Shown here: in pieces, positions 1 through 64,000 of the stretch | Numbering within the stretch: position 1 is the first letter of the stretch | Layout of the letters: each line of letters opens with the position of its first letter | Origin: Peterkaempfera bronchialis | GTDB taxonomy: Bacteria > Actinomycetota > Actinomycetes > Streptomycetales > Streptomycetaceae | Assembly (NCBI RefSeq): GCF_003258605.2 | Contig: NZ_CP031264.1 | Coordinates: 2,542,001 to 2,606,000, forward strand | Length of the DNA: 64,000 nt | Direction: 5' to 3' | The notes under the pieces: model-generated | Seen by the model: the letters and a program-made list of their open reading frames with translations, nothing else | The model's database searches: none | Told to the model about the DNA's origin: nothing | Translations under genes and position numbers: made by a program

Positions 1-2
1 AC

Positions 3-170
3 CCGGCCCGGCTGCGCAGCCGGCTGGACGAGATCGAGCAGGCCAGGGAGGCCGGTGAGATCGATGAGCAGGAGGCCGCGCGGCTGGAGGAGGAGCTGAT
101 CGGCCGTCTGCTGGACGTACGGCCCCCGCCGGTGGCCGGGAGGAGCGAAGGTGCGGACGGCGAGGCGTGA
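3..170 (+). CDS. gvpG: Gas vesicle protein GvpG, 3' end only
   Basis: The window opens inside this gene; 55 codons remain before the TGA at 168-170. The residues are highly charged and helical (RLDEIEQAREAGEIDEQEA, then LEEELIGRLLD), the coiled-coil C-terminal pattern of GvpG, a minor protein needed for gas vesicle assembly. It overlaps the next gene by 20 bp and heads a tightly packed gvp operon, which supports the call. The start codon lies outside the window. Confidence 0.75.
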   Translation, partial: PARLRSRLDEIEQAREAGEIDEQEAARLEEELIGRLLDVRPPPVAGRSEGADGEA

Positions 171-525
171 CAGCGGGGCTGGCGCGGGCGACGGGCGGCA
201 CCGGCTGCACCGCGACCGGGAGGCCGTGCAGTCCGGGGCCGAGCCGGACCGGCGGCGGCCCCGCACGACCGTCACCACCCGGGAGGCGGCGGCCCATGCG
301 GCACTCCATGTGCAGACCCTCACCGGCCGGGACCCCGAGGGGGTCACCTCGCTGGAGCGTACGGAGGGCGGCTGGCGGATCGGGATCGAGGTACTGGAAG
401 CGCACCGCATCCCCGACTCGACCGACATCCTCGCCGAGTACCAGGTCGAGGTGGACGGCGACGGGGAGCTGATCACCTACCACCGCACCCGCCGCTACTA
501 CCGTGGCCGGGCAGAGGAGGGTTGA
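151..525 (+). CDS. gvpO: Gas vesicle protein GvpO
   Basis: A 124-residue protein starting with GTG inside the gvpG 3' end. The second half (about residues 45-120) has the GvpO pattern: TGRDPEGVTSLERTEGGWR, IPDSTDILAEYQVEVD, then an RRYYRG end. The N-terminal 40 residues are Arg-rich and probably disordered, so a later start is possible. GvpO is required for gas vesicle formation in actinomycetes and haloarchaea. In the usual Streptomyces cluster gvpO comes first; here it lies between gvpG and gvpJ. Confidence 0.75.
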   Translation: MRTARRDSGAGAGDGRHRLHRDREAVQSGAEPDRRRPRTTVTTREAAAHAALHVQTLTGRDPEGVTSLERTEGGWRIGIEVLEAHRIPDSTDILAEYQVEVDGDGELITYHRTRRYYRGRAEEG

Positions 526-526
526 G

Positions 527-988
527 ATGGGCCAGCCTCCTGTGTGGAGCGGCCGGAGCCGGTATGCGCCCAGCGGCCGGGAAGGCGGTCGCCCCGAATC
601 GGCGAACCTGGCGGACATCCTGGAGCGGGTGCTGGACAAGGGCATCGTCATCGCCGGGGACATCCGCGTGAACCTGCTGGACATCGAACTGCTCACCATC
701 AAGATCCGGCTGATCGTCGCCTCGGTGGACCGCGCCCGGGAGATGGGCATCGACTGGTGGGAGCACGACCCCATGCTCACCTCCGGACAGCACGACCTCA
801 GCGAGGAGAACCGGCGCCTGCGCCGCCGGATCGGCGACCTGGAGGCGGGCCGCACCGCATCCGTCACCGACCGCCCGGACGGGCTGGAACCAGAACGGGA
901 ACTTGAGCGGGAATTCGAGCAGGAGGCCCGACAGGACCGCGAGCAGCAGGCCGAGCAGCGGCGCCACGGCGAGGGGGCGGCACCGTGA
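527..988 (+). CDS. gvpJ: Gas vesicle protein GvpJ (GvpA/J family)
   Basis: A 153-residue protein. The ATG at 527 has a GGAGG at 516-520, six bases upstream, and lies 1 bp past the gvpO stop; an in-frame upstream start is possible but less good. The GvpA-like core is about residues 27-85 (ANLADILERVLDKGIVIAGD, then LLDIELLTIKIRLIVASVD and WWEHDP). A Glu/Arg-rich coiled-coil tail follows. GvpJ is a minor shell protein that helps nucleate or cap the vesicle. Confidence 0.85.
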   Translation: MGQPPVWSGRSRYAPSGREGGRPESANLADILERVLDKGIVIAGDIRVNLLDIELLTIKIRLIVASVDRAREMGIDWWEHDPMLTSGQHDLSEENRRLRRRIGDLEAGRTASVTDRPDGLEPERELEREFEQEARQDREQQAEQRRHGEGAAP

Positions 989-1773
989 CCGAGGCGACCG
1001 CCACCTGGCTCTACGCCGTGGCCCGGGGCCTGCCGACCAGTGCCCTGGACGACGTGACCGGTGTCGCCGCGGAGCCCGTACGGCTGCTCTCCGGCCATGG
1101 GCTGCAGGCCGTCGTCGGCAGCGTCCCGCTGCGGGACTTCGCCGAGGACGCGCTCCATGACCACCTGGAGGACCTCAACTGGCTGGAGACGGCGGTCAGG
1201 GCGCACCACCGGGTCATCGACGCCGCAGCGGGCGCCACCCGCGTCCTGCCGCTCCGCTTCGCCACCCTCTACCGCGACGACCAGCGGGTCCACGCCCTGC
1301 TGGACCAGCAGCAGGCCGCGTTCGGCAGCGCCCTGGACCGCGTCGCCGGGCACACCGAATGGGGGGTCAAGGTCTATGCGGACCCGCGTGCCTTCGCCCC
1401 GGAGGCGCCCGAACCGGCGGGCGCGGCCAACCCCGGCACCGCCTATCTGCTGCGGCGGCGTGCCCAGCGCGACGAGCGGCAGAGCGCCCTGCTGCGCGCC
1501 CAGCGGTGCGCGGAGGAGATCGCCGGGGAGCTGGGCCCGCTGGCGGCCGAGACCGCCTCCCACCCGCCCCAGGACCCCCGGCTCGCCGAGTACCAGGGCT
1601 GGATGCTGCTCAATGACTCCTATCTCGTCCCCGACGCCCGCGCCCGGGAGTTCGCCGCCCGGGTGCACGCCCTCCAGCAGCGGTTCGAGGGCGTCCGGCT
1701 CCAGCTGAGCGGACCGTGGCCCGCCTACTCCTTCACCTCCGTGCCCGCCACCGAGACGGAAGCGGAACGATGA
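985..1773 (+). CDS. gvpL: Gas vesicle protein GvpL (GvpF/L family)
   Basis: 262 residues, GTG start overlapping the gvpJ stop (GTGA). The N-terminus ATWLYAVARG, the central HHRVIDAAAGATRVLPLRF (about residues 75-93) and the late LNDSYLVP (about 210-217) are hallmarks of the GvpF/GvpL family, accessory proteins of vesicle assembly. Its position between gvpJ and gvpS points to GvpL rather than GvpF; the sequence alone does not separate the two. Confidence 0.85.
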   Translation: MTEATATWLYAVARGLPTSALDDVTGVAAEPVRLLSGHGLQAVVGSVPLRDFAEDALHDHLEDLNWLETAVRAHHRVIDAAAGATRVLPLRFATLYRDDQRVHALLDQQQAAFGSALDRVAGHTEWGVKVYADPRAFAPEAPEPAGAANPGTAYLLRRRAQRDERQSALLRAQRCAEEIAGELGPLAAETASHPPQDPRLAEYQGWMLLNDSYLVPDARAREFAARVHALQQRFEGVRLQLSGPWPAYSFTSVPATETEAER

Positions 1774-2006
1774 CCCGGCTTCCCCAGCCGCTGCCGCCCC
1801 CGCAGCCACCGGCCGTCGGCGAGGGGCCGCAGGTCGCTCTGGTCGACCTGCTCGACCGGGTCCTGGCGGGCGGCGTGGTCATCAGCGGCGAGGTCACCCT
1901 CTGCATCGACGACATCGCCCTGGTCCGCATCTCGCTGCGCGCCCTGGTGGCCTCCATCCGGGCTGCGGAGGCCGACCCGTACCCCCTGGAGGAGGCGCGG
2001 CCATGA
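1770..2006 (+). CDS. gvpS: Gas vesicle GvpA-family protein GvpS
   Basis: 78 residues from the ATG at 1770, which overlaps the gvpL stop (ATGA). After a Pro-rich leader comes a compact GvpA-like unit, VALVDLLDRVLAGGVVISGE then LCIDDIALVRISLRALVASI. Streptomycete gvp operons carry this short third GvpA paralogue (GvpS) just before gvpK, as here. Confidence 0.8.
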   Translation: MTRLPQPLPPPQPPAVGEGPQVALVDLLDRVLAGGVVISGEVTLCIDDIALVRISLRALVASIRAAEADPYPLEEARP

Positions 2007-2311
2007 GCAGCGGCCCCGAACCCGGCCCGGTGGAGCGGCACCGGCGGCTGGCCGTGGACTCCGAGTCGGTGGAGCGCGGCCTGGCCGGTCTGGTCCTCAC
2101 CATCGTGGAGCTGCTACGTCAGTTGATGGAGCGTCAGGCACTGCGCCGGATCGACCAGGGCGACCTCTCCGACGAGCAGATCGAACACCTCGGCCTGACC
2201 CTGATGGCCCTTGAGGACCGCATGGACGAACTCCGCGAGCACTTCGGGCTCTCCCCGGAGGACCTCAACATCGACCTCGGGCCGCTCGGACCCCTGCTGC
2301 CCCGCGAGTGA
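2003..2311 (+). CDS. gvpK: Gas vesicle protein GvpK
   Basis: 102 residues, ATG overlapping the gvpS stop. The sequence VERGLAGLVLTIVELLRQL (about 26-44), then ALRRIDQGDLSDEQIEHLG and a LEDRMDEL segment, is typical of GvpK, a helical accessory protein required for vesicle formation. It is the last gene of the operon; the next gene starts 79 bp downstream without translational coupling. Confidence 0.85.
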   Translation: MSSGPEPGPVERHRRLAVDSESVERGLAGLVLTIVELLRQLMERQALRRIDQGDLSDEQIEHLGLTLMALEDRMDELREHFGLSPEDLNIDLGPLGPLLPRE

Positions 2312-2390
2312 CCGGGCACGGCCCGCCGTGGGGGAACTCACTGGCCAGGGGGTCTGGCCTACCCGGCGGAATGCGTCACACTGGTGTCCC

Positions 2391-3032
2391 GTGAGCGACT
2401 CCCCCGTGAACCCCGTGCCGATACCCCGCGCCCGCGTCGTGCTGCTGTCCGGGCCCTCCGGATCGGGGAAGTCGTCACTGGCCGAGCGGGCCGGACTGCC
2501 GGTGCTCCAGCTGGACGACTTCTACAAGGACGGCGACGACCCCACGCTGCCGCTGCTGAGCGCCGCCGGAGCGGTGGACTGGGACTCGCCCCGGTCCTGG
2601 CACGCCGACCAGGCGATGGCCGTGATCCGGCTGCTGGCCGAGACCGGGCGGGCCGAGGTGCCGGTGTACTCGATCCCCGACAACGCCCGGATCGCCACCC
2701 GCACCCTGGAGCTGGACGGTTCGGCGGCGTTTGTCGCCGAGGGGATCTTCGCGGCGGAGATCGCGGCCCGCTGCGCCGCCGAGGGGCTGCTGGGCGACGC
2801 GCTCTGCCTGCGCAACGGGCCGATGACCACCGCCTGGCGCCGCTTCCGCCGCGATGTCCGGGAGGGCCGCAAGTCGGTGCCGTTCCTGGTCCGGCGCGGC
2901 TGGCGGCTGATGCGGGCCGAGCGCGGGATCGTGGCGCACCAGGTGGAGCTGGGCGCGTACGCCTGCGCGGGCCCGGAGGCGCTGCGCCGGGTGCGCACGG
3001 TCGCCGACACCAGGGAACCCGCCGCCGCCTGA
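2391..3032 (+). CDS. Uridine kinase-like P-loop ATPase
   Basis: 213 residues from the GTG at 2391. A Walker A motif, GPSGSGKSSL, sits at about residues 18-27, followed by LQLDDFYKDGDDPTLP, the Asp-rich phosphate-acceptor region seen in uridine and phosphoribulokinase-type enzymes. FVAEGIFAAEI is a Walker B-like segment. The likely role is phosphorylation of uridine or a similar small molecule in pyrimidine salvage; the substrate cannot be fixed from sequence. It is followed by a strong hairpin. Confidence 0.75.
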   Translation: MSDSPVNPVPIPRARVVLLSGPSGSGKSSLAERAGLPVLQLDDFYKDGDDPTLPLLSAAGAVDWDSPRSWHADQAMAVIRLLAETGRAEVPVYSIPDNARIATRTLELDGSAAFVAEGIFAAEIAARCAAEGLLGDALCLRNGPMTTAWRRFRRDVREGRKSVPFLVRRGWRLMRAERGIVAHQVELGAYACAGPEALRRVRTVADTREPAAA

Positions 3033-3062
3033 CGGCCCGAGCAGAGCACCACGAACGCGCGA

Positions 3063-3097
3063 AAGGGCCCGGTGCCTCTCCCCGGCACCGGGCCCTT
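3063..3097 (+). terminator. GC-rich hairpin terminator
   Basis: Perfect 14-bp stem (3063-3076 with 3084-3097) around a 7-base loop, 30 bp after the uridine-kinase-like gene. It sits between a + strand gene and the convergent sigQ, so it could serve both. Confidence 0.75.
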
Positions 3098-3228
3098 CCT
3101 GCGGTACTCCCCCGTGGCCCCGGTTCCCCCGAACCGGCACCGAGTCCCGCTGCTCCCCCTCCTTCACCCCCGGAGGTCCCCCCGGACCCCGGTCTCCCGT
3201 CCCACCCGACGGAAGGTCTGCGGGGGCC

Positions 3229-4146
3229 TCAGGCGACCAGCTCGCCGAAGGCCCGGCCGAGGTCGCCGCCCCGGTTGAGTGTGGCGTCGTCGCGCAGCCG
3301 GCGCAGCGCCCGCCAGATGCTGCTCTTCACGGTGCCGACGCTGATGCCCAGCACATCGGCGATCTCCGGGTCGGTACGCCCCTCGTAGTAGCGCAGCACC
3401 AGCATGGTGCGCTGCTGCTCGGGGAGCTTGGCGAGCGCCTGCCAGAGCACGGCGCGCAGCTCGGTGCCGCCCATGGCGTCGGTGTCGCCGACGGTCTCGG
3501 GCAGCTCCTCGGTCGGGTACTCGTTGACCTTGCGGCGGCGCCACGCGGAGATGTGCAGATTGGTCATGGTGCGGCGGAGGTAGCCGCCGACGGCCGCCTT
3601 GTCGGAGATCCGGCCCCAGGCGCGGTAGGTGGAGAAGAGCGCGCTCTGCAGCAGGTCCTCGGCCTCGTGGCGGTCTCCGGTCAGGTGGTACGCCGTGGCG
3701 TACAGGGAGGCGCGACGCTCGCGCACATAGGCGGTGAAGTCCTCGGTGTGATCCACCGGGGCCGCCTCTGCGGGCGCGGGCTCCCCCTGCGCGCCTCCCT
3801 GTACACCCCGCCCGGCGCGGTCCGGATACCTGACCGCCTTCCCGGCCTCGCGGACCGCCGGCTCCCCCGAACCGGCAGTCCGCAGGCCGTCCCCGTTACC
3901 CCCCGGGAGGCTGCGCACCACGGGGATGACCCCCCGCAGTGCCATGGTGCCCGCCCCGGCGCCCGGCTCGGGCGCGGCCTGCCTGCGGCCGATCCCGAAC
4001 GTCTGGGGCTGGGGCGTACCGATGTGGTGAGCGCACCCCCGCACATTCACCGCACCGGTGGTCTCGTCGGCCCGTGCGGGCCGGCAGTTCGACGGGCGCA
4101 CGGACCGGACGGGCGAAGCGGTCCTGGTCTGAAGCGTTGCGTTCAT
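3229..4146 (-). CDS. sigQ: ECF sigma factor SigQ (SigE-like family)
   Basis: 305 residues from the ATG at 4146. The first 130 residues are low-complexity and probably disordered. Region 2 starts near residue 135 (ASLYATAYHLTGDRHEAEDL) and region 4 contains the HTH (LPEQQRTMLVLRYYEGRTD, DVLGISVGTVKSSI). It is transcribed divergently from afsQ1. This sigQ-afsQ1-afsQ2 arrangement is known from S. coelicolor, where SigQ opposes AfsQ1 effects on antibiotic production and development. An upstream GTG at 4335 is possible but would run through the divergent promoter region. Confidence 0.85.
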   Translation of the reverse strand: MNATLQTRTASPVRSVRPSNCRPARADETTGAVNVRGCAHHIGTPQPQTFGIGRRQAAPEPGAGAGTMALRGVIPVVRSLPGGNGDGLRTAGSGEPAVREAGKAVRYPDRAGRGVQGGAQGEPAPAEAAPVDHTEDFTAYVRERRASLYATAYHLTGDRHEAEDLLQSALFSTYRAWGRISDKAAVGGYLRRTMTNLHISAWRRRKVNEYPTEELPETVGDTDAMGGTELRAVLWQALAKLPEQQRTMLVLRYYEGRTDPEIADVLGISVGTVKSSIWRALRRLRDDATLNRGGDLGRAFGELVA

Positions 4147-4534
4147 GGTGCGCCCCCATGTCGTGACGAGAGGATGTTCCGGTGTCCCGGGCCCGGGCCG
4201 TCCGTCCCGTCTCCCCTCGGGGCGTCCGGTGGTCCGTTTCCCTGACATCGAAAAGCTTGCCCGGGGCTCGTCATGGCGCTGTCCGCCGACTGTCACAGGG
4301 CTGTCACAGCGCCCGGAGGGCGGCGCGGCGTGCATGGATCACGGCCGTATGTCGGCTGCGCCCGGGGCGAGTTGGGCCCTGTGCCGGGTTCCACGCCGAT
4401 GGGGTCCCCGGCGGTTCCGCAGGCCGGAACGACAGGTGAAGATATCCGGGCATACCGGGACAGTACGGCGCCGTCGCGGGCGCAACCGGGCAGGGCGGGT
4501 GAACCCGCGGCCCGGCGTGGGCCAGAATGAGGCC
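4147..4534. promoter_or_regulatory. Divergent control region between sigQ and afsQ1
   Basis: 388 bp with no gene. It must hold the promoters of sigQ (left) and afsQ1 (right) and contains the candidate AfsQ1 box at 4292-4307. No unambiguous -10/-35 pair could be assigned by eye. Confidence 0.7.
4292..4307 (+). promoter_or_regulatory. Candidate AfsQ1 operator (GTnAC-n6-GTnAC)
   Basis: GTCAC-AGGGCT-GTCAC matches the reported AfsQ1 consensus of two GTnAC half-sites six bases apart. It sits 145 bp from the sigQ start and about 230 bp from the afsQ1 start. In S. coelicolor AfsQ1 acts on the sigQ promoter, so the location fits. Confidence 0.7.
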
Positions 4535-5212
4535 GTGCCGTTCCTACTGCTCATCGAGGACGACGACGCGATCCGCACCGGCCTCGAACTCGCCCTGACC
4601 CGCCAGGGCCATCGCGTGATGGCCGCCGCCTCGGGTGAAGACGGCCTGAAGCTGTTCAAGGAGCAGCGTCCGGACCTGATCGTCCTCGATGTGATGCTGC
4701 CCGGGATCGACGGCTTCGAGGTCTGCCGCCGGATCCGCCGCTCCGACCAGTTGCCGATCATCCTGCTCACCGCCCGCAGCGACGACATCGACGTGGTGGT
4801 CGGCCTGGAGTCGGGCGCCGACGACTATGTGGTCAAGCCGGTGCAGCCCCGGGTGCTGGACGCCCGCATCCGGGCCGTGCTGCGGCGCGGCGAGCGGGAG
4901 AGCTCCGACTCGGCGGCTTACGGGTCGGTGGTGATCGACCGGGCCGCCATGACGGTGACCAAGAACGGCGAGGACCTCCAGCTCACCCCCACCGAGCTGC
5001 GGCTGCTGCTGGAGCTCAGCCGCCGACCGGGCCAGGCGCTCTCCCGGCAGCAGTTGCTGCGGCTGGTGTGGGAGCACGACTACCTGGGCGATTCGCGGCT
5101 GGTGGACGCCTGTGTGCAGCGGCTGCGGGCCAAGGTGGAGGATGTACCGTCGTCGCCGACGCTGATCCGGACCGTGCGCGGGGTCGGCTACCGGCTCGAC
5201 CCGCCCTCCTAG
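4535..5212 (+). CDS. afsQ1: Two-component response regulator AfsQ1
   Basis: 225 residues, GTG start at 4535 (VPFLLLIEDDDAIR). The receiver domain has the acidic pair in LIEDDDA, the phospho-acceptor Asp in LIVLDVMLPGIDG (about residue 52), Thr in ILLTARSDD and Lys in YVVKPV. The C-terminal OmpR/PhoB winged helix (about 130-225) carries LTPTELRLLLEL and RLRAKVEDV. Nearly every motif matches AfsQ1 as recalled from S. coelicolor. It works with AfsQ2, encoded 52 bp downstream, in nitrogen-linked control of antibiotic production. Confidence 0.93.
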   Translation: MPFLLLIEDDDAIRTGLELALTRQGHRVMAAASGEDGLKLFKEQRPDLIVLDVMLPGIDGFEVCRRIRRSDQLPIILLTARSDDIDVVVGLESGADDYVVKPVQPRVLDARIRAVLRRGERESSDSAAYGSVVIDRAAMTVTKNGEDLQLTPTELRLLLELSRRPGQALSRQQLLRLVWEHDYLGDSRLVDACVQRLRAKVEDVPSSPTLIRTVRGVGYRLDPPS

Positions 5213-5264
5213 TGCCCCACTCCACGGCGGGGCGGACCGCGACAGACACCGACGGAATGCTGAT

Positions 5265-6974
5265 GTGACGGACTACCAGGAGAGTTCCGCGCCGCCCGGC
5301 AGGGCGCGCGAAGGGCGGCTCGGCCGGCGGCTGCGGCTGACGTCGCTGCGGATACGCCTGATCGCGGTCTTCGCCGTGGTCGCACTGACCGCAGCGGTGT
5401 CGGCGTCCGGCATCGCCTACTGGCTCAACCGCGACGCGGTGCTGAAGCGGGCGCAGGACAGCGCGCTCAACGACTTCCGCGACTCGCTCACCCGCAATGT
5501 CACCGACATGCCGCTCAAGCCCAGCTGCGACGACCTGCGGGCGCTGGCCCGGGTGGTGGCCAGCCCGCAGCCGTGGCTCAACTACCAGGTCGTGGTGGTC
5601 GACCCGGCGCACCCCGACTGCACGGCCTCCTCCAACCCCGCCCGCTTTAGCGTGGACCGGGTCCCGGAGCGGCTGCGGACCACCGTGTCGACGCCGCGCC
5701 CGCTGGTGAACGGCAACGACTTCCGGTACCACCTCTACTGGCAGCGGACCATCCTGGACGGCGAGCCCTTTGTGGTGGGCGGCACCCGGATCGTGCCGAC
5801 CGGGCCGACGGCGTACATGTTCAAGTCGCTCAGCGACGAGCGCACCGACCTCAACACCCTCGCCTGGTCGCTGGGCATCGCCACCCTGCTCGCCCTGGTC
5901 GGCTCGGCGCTGCTGGCCCAGGGCGCCTCCGCCACCGTGCTGCGGCCGGTGAAGCGGCTCGGCGAGGCCGCGCGCAGGCTCGGCCAGGGCCATCTCGACA
6001 CCCGGCTGGAGGTCGGCGGCGCGGACGAGCTGGCCGACGTGGCACGTACCTTCAACAGCACGGCCGAGGCGCTGGCCGCGCAGGTGGAGGAGCTGTCCGC
6101 GCGGGAGTCGGCGAGCCGGCGGTTCGTCGCCGACATGTCGCATGAGCTGCGGACCCCGCTGACCGCGATGACCGCCGTCACGGACATCCTGGAGGACGAG
6201 GCGGACTCGCTGGACCCGATGATCGAACCGGCCGTACGGCTGGTCGTCAGCGAGACCCGGCGCCTCTCCGACCTGGTCGAGAACCTCATGGAGGTCACCC
6301 GGTTCGACGCCGGGACGGCCAAGCTGGTCGCCGACGACATGGACATCGCCGACCTGATCATGTCCTGCATCGACGGCCGGGCCTGGTACGACGCGGTCGA
6401 GCTGGACGCGCCGCGCGGCGTGGTGGCCCGGGTCGACCCGCGCCGACTGGACGTGGTCTTCGCCAACCTCATCGGCAACGCGCTCAAGCACGGCGGCTCG
6501 CCGGTCGTGGTGCGGGTGCGCGCCGAGCAGGCACCCGCCGACGCCTGGGCGGGCGGCCCGCACCCGAGCAGGCAGCTGGTGGTGGAGGTCCAGGACAGCG
6601 GTCCGGGCATCCGGGAGGATGTGCTGCCGCATGTCTTCGACCGGTTCTACAAGGCGGACAAGGGCCGGGCGCGCTCCGAGGGCAGCGGGCTGGGGCTCTC
6701 CATCGCCATGGAGAACGCCCGCATCCACGGCGGCACCATCACCGTCGCCAACGCCCCGGCGAAGCCCGACGGGACCCCCGGCGGAGCGGTCTTCACCCTG
6801 ACCCTGCCGATGGCGCCCGACGACACCGAGCCACCGGACCCGGACGGCGAGGACCCGCCGGGCGGGCCGGAGGGGCCTTGCGGCCCGGACCGGCAGGACG
6901 GAAGCAGCACAGGCGGTGCGGAGCACGGCGGCGGGAACGCCGGCGCACCGGGCACGGAGAGGAGCGGGCCTTGA
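5265..6974 (+). CDS. afsQ2: Sensor histidine kinase AfsQ2
   Basis: 569 residues, GTG start. TM1 is about 28-54; an extracytoplasmic sensor loop is about 55-198; TM2 is about 201-220, followed by HAMP. The HisKA box FVADMSHELRTPLTAM carries the phospho-acceptor His293. The HATPase_c domain has N (LIGNALKHGG), G1 (DSGPGIRED), F (FDRFYKAD) and G2 (GSGLGLSIA) boxes. The tail after about residue 525 is Pro/Gly/Asp-rich. It is the cognate kinase of AfsQ1. Its stop codon overlaps the TTG start of the next gene, so three genes form one operon. Confidence 0.93.
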   Translation: MTDYQESSAPPGRAREGRLGRRLRLTSLRIRLIAVFAVVALTAAVSASGIAYWLNRDAVLKRAQDSALNDFRDSLTRNVTDMPLKPSCDDLRALARVVASPQPWLNYQVVVVDPAHPDCTASSNPARFSVDRVPERLRTTVSTPRPLVNGNDFRYHLYWQRTILDGEPFVVGGTRIVPTGPTAYMFKSLSDERTDLNTLAWSLGIATLLALVGSALLAQGASATVLRPVKRLGEAARRLGQGHLDTRLEVGGADELADVARTFNSTAEALAAQVEELSARESASRRFVADMSHELRTPLTAMTAVTDILEDEADSLDPMIEPAVRLVVSETRRLSDLVENLMEVTRFDAGTAKLVADDMDIADLIMSCIDGRAWYDAVELDAPRGVVARVDPRRLDVVFANLIGNALKHGGSPVVVRVRAEQAPADAWAGGPHPSRQLVVEVQDSGPGIREDVLPHVFDRFYKADKGRARSEGSGLGLSIAMENARIHGGTITVANAPAKPDGTPGGAVFTLTLPMAPDDTEPPDPDGEDPPGGPEGPCGPDRQDGSSTGGAEHGGGNAGAPGTERSGP

Positions 6975-7285
6975 ACGACGCCGTACGGCAGGTGTGCCGG
7001 AGGGCGGCGGCGGTGCTGCTGCTGGGCGCCGCCGCAGCCGGGTGCGGCATCCGGCCGACGTCGGTGCCGGTGGACGCGGGTGCCCCCGCGAGCCGTACGG
7101 CCTGCCCGCCGCCGACGCCCGTCATGTCCCCCAGCGGCTCCGCCCCGACCAGCCCGCTCAACGCGCCGTTCGCCGCCAAGCAGCCGGAGGCGGGCGTCTC
7201 CCCCACGGCCTTCGGCCCCACCGCCCCGCCGACGGCCAACCCCACCGCCACCCCCAGCTGCCTCCAGACCGGCCCCGGCCACTGA
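6971..7285 (+). CDS. Small lipoprotein of the afsQ operon
   Basis: 104 residues, TTG start overlapping the afsQ2 stop. The N-terminus (RRAAAVLLLGAAAAGC) is a signal peptide with a lipobox; the lipidated Cys would be residue 24. The rest is Pro/Ala/Thr-rich and probably extended. S. coelicolor also has a lipoprotein gene after afsQ2. It could modulate signal sensing by AfsQ2, but that is inferred from position only. Confidence 0.75.
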   Translation: MNDAVRQVCRRAAAVLLLGAAAAGCGIRPTSVPVDAGAPASRTACPPPTPVMSPSGSAPTSPLNAPFAAKQPEAGVSPTAFGPTAPPTANPTATPSCLQTGPGH

Positions 7286-7442
7286 CCGCCCGGCGCGGCG
7301 CCGCCCGTCAACCGGCGCCGCCGCGCCTCCCTCGTACGGTCGGTAGCCCTCGCCGCCCGGATGCGGAATCCTCCGATACAGGTAGGGAACCGACGGGACG
7401 AAGGTCTGCGTCCTTCCCGGCGTGCAGCGAGGAGGCACCGGC

Positions 7443-8027
7443 GTGCGGACCGGGGAAGGCCAGCTCCGGCAGGGGCAGTGGACGGGTGCACCGGCAACTT
7501 CGGCGCCCCCGACGGCGGGGGCCTCGCCCCTGCTGCGGACCGCCGGGCTGCTGCTGCTCGCCGCGCATCTGGTGCTGGTGGGCTGGTACGCGCTCCGCCC
7601 GGTGCCGGTGGACTGGGTCTACGACGCCAATCTGCGACCGTTCTCCTCGATCCACCGCGATCTCGCCGCCGGCACCGCCGAGGGATACCGGCAGATCGCC
7701 GTGCGCCTGCTGATGCTGGCCCCGCTCGGCGTACTGCTGCCGCTGGCCGGCGGCCGGGTCGCCGCCCGCTGGCTGCCGTCGCTGCTGCGCACCGCGGGCA
7801 CGGCGGCGCTGCTCGGCACCGGGCTGGCGTTCCTCCAGACCGGCATCGCGGGCCATGTCCTGGACGTGGACGACGTACTGCTCAACCTGATCGGCGTGAT
7901 CCTGGCACATGTCGCCGTGGTGCCGGGCGCCCGGGCCCTGCTGCGCCGCCACGGGTACCGGCCCACCAGCCCAGCCCCGCCGCCGCAACCCCGACCCCCC
8001 GCCCCCCGGGCACCCCCTACGACGTAG
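7443..8027 (+). CDS. VanZ-family membrane protein
   Basis: 194 residues from the GTG at 7443, chosen because GAGGAGG lies at 7429-7435. Four hydrophobic segments are visible, including [33 protein letters not shown] and [15 protein letters not shown]. The VanZ signatures are N-L-R-P-F in [11 protein letters not shown] and [12 protein letters not shown]. VanZ proteins are small membrane proteins, one member being linked to low-level teicoplanin resistance; most have no known function. The Pro-rich tail runs into the GC-extreme region. Confidence 0.8.
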
Positions 8028-8127
8028 CCCCCGCCCCCGGCACCCACTGACCCCCAACCCCGGCCCCGGGCACCCCCAACGACGTGGCCTCGGCCCCTGG
8101 CACCCCCGGCGCCCGCCCTCCGCTTCC

Positions 8128-8460
8128 GCCTCGCGGCCCCGCCCTGGCCCCGCCCTCGGTTCTCACCTCCCACCTCCCGGCCCCGGCCCCGGTCTCGCCT
8201 CGCGGCCCCACCCTGGCCCCGCCCCCGGTTCTCACCTCCCACCCCCGGCCCCGGCCCCGGTCTCGCCTCGCGGCCCCACCCCTGACCCCGCCCCCGGTTC
8301 TCACCTCCCACCTCCCGGCCCCGGCCCCGGTCTCGCCTCGCGGCCCCACCCTGGCCCCGCCCCGGTTCTCACCTCCCACCCCCCGGCCCCGGCCCCGGTC
8401 TCGCCTCGCGGCCCCACCCCTGACCCGCCCCCGGTTCTCACCTCCCACCTCCCGGCCCCG
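8128..8460. repeat. GC-rich minisatellite, about five 68-70 bp units
   Basis: Units begin with gcctcgcggcccc at 8128, 8197, 8265, 8335 and 8403 (spacings 69, 68, 70, 68). Each continues through a C-rich stretch and a gttctcacctcccac block. Spacing that is not a steady multiple of three argues against coding. The + strand is very C-rich, so the - strand has many G runs. Confidence 0.85.
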
Positions 8461-8852
8461 CCCCCTTCCCGCCTCTCACATCCCACCCCCGCCTTGGCCT
8501 CTCGGTTGCCCGCCCTCCGCTTCCGCCTCCCCTCCCGGCGCCGCCCTTGGCCACCGGCATCCCACCCCCGGCCCGGCCTTGGCCTCCCGGCCCCGCCCTG
8601 GCCCCGCTGTCCCGCTTCCCACCCCCCGCCTTGGCCTCCCGCTTCCTCCCTCCCGCCCCCGCTTCCCACCTCCCCCGCCCGGTTCCCGGGGCCGACCCTG
8701 AGAGGTCCCTGACGGTCGGCGCGGTGTGGCCCCGGGAGATGCGGGGGTCGCGGATCGGCATCCGGGCCGATGTCCGGCGGGCCGATCGGGCGGAGGATCG
8801 AAGCAGCCGATCCGGGCCGGAGGGCCCGGCCGCACCGCCGGAGGAGATCCCG
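8461..8852. other. Non-coding C-rich tract and PspC leader
   Basis: From 8461 to about 8700 the + strand is almost pure C/G/T with repeated ttggcctcccg-like words, apparently degenerated relatives of the neighbouring minisatellite. 8701-8852 is of normal composition and is the leader of the PspC gene. Long open frames on both strands here look like composition artefacts. Confidence 0.6.
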
Positions 8853-9035
8853 ATGACCACACTCGCCCGCCCCCGCCACAACCGCGTCATCGCCGGAGTC
8901 TGCGCCGGACTCGCCGAACGCTTCGGCCTCACCCCGTGGACCATGCGGGTCATCTTCCTGCTGTCCTGCCTGCTGCCCGGCCCGCAGTTCCTGATCTACC
9001 TGGCGCTCTGGCTGCTGCTCCCCCAGGAGCCGTGA
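8853..9035 (+). CDS. PspC-domain small membrane protein
   Basis: 60 residues from the ATG at 8853 with GGAGGAG at 8840-8846. It is essentially one PspC domain: RVIAGVCAGLAERFGL, then WTMRVIFLLSCLL and a second hydrophobic stretch ending WLLLPQEP. PspC-domain proteins are membrane proteins linked to envelope stress; single-domain versions are common in actinomycetes and their exact role is unknown. Confidence 0.85.
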   Translation: MTTLARPRHNRVIAGVCAGLAERFGLTPWTMRVIFLLSCLLPGPQFLIYLALWLLLPQEP

Positions 9036-9108
9036 CCGCCACCACGCCGAAGAGGACCACCCCCGGCGTACGGGTGCGGCCCTCTTCGCGAGCGCGGACG
9101 GACGGCGG

Positions 9109-9570
9109 TCAGCCGCCGAGCACGCTGCCTCCCCCACCGAGCGCACCGAGGACCTGCCCCAGCGGGCCACCGAAGCTGTTGCCGTGCGAACTGGGCGACA
9201 CGCTGACGCCGCCGGGCCCACCACCCGCGCGGTTGCGCGGCGCCTGCTGCTGCGGCGCGGGGGCGGCGGGAGCAGGGGCGGCCAGGTGACCGGCCGCGTA
9301 GGCGACACCGGTGAGGGTCGGCTGCACCGTACGCACCCCCTCGGAGATGGCGCGAGTCCCGGTGCCGGGGTTCAGGGAGCCGAGTGCCTGGGCGACCGGC
9401 TCCGCCAGCGGTACGGTCCGACCGGCGTCGGCGAGGGTGCCACCGGCGGCGAGCGGCGCGAGGCCGCCCAGCGGGGCCGGGGCGGCGGCGGAAGCGGTAC
9501 CGGCGGCCGCCGCCGCAAAGGCGACTCCGAGCGCTGCGGTGCCTGCGGTCCTGAGGACGGCCTTCTTCAT
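9109..9570 (-). CDS. Secreted Gly/Ala/Pro-rich protein
   Basis: 153 residues from the ATG at 9570. A clear Sec signal peptide ([20 protein letters not shown], cleavage likely after TASA near residue 28) precedes a low-complexity mature part with no Cys, ending in GGPLGQVLGALGGGG. No enzymatic motif was recognised. Similar small secreted proteins are frequent in streptomycetes. Function unknown. Confidence 0.7.
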   Translation of the reverse strand: MKKAVLRTAGTAALGVAFAAAAAGTASAAAPAPLGGLAPLAAGGTLADAGRTVPLAEPVAQALGSLNPGTGTRAISEGVRTVQPTLTGVAYAAGHLAAPAPAAPAPQQQAPRNRAGGGPGGVSVSPSSHGNSFGGPLGQVLGALGGGGSVLGG

Positions 9571-9681
9571 GGGGGTTCCTCGTGTGCTCGTCGCGTGCGA
9601 CGCATGCGGGCATCCGGCTACGCCGCGTGTGCTGTTGAGCACCCACCGTAGTGACGGGAGGTCCCGGCCCACAAACGGCAT

Positions 9682-9714
9682 CCCCCGCTCGGCCCAATGA
9701 CGACCGAACGGGGG
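9682..9714 (-). terminator. Hairpin terminator after add
   Basis: An 11-bp stem with one mismatch, CCCCCGCTCGG (9682-9692) against CCGAACGGGGG (9704-9714), 17 bp beyond the add stop on the - strand. Confidence 0.6.
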
Positions 9715-9731
9715 ACACCAACCTCGCACTC

Positions 9732-10880
9732 TCAGGAGGCGGCGCCACCGAAAAGCCACTCCGCCTTGAGCTCGGCATAGCCCGGCTTGATCACGTCGTT
9801 GATCATCGCCAGCCGCTCGTCGAACGGCAGGAACGCCGACTTCATCGCGTTGAGGGTGAACCACTGGAGGTCGTCCAGGGTGTAGCCGAACGCCTCCACC
9901 AAGTGCTCGAACTCCCGGCTCATGCTGGTGCCGCTCATCAGCCGGTTGTCGGTGTTGACGGTGACCCGGAAGTGCAGTCGGCGCAGCAGCCCGATGGGGT
10001 GCTCGGCATAGGAGTCGGCGGCGGCGGTCTGGAGGTTGGAGGTGGGGCACATCTCCAGCGGGACGCGCTTGTCGCGGACGTACGCGGCCAGCCGCCCGAG
10101 CCGCACCGAGCCGTCGGGGCGGGTCTCGATGTCGTCGATGATGCGGACGCCGTGGCCGAGCCGGTCGGCGCCGCACCACTGGAGCGCCTGCCAGATGGAG
10201 GGCAGGCCGAACGCCTCACCGGCGTGGATGGTGAAGTGGTTGTTCTCCCGCTTGAGGTACTCGAAGGCGTCGAGGTGGCGGGTGGGCGGGTAACCGGCCT
10301 CGGCGCCCGCGATGTCGAAGCCGGAGACGCCCCGGTCGCGGTAGCGGTTGGCCAGTTCGGCGATCTCCAGCGAGCGGGCGGCGTGCCGCATCGCGGTGAG
10401 CAGTGCGCCGACCCGGATGCGATTGCCGGCCTCGCGGGCCCGCCGCTCGCCCTCGCGGAACCCCTCGTTGACGGCCTCGACGACCTGTTCCAGGGTCAGC
10501 CCGGCCTCCAGGTGCTGCTCGGGGGCGTAGCGGACCTCGGCGTAGACGACCCCGTCGGCGGCCAGGTCCTCGGCGCAGTCGGCGGCGACCCGGATCAGGG
10601 CCTCGCGGGTCTGCATCACCGCGCAGGTGTGGGCGAAGGTCTCCAGGTAGCGCTCCAGCGAGCCGGAGTCGGCGGCCTCCCGGAACCACTCGCCCAGCTC
10701 GACCGGGTCGGTGGTGGGCAGCCCCTCGTAGCCGCAGGCGGCGGCGAGTTCCACGATCGTCTGCGGGCGCAGACCGCCGTCGAGGTGGTCGTGCAGCAGC
10801 ACCTTGGGGGCGCGGCGGATCTGGTCCGCGGTGGGGGTGCGCGGGGCCGTGCCCGCGCGAGTGACGGTCTCGTTCTCCAT
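9732..10880 (-). CDS. add: Adenosine deaminase
   Basis: 382 residues, ATG at 10880. It converts adenosine and deoxyadenosine to inosine and deoxyinosine. Visible motifs: metal-binding HDHLDGG (His30, His32), the HAGEA motif with catalytic Glu, RLGHGVRI, and the late metal ligand Asp in [10 protein letters not shown]. The length is normal. A 12-bp palindrome sits 17 bp before the start, and its core recurs upstream of the nucleoside transporter operon, suggesting shared control. Confidence 0.95.
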
Positions 10881-10896
10881 TGGCCAACGATATCTC

Positions 10897-10910
10897 CTAC
10901 GCGCGTAGAA
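10897..10910 (-). promoter_or_regulatory. Candidate operator upstream of add
   Basis: CTACGCGCGTAG (10897-10908) is a perfect 12-bp palindrome 17 bp before the add start. Read on the + strand, ACGCGCGTAGAA (10899-10910) is identical to 24424-24435 in front of bmpA. No binding protein is named because none could be confirmed. Confidence 0.5.
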
Positions 10911-10985
10911 ACGGTGTTTCGAGTCGATATCACTCCCCCCAACACCCGGCAAACCGGCCGCGCCGCAGCATCGGCGCGCGTCTGT

Positions 10986-11776
10986 TCAGAAGCTCAGTAA
11001 GGAGGCGATCGGTGCCGCGGCGTGGCTGACGGGAACGGTGTGGGTAACCCAGGCAGGGCCGCTGAGCAGGTGGAGCAGGAAGGACGTCGGCTCCGGAACG
11101 TAGTTGGACGGGCCGCCGTCCAGGACCAGGCCGCTCTGGAGGTGGGTGCTGGGAGCGGTGGTCAGGGTGGTGCCCGCGAAGGCGGCGGTGACGGGACGGT
11201 GCACATGGCCCGCCAGGACGCGCGCGACATTGCCGTGCCGGGTGAGCACGGCGGCCAGGTCGTCGCCGTCGTCCAGGCGCATGCCGTCCAGGTACGGAAT
11301 GCCGACCGCGTCGGGGGGTGGTGCAGGCAGACGACCACCGGGGTCTGCGGCCTGCGGGCGAGAACCGTGTCGAGCCATTCCAACTGCGAGGCCCCCAGGT
11401 GCCCTCCGGGCGAGCGGGGCACCGTCGAGTCCAGGACGACGAGGGTGAACGCGGGGTGGTCCACCGCATAGTGCGTCTGCGCCGCACCGCCCAGGAAGCG
11501 CGTGCCGCCGAACTCGTCCAGCAGCACGTCGGGATCGTCGTGGTTTCCGGCCACCAGGTGCAGCGGCAGTGGGAAGCCGTCGATCACCTCGCGCAGTGCC
11601 CGGTACTCCTCCGGGCTGCCCCGGTCGACCAGGTCGCCGGTGATCACCGCGCAGTCGGGCTGCGGGTCGAGCGTAAGGACACGGCCGAGCGCCCGGTACA
11701 ACCCCTGCACAGGAGCAGCGGCAAGCGGGCCGGTCACAAGGTGCGGGTCACTGAGGTGCGCGATGGATACGGTCAT
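10986..11776 (-). pseudogene. Metallophosphoesterase, single frameshift
   Basis: Read from the ATG at 11776 the frame gives a calcineurin-like phosphodiesterase: [21 protein letters not shown] and CLHHPP. The frame is then lost, and the -1 frame continues with [19 protein letters not shown] and a normal end at 10986. The switch lies at a run of six G on the + strand (11313-11318); one more base would give a continuous protein of about 263 residues. All metal-binding motifs of a CpdA/GpdQ-like enzyme are present, so this is either a fresh mutation or a sequencing error. Confidence 0.85.
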
Positions 11777-11861
11777 GCCCGCACATTCCAACGCCGCTGC
11801 GGCCATGGCAATCGATCACGCTCAGGGCGAACCAAAATCACTGCTCGGCAGCGGGTCACCG

Positions 11862-12830
11862 TCAGTCGTGGTCCAGCAGTCGGCCGCGCCGGGAGAGTAC
11901 GAAGTCGCGGAACGCCGCTACCGGCGGAGTCACCGGACGCCCCGACACCCAGGCCAGGCCGATGGCCCGGCGGGTGCGCGGCGCGGTCACATCCAGCTCC
12001 ACCACCCCCGGCCGCGCCACCAGCGACGGCGGCAGCAGTGCCACCCCCAGCCCGGCCGCCACCAGGCCCCGCAGCGTCTCCGCCTCCTCCCCCTCGAACG
12101 CGACCTTGGGCGTGAACCCCGCCTCACCGCAGAACCGCTCCAGCAACCCGCGCAGCCCGTAACCCCGCCGCACCGCCACAAACGGCTCCTCCGCCACCTC
12201 CGCCAACCGGATCCGGCGACGCCCCGCCAGCCGGTGGTCGGCCGGAACGGCCAGATACAGCCGCTGCTCATCCAGCGGCCGAGCCACCAGATCCGGCGCA
12301 TCCGGCAGCGGCGACACCAGGCAGAGGTCCAGCTCACCCGCGCGCAGCCGGTCCAGCATCGCGGTCACATAGTCCTGCACCAGCTGGAACCGCACCCGGG
12401 GATGCTCGGCCCGGAAGCCGCGCAGCAGCGCCGGCACCGTATCCGTCCCCATGGTGTGCAGAAAGCCGAACGCCACCCGTCCGGCCGCCGGGTCCGCCTC
12501 CGCCCTGGCCGCCTCCGCGCCGCGCTCCAACTCGGCCAGCGCCCGCTCCACCGACCCCAGCAGCACCCGCCCGGCCCTGGTCAGCCGCACCGTACGGCCC
12601 TGCCGGGCCAGCAGCGCCACCCCCAACTCCTCCTCCAACCGGGCCACCGCGCGGCTGAGCGTCGGCTGCGGCATCGCCAGCAGCTGAGCCGCCCGGGTCA
12701 CATGCTCCAGCCGCGCCACCGCCGCGAACTGCGCCAGCCGGGGAGCCAGCAGCGCCGCCGCCACCTCCGGACCCAGCTCGGCGAGCAGCGCGGGCACCTC
12801 CTCCGGCCTTGACCTGCTCTCATACGCCAT
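11862..12830 (-). CDS. LysR-family transcriptional regulator
   Basis: 322 residues, ATG at 12830. The N-terminal winged HTH (about 30-90) contains HVTRAAQLLAMPQPTLSRAV and LEEELGVALLAR; the LysR substrate-binding domain follows. It is divergent from an MFS exporter across 63 bp, and LysR proteins usually control the divergent neighbour. The pair resembles the E. coli ynfL-ynfM layout. The ligand is unknown. Confidence 0.9.
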   Translation of the reverse strand: MAYESRSRPEEVPALLAELGPEVAAALLAPRLAQFAAVARLEHVTRAAQLLAMPQPTLSRAVARLEEELGVALLARQGRTVRLTRAGRVLLGSVERALAELERGAEAARAEADPAAGRVAFGFLHTMGTDTVPALLRGFRAEHPRVRFQLVQDYVTAMLDRLRAGELDLCLVSPLPDAPDLVARPLDEQRLYLAVPADHRLAGRRRIRLAEVAEEPFVAVRRGYGLRGLLERFCGEAGFTPKVAFEGEEAETLRGLVAAGLGVALLPPSLVARPGVVELDVTAPRTRRAIGLAWVSGRPVTPPVAAFRDFVLSRRGRLLDHD

Positions 12831-12893
12831 GGCATCAATCCTCCCCCATCCAGGCATTGGACGCATGAAGCACGGCGGTTCTACGTTCGGACC
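12831..12893. promoter_or_regulatory. Divergent LysR/MFS promoter region
   Basis: 63 bp between the two divergent starts; it should contain both promoters and the LysR site. ATCAATCCTCCCCCATCCAG lies near the LysR side but no clean T-N11-A palindrome could be assigned. Confidence 0.5.
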
Positions 12894-14183
12894 ATGCCTG
12901 CCGCCAGTACCGGGGCGTCCCTGGCCCTGCCCTCGGACGCCCGTACCACCGCCGCCCCCGCAGCCGATCTCCGCCACCGCACCGGCGAGCCCGGCTTCCG
13001 CCGCGCCAACCTGGCCCTCTTCGCCGCCGGCGTCGCCACCTTCGTGCTGCTGTACTGCACCCAGGGCCTGCTGCCCGTGCTCTCCGCCGACCTCGGGCTC
13101 ACCCCCGGCCAGGCCAGTTGGACCGCCTCCGCCGCCACCCTCGGCCTGGCCGCCGCGCTGCTCCCGGCCAGCGCGCTCTCCGACCGCTTCGGCCGCACCG
13201 CCGTGATGACCGCCTCCGTCTTCGGCGCCGCGCTGATCGGCCTGGCGCTGCCCTTGGCGCCCAACCTCACCACCCTGGTGATCCTGCGGGTGGTCCAGGG
13301 AGCGGCGCTGGCCGGACTGCCCGCCACCGCCATGGCCTACCTCGCGGAGGAGCTGCACCCCTCGGCGCTGGCCGGTGCCATGGGCCTGTATGTGGCCGGC
13401 AACAGCATCGGCGGCATGGGCGGCCGGCTCCTCTCCGGCTGGGTCGCCGCCTCCTGGGGCTGGCGCTGGGGCATCGCCTCCACCGCCGTCCTGGCGCTGG
13501 CCTGCGCCGTCGCGTTCCGGCTGCTGGTCCCCGCCGCCCGGCAGTTCCGCCGCACCCCGGTCGACGCCCGCGCCCTGGCCCGCACCGTCGGCGGCCATCT
13601 GGGCAACCCGCTGCTGGTCCGGCTGTACGCACTGGGTGCGGCCTTCATGGCCGTCTTCGGCGCCGTCTACAACACCGCCGGATACCGCCTGATCGCCGAA
13701 CCGTTCAACCTGCCCGAGTCGCTGGCCGCCTCCATCTTCGTGGTCTACCTGGTCGGCACCGTCACCTCCGCCACCGCCGGCAGGCTGGCCGGACGGCTCG
13801 GCCGACGCGGCGCCCTGTACGCCGCCATCGGCACCACCACCGCCGGCCTGCTGCTCAGCCTCGCCGACAACCTGGTCTGCGCCCTGCTCGGCCTGGTCCT
13901 GATCACCGGCGGTTTCTTCGCCGGCCACGCCGTGGCCTCCTCGTCCGTCGGCCGCACCGCCACCACCGGCCGCGCCCAGGCGTCCGCGCTCTATCTGATC
14001 GCCTACTACGTCGGCAACAGCCTCGGCGGCACCCTCGGCGCCGACGCCTACCACTCCGCCGCCTGGTCCGGCACCACCGCCGTCGGCCTCGCCGCCATGG
14101 CCCTCGCCGCCGGAGTCACCCTCTACGCCACCCGCCGCGCCGTGGTCACCCGCCGCGCCCACGGCCTGTCGCACCCGGCATAA
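12894..14183 (+). CDS. MFS transporter, YnfM-like
   Basis: 429 residues with about twelve membrane segments. The loop motif SDRFGRTAV between TM2 and TM3 is the MFS A-motif; a second half begins near residue 235 after the cytoplasmic loop LARTVGGHLGNPL. It is a drug:proton antiporter-type single polypeptide exporting an unknown small molecule, probably induced through the divergent LysR regulator. Confidence 0.88.
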   Translation: MPAASTGASLALPSDARTTAAPAADLRHRTGEPGFRRANLALFAAGVATFVLLYCTQGLLPVLSADLGLTPGQASWTASAATLGLAAALLPASALSDRFGRTAVMTASVFGAALIGLALPLAPNLTTLVILRVVQGAALAGLPATAMAYLAEELHPSALAGAMGLYVAGNSIGGMGGRLLSGWVAASWGWRWGIASTAVLALACAVAFRLLVPAARQFRRTPVDARALARTVGGHLGNPLLVRLYALGAAFMAVFGAVYNTAGYRLIAEPFNLPESLAASIFVVYLVGTVTSATAGRLAGRLGRRGALYAAIGTTTAGLLLSLADNLVCALLGLVLITGGFFAGHAVASSSVGRTATTGRAQASALYLIAYYVGNSLGGTLGADAYHSAAWSGTTAVGLAAMALAAGVTLYATRRAVVTRRAHGLSHPA

Positions 14184-14204
14184 CCGCAGGTCCCCCTGCC
14201 CGGA

Positions 14205-14239
14205 CCGGCAACCCACCGGGGTGACTCGGCGGGTGCCGG
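14205..14239 (+). terminator. Possible hairpin after the MFS gene
   Basis: CCGGCAACCCACCG (14205-14218) pairs imperfectly with CGGCGGGTGCCGG (14227-14239), 22 bp after the stop. Confidence 0.4.
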
Positions 14240-14350
14240 AATCGGGCGGTTCCGGGCGGAGAAGCGGGGTTCCAGCCATCCCACCCGGCATGCCCACGGC
14301 AAAAAGTCCTGTCGTCAGCCTTGCCAAACCTGGGCGGTACCTCTGAAGCT

Positions 14351-14364
14351 TGGGAGCGCTCCCA
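14351..14364 (+). promoter_or_regulatory. CebR operator (CebR box)
   Basis: TGGGAGCGCTCCCA is a perfect 14-bp palindrome identical to the established CebR box, the site at which the cellobiose-responsive LacI-type repressor CebR blocks cellulase and cellobiose transporter genes in streptomycetes. It lies 40 bp before the cellulase start. The cebR gene is not in the window. Confidence 0.93.
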
Positions 14365-14403
14365 CACCACCCCCACCCTTTGGCACTGCGGAAGGAACCC
14401 CGC

Positions 14404-15618
14404 GTGAGATCTCCGCTTCGCGTCTTCGCCATGGCGGTACTGGCCGTCTTCGGCCTGATGGGCACCATGCTGGCGACAGCACTGCCTGCCCAGGCCGACA
14501 CGCTCATCTGCGACCAGTACGGAACTGCCACCGTCCAGGGCCGCTATGTAGTCCAGAACAACCGCTGGGGCACCAGCGCCACCCAGTGCATCAATGTGAC
14601 CAGCAACGGCTTCGACGTCACCCAGGCCGACGGCTCCGTCGCGACCAACGGTGCGCCCAAGTCGTACCCCTCGATCTACAACGGCTGCCACTACGGCAAC
14701 TGCTCCCCCGGCACCAACCTGCCGGCGCAGGTCAGCTCGATCAGCAGCGCACCCAGCAGCATCTCGTACACCTACGTCAGCGGTGCGACCTATGACGCGG
14801 CGTACGACATCTGGCTGGACCCGACGGCCAAGAAGACCGGGGTCAACCAGACCGAGATCATGATCTGGTTCAACCGGGTGGGCTCCATCCAGCCCATCGG
14901 CTCCTCGGTCGGCTCGGCGTCGGTCGGCGGCCGGACCTGGGACGTCTGGACCGGCAGCAACGGGTCCAACAACGTGATCTCCTTTGTCGCGCCGTCCGCG
15001 ATCAACAGCTGGAGCTTCGACGTCAAGGACTTCATCGCCGAGACCGTCAGGCGCGGCATGGCCCAGAACTCCTGGTACCTGACCAGCGTGCAGGCCGGCT
15101 TCGAGCCGTGGCAGAACGGCGCCGGGCTGAAGATCACCTCCTTCTCCTCCACCGTGAACACCGGCGGAAGCGGCACCGGCGGCACCACCACCGGGGGCAC
15201 CACCACCGGCGGCACGACCACCGGGGGCAGCACCACTGGCGGCACCACCACTGGCGGCACGACCACCGGGGGCACGACCGGCGGCGGCACCACCGGCGGC
15301 TGCAAGATCGCCTACGTCGCCAACTCCTGGCCGGGCGGCTTCACCGCCGATGTGACCGTCACCAACTCCGGTTCCACCGCGGTCAACGGCTGGAAGGTGG
15401 GCTTCACCCTGCCCAGCGGCCAGACCATCACCAACGCCTGGAACGCGTCCATCACGCCGAGCAGCGGAGCCGTGACCGCCACCAACACCTCCTCCAACGG
15501 CCAGATCGCGGCCAACGGCGGAACCCAGTCGTTCGGCTTCCAGGGCACCTACACCGGCTCCACCTTCGCCAAGCCGGCCCAGTTCACCCTGAACGGCACA
15601 GCCTGCACCACCGCCTGA
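14404..15618 (+). CDS. Secreted GH12 endoglucanase with CBM2
   Basis: 404 residues from the GTG at 14404, with GGAAGGA at 14390-14396. An earlier in-frame TTG would put the CebR box inside the gene and is rejected. Signal peptide about 1-31 (cut after AQA). GH12 domain about 32-250: Glu151 in QTEIMIWF is the expected nucleophile and Glu234 in AGFEPWQNG the acid/base. A linker of GGTTT repeats (about 253-299) leads to a CBM2 cellulose-binding module from Cys300 to Cys401, probably disulfide-bonded. It cuts internal beta-1,4-glucan bonds outside the cell and should be induced by cellobiose through CebR. Confidence 0.93.
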   Translation: MRSPLRVFAMAVLAVFGLMGTMLATALPAQADTLICDQYGTATVQGRYVVQNNRWGTSATQCINVTSNGFDVTQADGSVATNGAPKSYPSIYNGCHYGNCSPGTNLPAQVSSISSAPSSISYTYVSGATYDAAYDIWLDPTAKKTGVNQTEIMIWFNRVGSIQPIGSSVGSASVGGRTWDVWTGSNGSNNVISFVAPSAINSWSFDVKDFIAETVRRGMAQNSWYLTSVQAGFEPWQNGAGLKITSFSSTVNTGGSGTGGTTTGGTTTGGTTTGGSTTGGTTTGGTTTGGTTGGGTTGGCKIAYVANSWPGGFTADVTVTNSGSTAVNGWKVGFTLPSGQTITNAWNASITPSSGAVTATNTSSNGQIAANGGTQSFGFQGTYTGSTFAKPAQFTLNGTACTTA

Positions 15619-15638
15619 CCCCCAACCCCCCCCACCCC

Positions 15639-15670
15639 AGGCCCGGACCGCGCCCCCGCGGTCCGGGCCT
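15639..15670 (+). terminator. Strong terminator after the cellulase
   Basis: Perfect 14-bp stem (15639-15652 with 15657-15670) and CCCC loop, 20 bp after the stop codon. Confidence 0.85.
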
Positions 15671-15999
15671 GCTCCATGTCCTGCTCCGTCCATGGCCACG
15701 AAGGTTCCGACCGGGCAGCACCGAAGCCTGCTGGCGGGACCCCTTCCCTGACGATCCCGACACCGGAGCGGCGTCGCACCACTGCACCCTGTGGCGGTGA
15801 CGATCTGGGCCATTTGAGGACCCCGGCAACCGTCAGACCGCTACGATCCTGCCTTCAGCGAAGTCGCTGCCCCTTGGATGGATACCGCTACGTTCCGTAA
15901 CCAGCAGCGGCATGGGTGAGCGTCGAGCGAGCCGGAGGGCGGCCTGGATGAGCCATCGGGGTGGACCGTGCGTAGGTATCGATGCATTGAGTACGAAGG
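15671..15999. other. No recognisable gene
   Basis: About 330 bp with less GC than the flanks and no frame showing convincing protein pattern on either strand. It probably belongs to the eroded accessory patch that continues to 17.1 kb. Confidence 0.5.
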
Positions 16000-16581
16000 G
16001 TGAGCTACAGGGGGGGTCACTCATATGGGTGTACCGCACCCAAAGCGACCCATCCGGCCTGCCGAGATGGAACATACTTCCTCGGCGTCACAGAGGGGGC
16101 AGTCTCGCAAGTACTGAACGGGGACGGGAACATCCGTGTCTCCACTCTGGGCCGCTACTTGCGCGCAATGGGGTACGAAGCCCGCCTGGAGTTGGTTCCG
16201 GTCGAGTCTTCCGCCCCTCCGGTGACATCAGCGCGTCGGCGGCCCCGTCAAGGTGCCGACGAGTCGAATGAACGCCATGCAGCCAACCGGTCGCGGGAGA
16301 GCCGTGCAACCGTCTCGGTCTCGCGATGCAACGTGACCGACGGGAACGTGGTGGCACAGGCACTGCTCCTCGTCCTGCCGCACGACCCGTCGGAGGGACA
16401 GTCGGAACCGCCCGTCCGCCAGGATGCCAACCGCTCGTGGTACATGCTCGACGCCAGTTTCTCGAGTGGTGCTTGCGGTCAGACGTGGCGCACGTCCTCC
16501 ACCTCGACCAGTCGAAGTGCCGAGCGTGAAGGTCCCGGTCTCAACCCTCCGTCTCCTGCGATCGAGGTAACCAAGAAGTGA
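16000..16581 (+). pseudogene. Remnant of an HTH regulator (XRE/antitoxin-like)
   Basis: The frame from 16000 shows a convincing HTH C-terminal half only at about residues 27-70: FLGVTEGAVSQVLNGDG, then STLGRYLRAMGYEARLEL. This matches the recognition helix and following segment of XRE-type antitoxins. The N-terminal helices are missing in all frames, and the last 110 residues have no recognisable pattern. The frame ends in GTGA overlapping the start of the SecB-like gene, so the two were probably translated together. It could instead be an intact but highly diverged gene. Confidence 0.45.
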
Positions 16582-17081
16582 GCGGCGACCAGATGCAGGG
16601 CCGGCAACCGTCGATCAGCGACTCGGCGTCACTTCTCGAAGTGTTGCTCGGTGACGCGTCAGTCGTCCGAGGCCCCGCCACCAACTACAAGCCCGGCCCG
16701 GCTCGGATCTCCATCGATTCCGAGGGATCGTTCCATCGCTCGCCCGGCGAGCCCGCCACTGCCGGTGTCGTCGTCTGCAAGGACGAGTACGTGGCTCAGC
16801 TCCGCAACACCGACGGGGAGACCATCGCTGAAATCAAGGCATCCTTTGTGGCCGCATTCTCGGTGGAATGCGACGAGGAGCCTGACAAGGACGAGCTGGA
16901 GGAATTCGCCGGGTCTACGGGGAGGCTTGTGCTCCGCCCCTACGCTCGCGAGTTCATGCACCAGATGTCTACCCGCATGGGCATCCCCGCGTTGACCCTG
17001 GAAGTACTCCGCTTCAAAGGAACCGTCATCGACGAAGACGACCCTTCCAAGACGTTCCGGCAGGGCGAAGTCCGGACCTGA
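16578..17081 (+). CDS. SecB-like protein, possible toxin-antitoxin chaperone
   Basis: 167 residues, GTG start overlapping the upstream stop. The C-terminal part has the SecB pattern: acidic DELEEFAGSTGRLVLRP, then PYAREFMHQMSTRMG and IPALTLEVLRF, comparable with the PYAR...GFP.L.L segment of SecB. The middle (VAQLRNTDGETIAEIKASFV) fits SecB beta strands. In M. tuberculosis Rv1957 is a SecB-like chaperone beside HigBA in a toxin-antitoxin-chaperone system, and the HTH remnant directly upstream fits that design. No toxin gene is visible. It could instead be a general actinobacterial SecB-like protein. Confidence 0.55.
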   Translation: MSGDQMQGRQPSISDSASLLEVLLGDASVVRGPATNYKPGPARISIDSEGSFHRSPGEPATAGVVVCKDEYVAQLRNTDGETIAEIKASFVAAFSVECDEEPDKDELEEFAGSTGRLVLRPYAREFMHQMSTRMGIPALTLEVLRFKGTVIDEDDPSKTFRQGEVRT

Positions 17082-17110
17082 AGAACGGCTTCTTCGACCG
17101 ACGGCGAACA

Positions 17111-17156
17111 GACGGGCGCCCGGCCAGCCCCGTGCGGGGTCGGCCGGGCGCCCGTC
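17111..17156. terminator. Bidirectional two-tier terminator
   Basis: Perfect 15-bp stem (17111-17125 with 17142-17156) whose loop holds a second 5-bp hairpin. It lies between the convergent SecB-like gene and deoA. Confidence 0.85.
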
Positions 17157-17170
17157 GGGGGTGTCAGGTG

Positions 17171-18448
17171 TCAGGCGATGCGGTCGAGGATGAGGGGGAC
17201 GGGGGTGAAGGGGGTGGTGGGCGGGGCGATGGTGAGGGCGTCGGTGAGGGCTTCGAGGGCGTAGTCGAAGCGCTCGGGGGTGTCGGTGTGCAGGGTGAGC
17301 AGCGGCTGGCCCTGGGTGACGGTGGCGCCGGGCTTGGCGTGGATCTCCACGCCGGCGCCGGCCTGGACCGGGTCCTCCTTGCGGGCGCGGCCGGCGCCGA
17401 GGCGCCAGGCGCAGACGCCGACGGCGTAGGCGTCGAGGCCGGTCAGCACGCCCGAGGACGGGGCGGTGACCACCTGCTGCTCACCGGCGACCGGGAGGGC
17501 CGCGTCGGGGTCGCCGCCCTGGGCGGTGATCATGCGGCGCCAGTGGTCCATGGCGGAGCCGTCACGCAGCGCGTCCGCCGGGTCCTTGCCGTGCACCCCG
17601 GCGGCGGCGAGCATTTCGCGGGCCAGCGCGAGGGTGAGCTCCACGACGTCGGCGGGGCCGCCGCCGGCCAGCACCTCCACCGACTCGCGGACCTCCAGCG
17701 CGTTGCCCGCGGTGAGGCCCAGCGGGACGGACATGTCGGTGAGCAGGGCGCGGGTGTCGACCCCGGCGGCCTTGCCCAGGGCGACCATGGTGCTGGCCAG
17801 TTCGCGGGCGTCGGCCAGGTCCTTCATAAAGGCGCCGGAGCCGACCTTGACGTCCAGTACCAGGGCGCCGGTGCCCTCGGCGATCTTCTTGCTCATGATG
17901 GAGCTGGCGATCAGCGGGATGGCCTCGACGGTGCCGGTGACGTCCCGCAGCGCGTAGAGCTTCTTGTCGGCGGGGGCGAGCCCGTCGCCCGCCGCGCAGA
18001 TGACGGCGCCGCAGTCGCGCAGCGTCTGCATCATCTCGTCGGTGGAGAGCAGCGCCCGCCAGCCGGGGATGGACTCCAGCTTGTCCAGGGTGCCGCCGGT
18101 GTGGCCGAGGCCGCGGCCGGAGAGCTGCGGGACGGCGGCGCCGCAGGCGGCGACCAGCGGGGCCAGCGGGAGGGTGATCTTGTCCCCGACGCCGCCGGTG
18201 GAGTGCTTGTCGGCGGTGGGCAGCGGCAGGGAGGAGAAGTCCATCCGCTCGCCGGAGCGGATCATGGCGTCGGTCCAGCGGCTGATCTCATGCGGGTTCA
18301 TGCCGTTGAGCAGGATGGCCATGGCGAGCGCGGCCATCTGCTCGTCGGCCACGTCGCCTCGGGTGTAGGCGTCGATCACCCAGTCGATCTGCGCGTCGGT
18401 GAGTTCGCCGCGGTCCCGCTTGGTCCGGATGACGGAGATGGCGTCCAT
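17171..18448 (-). CDS. deoA: Thymidine phosphorylase
   Basis: 425 residues, ATG at 18448. It splits thymidine or deoxyuridine with phosphate to base and deoxyribose 1-phosphate. The family signature SGRGLGHTGGTLDKLES is present, as are KHSTGGVGDK (phosphate loop) and LDVKVGSGAFMK. It is the last gene of the run bmpA-ABC-permease-permease-cdd-deoA and completes pyrimidine nucleoside breakdown. A related pyrimidine-nucleoside phosphorylase cannot be excluded. Confidence 0.93.
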   Translation of the reverse strand: MDAISVIRTKRDRGELTDAQIDWVIDAYTRGDVADEQMAALAMAILLNGMNPHEISRWTDAMIRSGERMDFSSLPLPTADKHSTGGVGDKITLPLAPLVAACGAAVPQLSGRGLGHTGGTLDKLESIPGWRALLSTDEMMQTLRDCGAVICAAGDGLAPADKKLYALRDVTGTVEAIPLIASSIMSKKIAEGTGALVLDVKVGSGAFMKDLADARELASTMVALGKAAGVDTRALLTDMSVPLGLTAGNALEVRESVEVLAGGGPADVVELTLALAREMLAAAGVHGKDPADALRDGSAMDHWRRMITAQGGDPDAALPVAGEQQVVTAPSSGVLTGLDAYAVGVCAWRLGAGRARKEDPVQAGAGVEIHAKPGATVTQGQPLLTLHTDTPERFDYALEALTDALTIAPPTTPFTPVPLILDRIA

Positions 18449-18553
18449 GGAGGGGTTCCTTGCTCTGGGGAAGCGCGGAGAGTGCCGCGCCACGGCGGTG
18501 CGTCCGGGGGGACGGCCGGGCGCGGCACTCTCCGGGGGTGCGTGCGTTCGGGT

Positions 18554-18633
18554 GGTTCAGCGGGCGGGTGGTTCAGGGGCCGGGAGGTTCAGGGGCCGGG
18601 TGGTTCAGCGGCCGGGAGGTTCAGCGGCCGCTG
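18554..18633. repeat. Five tandem 16-bp units at the cdd 3' end
   Basis: GGTTCAG words begin at 18554, 18570, 18586, 18602 and 18618, exactly 16 bp apart, with units such as GGTTCAGGGGCCGGGA. The last unit contains the cdd stop codon and its final Ser-Gly-Arg codons, so the array appears to have grown outward from the gene end into the cdd-deoA spacer. Confidence 0.9.
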
Positions 18634-19025
18634 AGGTGCTCGGGCCCGAAGGCGTCGGGCAGTACCTCGCTCATCGGCCGGATGCCGGACGGCAGGTCGA
18701 CCAGCAGCTCGGGGCCGCCGTGCTCGTACAGCAGCTGGCGGCAGCGGCCGCACGGCACCAGCCGGTCGCCCTTGCCGTCGCAGCAGCTGAAGGCGACCAG
18801 TCGACCGCCGCCGCTGAGCTGGAGGGCGGAGACCAGGCCGCACTCGGCGCAGAGGCCGAGCCCGTACGAGGCGTTCTCCACATTGCAGCCGGTGACCGTG
18901 CGGCCGTCGTCGACCAGGGCGGCGGCGCCGACCGGGTAGGAGCTGTAGGGGACGTAGGCATGGCCCATGGCGCCCCGCGCGGCGGCCCGCAGCGCCTCCC
19001 AGTCGATGTCCTGACGCGTCGTCAC
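18621..19025 (-). CDS. cdd: Cytidine deaminase
   Basis: 134 residues, GTG at 19025 overlapping the permease stop (GTGA). Zn-site motifs are clear: CNVENASYG, CAECGLVSAL with catalytic Glu, and PCGRCRQLLYE. It converts cytidine and deoxycytidine to uridine and deoxyuridine, feeding deoA. The length is normal for the tetrameric class. Confidence 0.93.
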   Translation of the reverse strand: MTTRQDIDWEALRAAARGAMGHAYVPYSSYPVGAAALVDDGRTVTGCNVENASYGLGLCAECGLVSALQLSGGGRLVAFSCCDGKGDRLVPCGRCRQLLYEHGGPELLVDLPSGIRPMSEVLPDAFGPEHLSGR

Positions 19026-20320
19026 TTGCCCTGTCCTCTGCGGTAGATCGCGCCGTCGGCCTTGGGCATCCGCAGTCGCTGGGAGGCCAGCGAGAGCACC
19101 AGCAGGGTGGCGACATACGGGGTGGCGCCCACGAACTCGATCGGCACGGTGTCGGTCATGGCGTACCAGACGAAGAGGGCCACGGCGAAGAACGCGCTGA
19201 CGGAAGCGGCGATCCACTGCCGCTTGTAGGCCCGCCAGGCGGCCATCAGCACCAGCAGCACGGCCAGCAGGAGCAGCAGGGCGTGCACCGAGGGGCCGCC
19301 GTTGCGGAGCTGGAGCGAGTCGGTGTAGCCGAAGAGGCCGGCGCCCATGGCGAGGCCGCCGGGCCGCCAGTTGCCGAAGATCATCGCGGCGAGGCCGATG
19401 TAGCCGCGCCCGCCGGTCTGGCCCTCGTTGTAGATGTGCGAGGGGACCATCGAGATGAAGACGCCGCCGAGACCGGCCAGCGCACCGGAGATGATCACCG
19501 CGATGTACTTGTAGCGGTAGACATTGACGCCGAGCGACTCGGCGGCCGTCGGGTTCTCGCCGCAGGAGCGCAGCCGCAGGCCGAACGGGGTCTTCCAGAG
19601 GATGAAGAAGGTGGCGATCAGCAGCGCCACCGCCAGCAGGGTCAGCAGCGACACATCGGTGGTCAGGCCGCCCAGGATGCCGGCGACGTCGGAGACCAGG
19701 AACCAGTGGTGTGCGGCGAGCTTGTCCAGCCAGTCGGAGAGCCCTGGAAGGCTGACGGTGGAGATGTCACCGATCGGCGGGGACTGCTTGGGGCTGCCGG
19801 CCGGCTTGTCGGCGAAGAACAGCTTGGCGAGGTACTGGGTGGCACCCAGCGCCAGGATGTTGATGGCGACACCGGAGACGATGTGGTCCACGCCGATGGT
19901 GATGGTGACGAAGGCGTGGATCAGGCCGCCCAGCGCACCGCCGGCCATACCGGCCGCGACGCCCACCCAGGGGCTGGTCTGCCAGCCCGCCCAGGCACCG
20001 AAGAAGGTGCCGAGGATCATCATGCCTTCGAGGCCGATGTTGACCACGCCGGCCCGCTCGGCCCAGAGGCCGCCGAGTCCGGCCAGGCCGATGGGGACGG
20101 CCATGGTCAGCGCACCGGCGACCTGGCCGGCGGAGGTGACGTCCTGGGCGCCGGTGATCGCCCGTACGGCGGAGACCGCGATCAGGGCGCCGGCGACGAT
20201 CAGCAGGACCATCGGGAGGGAGAGTCGGCGGCGGCCGGCTCGGCGGGCCGTGGGACCGGCGCCGCTGGTGCCGCCGAGGTCCTTGGCGGCCTTTTCGCTC
20301 GTGGGGCTCGGGGCGCTCAC
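19022..20320 (-). CDS. Nucleoside ABC transporter permease 2
   Basis: 432 residues with about ten membrane segments after a 30-residue charged N-terminus. Family marks are GLAGLGGLWAERAGVVNIG, LEGMMILGTF and the coupling motif region CGENPTAAESLGVNV. It belongs to the RbsC/YufQ-like permeases that pair with BmpA-type binding proteins. It overlaps both neighbours by 4 bp (GTGA), so subunits are probably made in fixed ratio. Confidence 0.9.
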   Translation of the reverse strand: MSAPSPTSEKAAKDLGGTSGAGPTARRAGRRRLSLPMVLLIVAGALIAVSAVRAITGAQDVTSAGQVAGALTMAVPIGLAGLGGLWAERAGVVNIGLEGMMILGTFFGAWAGWQTSPWVGVAAGMAGGALGGLIHAFVTITIGVDHIVSGVAINILALGATQYLAKLFFADKPAGSPKQSPPIGDISTVSLPGLSDWLDKLAAHHWFLVSDVAGILGGLTTDVSLLTLLAVALLIATFFILWKTPFGLRLRSCGENPTAAESLGVNVYRYKYIAVIISGALAGLGGVFISMVPSHIYNEGQTGGRGYIGLAAMIFGNWRPGGLAMGAGLFGYTDSLQLRNGGPSVHALLLLLAVLLVLMAAWRAYKRQWIAASVSAFFAVALFVWYAMTDTVPIEFVGATPYVATLLVLSLASQRLRMPKADGAIYRRGQGK

Positions 20321-21438
20321 GCCGCCACCTCCTGGATCTTGGGCTGGGTGGCCTGGGCGGCGAGTTCGGCGCCGACCCTGCTCTGCTGGCGGCGCAGCCC
20401 GTAGCGGCGCACCAGTTCATAGGCGACGACCACGGCCAGGACGATGACGCCCTGGATGACGCCGGCGATCTCCTTGTCGAAGCCCTCGAACTCCAGGTGG
20501 CCGGTGACGCGCTCGATGTACGCCCAGAGCAGGGCGCCGATGGCCACACCGATCGGGTGGTTGCGGCCGAGCAGGGCGACCGAGATGCCGGTGAAGCCGA
20601 TACCGGCCGGGAAGCCCAGGCTGTACTGGTACGAGTCGCTGAGCAGCTGCGGCATGCCGACCAGGCCGGCCACGGCGCCGGAGATCAGCATGGCGGTGAC
20701 GACCATCCGCTTGACGTTGACGCCGCTGGCCACGGCCGCGCTGTCGGAGCCGCCCGCCGTGCGCAGGTCGAAGCCGAAGCGGGTCCGGGAGAGGCCCCAC
20801 CAGAAGGCGATGCCGGCGATGACAGCCACGATGACGAAGCCGTAGAGGGCGCCGCCCTTGGTGTCGATGGTGAAGAAGTGGCCGGACTCCGGGATCAGCT
20901 TGGTGGAGACATTGCCGGAGGCGTCCAGGTTGGCCAGCCTGCTGGGGTTGAGCAGGTAGGAGATCACATAGGTGGCGATGGCGTTGAGCATGATGGTCGC
21001 GATGACCTCGCTCACGCCTCGGGTGGTCTTCAGCAGTCCGGCGATGCCCGCCCACATGGCGCCGACCAGCATGGCGACCAGGATGATCACCAGGATGTGC
21101 AGCACCGAGGGCAGCTGGAGCTGGGCGCCGACCACGGCGGCGAAGAAGGCGGCCATACGGTACTGGCCGTCCACGCCGATGTTGAAGAGGTTCATCCGGA
21201 AGCCGATGGCGACCGCGAGACCGGCGAGGTAGTAGGTGGTCGCCTTGTTGAGGATGGCGACCTGGCTGTCGGCCTTGGAGCCGTAGTCCAGCATCGAGCT
21301 GAACGCGGTGAAGGGGTCCTTGCCGGAGGCGAGCAGCACCAGGGAGGTGATGATCAGGGCTGCCACCACGGCGAGCACGGGGGCCGCCAGGCCGAGGAGC
21401 AGCCGCTCCCCGTCGATCTTCTTCAGGAGTTTGTTCAT
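20317..21438 (-). CDS. Nucleoside ABC transporter permease 1
   Basis: 373 residues from the ATG at 21438, about ten membrane segments. NLFNIGVDGQYRMAAFFAA, GVSEVIATIMLNAIATYV and the coupling segment AVASGVNVKRM mark the YufP-like partner permease. Together with the second permease and the ATPase it forms the inner-membrane channel for nucleosides. Confidence 0.9.
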   Translation of the reverse strand: MNKLLKKIDGERLLLGLAAPVLAVVAALIITSLVLLASGKDPFTAFSSMLDYGSKADSQVAILNKATTYYLAGLAVAIGFRMNLFNIGVDGQYRMAAFFAAVVGAQLQLPSVLHILVIILVAMLVGAMWAGIAGLLKTTRGVSEVIATIMLNAIATYVISYLLNPSRLANLDASGNVSTKLIPESGHFFTIDTKGGALYGFVIVAVIAGIAFWWGLSRTRFGFDLRTAGGSDSAAVASGVNVKRMVVTAMLISGAVAGLVGMPQLLSDSYQYSLGFPAGIGFTGISVALLGRNHPIGVAIGALLWAYIERVTGHLEFEGFDKEIAGVIQGVIVLAVVVAYELVRRYGLRRQQSRVGAELAAQATQPKIQEVAA

Positions 21439-21442
21439 CGGG

Positions 21443-23143
21443 TCACTCCCCCGCCTGCTCGGCGGCGCGCGGCTCGTCCGAGGTGCTCGCGCTGTCGGTG
21501 GTGCTCGCGCTATCGGTGGTACCGCTGCCTGCGTCTGCCGGGCTCGCCAGGCTGCCACTGGCCGCGCCGGTCATGGCGGAGCCAAGCTCCTCCGGGGTGA
21601 CGGTGGCCGGGTCGACGTCGGCGACCAGCCGGCCCCGGTACATCACCCGCAGGGTGTCGGAGAGGCCGATCAGCTCGTCCAGGTCGGCGGAGATCAGCAG
21701 CACCGCCAGGCCCTCGCGGCGGGCCTGCCGGATGTGGTCCCAGATCTGGGCCTGGGCGCCGACGTCCACGCCCCGGGTGGGGTGCGCGGCGATCAGCAGC
21801 TTGGGGTGGTGGCTCATCTCGCGGCCGACGATCAGCTTCTGCTGGTTGCCGCCGGAGAGCGAGGAGGCGGTGACGTCGATGCCGGGGGTGCGCACGTCGT
21901 ACTCGGCGACGATCCGCTCGGTGTCCTTGCGGGCGGCGGCCGGGTTGAGGATGCCGCGCCGGCTGTTGGGCTCCTCGGTGACATGGCCGAGGATGCGGTT
22001 CTCCCAGAGCGGGGCCTCCAGCAGCAGCGCGTGGCGGTGCCGGTCCTCGGGGATGTAGCCGATGCCGGCCTCGCGGCGGGCGCGGGTGAGCAGGCCGGTG
22101 ATGTCGCTGCCGTCCAGGGTGACGACCCCGGCGTCGGGCTTGCGCATCCCCATGATGGCCTCGACCAGTTCGGCCTGGCCGTTGCCCTCCACCCCGGCTA
22201 TGCCGAGGATCTCGCCCTTGTGGATGGTGAAGCCGATGCCGTCCAGCACCGTGCGCTCGACGCCGTCCGGGTCGGTCTCGCAGAGCCGCAGGCCGTCGAC
22301 GGTGAGCAGCGGCACCTCGGTGACGGTGGACTCGCGGGTCTCCGGGGAGGGCAGTTCGCTGCCGACCATCAGCTCGGCCAGCCGGCGGGCGTTGACCTCG
22401 TGCGGGTCGACGCTGGCGACGGTGGTGCCGCGCCGGATGACGGTGATCGCGTCGGCGACGGAGAGCACCTCGTCCAGCTTGTGCGAGATGAAGATGACGG
22501 TGAGGCCCTCGGACTTGAGCTCGCGCAGGTTGCCGAAGAGCGCGTCGACCTCCTGCGGCACCAGGACGGCGGTGGGCTCGTCCAGGATGAGGATGCGGGC
22601 GCCTCGGTAGAGGACCTTGAGGATCTCGATGCGCTGGCGGTCGGCGACGCCGAGGTGCTCGACCAGGGCGTCGGGGCGGACGTCCAGGCCGTAAGCGTCG
22701 GAGATTTCCTTGATCCGGGCGCGCGCCCGGCCGCCGATGCCGTGCAGCTTCTCGGCGCCGAGGACGACGTTCTCCAGCACGGTGAGGTTGTCGGCCAGCA
22801 TGAAGTGCTGGTGCACCATGCCGATGCCGCGTGCGATGGCGTCGGCCGGGGTGTGCAGCTCGGCGCGCTCGCCGTCGACGGTGATGGTGCCCTCGTCGGG
22901 ACGCTGCATCCCGTAGAGGATCTTCATCAGGGTGGACTTGCCGGCGCCGTTCTCACCCACCAGGGCGTGCACGGTGCCACGGCGGACGGTGATGTCGATG
23001 TCGTGGTTGGCCACGACGCCGGGGAACCTCTTGGTGATGCCGCGCAGTTCGACGGCGGCCGGCTCGGTCCCTGCGCCGGTCGGTGGTTCGCCCGCGTGGG
23101 CGCTCGGAGCAGTGATGGCGCACTCCTGATGGGGCTCTGGCAT
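21443..23143 (-). CDS. Nucleoside ABC transporter ATPase (two ABC domains)
   Basis: 566 residues from the ATG at 23143; an alternative ATG at 23194 adds 17 residues, and neither has a good ribosome site. Domain 1 has Walker A GENGAGKST, MVHQHFMLADNLTV, Walker B ILILDEPTAVL; its signature ADRQRIEIL is degenerate. Domain 2 has GVEGNGQAEL in place of Walker A and an intact SGGNQQK signature, the asymmetry usual for RbsA/NupA-type ATPases. The Ser/Thr-rich tail after about residue 530 is disordered. Confidence 0.92.
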   Translation of the reverse strand: MPEPHQECAITAPSAHAGEPPTGAGTEPAAVELRGITKRFPGVVANHDIDITVRRGTVHALVGENGAGKSTLMKILYGMQRPDEGTITVDGERAELHTPADAIARGIGMVHQHFMLADNLTVLENVVLGAEKLHGIGGRARARIKEISDAYGLDVRPDALVEHLGVADRQRIEILKVLYRGARILILDEPTAVLVPQEVDALFGNLRELKSEGLTVIFISHKLDEVLSVADAITVIRRGTTVASVDPHEVNARRLAELMVGSELPSPETRESTVTEVPLLTVDGLRLCETDPDGVERTVLDGIGFTIHKGEILGIAGVEGNGQAELVEAIMGMRKPDAGVVTLDGSDITGLLTRARREAGIGYIPEDRHRHALLLEAPLWENRILGHVTEEPNSRRGILNPAAARKDTERIVAEYDVRTPGIDVTASSLSGGNQQKLIVGREMSHHPKLLIAAHPTRGVDVGAQAQIWDHIRQARREGLAVLLISADLDELIGLSDTLRVMYRGRLVADVDPATVTPEELGSAMTGAASGSLASPADAGSGTTDSASTTDSASTSDEPRAAEQAGE

Positions 23144-23200
23144 CCGCCCCGAGCGGGTACGAGGCAGGGCTCGGACGGTGCGGGTGGGGGTCATTGCCTG

Positions 23201-23252
23201 GACGGAAAAGGGCCCGCCGCGCTGAGCGCGTTCGGCGGGCCCCTCTTCCGTC
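23201..23252 (-). terminator. Hairpin between bmpA and the ABC ATPase
   Basis: A 19-base arm (23201-23219) pairs with 23233-23252, one bulge, in the spacer after bmpA. Being inside an operon, it probably attenuates read-through or protects the bmpA transcript, giving more binding protein than transporter. Confidence 0.7.
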
Positions 23253-23290
23253 GGGTCGGATCCTGCCCGCGGGGGGCAGGGGCCGGGGTA

Positions 23291-24370
23291 CTACTTGACG
23301 GTCGTCGGCGGCGTGACCTTGCCGTCGATGATCGCCTTCTTGGCCTCCTCGACCTTGGCGACCAGCGCCGCGTCGCCGCTGAACGCCGGGTTGGACGTGG
23401 AGTAGCCCACACCGTTGTTCTTGAGGTCGAAGGTCACGGTGCCCGTCTTCAGCGAGCCGTCCTTGAACGACTTGATGTAGTCGAGGACCGAGACGTCCAC
23501 GTTCTTGAGCGCGGAGGTGAGGATCGCGTCCTTGTTCTTCGCCAGCGCGTCCTGCTTGTACTGGTCGGAGTCGACGCCGATGGCCCACGCCTTCTTGGCG
23601 GCGGCCGCCTCGATCGCGCCGTTGCCGGAGCTGCCGGCCGCGGCGTAGATCACGTCGATGCCCTTGTCCAGCATGCCCTGTGCGGCGGCCTTGCCCAGGT
23701 CGGGCGAGGTGAAGCCCTTGGAGTCCGGCGGCTGGGACAGGTACTGGGCGGTCACCTTGGCGCTGGGGTCGGTCGCCTTGACGCCCGCGGTGAAGCCCGC
23801 CTCGAACTTGTTGATCAGAGGCACATTGACGCCGCCGATGAAGCCGACCTTGTGGGTCTTGGACTTCACCGCCGCAGCCACGCCCGCCAGGTAGGAGCTC
23901 TGCTCCTCGGTGAAGACGAGGTTGGTGACGTTCGGAGCGTCCACGGTGGAGTCGACGATCGCGAACTTGGTGTTCGGGTACTGCTTGGCGACCTTGTCCA
24001 GCGGACCGGCGTAGATGTAGCCGATGGCGATGATCGGGTTGTAGCCCGCCTCCGCCAGGTCCTTCAGCCGCTGGGTCTTGTCGGCGTCGGTCTCGTTGGC
24101 GCCGGCGGACAGCTCCTTGACCTGGGCGCCGAGCTCCTGCTTGGCCTGGTCCAGGCCACGCGCAGCGGAGTCGTTGAACGACTGGTCGCCGCGGCCGCCG
24201 ATGTCGTAGGCCATGCCGACCTTGAGGCCGCTGCTGCCCGAACCAGCGGAGGCAGAGCTGCTGGCGCCGCTCTTGGTACCGCTGTCCGAGGTGCTGCCGC
24301 AGGCGGCGAGCGAGGCAATGCCCAGCGAACCGCTGAGCACGACCGCGGCGAGTTTGGTTACTCGGCGCAA
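23291..24370 (-). CDS. BmpA-type nucleoside-binding lipoprotein
   Basis: 359 residues from the TTG at 24370, chosen over a GTG at 24391 because AAGGAG lies about eight bases upstream. The signal peptide MRRVTKLAAVVLSGSLGIA ends in lipobox SLAAC. The mature part has LKVGMAYDIGGRGDQSFND, a family hallmark, YAAAGSSGNGAIEAA and AIGVDSDQY. It captures nucleosides at the membrane for the downstream ABC transporter. A Ser/Gly spacer follows the lipidated Cys. Confidence 0.92.
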   Translation of the reverse strand: MRRVTKLAAVVLSGSLGIASLAACGSTSDSGTKSGASSSASAGSGSSGLKVGMAYDIGGRGDQSFNDSAARGLDQAKQELGAQVKELSAGANETDADKTQRLKDLAEAGYNPIIAIGYIYAGPLDKVAKQYPNTKFAIVDSTVDAPNVTNLVFTEEQSSYLAGVAAAVKSKTHKVGFIGGVNVPLINKFEAGFTAGVKATDPSAKVTAQYLSQPPDSKGFTSPDLGKAAAQGMLDKGIDVIYAAAGSSGNGAIEAAAAKKAWAIGVDSDQYKQDALAKNKDAILTSALKNVDVSVLDYIKSFKDGSLKTGTVTFDLKNNGVGYSTSNPAFSGDAALVAKVEEAKKAIIDGKVTPPTTVK

Positions 24371-24423
24371 GGGAGTTTCTCCTTCCGACACGCACCTGTC
24401 TGGCGTGATCGAACGCCACCGTA

Positions 24424-24435
24424 ACGCGCGTAGAA
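24424..24435 (-). promoter_or_regulatory. Candidate operator upstream of bmpA
   Basis: ACGCGCGTAGAA (+ strand), followed by CACGG, lies 54 bp before the bmpA start. It is identical over 12 bases to the site before add, which is followed by ACGGT. The half-site symmetry is weaker here than at add. Confidence 0.45.
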
Positions 24436-24563
24436 CACGGTTGTGTTACGGCTCCGCCAGTGGGAGCGGTTGTTACCAAACCGTGGCGAGTGCAAGAGGA
24501 CAAACGGGGGCCGAACGGACTTCAGACCGCCCGTTCGGCCCCATATGTCACGGAACATTCCTA

Positions 24564-25862
24564 CTACAGTACGCGCGCATGCTCCAGTGCCAGGGAGCAG
24601 AACAGTTCCACCCCGACGCCGATCGCGCGCTCGTCCACATCGAAGGTGCCCTGGTGGAGGTCGCGTGTCCCGGACTCCTCCGGACCGCGCACCCCCAGCC
24701 GGGCCAGCGCGCCGGGGATCTTCTCCAGATACCAGGCGAAGTCCTCGCCGCCGAGGCTCTGCTCGGTGTCCTCGACCACGGTGCGACGCGGATGGCCGAA
24801 GCGGGCATGCATCGCCGCGTCCAACTGCGCGATCGACTCCGCCTCGTTGACCACCGGCGGCACCCCTCGGTGGTAGGTCAGCTCCCACTTGGCACGGTGG
24901 GTCTCCGCGATCCGCGCGATCAGCTCGTGCAGCAGCTCCGGAGCCTCCCGCCAACCGGCCAGCTCCAGGCAGCGGACGGTGCCCTCCAACTCGGCGTGCT
25001 GCGGGATGACATTGGCCGCCGAGCCGGAGGCGATCCGGCCCCAGACCAGGCTCACCCCCCAGCGCGGGTCCACCCGACGGCCGAAAGCACCCGGAAGGTC
25101 GGCGGCCATCCGGGCGACCGCGGTGACCAGATCGGTGGTCAGATGCGGGCGGGCGGTGTGCCCGCCGGGCCCGTCAAGCGCGAGTACCAGCCGGTCGCAG
25201 GCGGAGGTGATCGCCCCCACCCGCAGGCCGATCCGGCCCACCTCGACCTTGGGGTCGCAGTGCACCGCGAACATCCGGCCGACGTTCTCCAGACCGCCCG
25301 CCTTGATCACATCCAGTGCGCCGCCCGGCATGACCTCCTCGGCGGGCTGGAAGACCAGCCGCACCGGCTGCCGCAGCCGCCCGGCGTCCGCAGCCTCGGC
25401 CAGCACCAGGCCGGTGCCCAGCGCCACGGCGGTGTGCACATCGTGGCCGCAGGCGTGGGCCCGGCCGGGGATGGTGGAGCGGTACGGGACATCGGTCTTG
25501 GCGTCGTCGATCGGCAGTGCGTCGATGTCCGCCCGGAAGGCCAGCAGCGGTTCGCCGGCGGGGGCCCCGGCGGGCACGATGTCGCAGATCAGACCGGTAC
25601 CGGCGGGAAGGACGCGGGGGGCGAGGCCCGCCCGCTCCAGCCGCTCCTTGAGCAGCGCGGTGGTACGGAACTCCTCGCGGCCGAGCTCGGGGTGCATATG
25701 CACATCGCGGCGGAAGGCGACCAGCTCAGCCGTGTGCGCGCGGACCCGGGCCCGGAGGAGGTCGGCGCCGGGAAGATCGGCGCCAGGTACAGGATCCGCG
25801 GCGGGGTCGTCCGGGTCCTGATCGAGGGGGGAGGCGACACTCCCGGGCGTTGGGTGGTTCAC
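24564..25862 (-). CDS. M20-family amidohydrolase
   Basis: 432 residues from the GTG at 25862. Family motifs: FRRDVHMHPELGREE, FRADIDALPI, ACGHDVHTA (metal ligands) and the late SLGGEDFAWYL. It resembles N-acyl amino-acid or IAA-conjugate hydrolases that free an amine from a small amide; the substrate is not deducible. It lies upstream of bmpA in the same direction and may share the nucleoside region only by chance. Confidence 0.88.
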   Translation of the reverse strand: MNHPTPGSVASPLDQDPDDPAADPVPGADLPGADLLRARVRAHTAELVAFRRDVHMHPELGREEFRTTALLKERLERAGLAPRVLPAGTGLICDIVPAGAPAGEPLLAFRADIDALPIDDAKTDVPYRSTIPGRAHACGHDVHTAVALGTGLVLAEAADAGRLRQPVRLVFQPAEEVMPGGALDVIKAGGLENVGRMFAVHCDPKVEVGRIGLRVGAITSACDRLVLALDGPGGHTARPHLTTDLVTAVARMAADLPGAFGRRVDPRWGVSLVWGRIASGSAANVIPQHAELEGTVRCLELAGWREAPELLHELIARIAETHRAKWELTYHRGVPPVVNEAESIAQLDAAMHARFGHPRRTVVEDTEQSLGGEDFAWYLEKIPGALARLGVRGPEESGTRDLHQGTFDVDERAIGVGVELFCSLALEHARVL

Positions 25863-26143
25863 CTCAACTAGGTTACGACCGATCGGCCTGTTCAGCCGGT
25901 GATCGCGAGAAGTTCCAGCCACCGGAGCGGAGAAACTCCCCCTCCCGGCGCATGTTGAGCTGGGATGTGGGTATGCCATGTGGTTTGTGCCACCTCGGGC
26001 CGGTCGGTCATGGCACGGCAAAGCTTCCCCCTCATCCCTTGAGACTCGCTTGGCGTTGCATATACACATCAATGCGCACCGCCAGTCGCACTCCTGCCCT
26101 TTGTGCGACCGCCAGTCCCATCGACCGAACTGGGGGAACCCTC
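25863..26143. promoter_or_regulatory. Divergent upstream region, amidohydrolase/protease
   Basis: 281 bp with lower GC than its flanks. It must contain promoters for both genes; no specific operator was recognised. Confidence 0.5.
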
Positions 26144-28201
26144 GTGCCACAAGCTGCCCGCAGGCGGCTCTCCCGCATATCCGTGGCGGTATCCGCCTCG
26201 GCCCTGCTCGCGGGATCGCTCGCCCTCGCGGTCCCCGCGAGCGCCACCACCCCGGCCGCCGACCCGACCGGCGCGGCCAGGACACTCACCGGCACCCACC
26301 CGGCCTGGGCCACCGCCTCGGCCGACCGGGGCGCCGCTCCCGACAGCGCCACCGCCACCACCCGCGTCTACCTGGCCGGCCAGGACGCCGAGGGGCTGGC
26401 CGCATACGCCCGCTCCGTCTCGGACCCGGCGTCGTCGCAGTACGGCCGGTACCTCACGCCCGCCCAGGCGCAGGCCCGCTTCGGCTCCTCCGCCGCCCAG
26501 GCGTCGGCGGTGCGGAACTGGCTGGCCGGCAGCGGCCTGAGGGTCGGCCGCACCACCGACCACTACATCGAGGCCACCGGCACCACCGCCGCCCTGGAGC
26601 GGGCCTTCGGCACCAGCATCCACACCTACCGCACCAGCCAGGGCACCCACCGCGCCCCGGCCGCCGACGCGGTCGTCCCGGCCTCGGTCGCCGACGCGGT
26701 GCTCGGCGTCACCGGCCTCAGCGACGTGGTGCGCAAGGCCAGCTCGCGCGCGGTCCCGGTGGACCGCGGCAGGAGGCCGGCCTCCGCCTTCGCCGCCGCC
26801 ACCGCGCCGGACAAGGCCCCGCCGACCCTGCCGACCGAGCCCATCTGCTCGGAGAGCTACGGCCAGATCACCGCGTACGGCGCACCCAAGGGGTACGAGA
26901 AGGACGAGCCGTTCGCGCCCTGCTCGTACGCGCCCAAGCAGCTGCGCGAGGCGTACGGCGTCACCAGCAGCGGGCTGACCGGCAAGGGCGCCCGGGTCGC
27001 GGTGATCGACGCCTATGGGCTGTCGACCATGGAGAGGGACGCCAACCGGTTCGCCGTCGCGCACGGCGACAAGGCGTTCCGCAAGGGCCAGTACACCGAG
27101 TATGTGACGCCCGGTCAGTGGCGGTACGAGGACGAGTGCGGCGGCGCCGACGGCTGGGCCGGCGAGGAGGCGCTGGACGTGGAGATGGTCCACGGCCTGG
27201 CGCCGGACGCCCAGGTGGTCTACGTCGGCGGCAACTCCTGCTCCGACGACGACCTGTACGACGCCATGGCGAAGGTCGTCGACGAGCACCTGGCCGATGT
27301 GGTCAGCAACTCGTGGGGCGAGATCATGCACTCCACCGAGGGCGACATCGACCCGGCCGTGGTCAGGGCCGACGAGCACATCCTGATGCTGGGCGCCGTG
27401 GAGGGCATCGGCTTCAACTTCTCCAGCGGTGACTGCGGCAACGACGCGCCGGCCGCGGCCGCCACCGGGGCCAACTGCGACCCGACCACCTCCCGGGCGC
27501 AGACCGAGTGGCCGGCCTCCTCGGTCTGGGCCACCGCCGTCGGCGGCACCGCGCTGGGCATCTCCTCCAAGAGCGGCCGGTACGGCTTCGAGACCAACAT
27601 GGGCGACCTGCGCTCGGTCCTCTCCGACGACCAGAAGAGCTGGAACCCCTACCCGGGCCGGTTCTACTTCGGCGGCGGCGGCGGGACCAGCGAGGACTTC
27701 GCCCAGCCGTGGTACCAGCGGGGCGTGGTGCCCACGTCGGTCTCCACGACCCTGATGAACGGGTCCAGGGCCGCCAGGCCGATGCGCACCATCCCGGACA
27801 TCGCGATGAACGGCGACCTGGTGACCTCGGTGCTGGTCGGCTTCACCGACGGAGGGGAGTACAGCGAGGGCGGCTACGGCGGCACCTCGGTCTCCGCGCC
27901 GGAGTACGCGGGCCTGCTGGCCGACGCCATCCAGGCGCGGCACGGCCGGGCCATCGGCTTCGCCAACCCGGGCATCTACGACCGGGCCGGGACCTCGGCG
28001 TACAACGACGTCAACGACGCCAAGGTGAACGTCAAGCTCGGCAATGTGCTGGACCTCGGCGTGGTCGACGGCTCGCTGCGGGTGCGGCTCTACAAGATCG
28101 GCCAGGACTACGGCCTCAAGGCCACCCGGGGCTATGACACCGCCACCGGTGTCGGCTCCCCGGCGCGGGACTACCTGCGGTCCTACCAGAACGGCCGCTG
28201 A
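26144..28201 (+). CDS. Secreted sedolisin (S53) protease
   Basis: 685 residues from the GTG at 26144 with a GGGGGA site upstream. Signal peptide about 1-34 (ends VPASA). The pro-domain (about 65-200) contains SQYGRYLTPAQAQARFG. The catalytic domain holds Glu341 and Asp345 in GEEALDVEMVHG, SSGDCG, and the nucleophile Ser582 in GGTSVSAPEYAG, a complete kumamolisin-type Glu-Asp-Ser site. These enzymes are pepstatin-insensitive acid proteases that mature by removing their own pro-domain. A perfect terminator follows. Confidence 0.93.
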   Translation: MPQAARRRLSRISVAVSASALLAGSLALAVPASATTPAADPTGAARTLTGTHPAWATASADRGAAPDSATATTRVYLAGQDAEGLAAYARSVSDPASSQYGRYLTPAQAQARFGSSAAQASAVRNWLAGSGLRVGRTTDHYIEATGTTAALERAFGTSIHTYRTSQGTHRAPAADAVVPASVADAVLGVTGLSDVVRKASSRAVPVDRGRRPASAFAAATAPDKAPPTLPTEPICSESYGQITAYGAPKGYEKDEPFAPCSYAPKQLREAYGVTSSGLTGKGARVAVIDAYGLSTMERDANRFAVAHGDKAFRKGQYTEYVTPGQWRYEDECGGADGWAGEEALDVEMVHGLAPDAQVVYVGGNSCSDDDLYDAMAKVVDEHLADVVSNSWGEIMHSTEGDIDPAVVRADEHILMLGAVEGIGFNFSSGDCGNDAPAAAATGANCDPTTSRAQTEWPASSVWATAVGGTALGISSKSGRYGFETNMGDLRSVLSDDQKSWNPYPGRFYFGGGGGTSEDFAQPWYQRGVVPTSVSTTLMNGSRAARPMRTIPDIAMNGDLVTSVLVGFTDGGEYSEGGYGGTSVSAPEYAGLLADAIQARHGRAIGFANPGIYDRAGTSAYNDVNDAKVNVKLGNVLDLGVVDGSLRVRLYKIGQDYGLKATRGYDTATGVGSPARDYLRSYQNGR

Positions 28202-28220
28202 AGCCGACGCCGACGCGGTA

Positions 28221-28257
28221 CCGAGGGCCCGGGGTCGCCGCGACCCCGGGCCCTCGG
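28221..28257. terminator. Perfect 17-bp terminator hairpin
   Basis: 28221-28237 pairs with 28241-28257 around a CCG loop, between the convergent protease and mutase genes. Confidence 0.9.
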
Positions 28258-28280
28258 GCTGCCCCGGCCGCCGGGCAGGG

Positions 28281-29858
<1,578 letters not shown>

Positions 29859-29982
29859 GGGGTTCCTCCGCTCCGCTTCGCGGCGCCGCGCACTCTGCCA
29901 TGGTGCCCCGCCCGGGTCGCATTCGCAGCAGGGGCTGTCCGCCGGGCTGCGATGATCGTCGGCGGGGTGCACCAGTCGGGGT

Positions 29983-30010
29983 GCACAAGTGAAGAGGCAC
30001 AAGTAAAGAG
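29983..30010 (+). repeat. Two 14-bp direct repeats before the SDR gene
   Basis: GCACAAGTGAAGAG and GCACAAGTAAAGAG lie end to end, 21 bp before the SDR start. Purine-rich direct repeats here could be a regulator site or a duplicated ribosome-site region. Confidence 0.6.
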
Positions 30011-30031
30011 GAAGAGAAAGGGGAGCGGCAG

Positions 30032-30787
30032 ATGACCGAGCAGAAGGTGGCGGTGGTCACCGGCGCCAGCAGCGGGATCGGCGCGGCCACCGCGCGCGGG
30101 CTGGCGGCGGCGGGTTTCCGGGTGGTGCTGGCGGCGCGGCGCGGGGACCGGATCGAGGCGCTGGCCAAGGAGGTCGGCGGTGTCGCCCGGGTGCTGGATG
30201 TCACCGACCGGGCGGCGGTGGACGCCTTCGCGGCGTCGCTGGACCGGGTGGATGTGCTGGTGAACAACGCCGGCGGCGCCCTCGGCGCGGAGTCGGTGGA
30301 GGAATCCGACCCGGCCGACTGGCTGGCGATGTACCAGGTGAACGTCCTGGGCGTGCTGCATGTCACCCAGGCGCTGCTGCCGGCGCTGCGGGCGAGCGGC
30401 GACGGCACCATCCTGGTGCTCTCCTCCACGGCGGGCTTCATCGCGTACGAGGGCGGCGGCGGCTATGTGGCGGCCAAGCACGGGACGCATGCGCTGGCGG
30501 CGACGCTGCGGCTGGAACTGTGCGGTGAGCCGATCCGGGTGATCGAGATCGCGCCGGGCATGGTGCGCACCGAGGGGTTCGCGGTCACCCGCTTCCGGGG
30601 GGACGAGCAGAAGGCGGCGGCGGTGTACGCGGGGGTGGCCGAACCGCTCACCGCCGAGGATGTGGCGGACACCGTGGTCTGGGCGGTGACCCGGCCGTCG
30701 CATGTCAATGTCGACCTGCTGGTGGTGCGGCCCCGGGCGCAGGCCGCCCAGCACAAGGTGCACCGCGAGAGCACCCCGAATGAGTGA
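30032..30787 (+). CDS. Short-chain dehydrogenase/reductase
   Basis: 251 residues, ATG start. Classical SDR marks: TGASSGIG (10-17) for NAD(P), NNAGG (78-82), catalytic Ser in LVLSSTAG and Tyr145/Lys149 in GYVAAK. Arg residues after the first beta strand (AARRGDR) suggest NADP. It resembles YdfG-type serine or 3-hydroxy acid dehydrogenases. It is divergent from the mutase gene; a functional link is only possible. Confidence 0.88.
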
Positions 30788-30918
30788 ATACGTCTCGACT
30801 TGATACCCGGATCGGGTGAATTCCCGGATCCATGGCGCGGGCGTCCGAGCCGGGCACTACCTTGGTGCCGGGACCTCCCCGCGCTGATGCGGGGGCCGTT
30901 TTCCGTCCTCCGTTTGCC

Positions 30919-31539
30919 GTGCCCTCACAGCTAGCCTCAGCGCAGCCCTCCCCTGCCGTACCGCTCGGGAGGGGCCCTTCCCCCTCCGAGGAGGACCCGC
31001 TGCCCAGCGACATTCCGGCGCAACGGCTGTCGGCCCAGGTCCCGGTGGGTCTCCGCCGGTTCAACGAAGCCGACCACGGCGCCGCCGAGGAGGCACTGCT
31101 CGCCTGCTGCGGAAGCCGCCGCTGGGCCCTGCGCCTGGCCGCCCACCGCCCGTACCCCGATGTGGAGTCGCTGCTGGCCGCCGCCAGCGAGGCATCGTAC
31201 GACCTGCGCCCCGCCGATCTGGCGGAGGCGCTGGCCGACGAGAGCTGGATGCCGCAGCCGCTGCTCGGCATGCGCGCCCCGGGCAGCCAGGCGGCGCACA
31301 CCGCGCTGCGCGCCGCCCATGCCGCGTACGAGGCGCGCTTCGGCCATGTCTTCGTGGTCTGCCTGGAGTCGTGCCCGCCGGAGGAGATGCTGGACACCGT
31401 GCTGACCTCCATCCGGGCCCGGCTCGCCCACGACCCGGACGAGGAGCGGCTGATCGCCTCGGAGGAGCTGCGGCGGATCGCGATCAGCCGCCTGGTCCAC
31501 CTGGTCGCCACCCACTCCGGCGCGGGGGCGCGCGCCTGA
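30919..31539 (+). CDS. OHCU decarboxylase (urate pathway)
   Basis: 206 residues from the GTG at 30919. The domain runs from about residue 38: GLRRFNEADHGAAEEALLACC, YPDVESLLAAA, and the C-terminal FVVCLESCPPEEMLDTV. 2-oxo-4-hydroxy-4-carboxy-5-ureidoimidazoline decarboxylase forms S-allantoin in purine breakdown. Family length is about 170, so the first 30 residues look superfluous; a CTG at 31000 with GAGGAGG five bases upstream would give 179 residues and may be the true start. Confidence 0.75.
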   Translation: MPSQLASAQPSPAVPLGRGPSPSEEDPLPSDIPAQRLSAQVPVGLRRFNEADHGAAEEALLACCGSRRWALRLAAHRPYPDVESLLAAASEASYDLRPADLAEALADESWMPQPLLGMRAPGSQAAHTALRAAHAAYEARFGHVFVVCLESCPPEEMLDTVLTSIRARLAHDPDEERLIASEELRRIAISRLVHLVATHSGAGARA

Positions 31540-31711
31540 CCGCCGAGCACCCGATTAGCCCGGCAGTGGCTGATTGATCACACTGCGGGACCCCGACGGG
31601 TTCCAGCCATCGCCGCGTCGCTACGATGGCACCGGCCGGTGGACCGTACCCGGCCGGGCTGACCGACACCGAAGCCGGCCGAGCCCCGATCCCGCTTCCG
31701 GAGGGTTTTCC

Positions 31712-32092
31712 GTGCCGGCTGGAACGCTGTACCGCGGCCGGGAAGGCATGTGGTCGTGGGTGGCTCATCGAGTCACCGGCGTACTCATCTTCTTCTTCCT
31801 GTTCGCCCACGTTCTCGATACAGCGCTCGTCCGCGTCTCTCCCGAGGCGTACGACCGCGTCATCTCGACCTACAAGACCTGGCCCGTGAACCTGATGGAG
31901 TACGGCCTGGTCGCCGCCATCCTGTTCCACGCCCTGAACGGCCTTCGGGTCATCGCCGTGGACTTCTGGTCCAAGGGCACCCGCTACCAGCGGCAGATGC
32001 TGTGGAGCGTCGTCGGTATCTGGGTCGTGCTGATGGCCGGGGCCTTCTACCCGGTGCTCCAGCACACCCTGACCACCTGGTTCGGGAAGTGA
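31712..32092 (+). CDS. sdhC: Succinate dehydrogenase cytochrome b subunit
   Basis: 126 residues from the GTG at 31712 with GGAGGG at 31700-31705. Three membrane segments; the heme/quinone signature is SWVAHRVTGVLIFFFLFAH, and HALNGLRVI carries a second His. It anchors SdhAB to the membrane and passes electrons to menaquinone. First gene of sdhCDAB. Confidence 0.93.
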   Translation: MPAGTLYRGREGMWSWVAHRVTGVLIFFFLFAHVLDTALVRVSPEAYDRVISTYKTWPVNLMEYGLVAAILFHALNGLRVIAVDFWSKGTRYQRQMLWSVVGIWVVLMAGAFYPVLQHTLTTWFGK

Positions 32093-32098
32093 TGCGCG

Positions 32099-32584
32099 AT
32101 GTCGACTGCTGAGACCTCCCCGGTGGAGCTCGTCTCCTCCTCCCAGCCGCACACCGGCTCGGGCCTGGGCGCCGAGAACGGCTATGTCATCGAGCCGCCG
32201 CGCACCCGCACCGCCAGGACCCCGCGCGCCACCCGTGGCAACTTCGAGATGTGGGCATGGCTCTTCATGCGCCTCTCGGGTGTCGTGCTGGTCGTGCTGG
32301 TCCTCGGCCACCTGGTGATCCAGCTGGTCGTGGACGGCGGCGTGTCCAAGATCGGCTTCGCCTTTGTGGCCGGCCGCTGGGCCTCGCCGTTCTGGCAGGT
32401 CTGGGACCTGCTGATGCTCTGGCTGGCCATGCTGCACGGCGCCAACGGCCTGCGTACCGTGGTCAATGACTACGCGGAGCGGGACACCACCCGTTTCTGG
32501 CTGAAGACGCTGCTGCTGGTGGCGACCGTCTTCACCGTGCTGCTCGGCACGCTGGTGATCTTCACCTTCGACCCGAACATCTAA
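32099..32584 (+). CDS. sdhD: Succinate dehydrogenase membrane anchor subunit
   Basis: 161 residues, ATG six bases after sdhC. After a 50-residue soluble N-terminus come three membrane segments, including FMRLSGVVLVVLVLGHLVIQ and LLMLWLAMLHGANGLR with the conserved His. Partner of SdhC in complex II. Confidence 0.92.
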   Translation: MSTAETSPVELVSSSQPHTGSGLGAENGYVIEPPRTRTARTPRATRGNFEMWAWLFMRLSGVVLVVLVLGHLVIQLVVDGGVSKIGFAFVAGRWASPFWQVWDLLMLWLAMLHGANGLRTVVNDYAERDTTRFWLKTLLLVATVFTVLLGTLVIFTFDPNI

Positions 32585-32616
32585 AGCGGCAGCAGACGAG
32601 GCGAACGAGAACCCCC

Positions 32617-34359
32617 ATGCAGATCCACAAGTACGACACCGTCATCGTCGGCGCGGGCGGCGCCGGCATGCGCGCCGCCATCGAGTCGACGCAGCGCAGC
32701 CGCACCGCCGTGCTGACCAAGCTCTACCCCACCCGGTCCCACACCGGCGCGGCCCAGGGCGGCATGTGCGCCGCCCTCGCCAACGTCGAGGAGGACAACT
32801 GGGAGTGGCACACCTTCGACACGGTCAAGGGCGGTGACTACCTGGTCGACCAGGACGCCGCCGAGATCATGTGCAAGGAGGCCATCGACGCCGTCCTCGA
32901 CCTGGAGAAGATGGGCCTGCCCTTCTCCCGCACCCCCGAGGGCCGCATCGACCAGCGCCGCTTCGGCGGCCACACCCGAAACCACGGCGAGGCGGCCGTC
33001 CGCCGCTCCTGCTACGCCGCGGACCGCACCGGCCACATGATCCTGCAGACGCTGTTCCAGAACTGCGTCAAGCACGGCGTGGAGTTCTTCAACGAGTTCT
33101 ACGTGCTGGACCTGCTGCTCAACGAGGGCCGCACCGCCGGTGTGGTCGCCTATGAGCTGGCCACCGGCGAGATCCACGTCTTCCAGGCCAAGAGCGTCGT
33201 CTTCGCCTCCGGCGGCAACGGCAAGTTCTTCAAGGTCACCTCCAACGCCCACACCCTGACCGGTGACGGCCAGGCCGCCGTCTACCGGCGCGGGCTGCCG
33301 CTGGAGGACATGGAGTTCTTCCAGTTCCACCCGACCGGCATCTGGCGGATGGGCATCCTGCTCACCGAGGGCGCCCGCGGTGAGGGCGGCATCCTGCGCA
33401 ACAAGGACGGCGAGCGCTTCATGGAGCGCTACGCGCCGACCATCAAGGACCTCGCCCCGCGTGACATGGTCTCCCGCGCGATCTACACCGAGATCCGCGA
33501 GGGCCGTGGCTGCGGCCCCGACGGCGACCATGTCTACCTGGACCTCACCCACCTGCCGCCGGAGCAGCTGGACGCCAAGCTGCCGGACATCACCGAGTTC
33601 GCGCGGACCTACCTCGGCATCGAGCCCTACACGGACCCGATCCCGATCCAGCCCACCGCGCACTACGAGATGGGCGGCATCCCGACCAACGTCGAGGGCG
33701 AGGTGCTGCGCAACAACACCGACATCGTCCCCGGCCTCTACGCGGCCGGCGAGGTCGCCTGCGTCTCGGTGCACGGCGCCAACCGGCTCGGTACCAACTC
33801 GCTGCTGGACATCAACGTCTTCGGCCGCCGGGCCGGCATCGCCGCCGCCGAGTACGCCCACGCCAACGACTGGACCGAGCTGCCGGAGAACCCGGCCGCC
33901 CTGGTCGAGGAGCTGCTGGAGAACCTGCGTACCAGCGACGGGACCGAGTCGATCGCGCAGATCCGCAAGGAGATGCAGGAGACCATGGACGCCAACGCCA
34001 TGGTCTACCGCACCGAGACCACCCTGAAGCAGGCGGTCGCCGACCTCGCCGCCCTCAAGGAGCGTTACAAGAACGTCTCCGTGCAGGACAAGGGCAAGCG
34101 GTACAACACCGACCTGCTGGAGGCCGTGGAGCTGGGCAACCTGCTCGACCTGGCCGAGGTGCTGGCCATCTCCGCGCTGGCCCGCAACGAGTCGCGCGGC
34201 GGTCACTACCGCGAGGACTACCCCACCCGCGACGACGTCAACTTCATGCGCCACACCATGGCGTACCGCGAGGTCGACGCGGACGGGAAGGCATCGATCC
34301 GCCTGGACTACAAGCCGGTCGTGCAGACCCGCTACCAGCCGATGGAGCGTAAGTACTGA
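32617..34359 (+). CDS. sdhA: Succinate dehydrogenase flavoprotein subunit
   Basis: 580 residues. FAD-binding DTVIVGAGGAGMRAA, the flavinylation site in TRSHTGAAQGG, the active-site FGGHTRNHGEAAVRR and HPTGI are all present. It oxidises succinate to fumarate. Its TGA overlaps the sdhB ATG by 1 bp (TGATG). Confidence 0.97.
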   Translation: MQIHKYDTVIVGAGGAGMRAAIESTQRSRTAVLTKLYPTRSHTGAAQGGMCAALANVEEDNWEWHTFDTVKGGDYLVDQDAAEIMCKEAIDAVLDLEKMGLPFSRTPEGRIDQRRFGGHTRNHGEAAVRRSCYAADRTGHMILQTLFQNCVKHGVEFFNEFYVLDLLLNEGRTAGVVAYELATGEIHVFQAKSVVFASGGNGKFFKVTSNAHTLTGDGQAAVYRRGLPLEDMEFFQFHPTGIWRMGILLTEGARGEGGILRNKDGERFMERYAPTIKDLAPRDMVSRAIYTEIREGRGCGPDGDHVYLDLTHLPPEQLDAKLPDITEFARTYLGIEPYTDPIPIQPTAHYEMGGIPTNVEGEVLRNNTDIVPGLYAAGEVACVSVHGANRLGTNSLLDINVFGRRAGIAAAEYAHANDWTELPENPAALVEELLENLRTSDGTESIAQIRKEMQETMDANAMVYRTETTLKQAVADLAALKERYKNVSVQDKGKRYNTDLLEAVELGNLLDLAEVLAISALARNESRGGHYREDYPTRDDVNFMRHTMAYREVDADGKASIRLDYKPVVQTRYQPMERKY

Positions 34360-35141
34360 TGAGCACCCCCACCGTTCAGGACGCCGCCCCCCACTCGGCC
34401 GCCCTCGACGCCGCCGAGACCGGGGCGTCCGCCCTGATCCAGATCACCCTGCGCATCCGCCGGTTCAACCCGGAGGAGCACCCGGAGCCGGTGTGGGTGG
34501 ACTACGAGCTGATGGCCGACCCCAAGGAGCGCGTCCTGGACGCCCTCCACAAGGTCAAGTGGGAGCAGGACGGCACGCTCACCTTCCGCCGCTCCTGCGC
34601 GCACGGCATCTGCGGCTCCGACGCCATGCGCATCAACGGCCGCAACCGGCTGGCCTGCAAGACGCTCATCAAGGACGTCAACCCGGAGAAGCCCATCACG
34701 GTCGAGGCCATCAAGGGCCTCACGGTCCTCAAGGACCTGATCGTGGACATGGACCCCTTCTTCCAGGCGTACAAGGACGTCATGCCGTTCCTCATCACCA
34801 AGGGGAACGACCCGACCCGTGAGCGCCTCCAGTCCCAGGCGGACCGGGAGCGGTTCGACGACACCACCAAGTGCATCCTCTGCGCCGCGTGCACGTCGTC
34901 CTGCCCGGTCTTCTGGAACGACGGCCAGTACTTCGGCCCGGCGGCGATCGTCAACGCCCACCGCTTCATCTTCGACTCGCGCGACGAGGGCGGCGAGCAG
35001 CGGCTGGAGGTCCTCAACGACCGCGAGGGCGTGTGGCGCTGCCGCACCACCTTCAACTGCACCGAGGCGTGCCCCCGTGGCATCGAGGTGACCAAGGCGA
35101 TCCAGGAGGTCAAGCGGGCGCTGGTGACGCGGCGCTTCTGA
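34359..35141 (+). CDS. sdhB: Succinate dehydrogenase iron-sulfur subunit
   Basis: 260 residues. The [2Fe-2S] cysteines are in SCAHGICGSDAM, and the [4Fe-4S]/[3Fe-4S] cysteines in CILCAACTSSCPV and CTEACPRGI. It carries electrons from FAD to quinone. It ends the operon and is followed by a strong terminator. Confidence 0.97.
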   Translation: MSTPTVQDAAPHSAALDAAETGASALIQITLRIRRFNPEEHPEPVWVDYELMADPKERVLDALHKVKWEQDGTLTFRRSCAHGICGSDAMRINGRNRLACKTLIKDVNPEKPITVEAIKGLTVLKDLIVDMDPFFQAYKDVMPFLITKGNDPTRERLQSQADRERFDDTTKCILCAACTSSCPVFWNDGQYFGPAAIVNAHRFIFDSRDEGGEQRLEVLNDREGVWRCRTTFNCTEACPRGIEVTKAIQEVKRALVTRRF

Positions 35142-35157
35142 CCCCCCCGCAGCGGTG

Positions 35158-35192
35158 AAGGGGCGGACCCGGGCTTCCCGGGTCCGCCCCTT
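35158..35192. terminator. Terminator of the sdh operon
   Basis: Perfect 16-bp stem (35158-35173 with 35177-35192) around a CTT loop, 16 bp after sdhB, between convergent genes. Confidence 0.92.
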
Positions 35193-35202
35193 CCGCATCC
35201 CT

Positions 35203-35229
35203 GGGATACCCGGGATACCCGGGATACCC
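35203..35229. repeat. Three tandem GGGATACCC units
   Basis: The 9-bp palindromic-like unit GGGATACCC occurs three times without spacing, directly after the sdh terminator and before the stop of the convergent glycosyltransferase gene. Confidence 0.85.
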
Positions 35230-35244
35230 GGGCCCGGGCCGGTG

Positions 35245-36836
35245 TCAGCGGCGGACCCAGAGCTGCACCCGGAAGCCTCGGACGGCGGTCCGCCCGGCCT
35301 CCCGGTAGCGGGTGTGCAGCACCCGCAGCACCTCCTGCTCCGGCGCCTGGACGGCGGTGTGCCTGCCCAGGCCGTCGAGCAGCCAGACCCGGGCGTAGCC
35401 GAGCAGCAGCCCCTGGATCCGCCGCACCGGGACCTGGCGGCCGGAGAGGGTGCCGGAGGCTGCGGGGGTCTCGGACCGCAGCACATCCACCGTGCCCCGG
35501 AAGGCATCCGGGTAGACGTCCTCGACGGGGCGCCGGGCGGCCGGGACGAAGACCACCCCGTCACCGGGGCGGGCGCCCAGGCGCAGCGCGTCCGCAGCGG
35601 CGCGGAAGTCGTCGACGCGGGCGCGCGAGGTCCGCTCGATCCGCTGCCGGTGCGCCTCCAGGGTGAGCACCCCGCCGGCCAGCCCCACCCCGAGCAGCGC
35701 GACGGCCGCGGTGGCGGCGGCCGGGCCCGGCACCCGTACGGACCGGGAGAGGCCGACCGCCAGGCGGCCGGCGGCGCGGGCGGCCGTGTCCAGCCCGGCG
35801 GCGGCGAGCAGCACCAGCCCGGGGAGGCTGTAGAGGACGTACCGGTCGTAGTAGAGCGGGGTGGCCAGCGACGCGGTCATCAGCAGCGCGGGCGGCACCA
35901 CCAGCCAGGGCAGGGCGAGGGCGCGCAGCGCCACCGGGCCGCCCGGCCGCCGCACCGGCAGCGCCAGGCCGAGGGCGGCGAGCACCAGGACCACGGCGGT
36001 CACGGTCCCGGTGGGTCCGGCGAAGTCGGTCAGCAGGGCCAGGGGGGTCTTCCCGGTGACCGGCGGCAGCCAGTCCACCTGCGCGGACTGGGTGGCGGAG
36101 AAGAGGGCCAGCGGCGCGGCGCAGAGTGCGGCCGAGGCCGCCGAGGCGACCCAGCCGCGCCGGACCCGCCGGGCGGCGGGCCCGCGCGCGGTCAGCACGG
36201 CCGCGCCATGCGCGGCCAGCACCAGCAGGGCGAAGAGGTGCAGCAGTCCGACCAGCAGCACGGCCGCCGCATAGCCGGCCCAGCGCCGGGGGGTAGGGCG
36301 CTCCCAGGCCCGCAGCAGCAGCGCCGTCGCGATCACCACCCCGGCGGTGACCAGCGCATAGGACCGTCCCTCCTGGGCGTACTTGGAGGCGAACGGGGTG
36401 ACCGCGAGCAGCAGTCCGGCGGTGAGTCCCACGGCGGGGCCGGCCAGTCGGCGGCCGATCACCGCCACTCCCCGGCGGCCACCGCCATGGCCGCCACCGA
36501 CGGCAGCCGGAGCACGGCGAGGCTTGCCCCGAAGAGCAGGAAGACGCCGTGCATCAGCAGGTAGTAGAGGCCGTGCACGGCGTCGACATGGTGCAGCAGC
36601 TGCCCGATCCGGCCCCAGCCGCGCAGGGCCACCTGGTAGGTGGCCACCTCGTCCCGCCAGGGGCCCCGGGCGTCCAGCCGCCAGAGGCCGAGGGCCGTCA
36701 TCGCGGCGGCGGGTAACAGCGGGACGGCGAGGCCGAGCCGGTGGGCCGCCCACCGGGGGCGGGCCGGGCCGTCCCCGGCGGCCGGAGTGCGGGCGGCCGG
36801 CGGGGGGCCGGGGGTGCGGGTGCCAGCTGTGGTCAC
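35245..36836 (-). pseudogene. GT39-like membrane glycosyltransferase, single frameshift
   Basis: Starting at the GTG at 36836 the protein has WRDEVATYQVALRGWG and LHHVDAVHGLYYLLMH, typical of actinobacterial mannosyltransferase-like GT39 proteins with the catalytic Asp/Glu loop. At 36470-36473 (CCCC on the + strand) the frame is lost; the next frame continues with VAVIGRRLAGP, TPFASKYAQEGRSYALV and about nine membrane segments down to 35245. One extra base would restore about 530 residues. The whole fold is otherwise intact, so this is a recent mutation or a read error. Confidence 0.82.
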
Positions 36837-36968
36837 GGGGTCCTCGGTGCACGGCGAGTGGGCGGCAGGTGGGTCTCCACCTCGGCGACATACCCGGCCC
36901 GCCGATCGGCTGCCCCCGGAGGGCCACCGCTGACGGCTACCCCTCCGGTGGCGTCGGCCGCTGACCGG

Positions 36969-37235
36969 TCAACGCGGCAGGCCCGGCAGCTTCTGCCGGC
37001 GGGAGCCCCGCAGGCCGCGCAGTCCTACCAGTCCTACCAACGTGCCGAGCACAAAGGAGGTGACGGCCAGTGCGAGGTGGATCCAGAAGAAGGCGGTGGG
37101 CTGCCCGTGGTCGCCGCCGGTGAACGCCTGACCTCCGGAGTCCTTCCAGAGGTTCTTCACAAAGGTCGTCCAGATGATCCAGCTCCAGACGCCGAAGGCG
37201 GCCAGGAACCAGGAGGTGCGGCGGCTGAGCTTCAT
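36969..37235 (-). CDS. SCO4848-family small membrane protein
   Basis: 88 residues with two membrane segments (SWFLAAFGVWSWIIWTTFV and FFWIHLALAVTSFVLGTLVG). It matches, as recalled, the actinobacterial SCO4848 family, which in S. coelicolor also sits next to a D-Ala-D-Ala carboxypeptidase gene, as here. Function unknown; location suggests an envelope role. Confidence 0.8.
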   Translation of the reverse strand: MKLSRRTSWFLAAFGVWSWIIWTTFVKNLWKDSGGQAFTGGDHGQPTAFFWIHLALAVTSFVLGTLVGLVGLRGLRGSRRQKLPGLPR

Positions 37236-37380
37236 CGGTCACGTCCTCGGCGTGCGGCAGATGGCACTGTCCAGTATGGGCGGTTGTGCCCTGCGCCCGA
37301 CACGCAGGTCCGCTGCGGCGAACGGGGGACGCTCGGGCTCTGGTTGACGACCTCGGTGCGACGGCGGGTACGGTCACCGG

Positions 37381-38946
37381 GTGACCAGCGCCGACCACCT
37401 CGCGGGCTCTCAGGGCCCCCACGGCATATGCACGGGCCCTGCGCCCGCACCCCGCAGCCGGGCCCTCGCCGCCTGCCTGGCCGCTGCCGCCGCCTCCGCC
37501 GCCGTGCTCTCCAGTACGGCCCCGGCCGTCGCGCGGCCCGCAGCTCCCGCCGCTCCCGCCGCCAAGCCGAGCGGCAAGCCCAGCGGCAAGGCGAGCAAGC
37601 ACCCCGCACCGCCGGACCGGATGTCCACGGTGGGCGGCGAACTGCTCGGCCTGCCCGGCGTCCAGGTACGGTCCGGCGGCGACGCGCCCCGGCTGCCCGA
37701 GGAGATCACCGGGCAGTCCTGGATGGTCAGCGACGCCACCACGGGCGAGGTGCTGGCCGCCAGGAACGCGCACTGGGAGCTGCCCCCCGCCTCCACCCTG
37801 AAGATGCTCTTCGCCGACACCGTGCTGCCGAAGTTCCCCAAGGGCGCGGTGCACCGGGTCTCCCCGGAGGAGCTGGCCGACATCGGCGACGGCAGCAGCA
37901 TGGTCGGGATCAAGGAGCACCTCGACTACCGGGTCGAGGACCTGTGGCGCGGTGTCTTCCTGCGGTCCGGCAATGACGCGGTCCATGTGCTCTCCCATAT
38001 GAACGGCGGCATAGCCGCGACCGTCCGGGAGATGCAGGCCAAGGCGGACGACCTCCAGGCCGACGACACCCATGTGGTGAGCCCGGACGGCTACGACCAG
38101 CCGGGGCAGGTCTCCTCGGCGTACGACCTGACGCTCTTCGCGCGGGAGGGGCTGCGCAACGCGGACTTCCGGTCGTACTGCGCCACCAAGACCGCGAAGT
38201 TCCCGGGGGATGTGGACGCGAAGACCCGCAAGCGGGACGCCTTCGAGATCCAGAACACCGACCGGCTGCTCACCGGAGCCTGGGGGATGACCCCGTATCC
38301 CGGGCTGATCGGCGTGAAGAACGGTTTCACCAGCAATGCGGGCAACACCTTCACCGGCGCCGCCGAGAAGAACGGCCACACCCTGATCGTCACCGTGATG
38401 CACCCCGAGCCGGTGCACCCCAACCAGGTCTACCTGGAGACCGGGAGGCTGCTGGACTGGGGCTTCGCCGCACTGGGGAAGGTCACCCCGGTGGGCAGCC
38501 TGGTCGCCCCGCGCTCCGGCGAGGGCACGGACGCCTCCCCCACGCCGTCGCAGACCGGGCAGCAGGCCCGGCCGGGGACGGGCAAGGACGACGGTCAGGG
38601 CAACGGCACGGACGACGGCACGGAGGCCGTACAGGCAGGCAGCACCGACGGCGTCTCCTCGGGCTGGGTCGCGGCCGGGATCGGCGCGGTGCTGGTGGTC
38701 GGCGGCTGGGGTCTGGCCCGGGGCCGGGCCCGTTCCCGGCGGCGCTCGGCCTGGGCTGCTGCGGCGGCGTCCGCGGGCACGGTCGGCACGACCGGTTCGA
38801 CGGCGCTGGGCGCCTCCCGTACCTCCCGCACCACGGGTGGACCGGGCGTCTCGGGTGCACCGGGCGTCTCGGGCGGCGAGCGGGGCGGCTCCACCGCCGT
38901 CGGCGGGCGCCGCAGGCGGCGGCTGCCGATCGGCCGCCGGCGCTGA
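37381..38946 (+). CDS. D-alanyl-D-alanine carboxypeptidase (S11)
   Basis: 521 residues, GTG start. Signal peptide about 1-52, Lys/Pro-rich spacer, then the penicillin-binding fold: SxxK in PASTLKM (Ser138, Lys141), SGN at 196-198 and KNG at 313-315. A C-terminal membrane segment (about 430-450) precedes a basic, Arg-rich cytoplasmic tail, so it is anchored with its catalytic part outside. It trims terminal D-Ala from peptidoglycan stems. Confidence 0.93.
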   Translation: MTSADHLAGSQGPHGICTGPAPAPRSRALAACLAAAAASAAVLSSTAPAVARPAAPAAPAAKPSGKPSGKASKHPAPPDRMSTVGGELLGLPGVQVRSGGDAPRLPEEITGQSWMVSDATTGEVLAARNAHWELPPASTLKMLFADTVLPKFPKGAVHRVSPEELADIGDGSSMVGIKEHLDYRVEDLWRGVFLRSGNDAVHVLSHMNGGIAATVREMQAKADDLQADDTHVVSPDGYDQPGQVSSAYDLTLFAREGLRNADFRSYCATKTAKFPGDVDAKTRKRDAFEIQNTDRLLTGAWGMTPYPGLIGVKNGFTSNAGNTFTGAAEKNGHTLIVTVMHPEPVHPNQVYLETGRLLDWGFAALGKVTPVGSLVAPRSGEGTDASPTPSQTGQQARPGTGKDDGQGNGTDDGTEAVQAGSTDGVSSGWVAAGIGAVLVVGGWGLARGRARSRRRSAWAAAAASAGTVGTTGSTALGASRTSRTTGGPGVSGAPGVSGGERGGSTAVGGRRRRRLPIGRRR

Positions 38947-39004
38947 CCGGGCGCCGCCGCTGACCGAGTGTCCGGGTCGGCGTCCGTACGGGCCTCCGGG
39001 GCGG

Positions 39005-40096
39005 TCAGCCCGTACGGCGCCGGGCGGCGCCCCGGACCGCCTGCACCAACCCGGTCACCAGCGCACCGGCGGCAAAGGAGGCGGCCAGCGGGAAGGGGGC
39101 GGCCGAAGGCGCCCGGGGGGCGGGCGGCAGCTTGGTGAGCGAGACAGCGGAAGCCGGCGCGGGCGCGTACCCCGGCGCGAACTCCTCGCCGCCCGCCTTG
39201 CGATAGGCGCTCAGCGCCCGCTTGCGGGCCCGGTCGCGCGCTGCGTCCTCATCGGCGAGCGCCGTCCAGGAGGCGCAGAACATCAGCAGCCTGCTGACGA
39301 AGTTGATCCAGAGCAGCAGCGCCACCGGCACCCCGAACGCCCCGTACATCGACTTGGCCGCCACCCCGCTGAGGTACGAGGAGAGCAGCACCTTCAGCGC
39401 CTCGAAGCCGACCGCGCCGATCAGTGCGCCCTGCACCACCGGGCGGCGCCGCTGACCGGCGATCCGGGGGAAGGCGGTCAGCAGATAGGCAAAGAGGATC
39501 ATGTCGGCGCCGACCGCGATGACAAAGGTGGCCAGGCCCAGCAGCCAGGCCCCCGCACCGCTGCGCTCCAGCCCCAGCGCCTCGGCGATCTGCCCGGTGA
39601 GCGCGGTGAAGGCGGCGGAGGCACCCAGCGAGACGGCGGTGACCACGCCGAGGCCGACCAGCACCCCGACGTCCAGCAGCTTGCGCAGGATCACATTGCC
39701 CGGCTCCTCCTCCACCTGCCAGATGGTGCGGATGGAGGCCCGCATGGTGTCCACCCACCCCAGGCCGGAGATCAGCAGCACCACACCGCTGACCAGTCCG
39801 ACCGTGCCCGCGTTGCGCACCAGGACGTTCAGGTCGAGAGCGTTGGCGACCCCGGGCACCTGCCGGGAGATCCAGTGCCGGACGTCCCGGACCCGCTCGT
39901 CGGAGAGGGTCGAGGCGGCCACCGAGAGGGCCAGCGTGAGCAGCGGGAAGAGCGCCAGAAAGCCGAAGAAGGTCACCGACCCGGCGAGCCGGTTGCCGCC
40001 CACCGCGCTCATATGGTCATAGACGCGGTACGCCCGGGAGCGCATCACCCAGGCGATCAGGGGACCTAGCAGCGGCAGCCGGGTCAGGAAGTCCAT
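39005..40096 (-). CDS. YihY/BrkB-family membrane protein
   Basis: 363 residues, about six membrane segments. GNRLAGSVTFFGFLALFPLL, the GWVDTMRASIRTIWQ segment and a GVPVALLLWINFVSRLLMF helix are characteristic. The family was once annotated as ribonuclease BN but is an integral membrane protein of unknown transport or envelope role. Charged and Pro/Ala tail at the C-terminus. Confidence 0.88.
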   Translation of the reverse strand: MDFLTRLPLLGPLIAWVMRSRAYRVYDHMSAVGGNRLAGSVTFFGFLALFPLLTLALSVAASTLSDERVRDVRHWISRQVPGVANALDLNVLVRNAGTVGLVSGVVLLISGLGWVDTMRASIRTIWQVEEEPGNVILRKLLDVGVLVGLGVVTAVSLGASAAFTALTGQIAEALGLERSGAGAWLLGLATFVIAVGADMILFAYLLTAFPRIAGQRRRPVVQGALIGAVGFEALKVLLSSYLSGVAAKSMYGAFGVPVALLLWINFVSRLLMFCASWTALADEDAARDRARKRALSAYRKAGGEEFAPGYAPAPASAVSLTKLPPAPRAPSAAPFPLAASFAAGALVTGLVQAVRGAARRRTG

Positions 40097-40214
40097 GATC
40101 GCAACCTACCCGCCCGGCTGCCGGGCACACGCCGCCCGCTCCGGCCCCGGCCCCGGCCTTCGCCCCCGCCGCCCGCCCTTCGCCCCGCCGCCCGCCCTTT
40201 GCTGCGCCGCCCGC

Positions 40215-42521
40215 TCAGCTGGGGCTGAACGCCCGCAGCCGGTCGAGGCCGTCCCGGTCGGCACCCTGCGCCGGTGCGGGCACCGTGCCGCGCTGGGTCA
40301 GCGCCGTCACCGGGTCCGGCGCCGGCCTGCGCTCGGCCCAGGGGAGGTGCGGCAGCGGCGCGGTCTCGCCGAGGAAGACCCGCCGCACCACCCGCTCGGC
40401 GGCCCGGCCGTCGTCGAACTCGCAGAACCGCTCCCGGAAGGCCGCACGCAGCCCCGCCGCCGACTCGTCCCGCCAGGCGCCGGAGGTCAGCACCGAGATC
40501 AGCTCCTGCTCGTCCCGGGCCACCGCCCCCGGGGTCTCGCCGGGACGGCCGGAGAGCACATCCAGGTAGACGCCGCGCGCCTCCCGGTAGACCTCCCAGT
40601 CGTCGGCGTAGACGACGATCGGCCGGTCCAGGTTGGCATAGTCGAACATCAGTGAGGAGTAGTCGGTGATCAGCCCGTCCGAGGCCAGACAGAGCCGCTC
40701 CACCGAGGGGTGGCCGGAGACGTCGATCACCGCCCCGTCGGGGATCTGCGACGGCGTCTGGTCCTGCCGGTCGTGGAAGTAGTGCATGCGGGTGAGCAGC
40801 ACATGGCCAGGACCTAGGGCCTGCATCAGCCGGGCGAGGTCCAGCCGGGGCCGGTACGAGGAGCGGTAGTCGCGGTGGGTGGGGGCATAGAGCAGCGCCA
40901 CCGCGCCCTCCGGGATGCCCAGTTCGGCGCGGGCCTCCAGCACATCCTGGGCGGTGGCCGTGTAGAAGACGTCATTGCGCGGATAGCCGTACTCCAGCGT
41001 GGTGTAGCCCGCCGGGTACGCGCCCTCCCAGGCCAGGGTGGAGAAGCGGTTGCTGCTGAGGCTGTAGTCCCAGCGGTCCACCCGCTCCAGCAGCCGTTCG
41101 AAGTCCATCCGGGCCGCCGGGTGCTCCTGGAGGTCCAGCCCCATGTACTTCACGGGGGTGCCGTGGTGGGTCTGGAGATGCACCGTACCGGGCCGCTTCA
41201 CCGTGGAGTCCGGGAAGTTGACGTTGTTGACGAAGTACCGCGCCCTGGCCATCGCCGCCCGGTGGCGGCGCGACCCGGGGTGGACGAAGGGGATGCCCGG
41301 CGGCACCTCGTCCCGGCGGCGCCGGTCCACCACCCAGACCGTCTCGATGTGCGGGGCCAGCTCACGCAGCTTGGCGTGGATGGCGGCCGGGTTGCAGGAC
41401 GGCCCACGGTTCCAGTACGCGGCGAAGACCGCCAGGTCGCGGCGGACCGGCAGCCGCTGTGCGATCCGCTGGTACGCGCCGAGCAGCGGGCGCCCGACGG
41501 CGTGCCGCATCCGGCGCACCGCCCCGGGTGCCTCACGGCGCAGCCACTCCAGGGCCCGCAGCACCGCGTAGCTGCGCCGCCTGCCCCGGGCCAGCAGCCT
41601 CAGCCGGGCCGACTCGGGCCCGACCGCCGGCCGGTACCCGGCGGGGCGGTGGCGGCGGCAGTGCCGGGCGGCCCGCCGGAAGTACTCCCGCCGGGCGTCG
41701 GCGGGCACCCGGTCGGGGCGGCTGACCACGGTGTGCAGATGGTGCAGCATCCGGCCGTACACCACCGGCCGCCAGTGACCCAGGTCGGGCCGGGAGTCCA
41801 GGAAGGCGAAGACCCGGTCGTACTGGTCGAAGACGTCGAAGTGCTTGCGGCTGCTGGTGGAGAGGATGTTGCCCTGCCGCCGCTGCCGGTAGTGCACGCA
41901 GACCCGGTCGAGCAGCGCGATCCGCTCGGCGGCGAGCATCGACGGGTAGGTCCAGGGGGTGTCCTCGTAGTAGCCGGGCGGGAAGCGCAGGCCCTGCTGC
42001 TCCACGAAGTCCCGGCGGTACGCCTTGTTCCACACCACCATCAGCAGGCCGAGCAGCTCCGGGCGCTCGCCCACCGAGAAGACCTCCGGCCCGGGGCGGG
42101 AGAACAGCTCGGCGTCCCGGCTGCGCCGCACCTTGTGGTTCCAGTAGGAGCGCGCGTAGTCGTAGACCAGGATCTCCGGCTCGGCGCACTCCTCCAGCCG
42201 GTCGGCCACGGCGCGCAGGGCGCCCGGGGTGAGGGTGTCGTCGCTGTCCAGGAAGAGCAGGTAGTCGCCGGTGGCGACCTCCAGCCCGGCGTTGCGGGCG
42301 CGGCCCAGCCCCACGTTCTCCGGCAGGTGGAGCACTCTGACCCGGTCGTCGCGCGCGGCGGCCTCGTCGAAGATCTGCCCGCAGCCGTCCGGAGAGCGGT
42401 CGTCGACACCGATCAGCTCGAAGTCCTCGTACGACTGCGAGAGGACCGAGTCGATGCACTGGCCCAGGTACGCCTGGACCTTGTACGCGGGGACGATGAT
42501 GCTGAACCGGGGCATGGGCAT
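40215..42521 (-). CDS. GT2 glycosyltransferase fused to CDP-glycerol transferase domain
   Basis: About 768 residues from the ATG at 42521; ATGs at 42527 and 42515 are equally possible. The N-terminal GT-A domain (about 1-230) has FSIIVPAYKVQAYLGQCIDS, DDRSPDGC and DxD-like FLDSDDT. The C-terminal half (about 400-720) has the CDP-glycerol:polyol glycerophosphotransferase marks ALLYAPTHRDY and LITDYSSLMFDYANLDRPI. Such fusions build wall teichoic acid or related glycerol-phosphate polymers. It acts at the inner membrane face. Confidence 0.87.
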   Translation of the reverse strand: MPMPRFSIIVPAYKVQAYLGQCIDSVLSQSYEDFELIGVDDRSPDGCGQIFDEAAARDDRVRVLHLPENVGLGRARNAGLEVATGDYLLFLDSDDTLTPGALRAVADRLEECAEPEILVYDYARSYWNHKVRRSRDAELFSRPGPEVFSVGERPELLGLLMVVWNKAYRRDFVEQQGLRFPPGYYEDTPWTYPSMLAAERIALLDRVCVHYRQRRQGNILSTSSRKHFDVFDQYDRVFAFLDSRPDLGHWRPVVYGRMLHHLHTVVSRPDRVPADARREYFRRAARHCRRHRPAGYRPAVGPESARLRLLARGRRRSYAVLRALEWLRREAPGAVRRMRHAVGRPLLGAYQRIAQRLPVRRDLAVFAAYWNRGPSCNPAAIHAKLRELAPHIETVWVVDRRRRDEVPPGIPFVHPGSRRHRAAMARARYFVNNVNFPDSTVKRPGTVHLQTHHGTPVKYMGLDLQEHPAARMDFERLLERVDRWDYSLSSNRFSTLAWEGAYPAGYTTLEYGYPRNDVFYTATAQDVLEARAELGIPEGAVALLYAPTHRDYRSSYRPRLDLARLMQALGPGHVLLTRMHYFHDRQDQTPSQIPDGAVIDVSGHPSVERLCLASDGLITDYSSLMFDYANLDRPIVVYADDWEVYREARGVYLDVLSGRPGETPGAVARDEQELISVLTSGAWRDESAAGLRAAFRERFCEFDDGRAAERVVRRVFLGETAPLPHLPWAERRPAPDPVTALTQRGTVPAPAQGADRDGLDRLRAFSPS

Positions 42522-42760
42522 CCACATCGGGTCGACGGGCACGGTTACGCAGGTGCCCGAGCCGCGGGAGCCTTCCTCCGCCGGCGGGCAGGCGGACCGG
42601 CCGACAGCCGGTCCGTCACCTGCCTCAACGACCGAACGGCGCAACGGATACGCCCATCGGAGGGTGAAACGTGACCTTCTGTGCCCCCGGCGGACACCGT
42701 ACGGACACCCGGTGTGCCCGTACGGCGCGAACCGCCCGCGCCCCTCCGGCGCTGCCCCGC

Positions 42761-43321
42761 CTAGCCGCTGAACGCGTAGCCGTGCAGGGGGCGCCAGACC
42801 TCGTCGGTGCCGAAGCGGTAGAGGCTGAAGCCGGGCACCTCGAAGGCCGCCCGGAAGCCCTTCATCTCCTCGTACGCCCGGTCCAGCACCGGGTCGGCGA
42901 GGTTGTGCGCCACCGTGACATGGGGGTGGAACGGGAAGCCCAGCTCACGCGCGAGCGGTCCGGACCGGACCGACGCCTCCACCTCCCGGCACTCCTGCAT
43001 GCCCTCCTCGATGCGGACGAAGACCACCGGGGAGACCGGCCGGAAGGTCCCGCTCCCCAGCAGCAGCATCCGGAAGGGCCGGTGGACCGCCGCGGCGCGG
43101 CGGAGGTGGTCCTGCACGGCGGGCAGGTCGGCGACCGGGACCTCGGTCGGCGGCAGCAGCGTCACATGGGTGGGTATGGAGCGGGCCAGCGGGTCGCCGT
43201 AGCCGTCCCGGGCGTCCTGGATCTCCTTGCCGAAGGGGTCCGGGACGGCTATGGACACGCCGATGACCACGCTCGGCGGTGCCGCGTCGTCACCCTCAGC
43301 CGGTTCGGGTCCGGTGTCCAT
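42761..43321 (-). CDS. 2'-5' RNA ligase/phosphodiesterase-like protein
   Basis: 186 residues. Two HxT motifs, HVTLLPPTE (about 52-60) and HPHVTVAHNL (about 135-144), define the 2H phosphoesterase family acting on 2',3'-cyclic or 2'-5' phosphodiesters. It ends 239 bp before the GT2 gene and starts 6 bp after the trpS stop, so it is probably co-transcribed with trpS, consistent with an RNA-related role. Confidence 0.88.
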   Translation of the reverse strand: MDTGPEPAEGDDAAPPSVVIGVSIAVPDPFGKEIQDARDGYGDPLARSIPTHVTLLPPTEVPVADLPAVQDHLRRAAAVHRPFRMLLLGSGTFRPVSPVVFVRIEEGMQECREVEASVRSGPLARELGFPFHPHVTVAHNLADPVLDRAYEEMKGFRAAFEVPGFSLYRFGTDEVWRPLHGYAFSG

Positions 43322-43327
43322 GCGGGG

Positions 43328-44596
<1,269 letters not shown>

Positions 44597-44615
44597 TCAG
44601 CATGCCGCCCGTGGG

Positions 44616-46859
44616 TCAGAGGTTCGGTGGGGTGGGGAAGGGGGCGGGCCGGACCTCGATCTCGGCCATCCGCGCGACGTACTCGCGGTAGCGCCGGAGG
44701 GCTTCGCCGTGCCGCCCGGCCGCCGAGAGGGCGGCGACCAGCCCGAGGTGCGCCGACTCGTCATAGCCGTCCTGGCCGGTCAGCCGCAGGTACCAGCCTG
44801 CGGCGGCGTCCGGGCGGCCCAGCCGCAGGCAGCGCCTGGCGAGGGTGCGGACGAGGTCACGGTGCAGTTCGGCCAGGGCCGCGCGGGGCTGCTCGCTCCA
44901 CTCCCCGGTGAGCTCGCCGTCGTCGCAGAAGTCGCCGGTGTACATGGCGGCGGCCACCTCCAGCCGGCCCACCGGATCGGCGTCGGCCGCCGCGTCCCGG
45001 CTCCGCTGCGCCGCTGCGTCGGCGGCCAGGGCCGCGCGTGCCGCCGCGTGGAACCGTACGGTGTCGAGCGCGACATGGTCGGTGTCGATCCGTACGGTGG
45101 CGGGGTCGGTGACCAGGAAGCGGTCGGCCGGATGCCGCCGGGCCGGGTCGAGTACCGCACGCACCGTCGAGATCAGCACCGACAGGCGGCGATGGGCCAC
45201 CTCCGACGGCACCTGCGGCCAGAGCAGCGCGGCGAGCGCGGTACGGGTGACAGGTCTGCCCAGTCGGCCCGCCAGTACCTTGACCAGCTCACGCGCCTTC
45301 CGGGACTGCCAGTCGGCCGGGGGCAGCGGCGTCCCGGCCAGCCGTACCGCGAAGTGCCCCAGCGTCTCCACCGCGACCTCGGGGACCGGCGGCGGGCCGA
45401 TCGCGGCCAGCGGACCGGCGATATGCCATACGTCGTCCCGTACCCCGAGCCGGTGCAGCCGCTGCCAGGCGACGTCCTCGGCCAGCCGGTCCCCCGCACA
45501 GCGCGCCCGCAGCAGCGCATTGGTGGCCAGCGCCACCTCATTGCCGATGTCGCCCCAGATCGCCGCCGCCTCCACCAGCCCGGGGGCCCGGCGGGCGGCG
45601 GGCCCTCTCGCCGCCGCCCCTGTCGGAGGGGCCAGGTGCACGGCGAGCGCCGCCAGCTCCATCGCCTCGGCCAGCCCCGCCGGGTCACGGCGGCGCCCGG
45701 CCTCCGACCGGACGCGCGCCGCGTACCGCGCGGCTGCGGCGGCGTCGCCGGAGCAGAGCGCGACCCAGCCGGCCGCCAGCTCCCCGGTGACCGGTCCGGC
45801 GGCGCTGGGGAGGGCCAGCGCCCGGTCGGCGCAGTGCACCGCCTCGGCCGGGTCGTCGGCGTGGCAGGCCCGCGCCAGCCCCGCCCATGCCTGGGCCACC
45901 ACCTGGGCGTTGCCGTCCGGTTCGGCCATCGCCAGCGCCTCGCGATAGGCCGACGCCGCCTGCCAGGGGGAGCCACGGGTGAGGTGCACCCGGGCGATCA
46001 TCAGCAGCCCGAAGGCGGCCAGCGGAGAGCCCTCCTGCTGCCACAGGGTGAGCGCCCGGTCGGCGTCGCCGCGCGCGGCGTCCAACTCGCTCAGCCCCAG
46101 CCATGCCTCGGCGCGGTTGTGCAGGGCCAGCGCCAGCAGCGTCCGCTGCGCGGCCGGCTCGCCGAGGCCGATCGCCTCGGTGAGTTCGTCCACGGCCTCA
46201 CGGCAGCGCCCCTCCTCGACCAGGCGGGACCCGGTGTTGGAGCGGATGCGCAGTTGCAGCTCGATGTCTCCCGCCCGCTCGGCCGCCGCGAACGCCCGGG
46301 CGTAGGCGTAGGCATTGGCGGCCCGGTCGCCCTCGCTGAACGCGGCCAGCGCCTGGGCGAGGTAGGCCGCCGCGAGCGCCGCGTCGTCACGGCTGCGCTC
46401 TGCGGCCTGTACGGCCTCGTCGGCGAGTCGCCGTGCCTGCGGCCCGTCGCCCCGCGCCCAGCGCGACGCCGACCAGCCGGCCAGCACCTGGGCCCGGTCA
46501 CCCCAGCACGGCTCGGCGTCTCCGGTGTCTCCGGTGTCTCCGGCGTCTCCGGTGGGCAGGGCCGCGCGCCTGTAGAGCGACTCGGCGGCGTCGAACTCGC
46601 CTCGCTGGTGCAGCAGTCGGCCGAGCCGCCAGGCCGATGCTGCGGGGAGCGGCGCATCCGCTGGCAGTGCCGCAAGGTGCCGCCCCTCGCGCAGAGCCGA
46701 CTCCACCGACAGTTCGTCATCGTCCCACCGGCAGGTCGGGCACGGTGGCGCGGCGGTACCGGGATCAGGCTCCCGGGCGGCGTCCGCAGACCCTCCAGCG
46801 CCGGTGGTCACCGCGCCAGAATACTCGCGGCGGCCAAGGCCGGGCCGGGCACCCTTCAC
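44616..46859 (-). CDS. TPR regulator with C-terminal SARP domain
   Basis: 747 residues, GTG at 46859; a second GTG at 46811 is possible. Residues about 40-480 are Ala/Leu-rich helical repeats of TPR type (RLGRLLHQRGEFDAAESLY, LALHNRAEAWLGLSELDAA). About 500-590 is an OmpR-like winged helix (LGHFAVRLAGTPLPPADW, RKARELVKVLAGRLGRPVTR), and 600-740 a bacterial transcriptional activation domain. The order is the reverse of AfsR-type SARPs, where DNA binding is N-terminal. It may regulate specialised metabolism; no cluster is adjacent. Confidence 0.85.
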   Translation of the reverse strand: MKGARPGLGRREYSGAVTTGAGGSADAAREPDPGTAAPPCPTCRWDDDELSVESALREGRHLAALPADAPLPAASAWRLGRLLHQRGEFDAAESLYRRAALPTGDAGDTGDTGDAEPCWGDRAQVLAGWSASRWARGDGPQARRLADEAVQAAERSRDDAALAAAYLAQALAAFSEGDRAANAYAYARAFAAAERAGDIELQLRIRSNTGSRLVEEGRCREAVDELTEAIGLGEPAAQRTLLALALHNRAEAWLGLSELDAARGDADRALTLWQQEGSPLAAFGLLMIARVHLTRGSPWQAASAYREALAMAEPDGNAQVVAQAWAGLARACHADDPAEAVHCADRALALPSAAGPVTGELAAGWVALCSGDAAAAARYAARVRSEAGRRRDPAGLAEAMELAALAVHLAPPTGAAARGPAARRAPGLVEAAAIWGDIGNEVALATNALLRARCAGDRLAEDVAWQRLHRLGVRDDVWHIAGPLAAIGPPPVPEVAVETLGHFAVRLAGTPLPPADWQSRKARELVKVLAGRLGRPVTRTALAALLWPQVPSEVAHRRLSVLISTVRAVLDPARRHPADRFLVTDPATVRIDTDHVALDTVRFHAAARAALAADAAAQRSRDAAADADPVGRLEVAAAMYTGDFCDDGELTGEWSEQPRAALAELHRDLVRTLARRCLRLGRPDAAAGWYLRLTGQDGYDESAHLGLVAALSAAGRHGEALRRYREYVARMAEIEVRPAPFPTPPNL

Positions 46860-46897
46860 TTTCCGGAGCTACGGGGTCGGCCTGCTGCCCGCCGCGA

Positions 46898-47485
46898 TCA
46901 GATCCGGTCGGCCACCTTCCGGGCCAGCTCCTCCATGGGTGCGCGGTTCTCCGCCGGATCGTTGAGGCGCACCAGGTGGATCGCGACCCACCGGTCCGAC
47001 CTGCGCAGGAAGACCGCGTCCTCCTCGGCGTACGCCTCGTCGGCGACACCGGGCAGTGGTCTGAAGGCGTGTTCGAGTGAGCGGTCGATGTCGAGGTACT
47101 TCTTTGCTCCGTCCCCGACATAGATCTCCAGCTGGGCGGTCGGCCCGTCGACGGGAGCGGTGTAGGTGCAGGTGTCCGCGACCCGGGTCGCGGGGTTCAG
47201 CGGCGTACCGGCCAGCTTCCGGGCCTCCTGCGGGGAGACCAGCGTGCAGGGGTCCACCTCCGCCGGAGCCGCCGACTCGGGGGCCGTTGTCTCCGGGGCT
47301 GCCGTCTCGGGGGTCACCGACTCCGGGGCCGCCGTCTTCGGGGCCACCGACTCCGGGGCCGTCGCAGCGGGCTTGCCCCCGGTGGACGGCACCTGGATGG
47401 TGCACCCGGCCAGCGCGGCCAGCACCAGTACGGCCAGCGGCAGCAGCGGCGACGGCGGGCGGATGCGGGTACGGCTCATCGGCAC
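46898..47485 (-). CDS. DUF3558-family lipoprotein
   Basis: 195 residues from the GTG at 47485 with AGGAGA upstream. Signal peptide with lipobox LAGC (Cys28), then a spacer of PES/PET-type repeats (about 40-75), then the DUF3558-like domain beginning VDPCTLVSPQEARKLAG with paired Cys in ADTCTYTA. Function unknown; such lipoproteins are common in actinomycetes. Confidence 0.8.
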   Translation of the reverse strand: MPMSRTRIRPPSPLLPLAVLVLAALAGCTIQVPSTGGKPAATAPESVAPKTAAPESVTPETAAPETTAPESAAPAEVDPCTLVSPQEARKLAGTPLNPATRVADTCTYTAPVDGPTAQLEIYVGDGAKKYLDIDRSLEHAFRPLPGVADEAYAEEDAVFLRRSDRWVAIHLVRLNDPAENRAPMEELARKVADRI

Positions 47486-47683
47486 GGTCGTCTCCTGTCA
47501 GCCTTGCACCGGGCCCCGCACAGCGGGGTACGAGGTGACGTGAGCATCGCGGAGGACGTCGGTCCCCCTGCCCGACCGCCCTCCGCGACACCGTCATGGA
47601 CCATCATCGGCACGGGTGTTGGCGCCCTGTTCGGGAATCCTTCAGGTGGCCCGCCGCCAGGACCGCCGCAGGTCCTACGGGGG

Positions 47684-49024
47684 CTACGGATGCGCTCCGC
47701 CGGCCGGTCCCGGGCGGCCCGGGTTCGCCGTGGTGTCGGCGGCGGTGGTGACCCGGACGCGGTCCACCCGGCGGCCGTCGAGAGCGGCCACGGAGAGCCG
47801 GAAGCCGTCCTCGGTGACCACCTGGTCGCCCACCACCGGGAGTCGGCCCAGGGCGGCGACCAGGTACCCGGCGACGGTCTCGTACGGGCCGTCCGGAAGC
47901 TCCACCCCGGTCTCCTCGGCGAAGTCGGCGAGGTTGAGCAGCCCGTCCACCTCCATGCCGCCGCCCACCAGGCGCAGCGTGACGGTGGCGGCCTGGTCGT
48001 ACTCGTCGCGGATCTCGCCAACGACCTCCTCCACCAGGTCCTCCAGGGTGACGATGCCCGCCGTGCCGCCGTACTCGTCCACCACCATCGCCAGGTGGTG
48101 CCCCTCGCGGCGCATCTCCGACATGGACGGCAGCACCCGCTTGGTCGCGGGCAGCAGCTTCACCGGCCGGGCCAGGTCGCGCACCGTACGGGCCCGCTCC
48201 CCGTCCCCGTCGTCCGGCCGGTACAGGTCGCGGACATGGACGAACCCCACCACCGCGTCATACGAGCCCTCCACCACCGGGTAGCGGGAGTGCGGATAGC
48301 GGCCCACCTCGGCGCGGACCTCGTCCAGCGGCCGGTCAGCGTCCAGGAACGTCACCTCGGTACGCGGCACCATCACCTCGCGCAGCTGCCGCTCCCCCGC
48401 CGCGAACACCTCGGCGATCAGCTCCCGCTCGTCCACGCCCAGCTCCGTGCTGGACGCCACCAGGCCGCGCAGCTCCTCCGAGCTGATGGCGTCCCGGCCC
48501 GCCTTGGGGTCGCCGCCGAGCACCCGCACCATCAGGTTGGTGGACCGGGAGAGCAGCCAGATCGCCGGGCGGAGCACCACCGAGATGACGTCCACGGCGG
48601 GCGCGGCGAGCAGGGCGATCGGCTCGGCCCGCTGGAGGCCGATCCGCTTGGGGGTGAGTTCGCCGAGGACCAGCGAGACATAGGAGATCACCAGGGTGAG
48701 CACCACCAGGGCGACGGTGTTGGCGATCCCCGGCGAGAGTCCCGCGTCCTGGAAGAGCGGGGCCACCTTGTGGGACAGCGTCTCCGCCCCGAACGCCGCC
48801 GACAGGAACCCCATGCAGGTCACCCCGACCTGCACGGACGCCAGGAACCGGTTGGGGTCCCCGGCCAGGTGCGCGGCCCTCCCGGCCCGCTTGGTGCCCC
48901 GCTCCGCGAGCGCCCGGATCTGGCCCTCCCGCAGCGAGATGAGGGCGATCTCGGCCACGTTGAAGAGGCCGCCGATCAGGATGAAGACCAGGACGAGCGC
49001 GGCGTCCCCGAGGGTGTCGTTCAC
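47684..49024 (-). CDS. CNNM/CBS-domain membrane protein (HlyC/CorC-like)
   Basis: 446 residues, GTG start. DUF21/CNNM membrane domain (about 1-190) with GGLFNVAEIALISL and LGELTPKRIGLQRAEP; two CBS domains (about 205-330) with VMVPRTEVTFLDAD and VVDEYGGTAGIVTLEDL; C-terminal CorC/HlyC domain. The family is linked to Mg/Co ion efflux or homeostasis; the older hemolysin label is not supported by function. Confidence 0.92.
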   Translation of the reverse strand: MNDTLGDAALVLVFILIGGLFNVAEIALISLREGQIRALAERGTKRAGRAAHLAGDPNRFLASVQVGVTCMGFLSAAFGAETLSHKVAPLFQDAGLSPGIANTVALVVLTLVISYVSLVLGELTPKRIGLQRAEPIALLAAPAVDVISVVLRPAIWLLSRSTNLMVRVLGGDPKAGRDAISSEELRGLVASSTELGVDERELIAEVFAAGERQLREVMVPRTEVTFLDADRPLDEVRAEVGRYPHSRYPVVEGSYDAVVGFVHVRDLYRPDDGDGERARTVRDLARPVKLLPATKRVLPSMSEMRREGHHLAMVVDEYGGTAGIVTLEDLVEEVVGEIRDEYDQAATVTLRLVGGGMEVDGLLNLADFAEETGVELPDGPYETVAGYLVAALGRLPVVGDQVVTEDGFRLSVAALDGRRVDRVRVTTAADTTANPGRPGPAGGAHP

Positions 49025-49067
49025 GCCATGAGTCTAGAAACCCCCGGGCCCGGCCCGGACACGCTGC

Positions 49068-49120
49068 GGCTTGCCCGGCTTGCCCGGCTTGCCCGGCTTG
49101 CCCGGCCGGCCCGGCCGGCC
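49068..49120. repeat. Four tandem GGCTTGCCC units plus a GGCC run
   Basis: Exact 9-bp units from 49068 to 49103, then degenerate GGCCGGCCC copies to 49120. The array fills the spacer between the CNNM gene and the next stop codon. Confidence 0.88.
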
Positions 49121-49122
49121 GG

Positions 49123-49818
49123 TCAGTGCAGCACGGTGCCGAACGGGTCGTCCGGCAGGTCGGGGGCGCCGGGGCTCGGGACGGGCGGGGCGGCGGGCTG
49201 GTCAGGGGCCGGTTGCGGTCCCTCGGGGAAGCGGATCGAGCGGACGACCTGGACCAGGAGCGGGGCGAAAACGTCCTGCCAGTGGTCGAGGTCCGGGGTG
49301 CTCAGCTCCACGATCAGGACGCCCTCGTTCCCGGGCGGCATCGGCAGATAGGCCTTGGCGGAGAGGATCGGGACGGTCTCGTCGGCGGAGAGCCGCCAGC
49401 CGGGAAGCTGCCCGACCGTGATCACCACCGGCCCGGCGGGTGCGTCGAAGCGGCGGATCACCCCGGTGGGCCGTCCGTCCTCCGCCGGGGCGGGCGCCAG
49501 GACCTCCAGCAGACCGGCCGCCGCGGTCTCCTGCGGGGCAGGTCCGGTCTCCAGCTCGGTGACCGTGAGGGTCGCCATCGAGCGCCGGTCGCCGAGGGTG
49601 CCCACCCAGCTGCCCGACCAGACCGCGCCTGCCTCGGTCAGCGCTGCGGACGCCTGGGCGTACAGCTCGACCAGGTCGCGCCGCCGGTCGGCCGGGAGCC
49701 CGGCTGCGGCGGCCCCTATCCGCTCCAGGACGGCTTCATGGGCGTGCTCCAGGTCGTCGGCGATCTGGAACGGGACGAAGTTCGGCGGTACCTCGAACTC
49801 CACGGTGCCGCTGCTCAC
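49123..49818 (-). CDS. Unrecognised protein of a WXG/ESX-like cassette
   Basis: 231 residues, GTG start. The protein is soluble and acidic, with no signal peptide or membrane segment. The middle part, AVWSGSWVGTLGDRRSMATL, PVVITVGQLPGWRLSAD and VPILSAKAYLPMPPGNEGVL, looks like a folded beta-rich domain; a Pro-rich tail follows. It is last in the run behind the WXG genes. It may be a chaperone, immunity or regulatory protein; nothing in the sequence decides. Confidence 0.65.
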   Translation of the reverse strand: MSSGTVEFEVPPNFVPFQIADDLEHAHEAVLERIGAAAAGLPADRRRDLVELYAQASAALTEAGAVWSGSWVGTLGDRRSMATLTVTELETGPAPQETAAAGLLEVLAPAPAEDGRPTGVIRRFDAPAGPVVITVGQLPGWRLSADETVPILSAKAYLPMPPGNEGVLIVELSTPDLDHWQDVFAPLLVQVVRSIRFPEGPQPAPDQPAAPPVPSPGAPDLPDDPFGTVLH

Positions 49819-49918
49819 GGCGGTTCCTCCCGGTCGGGATGGGCGGGTGCGGTCGCGCGCGTCTCTCTCGCCGGCGCGGGCGGCGTCAGCAGGGCATCAG
49901 CAGGGCATCAGCCGGACG

Positions 49919-50512
49919 TCAGCCGGGCTTCCGGCCCACCCGGCGCGCACGGGCGGAGAGCCACGCGCCGGTCAGGCAGGCGGCGACCAGCAGCAGGACG
50001 ACCAGGTCGGCCGGGGAGAGGCCGCCGCCGGGAGTCGCGCCCTTGCCCACCCCGAGGTGGGCCAGGACCCGGAAGACCACCAGACCGGCCGCGATCACCA
50101 GCAGCCCGCGCGGCGGCACCCGTTCGTACCACCTGGACACCGGGAGCTGCGGCATCTGCTCCACCGGTGGGGGCGTCGGCCCCCAGCCGGGCGGCCACCC
50201 CGGCGGCGTCCACAGCAGCGGCCACTGCCCCGGCTGGGCCTGCTGCCACGGCACCGGGGCGGGCACCCCCGGTCGCAGGTCGGGGCGGCGCATCCAGGCA
50301 GCCCGCGCCTGCGCCTCCGGGGACGGGTCGAGACGCAGGCGGATCCACGAGCCGGAGCGGGAGAAGATGTCATCCGTCCCATAGCTCTCCAGCCGGTAGC
50401 CGTAGAGGTACGCGACCCACAGTTCGTACGGCATGTCCCGGCGGAAGGTCAGGCAGGGGTAGGTGTACTCGGGGCGTCCATCGAGGTGGGCCGCCAGCCG
50501 CGAGGCATCCAT
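49919..50512 (-). CDS. Membrane protein of the WXG cassette
   Basis: 197 residues from the ATG at 50512, 7 bp after the upstream gene. The N-terminal 75 residues are soluble (DMPYELWVAYLYGYRLESYG); a Pro/Trp-rich linker follows (about 85-130); two membrane segments close the protein (LLVIAAGLVVFRVLAHLGV and DLVVLLLVAACLTGAWL). No family recognised. It could be an immunity or anchoring partner of the 400-residue WXG protein. Confidence 0.65.
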   Translation of the reverse strand: MDASRLAAHLDGRPEYTYPCLTFRRDMPYELWVAYLYGYRLESYGTDDIFSRSGSWIRLRLDPSPEAQARAAWMRRPDLRPGVPAPVPWQQAQPGQWPLLWTPPGWPPGWGPTPPPVEQMPQLPVSRWYERVPPRGLLVIAAGLVVFRVLAHLGVGKGATPGGGLSPADLVVLLLVAACLTGAWLSARARRVGRKPG

Positions 50513-50519
50513 ATCCGGT

Positions 50520-51722
50520 TCAGTTGCCCTTCCCCGCCGCGGCCTTGTCCTTCTCCGAGCCGTCCTGCCAGGCGTTCTCCAGGCCGACCAGCAGCGGCCC
50601 GCCGGGCAGCATGACCTCGCCCCACTGGCGGTTGTCGCGCGGGACGAACTGCTTGACGCCGGAGGCGTCGCCGAGCCAGCCGATGACCGAGTAGCCGGTG
50701 CCCCACTTCCCGGCGTCGTCGCCGAACTTGGTGGCCTTGGCGACCTTGGCCGCATCCGTGCCGAGCTTGCCCGCCTTGCCGAGCGCCCCGAGCACCGGCA
50801 GCGTGCCCATCACATCCACGGCGAAGCTGGACAACGGGACGTCGGCACCGGCGAGCGCCGCGACGCTGTGCACGCCCAGCGCCGCCCCGGAGAGCCCGAT
50901 GGAGACCCCGTCCAGCACCGCCGCCGCCGGTTCCAACCCGACGGCCGCGCACCCGAGGGCCACCAACCCGACCAGCGTGCTGGCGTTGCTGAGCAGGTCG
51001 CCCACGGCGGCAATCGCATTGGCGTGGGCCTTCGCCCAGGCCATGGCGTCCTTGGCCAGCTGGATATGGGCGGCGGCTATCTTCTTGACGCTGTCCAGCA
51101 GATTGGCGAACCAGCCCGGCCCGTCCGGAGCCTGGTCCCCCGCCTTGGCGACCGCCTGGGCGGCCTGCTGGGCCAGTTGGTCATGGTCGGCCCGCAGCGC
51201 CTCCGCCCGCGCGATGATCGCCTGGAGGTCGGCATCGGCCACATGCAGATCGGCCTGCGCCTTGCGGAACCGGGCCTCGGCATCGGGCAACTGGTCGTCC
51301 GGCAGCCAGACCCCGGCCAGCTTCAGGTCGGGGTTGTCGGCGGCCTGGTCGCGACGCGCCTTCGCCGCCTTGGCCTGGGCCTCCTGGTCCGCCGCCTGCT
51401 GCTGCATGGTCGCCAACCGGTCGTGCCAGTCGGCCATGGTCCTGCGCGCGGACTCGAACGAGGCGTGGGCGACGTCGAGTTGCCCGGGCAGCTTGGCGAT
51501 CCGGGCGGAGAACGCGTCCGCCGCCTCGCCCTGCCACGCCTGCCCGTTGTTCGACGCCCGCCGTACGCTGTCGCAGGCGTCCTGCAACTCCTTGGCGGCC
51601 TGCTGGAGGTCGCCCACCAGCGCCTGGATACCGGGCAGACTGCCCGGGGAGGGGTCGAACCCGATCGCGTCGAAGCCCTCCCGGTCCAGCGGCGCGGCCC
51701 AGTCACCGAAGCCGATGGACAT
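50520..51722 (-). CDS. WXG-domain protein, putative ESX/T7SS substrate
   Basis: 400 residues from the ATG at 51722 (TGATG overlap with the upstream gene); a GTG at 51725 is possible. The N-terminal helical hairpin has a W-x-G turn in NGQAWQGEAADAFSARI (about 60-75), then long Ala/Gln/Asp coiled coils (about 90-200) and a hydrophobic Ala/Gly segment (about 230-300). This is the build of long WXG/LXG-type secreted proteins. The C-terminal 80 residues show no known toxin motif. Confidence 0.65.
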   Translation of the reverse strand: MSIGFGDWAAPLDREGFDAIGFDPSPGSLPGIQALVGDLQQAAKELQDACDSVRRASNNGQAWQGEAADAFSARIAKLPGQLDVAHASFESARRTMADWHDRLATMQQQAADQEAQAKAAKARRDQAADNPDLKLAGVWLPDDQLPDAEARFRKAQADLHVADADLQAIIARAEALRADHDQLAQQAAQAVAKAGDQAPDGPGWFANLLDSVKKIAAAHIQLAKDAMAWAKAHANAIAAVGDLLSNASTLVGLVALGCAAVGLEPAAAVLDGVSIGLSGAALGVHSVAALAGADVPLSSFAVDVMGTLPVLGALGKAGKLGTDAAKVAKATKFGDDAGKWGTGYSVIGWLGDASGVKQFVPRDNRQWGEVMLPGGPLLVGLENAWQDGSEKDKAAAGKGN

Positions 51723-52018
51723 CACGCCACCTGCCCGGTCATCGTCCGGCGGATCGCCTCGTCGCTCTCCCGGTACGCCTTGACGGTGACGTCCAGGCCC
51801 TCGTTGATCGCATGCAGCGTCTCATTGAGCTGCTTCAGCCCGTACTTCCAGTTGTCCGCGAAGCCGGCACAGGCCATGTCCAGCATCCGATGCCCCGTCA
51901 CCTGCGGCGACGTACTGTCCAGCGCATGCATCGCGCCGCCCATGCTGCCGGTCGCCTCGCGCAACTCCTTGGACACCTGCGCCAACTCGTCGGCCTCGAC
52001 CCGGAATCCGTCTGCCAT
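51722..52018 (-). CDS. WXG100/EspC-like small helical protein
   Basis: 98 residues from the ATG at 52018, with GGGGGAG just upstream. It is a two-helix protein without signal peptide: FRVEADELAQVSKELREATG, a central NWKYGLKQLNETL and a helical tail, as in the WXG100/EspC-type partners of type VII secretion. It overlaps the 400-residue WXG protein gene and may form a heterodimer with it. No EccC-type ATPase gene is in the window. Confidence 0.7.
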   Translation of the reverse strand: MADGFRVEADELAQVSKELREATGSMGGAMHALDSTSPQVTGHRMLDMACAGFADNWKYGLKQLNETLHAINEGLDVTVKAYRESDEAIRRTMTGQVA

Positions 52019-52388
52019 CGACTCCCCCATCGGTGAACGGTCCGGCCAGCCTAGCCAGCCCCCGGGCCCGCCGCACAGCCGGGGAGATCAAACCGGTCGG
52101 AGGTGGTGAACCCCCACTGGAACGGCTGCGCCGTGGTGTCGCAGCGGTCTGCGAAGAGCATCAGACCGCATCCCGCCGTACCGGGTCCGGCAGATCCCCG
52201 ACTGTCGGGTGATCAGCCCGGAGGGGCAGGCGTGCCCGCTGTACGAGGGGCACCCGGGCCGTTGCCCGTTCGAGAGCGCCAACCCGCACGCGACCCCCGG
52301 CACCACTCATTGACTCCGGTCCGGGTCGCGGCTGCCCTGACACGTCGCCACCCGGACCGGCTACACCCCCGAAGGGAAGGGGAGTCCC
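52019..52388. other. Divergent spacer with a possible 34-residue frame
   Basis: 370 bp between the WXG cassette and the SAHH-like gene. A + strand frame from the GTG at 52209 to 52313 encodes a Cys-containing peptide (ISPEGQACPLYEGHPGRCPF) that looks protein-like. The open frame extends back only to 52110 without a standard start. It may be a gene stump. No terminator or operator was recognised. Confidence 0.3.
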
Positions 52389-53516
52389 TTGGAACCGTCC
52401 GACAGAGCCCGACTCAACACCTACTGGTCGCGCATCGCTGCCGACTTCGCCCCCGAGCCGGCTGCCCGCCCGTCCTCGCTGCTCATCACGCACCTGTTGC
52501 CCGAGCGGCCCGCATTCGTCCGCGCCGTGGGGGCCGTCTCCGACCTGCGCGCCGTACTGCCCAAGCCGAAGTCGATCAACGACAACGCGCGGCGCGAAGT
52601 GGAACAGGCGTTCAACGTAGACGAGTTGACGCGTGAGCTGTTCACAGATCCGGATGTGGCGTTGGCCTACATGGAGAGCCGGGCACCCGGCGAACGGATC
52701 GTGCTGCTCGACGTGGGCGGGTACTTCGCGCCCGTGCTGGAGGACCTGTGCGTGCGGTACTCCGGCACGATCCTGGGCGTGGTCGAAGACACGGAGAACG
52801 GCCACAAGCGCTACGCCGAGCGGGACAAGCTGCCGTGCCCCGTGGTCTCGGTCGCTCGTTCTCCGCTCAAAGACCCGGAAGACTTCCTGGTCGGTCAGAG
52901 CGTGGTGTTCTCCGCCGAGGCGCTGTTGCGTGAGCGCGGGGACATCCTGCACGGCCGTTCCGCGCTCGTGATCGGCTTCGGCAAGCTCGGGTCCAGCATC
53001 GCCCGTCTGATGCACGCGAAGGGGGTTCACGTCACGGTGTACGACATCGACCCCGTACGGCGTGCACAGGCGCTCTCGCAGGGCTTCGGGGTCGCCCGGG
53101 ACCGGGATGCGGCCATACACGCCGCCGGGCTCGTCCTGTGCGCCACGGGGGCTCTGTCCCTGCGGGGTGAGGACTTCCCCACGCTGCGAAACGGCGCGTA
53201 CGTCGCCACGGTCACCAGCTCGGAAGATGAGTTGGAACTGGCCGGCCTCCCGGAGGGGTACCGGCGTTCCAGCTTCGGCGACCACGTGACCCGGTACGAG
53301 ACGAGCGGTCACTACTTCTACTTGCTCAACGGCGGGGAAGCGGTCAACTTCCTGCACGGGGCAAGCGTCGGACCGTTCATCTTCCTTGTACAGGGCGAGA
53401 TCATCGCGGCGACGCGAGCGATAGCCCGGGGCGAACTGTCGCCCGGGATGCACGAAGTCCCCGCCGCCGACCGAAGTGCCATCGCGGCGCAGTGGCTCAA
53501 CTACTGGAACAGGTAA
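52389..53516 (+). CDS. S-adenosylhomocysteinase-like Rossmann protein
   Basis: 375 residues, TTG start after GGAAGGGGAG. Alignable SAHH landmarks: LLDVGGYFAPVLE (SAHH DDGGD region), GVVEDTENGHKRYAE (SAHH EET.G..R), Lys161 and Asp165 in SPLKDPEDF at the catalytic Lys/Asp spacing, NAD-binding ALVIGFGKLGSSIA and VYDIDPVRRAQAL. It is about 55-100 residues shorter than true SAHH, lacks the C-terminal Lys-Tyr tail and has a divergent substrate domain. So it is probably an NAD-dependent enzyme on a related thioether or nucleoside. It is coupled to the NUDIX gene 5 bp downstream. Confidence 0.75.
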   Translation: MEPSDRARLNTYWSRIAADFAPEPAARPSSLLITHLLPERPAFVRAVGAVSDLRAVLPKPKSINDNARREVEQAFNVDELTRELFTDPDVALAYMESRAPGERIVLLDVGGYFAPVLEDLCVRYSGTILGVVEDTENGHKRYAERDKLPCPVVSVARSPLKDPEDFLVGQSVVFSAEALLRERGDILHGRSALVIGFGKLGSSIARLMHAKGVHVTVYDIDPVRRAQALSQGFGVARDRDAAIHAAGLVLCATGALSLRGEDFPTLRNGAYVATVTSSEDELELAGLPEGYRRSSFGDHVTRYETSGHYFYLLNGGEAVNFLHGASVGPFIFLVQGEIIAATRAIARGELSPGMHEVPAADRSAIAAQWLNYWNR

Positions 53517-53521
53517 GGCAC

Positions 53522-54058
53522 ATGGCAATGTCACCCGAACACATCCGGACCGTCCTGACGGGCTACGCGGACGAGCACCCCGAGGACAAGGACAGCCTTG
53601 CCCCGGTGTTCGCCGCGCTGGACCGGGACGACGACCCGACCAGCCGCAGCACGTCCCCGCTGCACGTCACCGCCGGGGCCGTGCTCGTCAACGACGCCGG
53701 GAACGTGCTGCTCATCCACCACAACGCAACCGGCAAGTGGCTTACCCCCGGCGGGCACCTGGAGCTTGAAGACGCCGAACTCATGCGCGCCGCGCTGCGG
53801 GAACTCGCCGAAGAAACCGGCGTGGACGGCGGGTTCCTCCCCATCCTGGAGATGCCCGTTCACGTGGACGTGCACGACATCCCCGAGAACCCCGCGAAGG
53901 GGGAGCCCGCCCACCAGCACGCGGACTTCCGGTTCGTCTTCCGCACGGTCCGTGAGGTGAACCCCCGGATTCAGGAAGAGGAGGTTTCCGCCGCCGAGTG
54001 GCGACCGCTGGACGATCTCCCGAAGACGCTGCACAAGCGCGTTGCCGCGCTGGTGTAG
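53522..54058 (+). CDS. NUDIX hydrolase
   Basis: 178 residues from the ATG at 53522. The NUDIX box is at about 77-101: GGHLELEDAELM, then RELAEETGV, with Glu97 and Glu98 as metal ligands. Asp replaces the first box Glu, with one extra residue, a variant shared by many actinobacterial NUDIX proteins. It hydrolyses some nucleoside diphosphate derivative. It forms a two-gene unit with the SAHH-like gene. A pSAM2 Pif-like role is considered because a GntR remnant lies next to it, but cannot be shown. Confidence 0.82.
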   Translation: MAMSPEHIRTVLTGYADEHPEDKDSLAPVFAALDRDDDPTSRSTSPLHVTAGAVLVNDAGNVLLIHHNATGKWLTPGGHLELEDAELMRAALRELAEETGVDGGFLPILEMPVHVDVHDIPENPAKGEPAHQHADFRFVFRTVREVNPRIQEEEVSAAEWRPLDDLPKTLHKRVAALV

Positions 54059-54202
54059 CACCCCGAAGCCCCACGCGTCCGGACGGAACTTGCTCCGTTC
54101 CGCCCGGGCGGGTGGTCGCCGGACCCGGTTGTGACAGACGGGGACGGCAACCCGGCTCTCGTCTTCCGGGGTGCGGTCCCCCTCCGCACCTTCGTGACCC
54201 GC

Positions 54203-54252
54203 GAGAGCCCCGCTAGGCGGTCCCTCCCCCGAGGCTGCCGCGCGGGGCTCTC
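54203..54252 (+). terminator. Possible long-loop hairpin after the NUDIX gene
   Basis: GAGAGCCCCGC (54203-54213) pairs exactly with GCGGGGCTCTC (54242-54252) across a 28-base loop. Confidence 0.5.
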
Positions 54253-54373
54253 ATGCGTCCGGGGCGTCGTCCTGGCGCTCGTCCTCGCCCGCCGGCTCGG
54301 CGACGTAGGTACCGCGTTGAGGCACCGTGAAGACCAACCCCGCCGCGACCAGCTCGGCCAACGACGAAGTCCA
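54251..54373 (-). pseudogene. GntR-type HTH C-terminal remnant
   Basis: About 40 codons (SLAELVAAGLVFTVPQRG, TYVAEPAGED, stop at 54251) match the end of a GntR winged helix, where the wing is usually GLV...PQRGTFVA. Upstream no frame supplies the HTH. Short GntR (KorSA-like) regulators are typical of actinomycete integrative elements. The stump lies on the opposite strand to the NUDIX gene. Confidence 0.5.
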
Positions 54374-54451
54374 GGACGCAGGGCAACGAGGAAACGTGCT
54401 TGCCGCCGTCGCACCAGCCCGAGGTTTTCCAGGGCCGGGGCGACGGCCACG

Positions 54452-54667
54452 TCAGCAGGTCGCGGTGATCTCCCCCGCCTTCACGGCGGAGACGAACGAC
54501 TCCCAGGCGGCGGCCGGGAAGATGAGGGCCGGACCGAGCGGGTCCTTACTGTCCCGGACGGGGACGACGCCGGTGAATCCGGGGGCCACCTCGATGCACT
54601 CGCCGCCGTTGGTCCCGCTGTGGCTGCTCTTGCGCCACACTGCCACTCGGAGCTCCTGCTGCGTCAT
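54452..54667 (-). CDS. DUF397-family protein
   Basis: 71 residues, ATG at 54667 with GGGAAGG upstream. The DUF397 marks are complete: WRKSSHSGTNGGECIEVA, VPVRDSKDPLGPAL and FPAAAWESFVSAVKAGE. These small proteins almost always follow an XRE/DUF5753 regulator in streptomycetes, as here, and act as partners in developmental or antibiotic control. Confidence 0.92.
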   Translation of the reverse strand: MTQQELRVAVWRKSSHSGTNGGECIEVAPGFTGVVPVRDSKDPLGPALIFPAAAWESFVSAVKAGEITATC

Positions 54668-55502
54668 GGTCGTAACCTTCCCTTGCGCTGGTGATGAAAG
54701 CGACCGTTTCGCGAGGCGAGAGTGCCCCCGCCCGGAGCAGGTCGTAGGTTCGTGCATAGTCGGCGATGACTTCCGGGTTATCGACGAAATGGCCCCTGTC
54801 GAGGCTCTCCGAGTAGACCCAGTCATGCCCGTCGGGGAGGGTGAGCAGTGTCATAGAGGCATCTGGGCGCCTCAGATCGTACCGATCGAACGGCGCGACC
54901 TGGAGTACGACATTAGGGCGTTGCGCAAGAGTCAGCAGGTGGTCAAGCTGGCCGCGCATCACCTCCGGATTACCGACGTGGCAGCGGATTGCGCTCTCAT
55001 CGAGCACGACGATCAGAAGCGGTGCCCCGCCAGTGAGGAAGCGCCGCTGTCGACTCATGCGGGCAGCCACCAGCTCATCGATGCGCGCCTCGTCCCACTC
55101 CGAGAGTCCTCCGCAGAACATCGCCCGCGCGTAGTCCTCGGTCTGCAACAGCCCCGATATGCGGGCAAGTTGGAACTGCCGGACCGCAACGGCCTGCGCC
55201 TCCATGTCCGCGTACCGCTGGAACCAGTCCGGGTGCTCGATCTCGGCGTACCAGTCCACCTGGGACCAGATCCGCTTGATCCGGCCGCTGGTGTTCAGCG
55301 CCCTGTCGCAGCCCTCCACGAAGTGCCTCTGCGGGACGCGTTCGCCCGCCTCGATGCGGCAGACCAGCGAACGGTCCACGTGGAGCAGATTGGCCAGATC
55401 TCCCTGCGAGTAGGACATGGCCTCGCGGGCATGGCGCAGTTCCGCTCCGAAGAGTATGGCCGGGCTATTGGTCGATCCGGGCGCGCTCCGCTGTTTGGCC
55501 AT
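54546..55502 (-). CDS. XRE-family regulator with DUF5753 domain
   Basis: 318 residues, ATG at 55502. HTH about 17-70 (FGAELRHAREAMSYSQGDLA, HVDRSLVCRIEAGERVP); DUF5753-like ligand domain about 90-275 (WFQRYADMEAQAVAVRQFQ, LQTEDYARAM). The last 40 residues are read in another frame through the DUF397 gene, a 122-bp overlap. Relatives usually stop near the DUF397 start, so the natural stop seems lost. Confidence 0.88.
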   Translation of the reverse strand: MAKQRSAPGSTNSPAILFGAELRHAREAMSYSQGDLANLLHVDRSLVCRIEAGERVPQRHFVEGCDRALNTSGRIKRIWSQVDWYAEIEHPDWFQRYADMEAQAVAVRQFQLARISGLLQTEDYARAMFCGGLSEWDEARIDELVAARMSRQRRFLTGGAPLLIVVLDESAIRCHVGNPEVMRGQLDHLLTLAQRPNVVLQVAPFDRYDLRRPDASMTLLTLPDGHDWVYSESLDRGHFVDNPEVIADYARTYDLLRAGALSPRETVAFITSAREGYDHDAAGAPSGSVAQEQPQRDQRRRVHRGGPRIHRRRPRPGQ

Positions 55503-55630
55503 GGCGTATCCCCCCTGGTGACACTGCGTGGTGGCAATGACTGATTGCTCGTCACTCTACTGAGGATCCCCGATGCTTGGTGGCAGAACGAAGCAACTTC
55601 ATTGCTCAGCGTAGCCAGGGGGTCCGCTCC

Positions 55631-56065
55631 ATGTCCGAGCCGCAAGTCACAATCACGCCGAAGGGCGAGGCCGAGTGGTGGTTCACCCGGCATCCGGCGT
55701 CGGTGCGGTCGGCGCGGCGGATGCTGCGGTACTTCCTGGCGGTCTGGGATGCCCCCGAGTACCTGGACTCGGGGCAGCTGGTGCTGAGCGAACTGGTCAC
55801 CAATGCGGTGCAGCATGCCCGGGTGTCGCCGGGCCGGGAGATCTGCACGCGGTTCGAGATCCGGCCGGAGTTCCTGCGGATCGAGGTGTCGGACGCCGAC
55901 CTCCACCACCTGCCCCGGCGGCGCGAGGCCGGGGAGGCGGAGGAGTCGGGCCGGGGGCTGGCGGTGCTGGACGCGCTGGCGGACGAGTGGGGCTGTGAGC
56001 CGCGCGACTGCGGAGTCGGCAAGACCGTGTGGGCGGTGCTCGGCCGACCCGGTCCCGCAGGGTGA
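55631..56065 (+). CDS. RsbW-like ATP-binding regulatory protein
   Basis: 144 residues from the ATG at 55631 with a GGGGG site upstream; a GTG at 55577 is possible. The single HATPase domain has the N box LVLSELVTNAVQHARVSPG, G1 IEVSDADLHH and G2 ESGRGLAVLDALADEWG. Such stand-alone kinase domains act as anti-sigma or serine-kinase partners in streptomycete stress and development control, and often accompany XRE/DUF397 pairs as here. Confidence 0.87.
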   Translation: MSEPQVTITPKGEAEWWFTRHPASVRSARRMLRYFLAVWDAPEYLDSGQLVLSELVTNAVQHARVSPGREICTRFEIRPEFLRIEVSDADLHHLPRRREAGEAEESGRGLAVLDALADEWGCEPRDCGVGKTVWAVLGRPGPAG

Positions 56066-56121
56066 CGTGACGTGCCCCCGCCGGGACGGCGGTCTCCGGC
56101 GGGGGCACCTGACGGCGGGGC

Positions 56122-57402
56122 TCAGCCGAGGGGCAGGCCCGGGGCCGGGTAGGCGTCCATGAGGGCCTTCACCTCGGCGCGGACCTTGGTGACGGTCTCC
56201 TCGTCGCCGGTACGGGCAGCGGTGACGACGCGGTCGATCCATTCGGCGACGGCGGCCATCTCCGACTCGGGGATGCCCCGGGAGGTGAGGGACGGGGTGC
56301 CGATGCGGATGCCGGAGGGGTCGAAGGGCTTGCGGGGGTCGTAGGGCACGGTGTTGTAGTTGACGACGATGCCCGCCCGGTCCAGGGCCTTGGCGGCGAC
56401 CTTGCCGGGCACGTCGCGGCCGGTGAGGTCGATCAGCAGCAGGTGGTTGTCGGTACCGCCGGACACCAGGTCGAAGCCTCGGGCGGCCAACTGCTCGCCG
56501 AGGGCGCGGGCGTTGGCGACGACCTGGTGGGCGTACCCGCCGAACTCCGGGGTGGCGGCCTCACGGAGGGCGACCGCGATGGCGGCGGTGGTCTGGTTGT
56601 GGGGACCGCCCTGGAGGCCGGGGAAGACGGCCCGGTCGATGGCCCGGGCGTGCTCCTCGCGGCACATCAGCATGGCGCCGCGCGGGCCGCGCAGGGTCTT
56701 GTGGGTGGTGGTGGAGACCACGTCCGCGTGCGGCACCGGGGAGGGGTGGGCGCCGCCCGCGACCAGGCCGGCGATGTGGGCGATGTCGGCCACCAGAACG
56801 GCGCCGACCTCGCGGGCGATCTCGGCGAACCCGGCGAAGTCGATCACCCGGGGCACGGCGGTGCCGCCGCAGAAGATCAGCTTGGGCCGCTCGGCCAGGG
56901 CCAGGTCGCGGACCTCGTCCAGGTCGACCCGGCCGGTGTCGCGGCGCACGCCGTACCCCACGCCCCGGAACCAGGTGCCGGTGGCGGAGACGCCCCACCC
57001 GTGGGTGAGGTGGCCGCCCATGGGCAGCGACATGCCGAGCACGGTGTCGCCGGGCTTGAGGAACGCCAGGTAGACGGCGAGGTTGGCGGGCGAGCCGGAG
57101 TAGGGCTGGACATTGGCGTGGTCCACGCCGAAGAGGGCCCTGGCGCGGTCGGCGGCGATGGCCTCGACCTGGTCGATGTTCTGCTGGCCCTCGTAGTAGC
57201 GCTTGCCGGGGTAGCCCTCGGAGTACTTGTTCTGGAGGACGGTTCCGGAGGCCTCAAGCACGGCCTGCGAGACGTAGTTCTCGCTGGGGATCAGGCGCAG
57301 GGTGTCGGCCTGGAGCTGCTCCTCGGCGGCGACCAGCGAGGCGATCTCGGGGTCGGCGGCGGCAAGGGCGGGGTGGCGGTCGGTACGGTCGGGTGCGCTC
57401 AT
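56122..57402 (-). CDS. glyA: Serine hydroxymethyltransferase
   Basis: 426 residues, ATG at 57402 with GGGAGG six bases upstream. It interconverts serine and glycine with THF one-carbon transfer. Motifs: SENYVSQAVLEASGTVLQNK, YSEGYPGKRYYEGQQ and the PLP-lysine region VVSTTTHKTLRGPRG. It is preceded by a ZTP riboswitch. Confidence 0.95.
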   Translation of the reverse strand: MSAPDRTDRHPALAAADPEIASLVAAEEQLQADTLRLIPSENYVSQAVLEASGTVLQNKYSEGYPGKRYYEGQQNIDQVEAIAADRARALFGVDHANVQPYSGSPANLAVYLAFLKPGDTVLGMSLPMGGHLTHGWGVSATGTWFRGVGYGVRRDTGRVDLDEVRDLALAERPKLIFCGGTAVPRVIDFAGFAEIAREVGAVLVADIAHIAGLVAGGAHPSPVPHADVVSTTTHKTLRGPRGAMLMCREEHARAIDRAVFPGLQGGPHNQTTAAIAVALREAATPEFGGYAHQVVANARALGEQLAARGFDLVSGGTDNHLLLIDLTGRDVPGKVAAKALDRAGIVVNYNTVPYDPRKPFDPSGIRIGTPSLTSRGIPESEMAAVAEWIDRVVTAARTGDEETVTKVRAEVKALMDAYPAPGLPLG

Positions 57403-57411
57403 CGCGGTCCT

Positions 57412-57446
57412 CCCGGGTCGGTCGTTCAAACGACATGTGACCCGGG
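57412..57446 (-). promoter_or_regulatory. SD-sequestering stem (riboswitch expression platform)
   Basis: CCCGGGTC (57412-57419) pairs perfectly with GACCCGGG (57439-57446), with a further GTCGTT/AACGAC hairpin inside (57421-57434). On the glyA mRNA this stem covers part of the GGGAGG ribosome site (57409-57414) and competes with the 3' end of the aptamer, suggesting translational control. Confidence 0.65.
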
Positions 57447-57552
57447 TGCCCAGGCGGACGGCACTCCGGCGGTGGTGCGTCCCCGGGCATGCCCGGGGTG
57501 GTGCCGCTTCCTCGTGGTCGCTTCCACGCAGCTCGCCAGTCGCGGCACGGCT
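57441..57552 (-). ncRNA. ZTP (pfl) riboswitch upstream of glyA
   Basis: On the - strand the leader has GCCGCGACTGGCGAGC, then GTGGAAGCGACCACGAGG, and ends with CCGTCCGCCTGGGCA. These match the two conserved parts of the pfl RNA (ACTGGCG and GACCACG...; CCGNCTGGGC). The ligand is ZMP/ZTP, an alarmone of low folate, and glyA is one of the known target genes. A GC hairpin (GCCCCGGGCATGCCCGGGG-like) joins the two parts. Confidence 0.88.
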
Positions 57553-57649
57553 CACTCTACCGTCCGGGGTGGGGAAGCACCGGTCAATAAGGGGCGGGGG
57601 GATGCGGCGCGGCGGGGGGGTGGAGTCGGACAAGAGAGGCCGGGGCGCG

Positions 57650-57760
57650 GGGCGGGATGCGACGGACGGAACGGGGGCCGAAGGGCTGGGATGCGACCGG
57701 GGGGCCGGGGGCGAGGGCTGGGATGCGACCGGTGGGGCGGGCTGGGCCGGGTGGGGACGG
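57650..57760. repeat. Imperfect 32-34 bp repeats before rocD
   Basis: GGGCTGGGATGCGACCGG occurs at 57683-57700 and 57715-57732, 32 bp apart, with a weaker copy of GGGATGCGACGG at 57654. The whole 57590-57830 stretch is G-rich and non-coding. Confidence 0.8.
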
Positions 57761-57834
57761 GAGAACCGGCCTTCGCCGGGGAAGGACGAGGGCAGGCAGA
57801 CCGGTCAATGGCGACCCCCCGGAGATGAACCCTC

Positions 57835-59055
57835 ATGAGCCAGCAGCGCCCCCTCACCGACACCCTCATCGCGACCGCCGACTCCCACAGCGCCCACAAC
57901 TACCACCCCCTGCCGGTGGTGATAGCCGAGGCCGAGGGCGCCTGGATGACGGATGTGGAGGGCCGCCGCTATCTGGACCTGCTGGCGGGCTACTCGGCGC
58001 TCAACTTCGGCCATCGGCACCCCCGGCTGGTCGCCGCCGCCAAGGCCCAGCTGGACCGGGTCACCCTGACCTCCCGGGCGTTCCACCACGACCGGTTCGC
58101 CGCCTTCTGCACAGAGCTGGCCGAGCTGTGCGGGATGGAGGCGGTGCTGCCGATGAACACCGGCGCGGAGGCGGTGGAGACGGCGGTGAAGACGGCCCGG
58201 CTGTGGGGCTACCGGGTGAAGGGGGTGCCGGCGGACGAGGCGCGGATCGTGGTGGCGGCGGGCAACTTCCACGGCCGTACGACGACGATCGTGAGCTTCT
58301 CGACCGACCCGGAGGCCAGGGAGGGGTTCGGCCCGTACACGCCGGGGTTCGACATCGTGCCGTACGGGGACCGGGCGGCCCTGGAGGCTGCCGTGGACGA
58401 CCGTACGGTGGCGGTGCTGCTGGAGCCGATCCAGGGCGAGGCCGGGGTGCTGGTGCCGCCGCCCGGCTATCTGGCCGCCGCCCGGGAGATCACCGCGCGG
58501 CGCGGGGCGCTGCTGATCGCGGACGAGGTCCAGTCGGGGTTGGGGCGCACCGGCCGGACCTTCGCCTGCGAGCACGAGGGCGTGGTGCCGGACATGTATG
58601 TGCTGGGCAAGGCGCTGGGCGGCGGCATCCTGCCGGTGTCGGCGGTGGTCTCCTCGCGGGCGGTGCTGGAGGTCTTCACGCCGGGCAGCCATGGGTCCAC
58701 GTTCGGCGGCAACCCGCTGGCCTGCGCGGTCGCGCTGGAGGTGGTGGCGATGCTGCGGACCGGCGAGTACCAGCAGCGGTCCGCCGAGCTGGGCGCGTAT
58801 CTGCACGGCGAGCTGGCGGAGCTGGCCGCGACCGGCGCCGTACGGGAGGTGCGGGGGCGCGGGCTCTGGGCGGGGGTGGATGTGGACCCGGCATTCGGCT
58901 CGGGGCGGCGGCTGTCGGCGCTGCTGATGGAGCGGGGGGTGCTGGTGAAGGACACCCATGGGTCGACGATCCGGATCGCCCCGCCGCTGGTGATCGCCAA
59001 GGAGGACCTGGCGTGGGCGCTTCAGCAGCTGCGGGAGGTGCTGGCCGCCGGTTAG
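57835..59055 (+). CDS. rocD: Ornithine aminotransferase
   Basis: 406 residues, ATG with GGAG upstream. Class III aminotransferase marks: AGYSALNFGHRHPRLVAA, NTGAEAVETAVKTAR, LIADEVQSGLGRTGR and PLP-Lys in YVLGKALGGGI. It turns ornithine and 2-oxoglutarate into glutamate semialdehyde and glutamate. Its stop overlaps the convergent neighbour by 4 bp. Confidence 0.92.
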   Translation: MSQQRPLTDTLIATADSHSAHNYHPLPVVIAEAEGAWMTDVEGRRYLDLLAGYSALNFGHRHPRLVAAAKAQLDRVTLTSRAFHHDRFAAFCTELAELCGMEAVLPMNTGAEAVETAVKTARLWGYRVKGVPADEARIVVAAGNFHGRTTTIVSFSTDPEAREGFGPYTPGFDIVPYGDRAALEAAVDDRTVAVLLEPIQGEAGVLVPPPGYLAAAREITARRGALLIADEVQSGLGRTGRTFACEHEGVVPDMYVLGKALGGGILPVSAVVSSRAVLEVFTPGSHGSTFGGNPLACAVALEVVAMLRTGEYQQRSAELGAYLHGELAELAATGAVREVRGRGLWAGVDVDPAFGSGRRLSALLMERGVLVKDTHGSTIRIAPPLVIAKEDLAWALQQLREVLAAG

Positions 59056-60233
59056 CGGATGACGTGGGGCAGGAAGCGGGCGTACTCGTCGGTGATGAGG
59101 CCGGCCGACTCGCGGATGCCGAGTCCGGCCGCCTCGTCGCCGACCACCCAGGCGCCGAGGACGACGCGGTTGCCGTCGAAGTCGGGCAGCGGGGCGAGCT
59201 GCTGCCAGCAGTAGCGTTCCTGCGGATCGGTCTCCGGGGCCGGGCCGGTGCCGTCGTGGACCACGATGCCGGCCCCCTCGCGGCCCAGCAGCGGCTTGGC
59301 GACCCACCGGGTGAGGTCGCGGGGGCCGTCGAGGTGGGCGGGGAGCAGGTTGGGGTGGCCGGGGTGGAGCTCCCAGAGGATCGCCAGCAGCGCCTTGTTG
59401 GAGAGCAGCATCTTCCACAGCGGCTCGATCCACAGGGTGGAGCCGCTGCCGCCGCCGAGGTCGGCGGTGCGTACGGCCTGCGGGCCGAAGCCGTCGGCGA
59501 CCAGCCACTCCCAGGGGTAGAGCTTGAAGACGGTGCGCAGGAAGCCGTACCGGTCGTCCACGAAGCGGCCGGAGAGCGGGTCCCAGCCGATGTCCTCCAT
59601 GGCGATGGAGCGGGTGGCCAGACCGGCCTGCCGGGCGGTCTCCATGAGGTAGACGACGGTCATCTGGTCCTCGCCCAGCTCGTCGTCGTGGGAGTGGGCG
59701 AAGTGGACCGGGTGGCCGGGCGGAAGCAGGTCGGCCTGCCGCTGCCAGGCGGCGACCAGGCGGTCGTGCAGGGAGTTCCACTGGTCGGCGCCGGGGAACC
59801 GCTCCTCCATCCAGAACCACTGCGGGGAGGCCGCCTCGACCAGGGAGGTGGGGGTGTCGGCGTTGTACTCCAGCAGCTTGGCCGGGCCGGTGCCGTCGTA
59901 CCGCAGGTCGAAGCGGGCGTAGAGGCTGGGCTGCTCGGCGCGGCGGCGCCAGGACTCGGCGACGGCGGCGGCCACCACCGGGTCGGTGATGCCCAGCTCG
60001 GCGAAGCGGTCCTCGGCCACGATGTGGGCCGCCGCCTTCAGGCAGAGGGCGTGCAGCTCCTCGACGGTCTCCTCCAGCGCCTCGACCTCGGGGAGGGTGA
60101 AGGAGTAGTACGCCGACTCGTCCCAGTAGGGGCGCAGCGTGTCGTCGGGGTAGCGGGTCAGCGGGTAGATCAGGCCCTGCTCCTCGACGGTCTGCTGCCA
60201 GCCGGGGCGCGGTGCGATGCGGTGGCGCTGCAT
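59052..60233 (-). CDS. Glutathionylspermidine synthase-like ligase
   Basis: 393 residues from the ATG at 60233. ATP-grasp features of the GspS family: RFDLRYDGTGPAKLLEYNAD, TPTSLVEAASPQWFW, VAKPLLGREGAGI. Actinomycetes do not make glutathionylspermidine, so it probably joins another carboxylate to an amine. It starts 7 bp after a lipoprotein gene, a common pair in streptomycetes. Confidence 0.87.
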   Translation of the reverse strand: MQRHRIAPRPGWQQTVEEQGLIYPLTRYPDDTLRPYWDESAYYSFTLPEVEALEETVEELHALCLKAAAHIVAEDRFAELGITDPVVAAAVAESWRRRAEQPSLYARFDLRYDGTGPAKLLEYNADTPTSLVEAASPQWFWMEERFPGADQWNSLHDRLVAAWQRQADLLPPGHPVHFAHSHDDELGEDQMTVVYLMETARQAGLATRSIAMEDIGWDPLSGRFVDDRYGFLRTVFKLYPWEWLVADGFGPQAVRTADLGGGSGSTLWIEPLWKMLLSNKALLAILWELHPGHPNLLPAHLDGPRDLTRWVAKPLLGREGAGIVVHDGTGPAPETDPQERYCWQQLAPLPDFDGNRVVLGAWVVGDEAAGLGIRESAGLITDEYARFLPHVIR

Positions 60234-60240
60234 CAGCGGG

Positions 60241-60603
60241 TCACCCGCCGCTGCTCTTCCCATGGCCGCCGAAGCCGCCCCGGTGGACGCTGTCGCCGGA
60301 CCCGCCGGACCCCTTGGAGAGGCGCGGGCCGGTGTAACGGTGGCCGTAGTAGCCGGTGCCGGCGGTGGTGCTGTGGCGGGTCTTGTCGTTCTCGTACCAC
60401 TGGTAGCGGTCGGTGGTGGCGTAGCCGTTGCCGGGCTGGCTGTCGCAGAGCGAGGCGGAGACCGTCTTGAAGTTCTGGCTGTCGACGCACCGCAGGTCGG
60501 GCTTGTCGTTGCTGCTGCACGAGGTGAGGGCGAGGGCGACCGCGCTCACGATGCCGAGCGAGACCGTCTGGGATCGCATCCGTCTGGTGTGCGGTACCGC
60601 CAT
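60241..60603 (-). CDS. Small lipoprotein paired with the GspS-like gene
   Basis: 120 residues from the ATG at 60603 (or 60579). Signal peptide MRSQTVSLGIVSAVALAL, lipobox LTSC, then a short domain with CVDSQNFKTVSASLCDSQ and TDRYQWYENDKTRH, and a Gly/Ser/His-rich tail. Co-transcribed with the ligase gene; function unknown. Confidence 0.75.
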   Translation of the reverse strand: MAVPHTRRMRSQTVSLGIVSAVALALTSCSSNDKPDLRCVDSQNFKTVSASLCDSQPGNGYATTDRYQWYENDKTRHSTTAGTGYYGHRYTGPRLSKGSGGSGDSVHRGGFGGHGKSSGG

Positions 60604-60709
60604 GGCTTGTCCACTCCCCCGTTCCACCGGCCCTTGCCGTGTGGCCGTACACATTATCGGGACGGTGGGGACGGGGGTAGGCCGTGGACTCGGATCAGCT
60701 GCGGTCGGA

Positions 60710-61210
60710 TCAGCTGTGGTCGGGGTCCGGAGCAGGGGACAACCGGGCGGTGACGCCGAGGCGGTTCCAGGCGTTGATGGTCACGGTCATGGCGATCAGC
60801 CGGGCCAGCTCGTCCTCCGGGAACTGCCGGGCGGCCTCGTCGTACACCTCGTCGGGCACCCCGTGGTCGCCGAGCCGGGTCACGGCCTCGGTGAGGGCCA
60901 GGGCGGCCCGCTCGCGCGCGGTGAAGAAGGAGGTCTCGCGCCAGACGGGGATGCCGTACATCTTCCGCTCGGTCAGGCCGAGGGCGCGGGCGTCGTGGGA
61001 GTGCTGGTCGACGCAGTAGGCGCAGCCGTTGAGCTGGGAGGCGCGCACCTTCACCAGTTCGGCGATCACCGGGTCCAGGCCCTGGGCCGCCGCCTTGGTC
61101 AGCGCGTACATCGCCGTGTAGACGTCGGGCGCCGCCTTCCTGAGCTGGATGCGCTGCGCGGGGGCGGGGACCGGTGCGTCGGTGGTGGCGGGGTCTGCTG
61201 TCGTGGTCAT
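60710..61210 (-). CDS. AhpD/carboxymuconolactone decarboxylase-family protein
   Basis: 166 residues. ASQLNGCAYCVDQHSHDARA carries the redox CxxC (Cys63, Cys66) and His70 of AhpD-type alkylhydroperoxidases. Divergent from a MocR regulator that probably controls it. Confidence 0.9.
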   Translation of the reverse strand: MTTTADPATTDAPVPAPAQRIQLRKAAPDVYTAMYALTKAAAQGLDPVIAELVKVRASQLNGCAYCVDQHSHDARALGLTERKMYGIPVWRETSFFTARERAALALTEAVTRLGDHGVPDEVYDEAARQFPEDELARLIAMTVTINAWNRLGVTARLSPAPDPDHS

Positions 61211-61259
61211 GGTTCCACGCTAGGCACCGGGCGGCCCGGCCCTGTGGTCCACTTGGGGC

Positions 61260-62699
61260 ATGGGTTCCTGGGCCACTGCCGGAAGCGACCTGCACCTGGA
61301 TCTCACCCCGGGGCCGGGGGTGCGGGCGGCGCTGGAGCGGGCGCTGCGGGAGGCGGTGCGCAGCGGGCGGCTGGCGCCGGGCAGCCGGCTGCCGTCGTCG
61401 CGGGCGCTCTCCCGCGATCTGGGGCTGGCCCGCAACACGGTCGCGGACGCCTACGGTCAGCTGGTCGCCGAGGGGTGGCTGACGGCCCGGCAGGGTTCGG
61501 GGACCCGGGTCGCCGAACGGGCCGACCTCGCGTACGGGACGGCCGCCCGGCGGCGGAGCCCCGATCCGGCCGACCCGTTCGAGACGCTGCCGGGCCACCC
61601 CGCCCCGCCGTACGACCTGCGGCCGGGCAGCCCTGACCTGTCGCTCTTCCCGCGCGCCGCCTGGCTGGCCGCCGCCCGCCGGGCGCTCAACCGGGCCTCC
61701 AACCATCTGCTGGGCTACACCGATCCGCAGGGGCTGCCCGAGCTGCGGCAGGCGCTGGCCGCCTATCTGGCCCGCACCCGGGGCGTGCGGACCGACCCCG
61801 GTCTGCTGGTGGTCTGCACCGGCTATGTCCAGGCCGTGGGGGTGCTCGGCCGGGCGCTGCGGGCGCTGGGCGGGCGCCGGATCGCGGTGGAGGCGCTGGG
61901 CTTCCCGGACACCCGCCGGGGGCTGCGGGCGACCGGGCTGGCGGTGGACCGGCTGCCGCTGGACGGTCGCGGGGCGCGCACCGAGTTGCTGGGGCCGGGT
62001 ACGGACGCGGTGCTGCTGACGCCCGCGCACCAGTTCCCGGCGGGGGTGCCGCTGCACCCGGACCGGCGGACCGCCGCCGTCGCCTGGGCGCGGGCCTGCG
62101 GCGGGGTGGTGGTGGAGGACGACTACGACGGCGAATTCCGATACGACCGGCAGCCGGTCGGCGCCCTTCAAGGACTCGACCCGGACCACGCGGTGTACGC
62201 GGGCACGGCCAGCAAGAGCCTGGCGCCGGGGCTGCGGCTGGCCTGGCTGGCGGTGCCGCCCCGGCTGCTGGACGCGGTGGTGGCCCAGAAGCGCCTGGCC
62301 GACCACCACTCCCCCGTACTGGACCAGCTGACGCTGGCCGAGCTGATCGACTCCGGCGGGTACGACCGGCAGGTGCGCCGGGCCCGGCTGCACTACCGGC
62401 GCCGCCGCGACCGGCTCACCGCCGTACTGGCCGAGCGCGCCCCGGACGTGGCCGTGACCGGGATCGCCGCCGGACTGCACGCCGTCCTGGAGCTGCCGCC
62501 CCGGCTCGCCGACGAAGCCGCACTCGCCGCGCGGGCCGCACAGTCCGGGCTTGTGCTCAACACCCTCGGGCACTTCCGCGACCCGGCAGACCCCGGCCCC
62601 TATCCCCCGGCCCTGGTCGTCGGCTACGGCACCCCGCCGGACCACGCCTTCACCGGCGCCCTGGACCGGCTCTGCGGACTGCTGGCCCCGCCCGGGTGA
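61260..62699 (+). CDS. MocR-family (GntR-aminotransferase) regulator
   Basis: 479 residues. GntR winged helix about 20-85 (LAPGSRLPSSRALSRDLGLA, NTVADAYGQLVAEGWLTARQ), then a fold-I aminotransferase domain with VVEDDYDGEFRYDRQP and PLP-Lys in YAGTASKSLAPGLRL. PdxR-like MocR proteins sense PLP; others sense amino acids or amines. It is 49 bp from the divergent AhpD-like gene. Confidence 0.92.
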   Translation: MGSWATAGSDLHLDLTPGPGVRAALERALREAVRSGRLAPGSRLPSSRALSRDLGLARNTVADAYGQLVAEGWLTARQGSGTRVAERADLAYGTAARRRSPDPADPFETLPGHPAPPYDLRPGSPDLSLFPRAAWLAAARRALNRASNHLLGYTDPQGLPELRQALAAYLARTRGVRTDPGLLVVCTGYVQAVGVLGRALRALGGRRIAVEALGFPDTRRGLRATGLAVDRLPLDGRGARTELLGPGTDAVLLTPAHQFPAGVPLHPDRRTAAVAWARACGGVVVEDDYDGEFRYDRQPVGALQGLDPDHAVYAGTASKSLAPGLRLAWLAVPPRLLDAVVAQKRLADHHSPVLDQLTLAELIDSGGYDRQVRRARLHYRRRRDRLTAVLAERAPDVAVTGIAAGLHAVLELPPRLADEAALAARAAQSGLVLNTLGHFRDPADPGPYPPALVVGYGTPPDHAFTGALDRLCGLLAPPG

Positions 62700-62703
62700 A
62701 CGA

Positions 62704-62750
62704 CACCGGCGGCCCGCCGCCCCCGGGGTGGGGGTGGCGGGCCGCCGGTG
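62704..62750. terminator. Perfect 15-bp bidirectional terminator
   Basis: 62704-62718 pairs with 62736-62750 between the convergent MocR and mdh genes. Confidence 0.9.
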
Positions 62751-62773
62751 GTGGTGCGGGGCGCTCGGGTTGC

Positions 62774-64000
<1,227 letters not shown>

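Follow-up and report, generated by a model that had tools for sequence, protein, structure and literature searches.

The window, i.e., the whole 64,000-nucleotide stretch of DNA that was analysed, contains a SecB-like gene directly behind the remains of an XRE-type antitoxin gene (Table 1). The GTG start of the SecB-like gene (16578-16580) shares bases with the stop codon of the upstream frame, TGA (16579-16581), and codon usage matches the chaperone frame from about 16580. Two strong hairpins flank the locus on either side. The downstream one accounts for a weak Rfam match at 17049-17165.

Table 1. Features of the locus (positions in the window) and related loci (positions within each locus).
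Feature	Position	Strand	Remarks
Stretch from the upstream gene to the junction	15680..16060		No coding signal; no toxin, mobile-element or RNA-family match
Likely deletion junction	16060..16085		Antitoxin homology from 16081 onwards; no toxin or antitoxin N-terminus to the left
XRE-type antitoxin gene truncated at its 5' end: back half of the HTH (LGVTEGAVSQVLNGDGN...) and C-terminal extension	16081..16578	+	tblastn, codon usage; open until it meets the chaperone start
Plausible chaperone-gene ribosome-binding site (GAGG)	16564..16567	+	10 bases before the GTG; read in the sequence
SecB-like (TAC-type) chaperone gene	16578..17081	+	167 aa, GTG start, frame intact
Strong, terminator-like hairpin after the chaperone gene, before the convergent next gene	17111..17156		-50.2 kcal/mol for 17108-17165 (RNA parameters)
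AlpA-like HTH/SecB-like loci	L014 77-1947; L072 1421-3382 (G562); L073 963-2937 (G710); L019/L075 1716-2800; L059/L074 1608-2767
Complete-TAC loci outside the family			L003, L004, L006, L007, L012, L013, L015-L017, L031-L033, L035, L037-L039
Complete-TAC loci of the window's own family (5 of 21)			L060, L062, L063, L064, L066

The first-pass annotation had recognised a SecB C-terminal pattern in the 167-residue product, and both of its motifs (PYAREFMHQM and IPALTL) are present. The protein scored below the gathering cut-off of Pfam SecB (PF02556, E = 0.016, 15.6 bits against 26 bits), which the chaperones of two complete toxin-antitoxin-chaperone (TAC) loci (L003 and L004) also missed, and it was under the NCBIfam SecB cut-off as well (E = 0.0066). 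A single-sequence phmmer search of solved structures returned Rv1957 of Mycobacterium tuberculosis (5MTW) as its sole match (E = 7.8e-9), and a ten-row profile reached the same protein at E = 5.5e-46.

We compared an AlphaFold2 model of the protein (mean pLDDT 76.6) with known structures. The model matched Rv1957/5MTW with Z = 16.7 over 129 residues (2.2 A), and the canonical, solitary SecB proteins of Escherichia coli and Haemophilus influenzae with Z of 14-14.6, far above the Z of about 6 of unrelated structures. It contains the four-strand antiparallel sheet and long helix of the SecB-fold superfamily. Because both the phmmer match and the modelled fold point to SecB, the motif match is not due to chance, and the objection that 16578-17081 might encode no SecB fold fails. 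Residues P121, R124, E125, R133 and G135, which are invariant across eleven relatives, are all retained. Judged from the model, the product is a SecB-fold protein whose nearest solved structure is Rv1957. The relationship is distant, with 23% identity over the aligned structure. Canonical SecB shares the fold and the PYARE signature with it, but identity is 13-18% over the aligned part.

The upstream frame gave a match to Pfam HTH_3 that covers half of the domain (E = 0.015). We searched the region by tblastn with the antitoxins of L004, L015, L016, L060, L063, L064 and L068, and all seven matches began at 16081 in the HTH frame (L015, E = 6e-19, the best; L068, 2e-15; L064, 7e-12; L004, 8e-9). 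Homology is demonstrable up to about 16366, and codon usage is coding-like in this frame as far as about 16450, with no such signal ahead of about 16040. The C-terminal extension aligns in part with those of L015 and L068, and no clear coding signal is seen over the final ~130 bases (16450-16578). A frameshift near 16420, hinted at by codon-position GC, gained no support from codon usage, which was merely uninformative there. From these comparisons, 16081-16578 is a beheaded ordinary XRE antitoxin of the type found beside SecB-like genes elsewhere.

The missing N-terminus had also been reported in the first-pass annotation, and the loss was borne out: the first ~48 antitoxin residues had no tblastn match in any frame of 15600-16080, and the DNA from about 15680 to 16040 is not coding-like in any frame. 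Two other readings of that annotation hold in part. The HTH frame that it placed at 16000-16581 is of XRE type from 16081, but its leading part, up to ~16081, is not antitoxin. The GTGA overlap does exist in the sequence, although the original antitoxin need not have ended there.

The annotation had also offered a novel regulator in a two-part system. A reading of this kind is a true antitoxin/chaperone or regulator/chaperone unit whose HTH protein starts at 16000. The frame is open from 15991 to 16578, a length reached in 0.4% of shuffles, and HTH/SecB-like units with no detected toxin occur at L019 and L059, but these have a different HTH. The first half of the HTH is absent, 16000-16080 has neither homology nor a clear coding signal, and relatives with the same HTH type have the full domain and a toxin. 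We consider this reading very improbable; it is unsupported at the window locus, where the HTH belongs to a truncated ordinary antitoxin.

A toxin gene, which precedes the antitoxin in a TAC, was not found. Four toxins of related loci were searched against 15600-16600, and the best score (E = 0.23) was no better than those in shuffled DNA (E = 0.006-0.19). The Gp49 family had no match in the genome of the window, whereas the same search was positive in 3 of the 14 genomes used as controls. A search with the L068 toxin, which lacked a positive control, came back empty too. The absence of the toxin, as first annotated, therefore stands. Neither a mobile-element remnant nor an RNA gene was indicated between 15620 and 16580, as plasmids, relatives and Rfam gave no relevant match. 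A 26-bp match in G078 was judged to be chance, and no insertion sequence or other scar was seen at the deletion. The antitoxin search of the genome returned the window fragment and two weak matches (E = 0.05 and 0.43), and a profile search found one SecB-like gene with no second copy.

The truncation sits within a gene, as would be expected if an intact TAC were masked by an assembly or sequencing error. However, the genome is a single contig with an estimated completeness of 100%, no toxin match lies elsewhere in it, and the antitoxin's missing front half has no match in any frame of 15600-16080. Such an error is extremely improbable.

Genomes, plasmids and phages were scanned for homologues. 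A pattern scan with the single protein sequence found no relatives, and profiles were required; these recovered distant homologues, mostly with 20-36% identity. The material searched contained no close homologue of the chaperone (best identity about 29-36%). Genes at the related loci were assigned with HMMs built for this analysis, and Pfam confirmed some of the assignments. Redundant pairs were collapsed (L003 = L034, L012 = L036), and L005, with three internal stops, and L070 were excluded.

Counting the window, an XRE-type antitoxin lies upstream of the chaperone gene at 23 non-redundant loci, and 21 of these have the order Gp49/RelE-like toxin, XRE antitoxin, SecB-like chaperone. The complete loci include a Rhodococcus plasmid (L006) and Gordonia phage Floral (L007). 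Related genomes thus do carry an HTH partner, and the possibility that the gene always stands without one is dismissed. The two exceptions, the window locus and L020, are both decayed. Within the same family, L060, L063 and L064 share the HTH subtype (SAVxQxxRGDGNLR) and the gene order with the window but, unlike it, are complete (Gp49-like toxin, XRE antitoxin, SecB-like chaperone).

L020 (1468-2429), also of this family, has a truncated toxin start fused into the antitoxin, and its antitoxin and chaperone are apparently shortened; its genome has 7% contamination. L068 (824-1875) pairs a toxin with an XRE antitoxin whose subtype matches that of the window fragment; the ~2.8 kb examined downstream (L071) contain no detectable SecB-like gene.

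The thymidine-phosphorylase-like gene (named by eye) downstream of the locus and an MFS-like gene, which lies beyond the other, upstream neighbour of the locus, bound an interval at 14183-17171 of the window. The two sampled congeners, G001 and G002, carry other genes beside the same downstream gene, and no SecB-like gene was found in them; in G002 the interval holds other cargo. In G004, a third relative, the two bounding genes are about 140 bp apart. Gene content in this interval thus varies, and the module looks acquired.

In a SecB tree, the chaperone joined an Rv1957-type group with support of 91/95, which was not starred and makes the grouping weak. Rv1957 itself is absent from the tree, and the clade is labelled from the match of Rv1957 to the profile of the group. 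Most branches were unsupported, and long branches make the tree unreliable, so we draw no claim of ancestry from it. The HTH fragment, in contrast, belongs to an XRE subtype other than that of the Rv1957-type clade. The chaperone and the antitoxin fragment may derive from separate operons, and it is possible that two TACs recombined at the locus.

In the TACs studied so far, the chaperone protects the antitoxin and, by binding to its C-terminal extension, lets it fold and neutralise the toxin (PMC5105189, PMC3968373). In M. tuberculosis (Rv1955 HigB1, Rv1956 HigA1, Rv1957 SecB-like) the SecB-fold chaperone gene directly follows the XRE antitoxin gene, as in the window, but the window has no toxin and its antitoxin is short of about 48 N-terminal residues. 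A toxin-less antitoxin/chaperone pair in M. smegmatis was ascribed to probable toxin loss (PMC3968373), and surveys have found SecB-like genes accompanied by antitoxins alone (PMC4257090, PMC3968373). The window resembles the M. smegmatis pair, in which the toxin gene is lost and the chaperone gene kept. However, that pair has a complete antitoxin, whereas here the antitoxin is broken too, one decay step further.

We suggest, with a probability of about 0.83, that the locus is a decayed TAC of the HigBA/Rv1955-1957 kind from which the toxin and the front of the antitoxin were deleted and in which the chaperone gene remains. This reading draws on the predicted SecB fold, the antitoxin homology and its truncation, the lack of a detectable toxin and the full gene order in relatives, and it agrees with the earlier proposal that the chaperone outlived its toxin-antitoxin pair. 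The ancestral unit would have comprised a Gp49/RelE-like toxin, an XRE-type antitoxin bearing a C-terminal extension and a SecB-like chaperone, probably brought in by horizontal transfer. A single deletion ending at about 16081 may then have taken out the toxin together with the first half of the antitoxin DNA-binding domain. Because the toxin and the start of that domain are gone, neither toxicity nor autorepression would be possible and the circuit could not run. The chaperone, if expressed, would probably be a SecB-type holdase lacking its client, and we infer that the locus has no function at present.

The main argument against this lack of function is the intact chaperone frame with its conserved residues. 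A stop-free frame of this length occurs in about 1% of same-composition shuffles, and the gene has a plausible ribosome-binding site. It could then be a working solitary chaperone, for general protein holding or Sec export, that was retained beyond the loss of its toxin and antitoxin; chaperones of TACs, the M. smegmatis one among them, are able to replace SecB in E. coli (PMC5105189; PMC3968373). However, a SecB-like gene was detected by profile in just 9 of 395 genomes of the family, that of the window included, so it is very rare, and it was missing from both congeners. The promoter of the ancestral operon would also have sat upstream of the lost toxin. We therefore regard a working solitary chaperone as unlikely. 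That the chaperone was selected for a new job, such as stabilising antitoxins of incoming phage or plasmid TACs to shield the cell, or serving as a monoderm SecB, is quite doubtful.

The locus is best read as a further decayed example of the known three-gene system and not as a new one, and taken alone it is ordinary. With no toxin, a beheaded antitoxin and a remaining chaperone, it represents a stage of TAC decay beyond the published M. smegmatis pair. Such remnants may account for part of the sporadic 'solitary' SecB-like genes of monoderm bacteria, a group of genes for which function is listed as an open question (PMC4257090).

In the Gordonia phages Floral and Pollux, a SecB-like protein is encoded that bears the annotation 'hypothetical'; in Floral (L007, 2558-3863) its gene comes after those of a RelE-like toxin and an HTH protein, and the group lies between the immunity repressor and integrases. 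In the lambda-like E. coli phage PhiR70_1 (L008, 2272-3794), an MqsA-type antitoxin (Pfam, E = 1.9e-17) and a SecB-like gene sit between cI and kil, and a 136-aa ORF with no Pfam match comes before them.

Five further loci, all actinobacterial, have an AlpA-like HTH protein in place of the XRE antitoxin (Table 1). There the SecB-like gene lies behind a protein of ~215-260 aa with an N-terminal domain and the AlpA-like HTH. A third, unannotated gene lying further upstream is common to L014, G562 and G710, with 32-49% identity and a W..GW.L....H.WGRI.C pattern; it had no significant family match (Pfam and NCBIfam for the L014 and G562 copies, Pfam for the G710 copy). These loci are possibly TACs with an undescribed type of toxin and antitoxin.

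Follow-up and report, generated by a model that had tools for sequence, protein, structure and literature searches.

A mobile two-gene cassette of an SAHH-fold enzyme and a NUDIX hydrolase in Streptomycetaceae

Gene layout of the locus

We analysed a window of 64,000 nucleotides from the complete, 7.09 Mb genome of Peterkaempfera bronchialis, in which an SAHH-like gene (henceforth SAHHL) is directly followed by a gene for a NUDIX hydrolase (Table 1). An initial annotation of this DNA, made from the sequence alone, had described these genes as a two-gene cassette with a 5-bp spacer. Both open reading frames were recovered, with Pfam matches to AdoHcyase_NAD (E = 1.8e-13) and NUDIX (E = 1.2e-19), and the spacer is exact: the TAA codon of SAHHL (53514-53516) is followed by GGCAC and then by the ATG of the NUDIX gene at 53522. 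SAHHL begins with a TTG codon, which matches the conserved start position of its relatives and gives a protein of 375 aa. The mechanically called NUDIX reading frame begins earlier (GTG at 53492); because its relatives begin at the position of 53522, we took the latter as the start. A ribosome-binding-like AAGG motif overlaps the SAHHL stop codon, which suggests that translation of the two genes may be coupled. A short, cysteine-containing reading frame upstream (approximately 52160-52309) was considered as a third gene of the cassette and rejected, being conserved in no relative locus.

Table 1 Features of the cassette and its surroundings (coordinates are positions in the window).
Feature	Coordinates	Strand	Basis
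Probable SAHHL ribosome-binding site, GAAGGGAAGGGGA	52371-52383	+	Putative; read off the sequence
SAHHL, predicted SAHH-fold NAD-dependent enzyme	52389-53516	+	ORF; PF00670 (E = 1.8e-13); AF2 model (pLDDT 90.5); Foldseek and VIA-align matches to SAHH
5-bp spacer between SAHHL and NUDIX	53517-53521	+	Sequence; spacer of 4-20 nt in 63/64 paired loci
NUDIX hydrolase, 178 aa, helical N-terminal extension of ~45 aa	53522-54058	+	PF00293 (E = 1.2e-19); invariant Nudix-box residues; AF2 model (pLDDT 93.4); nearest structure 3fcm
Accessory stretch with the cassette	49053-57864		blastn against congeners G001 and G002 (L108, L109)

The accessory stretch that holds the cassette is missing from one of the two congeners compared by blastn (G002), where the genes matching 47.7-49.05 kb and 57.87 kb are only ~200 bp apart; the other congener (G001) has positions 54470-57478 of this stretch without the cassette. 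SAHHL (0.86) and NUDIX (0.87) have a lower third-position G+C content than most neighbouring genes (0.89-0.97), which fits a foreign origin. Two adjoining genes that resemble those of WXG100-type secreted proteins (50520-52030, reverse strand) belong to the same variable stretch. The DUF397-like, XRE-DUF5753 and HATPase genes at 54452-56065 form a common Streptomyces regulatory trio, which is found in G001 too, where the cassette is not.

The SAHH-like protein is distinct from canonical SAHH

The SAHHL protein matched PF00670 with 51.3 bits (cut-off of 27) and scored far below the cut-offs of the NCBIfam SAHH equivalogs (72.8 vs. 275 bits and 68.9 vs. 497.6 bits). A separate, canonical SAHH is encoded in the same genome, and in the tree this protein grouped with eight other canonical SAHHs on one side of a branch with 100/100 support. 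SAHHL was found on the other side, as were its actinobacterial, proteobacterial and firmicute relatives (those in other phyla being 28-40% identical to it), in a tree that is midpoint-rooted and in which several long branches leave the deep order unsure. Two actinobacterial proteins considered as members of the family (L083 and L084) were discarded, as they fell outside it in the tree. The initial annotation had suspected that the protein is not a true SAHH and had named its position in a tree as a test of this; the placement outside the canonical clade, the low equivalog scores and the presence of a canonical SAHH in the genome all bear out that suspicion.

The structural comparison indicated a complete fold. 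SAHH was the best Foldseek match (E = 7.5e-19) to the AlphaFold model of SAHHL (AF2; pLDDT 90.5), the other fold matches in the top lists being to NAD domains or generic, and VIA-align matched residues 1-375 of the model to SAHH structures (352-364 residues aligned, 3.4-4.4 Å rmsd, Z of 31-36). As the aligned region covers residues 1-375, the substrate domain is present, and the earlier view that much of it had been lost has to be corrected: active-site residues have changed, not the domain. The C-terminal tail is missing, as had been observed, with the model stopping at around residue 403-405 of SAHHs of ~425-432 residues (the alignment ends near SAHH residue 404). In SAHH this tail completes the NAD site of the neighbouring subunit.

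The SAHH Lys/Asp pair and NAD motif recognised in the initial annotation are indeed retained. Specifically, profile alignments equated SAHHL K161, D165 and H35, which are invariant in the family, with human SAHH K186, D190 and H55, whereas other positions are replaced: V109 stands for D131, A156 for N181, S277 for H301 and V327/G328 for H353 (human numbering throughout). The SAHHL family has also acquired new invariant residues, all of them charged (K59, E136, R157 and E164), which would fit a different, possibly anionic substrate. Given the pattern of kept and replaced residues, the hydride-transfer machinery looks preserved, and the parts that serve SAHH in adenine binding and in the loss or addition of the 5' group appear to have been rebuilt.

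One reading of these data is that SAHHL is an ordinary or degenerate paralogue of the methyl-cycle SAHH that has a NUDIX gene as a fortuitous neighbour. It does share with SAHH (AhcY) the whole fold, the NAD domain and equivalents of H55, K186, D190 and N346. However, the two are only 17-24% identical, the equivalents of D131, N181, H301 and H353 are replaced, the C-terminal tail is absent, and SAHHL belongs to a separate clade with a NUDIX partner that looks obligate in streptomycetes. This reading is already contradicted by the strongly supported position outside canonical SAHH, the canonical SAHH in the same genome, the altered pocket and the conserved NUDIX pairing, and we regard it as hardly credible; the automatic label 'adenosylhomocysteinase' is wrong for SAHHL proteins.

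SAHHL and NUDIX form an evolving unit

The NUDIX protein matched PF00293 with 71.1 bits (cut-off of 21.1) and was modelled with a pLDDT of 93.4 (AF2). Its Nudix box is complete, with R93, E94, E97 and E98 invariant in 24 aligned relatives and a one-residue loop insertion relative to the Paraburkholderia protein. The best match in both structure and sequence was 3fcm, an uncharacterised NUDIX hydrolase from Clostridium perfringens that shares the N-terminal extension of helices but has only ~22% identity to the cassette protein; fold, sequence and family membership leave the substrate unfixed.

We compared 68 streptomycete loci, which hold 60 different SAHHL sequences (the two genome collections had seven duplicate locus pairs, and neighbourhood genes were called with a simple G+C-based script). 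A NUDIX gene lies directly downstream of SAHHL in 64 of them, and in 63 of these pairs the gap is 4-20 nt long. At one locus (L028) the NUDIX gene is reduced to a fragment. Of the four exceptions, L017 stops at a contig end, L023 has a decayed NUDIX gene, and L055 and L081 carry a CMP-KDO-type cytidylyltransferase in its place. The adjacency is therefore well beyond chance, which answers the question, raised in the initial annotation, of whether the two genes are rarely adjacent elsewhere. Distances between SAHHL proteins and between their NUDIX partners were also correlated (Mantel r = 0.76 for 43 intact pairs, with 0 of 2000 permutations as high), part of which is explained by shared descent.

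The association spans phyla, since in Paraburkholderia sp. NMBU_R16 (Burkholderiales) the genes are still adjacent, in reversed order and with an HD phosphohydrolase added (NUDIX-SAHHL-HD). SAHHL and NUDIX are an evolving unit with a one-sided dependence: this NUDIX subfamily is also found without SAHHL (e.g., on Streptomyces plasmids, where it forms the first domain of triple-NUDIX proteins). When NUDIX was looked for near the relatives of SAHHL in Aeromonas and Rhizobium, none was detected. Two Frankia loci (L040 and L041) are remnants, with the last part of SAHHL only, followed by a NUDIX gene whose product aligns over its full length.

The cassette travels on mobile elements

A scan of named genomes yielded 36 SAHHL loci. 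Within Streptomycetaceae, SAHHL was present in 46 out of 298 genomes and in 9 out of 17 genera, several copies being truncated. Almost no further members were found in 396 Actinobacteria and 398 Proteobacteria genomes sampled outside this family of bacteria, and judging by these samples SAHHL looks rare outside Streptomycetaceae.

Five loci (L015, L016, L035, L101 and L102) have the cassette close to genes for a phage tail, an endolysin or an integrase. In L015 and L101 a tail fibre gene is followed in turn by those for an endolysin and an XRE regulator, by two small genes and by SAHHL and NUDIX, beyond which L101, like L035, runs on to an integrase. Three IMG/VR contigs carry a cassette of the streptomycete type and one carries the Lactiplantibacillus type (see below); a search of viral contigs with the Lactiplantibacillus protein as query found nothing new. 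The 149 neighbouring proteins include XRE and GntR regulators, transposases, HNH endonucleases and capsid proteins. The SAHHL-NUDIX pair travels on prophages, plasmids and islands, and the phyletic pattern, which the initial annotation had suggested examining for mobile islands, is patchy (46/298) with a seat in mobile elements.

Such a setting could point to a prophage-borne system of anti-phage defence or superinfection exclusion, which would make or destroy a nucleotide signal or a modified nucleotide. The position between endolysin and integrase is a frequent site of cargo genes in prophages; XRE-type regulators are found near the cassette, which itself occurs on IMG/VR contigs, and a divergent relative lies close to CBASS genes on an Agrobacterium plasmid. 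However, PADLOC models fit neither protein (NUDIX had no match, and SAHHL had weak NAD-motif matches to E1-E2 models, at E = 0.003 or worse), and the neighbours are not rich in PADLOC families, with 3 out of 149 proteins matching at E ≤ 1e-10 (a raw count, taken without a background sample), which gives little ground for a defence-island origin. Relatives are moreover found in biosynthetic clusters, and the cassette comes without an effector-like protein. We thus consider this scenario to be unlikely, and treat the role in self-immunity or defence suggested at first as conjecture.

The regulators could also be taken to mean that the cassette makes a small nucleoside-type signal under the control of its XRE neighbours. 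Roughly every second streptomycete locus has XRE-type regulators (clusters 1 and 4) upstream, and an SAHH-like enzyme takes part in making angustmycin, a compound with cytokinin activity (PMC8599513). Nevertheless, the regulators vary among loci, none lies directly upstream in the window copy, and XRE-type regulators are abundant in Streptomyces, making a signalling role quite unlikely.

Relatives in nucleoside-type gene settings

On plasmids of Lactiplantibacillus and Pediococcus, SAHHL is preceded by genes for an MFS transporter of the EmrB type and an HD phosphohydrolase that resembles YedJ. The Lactiplantibacillus copies, which are distant relatives, form a stand-alone arrangement with no biosynthetic genes. 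Soil bacteria encounter nucleoside and nucleotide antibiotics, and SAHHL together with NUDIX (or HD) might inactivate such a toxic compound, with MFS efflux added in Firmicutes. The isolated MFS-HD-SAHHL operon of the Lactiplantibacillus plasmids, the EmrB/DHA2 drug-efflux type of its transporter and the patchy carriage on plasmids and prophages are all consistent with detoxification or resistance. By contrast, SAHHL lies among biosynthetic genes in L034 and L114-L115, and no transporter is directly beside the Streptomyces pair; this explanation therefore seems rather doubtful.

Six Streptomyces loci (L034, L114, L115 and L120-L122) have SAHHL with carbamoyltransferase, methyltransferase and kinase genes, most of them adding a thymidylate-synthase-like gene and a CMP-KDO-type cytidylyltransferase. 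SAHHL, NUDIX and this setting occur all together in L034 and L120. The six loci also contain a P-loop kinase and phosphotransferase-like kinases, and NUDIX is present in some copies only. Most SAHHL-NUDIX pairs, including the window copy, lie outside recognisable biosynthetic clusters.

SAHHL was also seen among nucleoside-type genes on the Staphylococcus epidermidis plasmid pHD40-5_1 (L112:7348-16500; also L047 and L048). The run consists of genes for a LOG-type phosphoribohydrolase, a GmrSD/ParB-like protein, an HpaB-like oxygenase, NUDIX, a peptidase-like and an SbnA-like protein, and continues with a phosphoribosyltransferase, an HD hydrolase, SAHHL and MFS transporters. From its gene content this looks like an undescribed nucleoside-type biosynthetic cluster; a literature search on whether it might be a 6-N-hydroxyaminopurine or 6-thioguanine locus found no match to the gene set. 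SAHHL may serve as a marker for nucleoside-type gene clusters, the staphylococcal one included.

Two characterised enzymes provide precedents. AgmF, from the angustmycin pathway of Streptomyces, is a SAH-hydrolase homologue that rejects SAH and acts as an NAD-dependent nucleoside dehydratase, and its mutants H56A, D129A, K184A, D188A and H299A are all inactive (PMC8599513). Besides AgmF, the pathway comprises a phosphoallulosyltransferase, a LOG-like phosphoribohydrolase and a phosphatase (PMC8599513), and the Staphylococcus cluster has the same kinds of function (LOG-type phosphoribohydrolase, phosphoribosyltransferase and HD hydrolase). When AgmF was mapped through SAHH, H56, K184 and D188 corresponded to H35, K161 and D165 of SAHHL, whereas the essential D129 and H299 corresponded to V109 and S277. 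The AgmF reaction itself is thus unlikely for SAHHL, and because two AgmF-essential residues are absent we do not claim membership of the AgmF family; the likeness is one of functional analogy. TubG, a Nudix hydrolase, converts AMP to adenosine in the last step of the tubercidin pathway (PMC6112128). By its description it is a comparable, small Nudix protein, with a nucleoside monophosphate as substrate and an MFS transporter in the same pathway (PMC6112128); the cassette NUDIX has the helical N-terminal extension seen in 3fcm.

A tentative function for the cassette

We tentatively propose, with a probability of roughly 45%, that these two genes serve as a mobile accessory module acting on a nucleotide-like metabolite from outside housekeeping metabolism: NUDIX would trim off phosphate, SAHHL would carry out NAD-dependent chemistry on the sugar, and SAH would probably not be the substrate. 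This builds directly on the conserved pairing, the co-variation, the SAHH fold, the kept K161, D165 and H35, the changed pocket residues and the mobility. The HD gene beside the Paraburkholderia pair and the plasmid-borne HD and MFS efflux genes next to SAHHL in Lactiplantibacillus and Staphylococcus speak for it too. Counting against it are the many pairs outside biosynthetic clusters, the missing counterparts of AgmF D129 and H299, and the Aeromonas and Rhizobium relatives. In a first step, a nucleotide or nucleotide-sugar would be cleaved by NUDIX, with release of phosphate or pyrophosphate. SAHHL, with its bound NAD+, would then oxidise a sugar hydroxyl in the manner of SAHH, carry out a reaction at the adjacent carbon (elimination, epimerisation or hydration), and re-reduce the product. 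It is the nucleoside or nucleotide nature of the substrate, the order of the steps and the redox-neutral chemistry that we infer here. The initial annotation had thought of a modified nucleoside or thioether metabolite; the nucleoside part of its proposal, widened to modified nucleosides or nucleotides, is plausible by analogy with AgmF and TubG and from the relatives in nucleoside-type clusters. The outcome may be tailoring, detoxification, signalling or defence.

A more far-reaching version would have an undescribed mobile module that Streptomyces prophages bear as a lysogenic-conversion or defence trait: its SAHH-fold enzyme, with the active site rebuilt, and a dedicated NUDIX would jointly synthesise or break down a non-canonical nucleotide. 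We hold this version to be rather doubtful. Under the more general reading, i.e., an accessory module for a nucleotide-like metabolite, the cassette would offer a compact handle on the nucleotide chemistry of prophages and plasmids. SAHH is usually seen as a one-reaction family, and SAHHL adds to it a widespread mobile branch with a conserved hydrolase partner and probably another substrate.

Further gene settings

Some further loci were noted in other surroundings. In L116 and L117, a divergent SAHHL lies beside GT8/GT2 glycosyltransferases and kinase-like genes, possibly a biosynthetic setting. On the Agrobacterium plasmid pAtl-11c (L111:1-25535), a divergent SAHHL is found near an integrase, with genes for a DncV-like nucleotidyltransferase, a patatin phospholipase and toxin-antitoxin systems. 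A link of this plasmid match to agrocin 84 was considered and dropped, as the annotation shows a CBASS-bearing region and a literature search found no connecting paper. The triple-NUDIX proteins of Streptomyces plasmids (L123-L125) are accompanied by HIT, phosphotransferase, MFS, aminoacyl-tRNA-ligase-like and TauD genes, in an arrangement that resembles a nucleotide antibiotic cluster. Finally, L113, L118 and L052 contain a separate SAHH-like group; in L113 the SAHH-like gene is followed by genes for a methyltransferase, a 652-aa phosphoribosyltransferase and a HAD protein, and adjoins TIGR02679/TIGR02680 genes.
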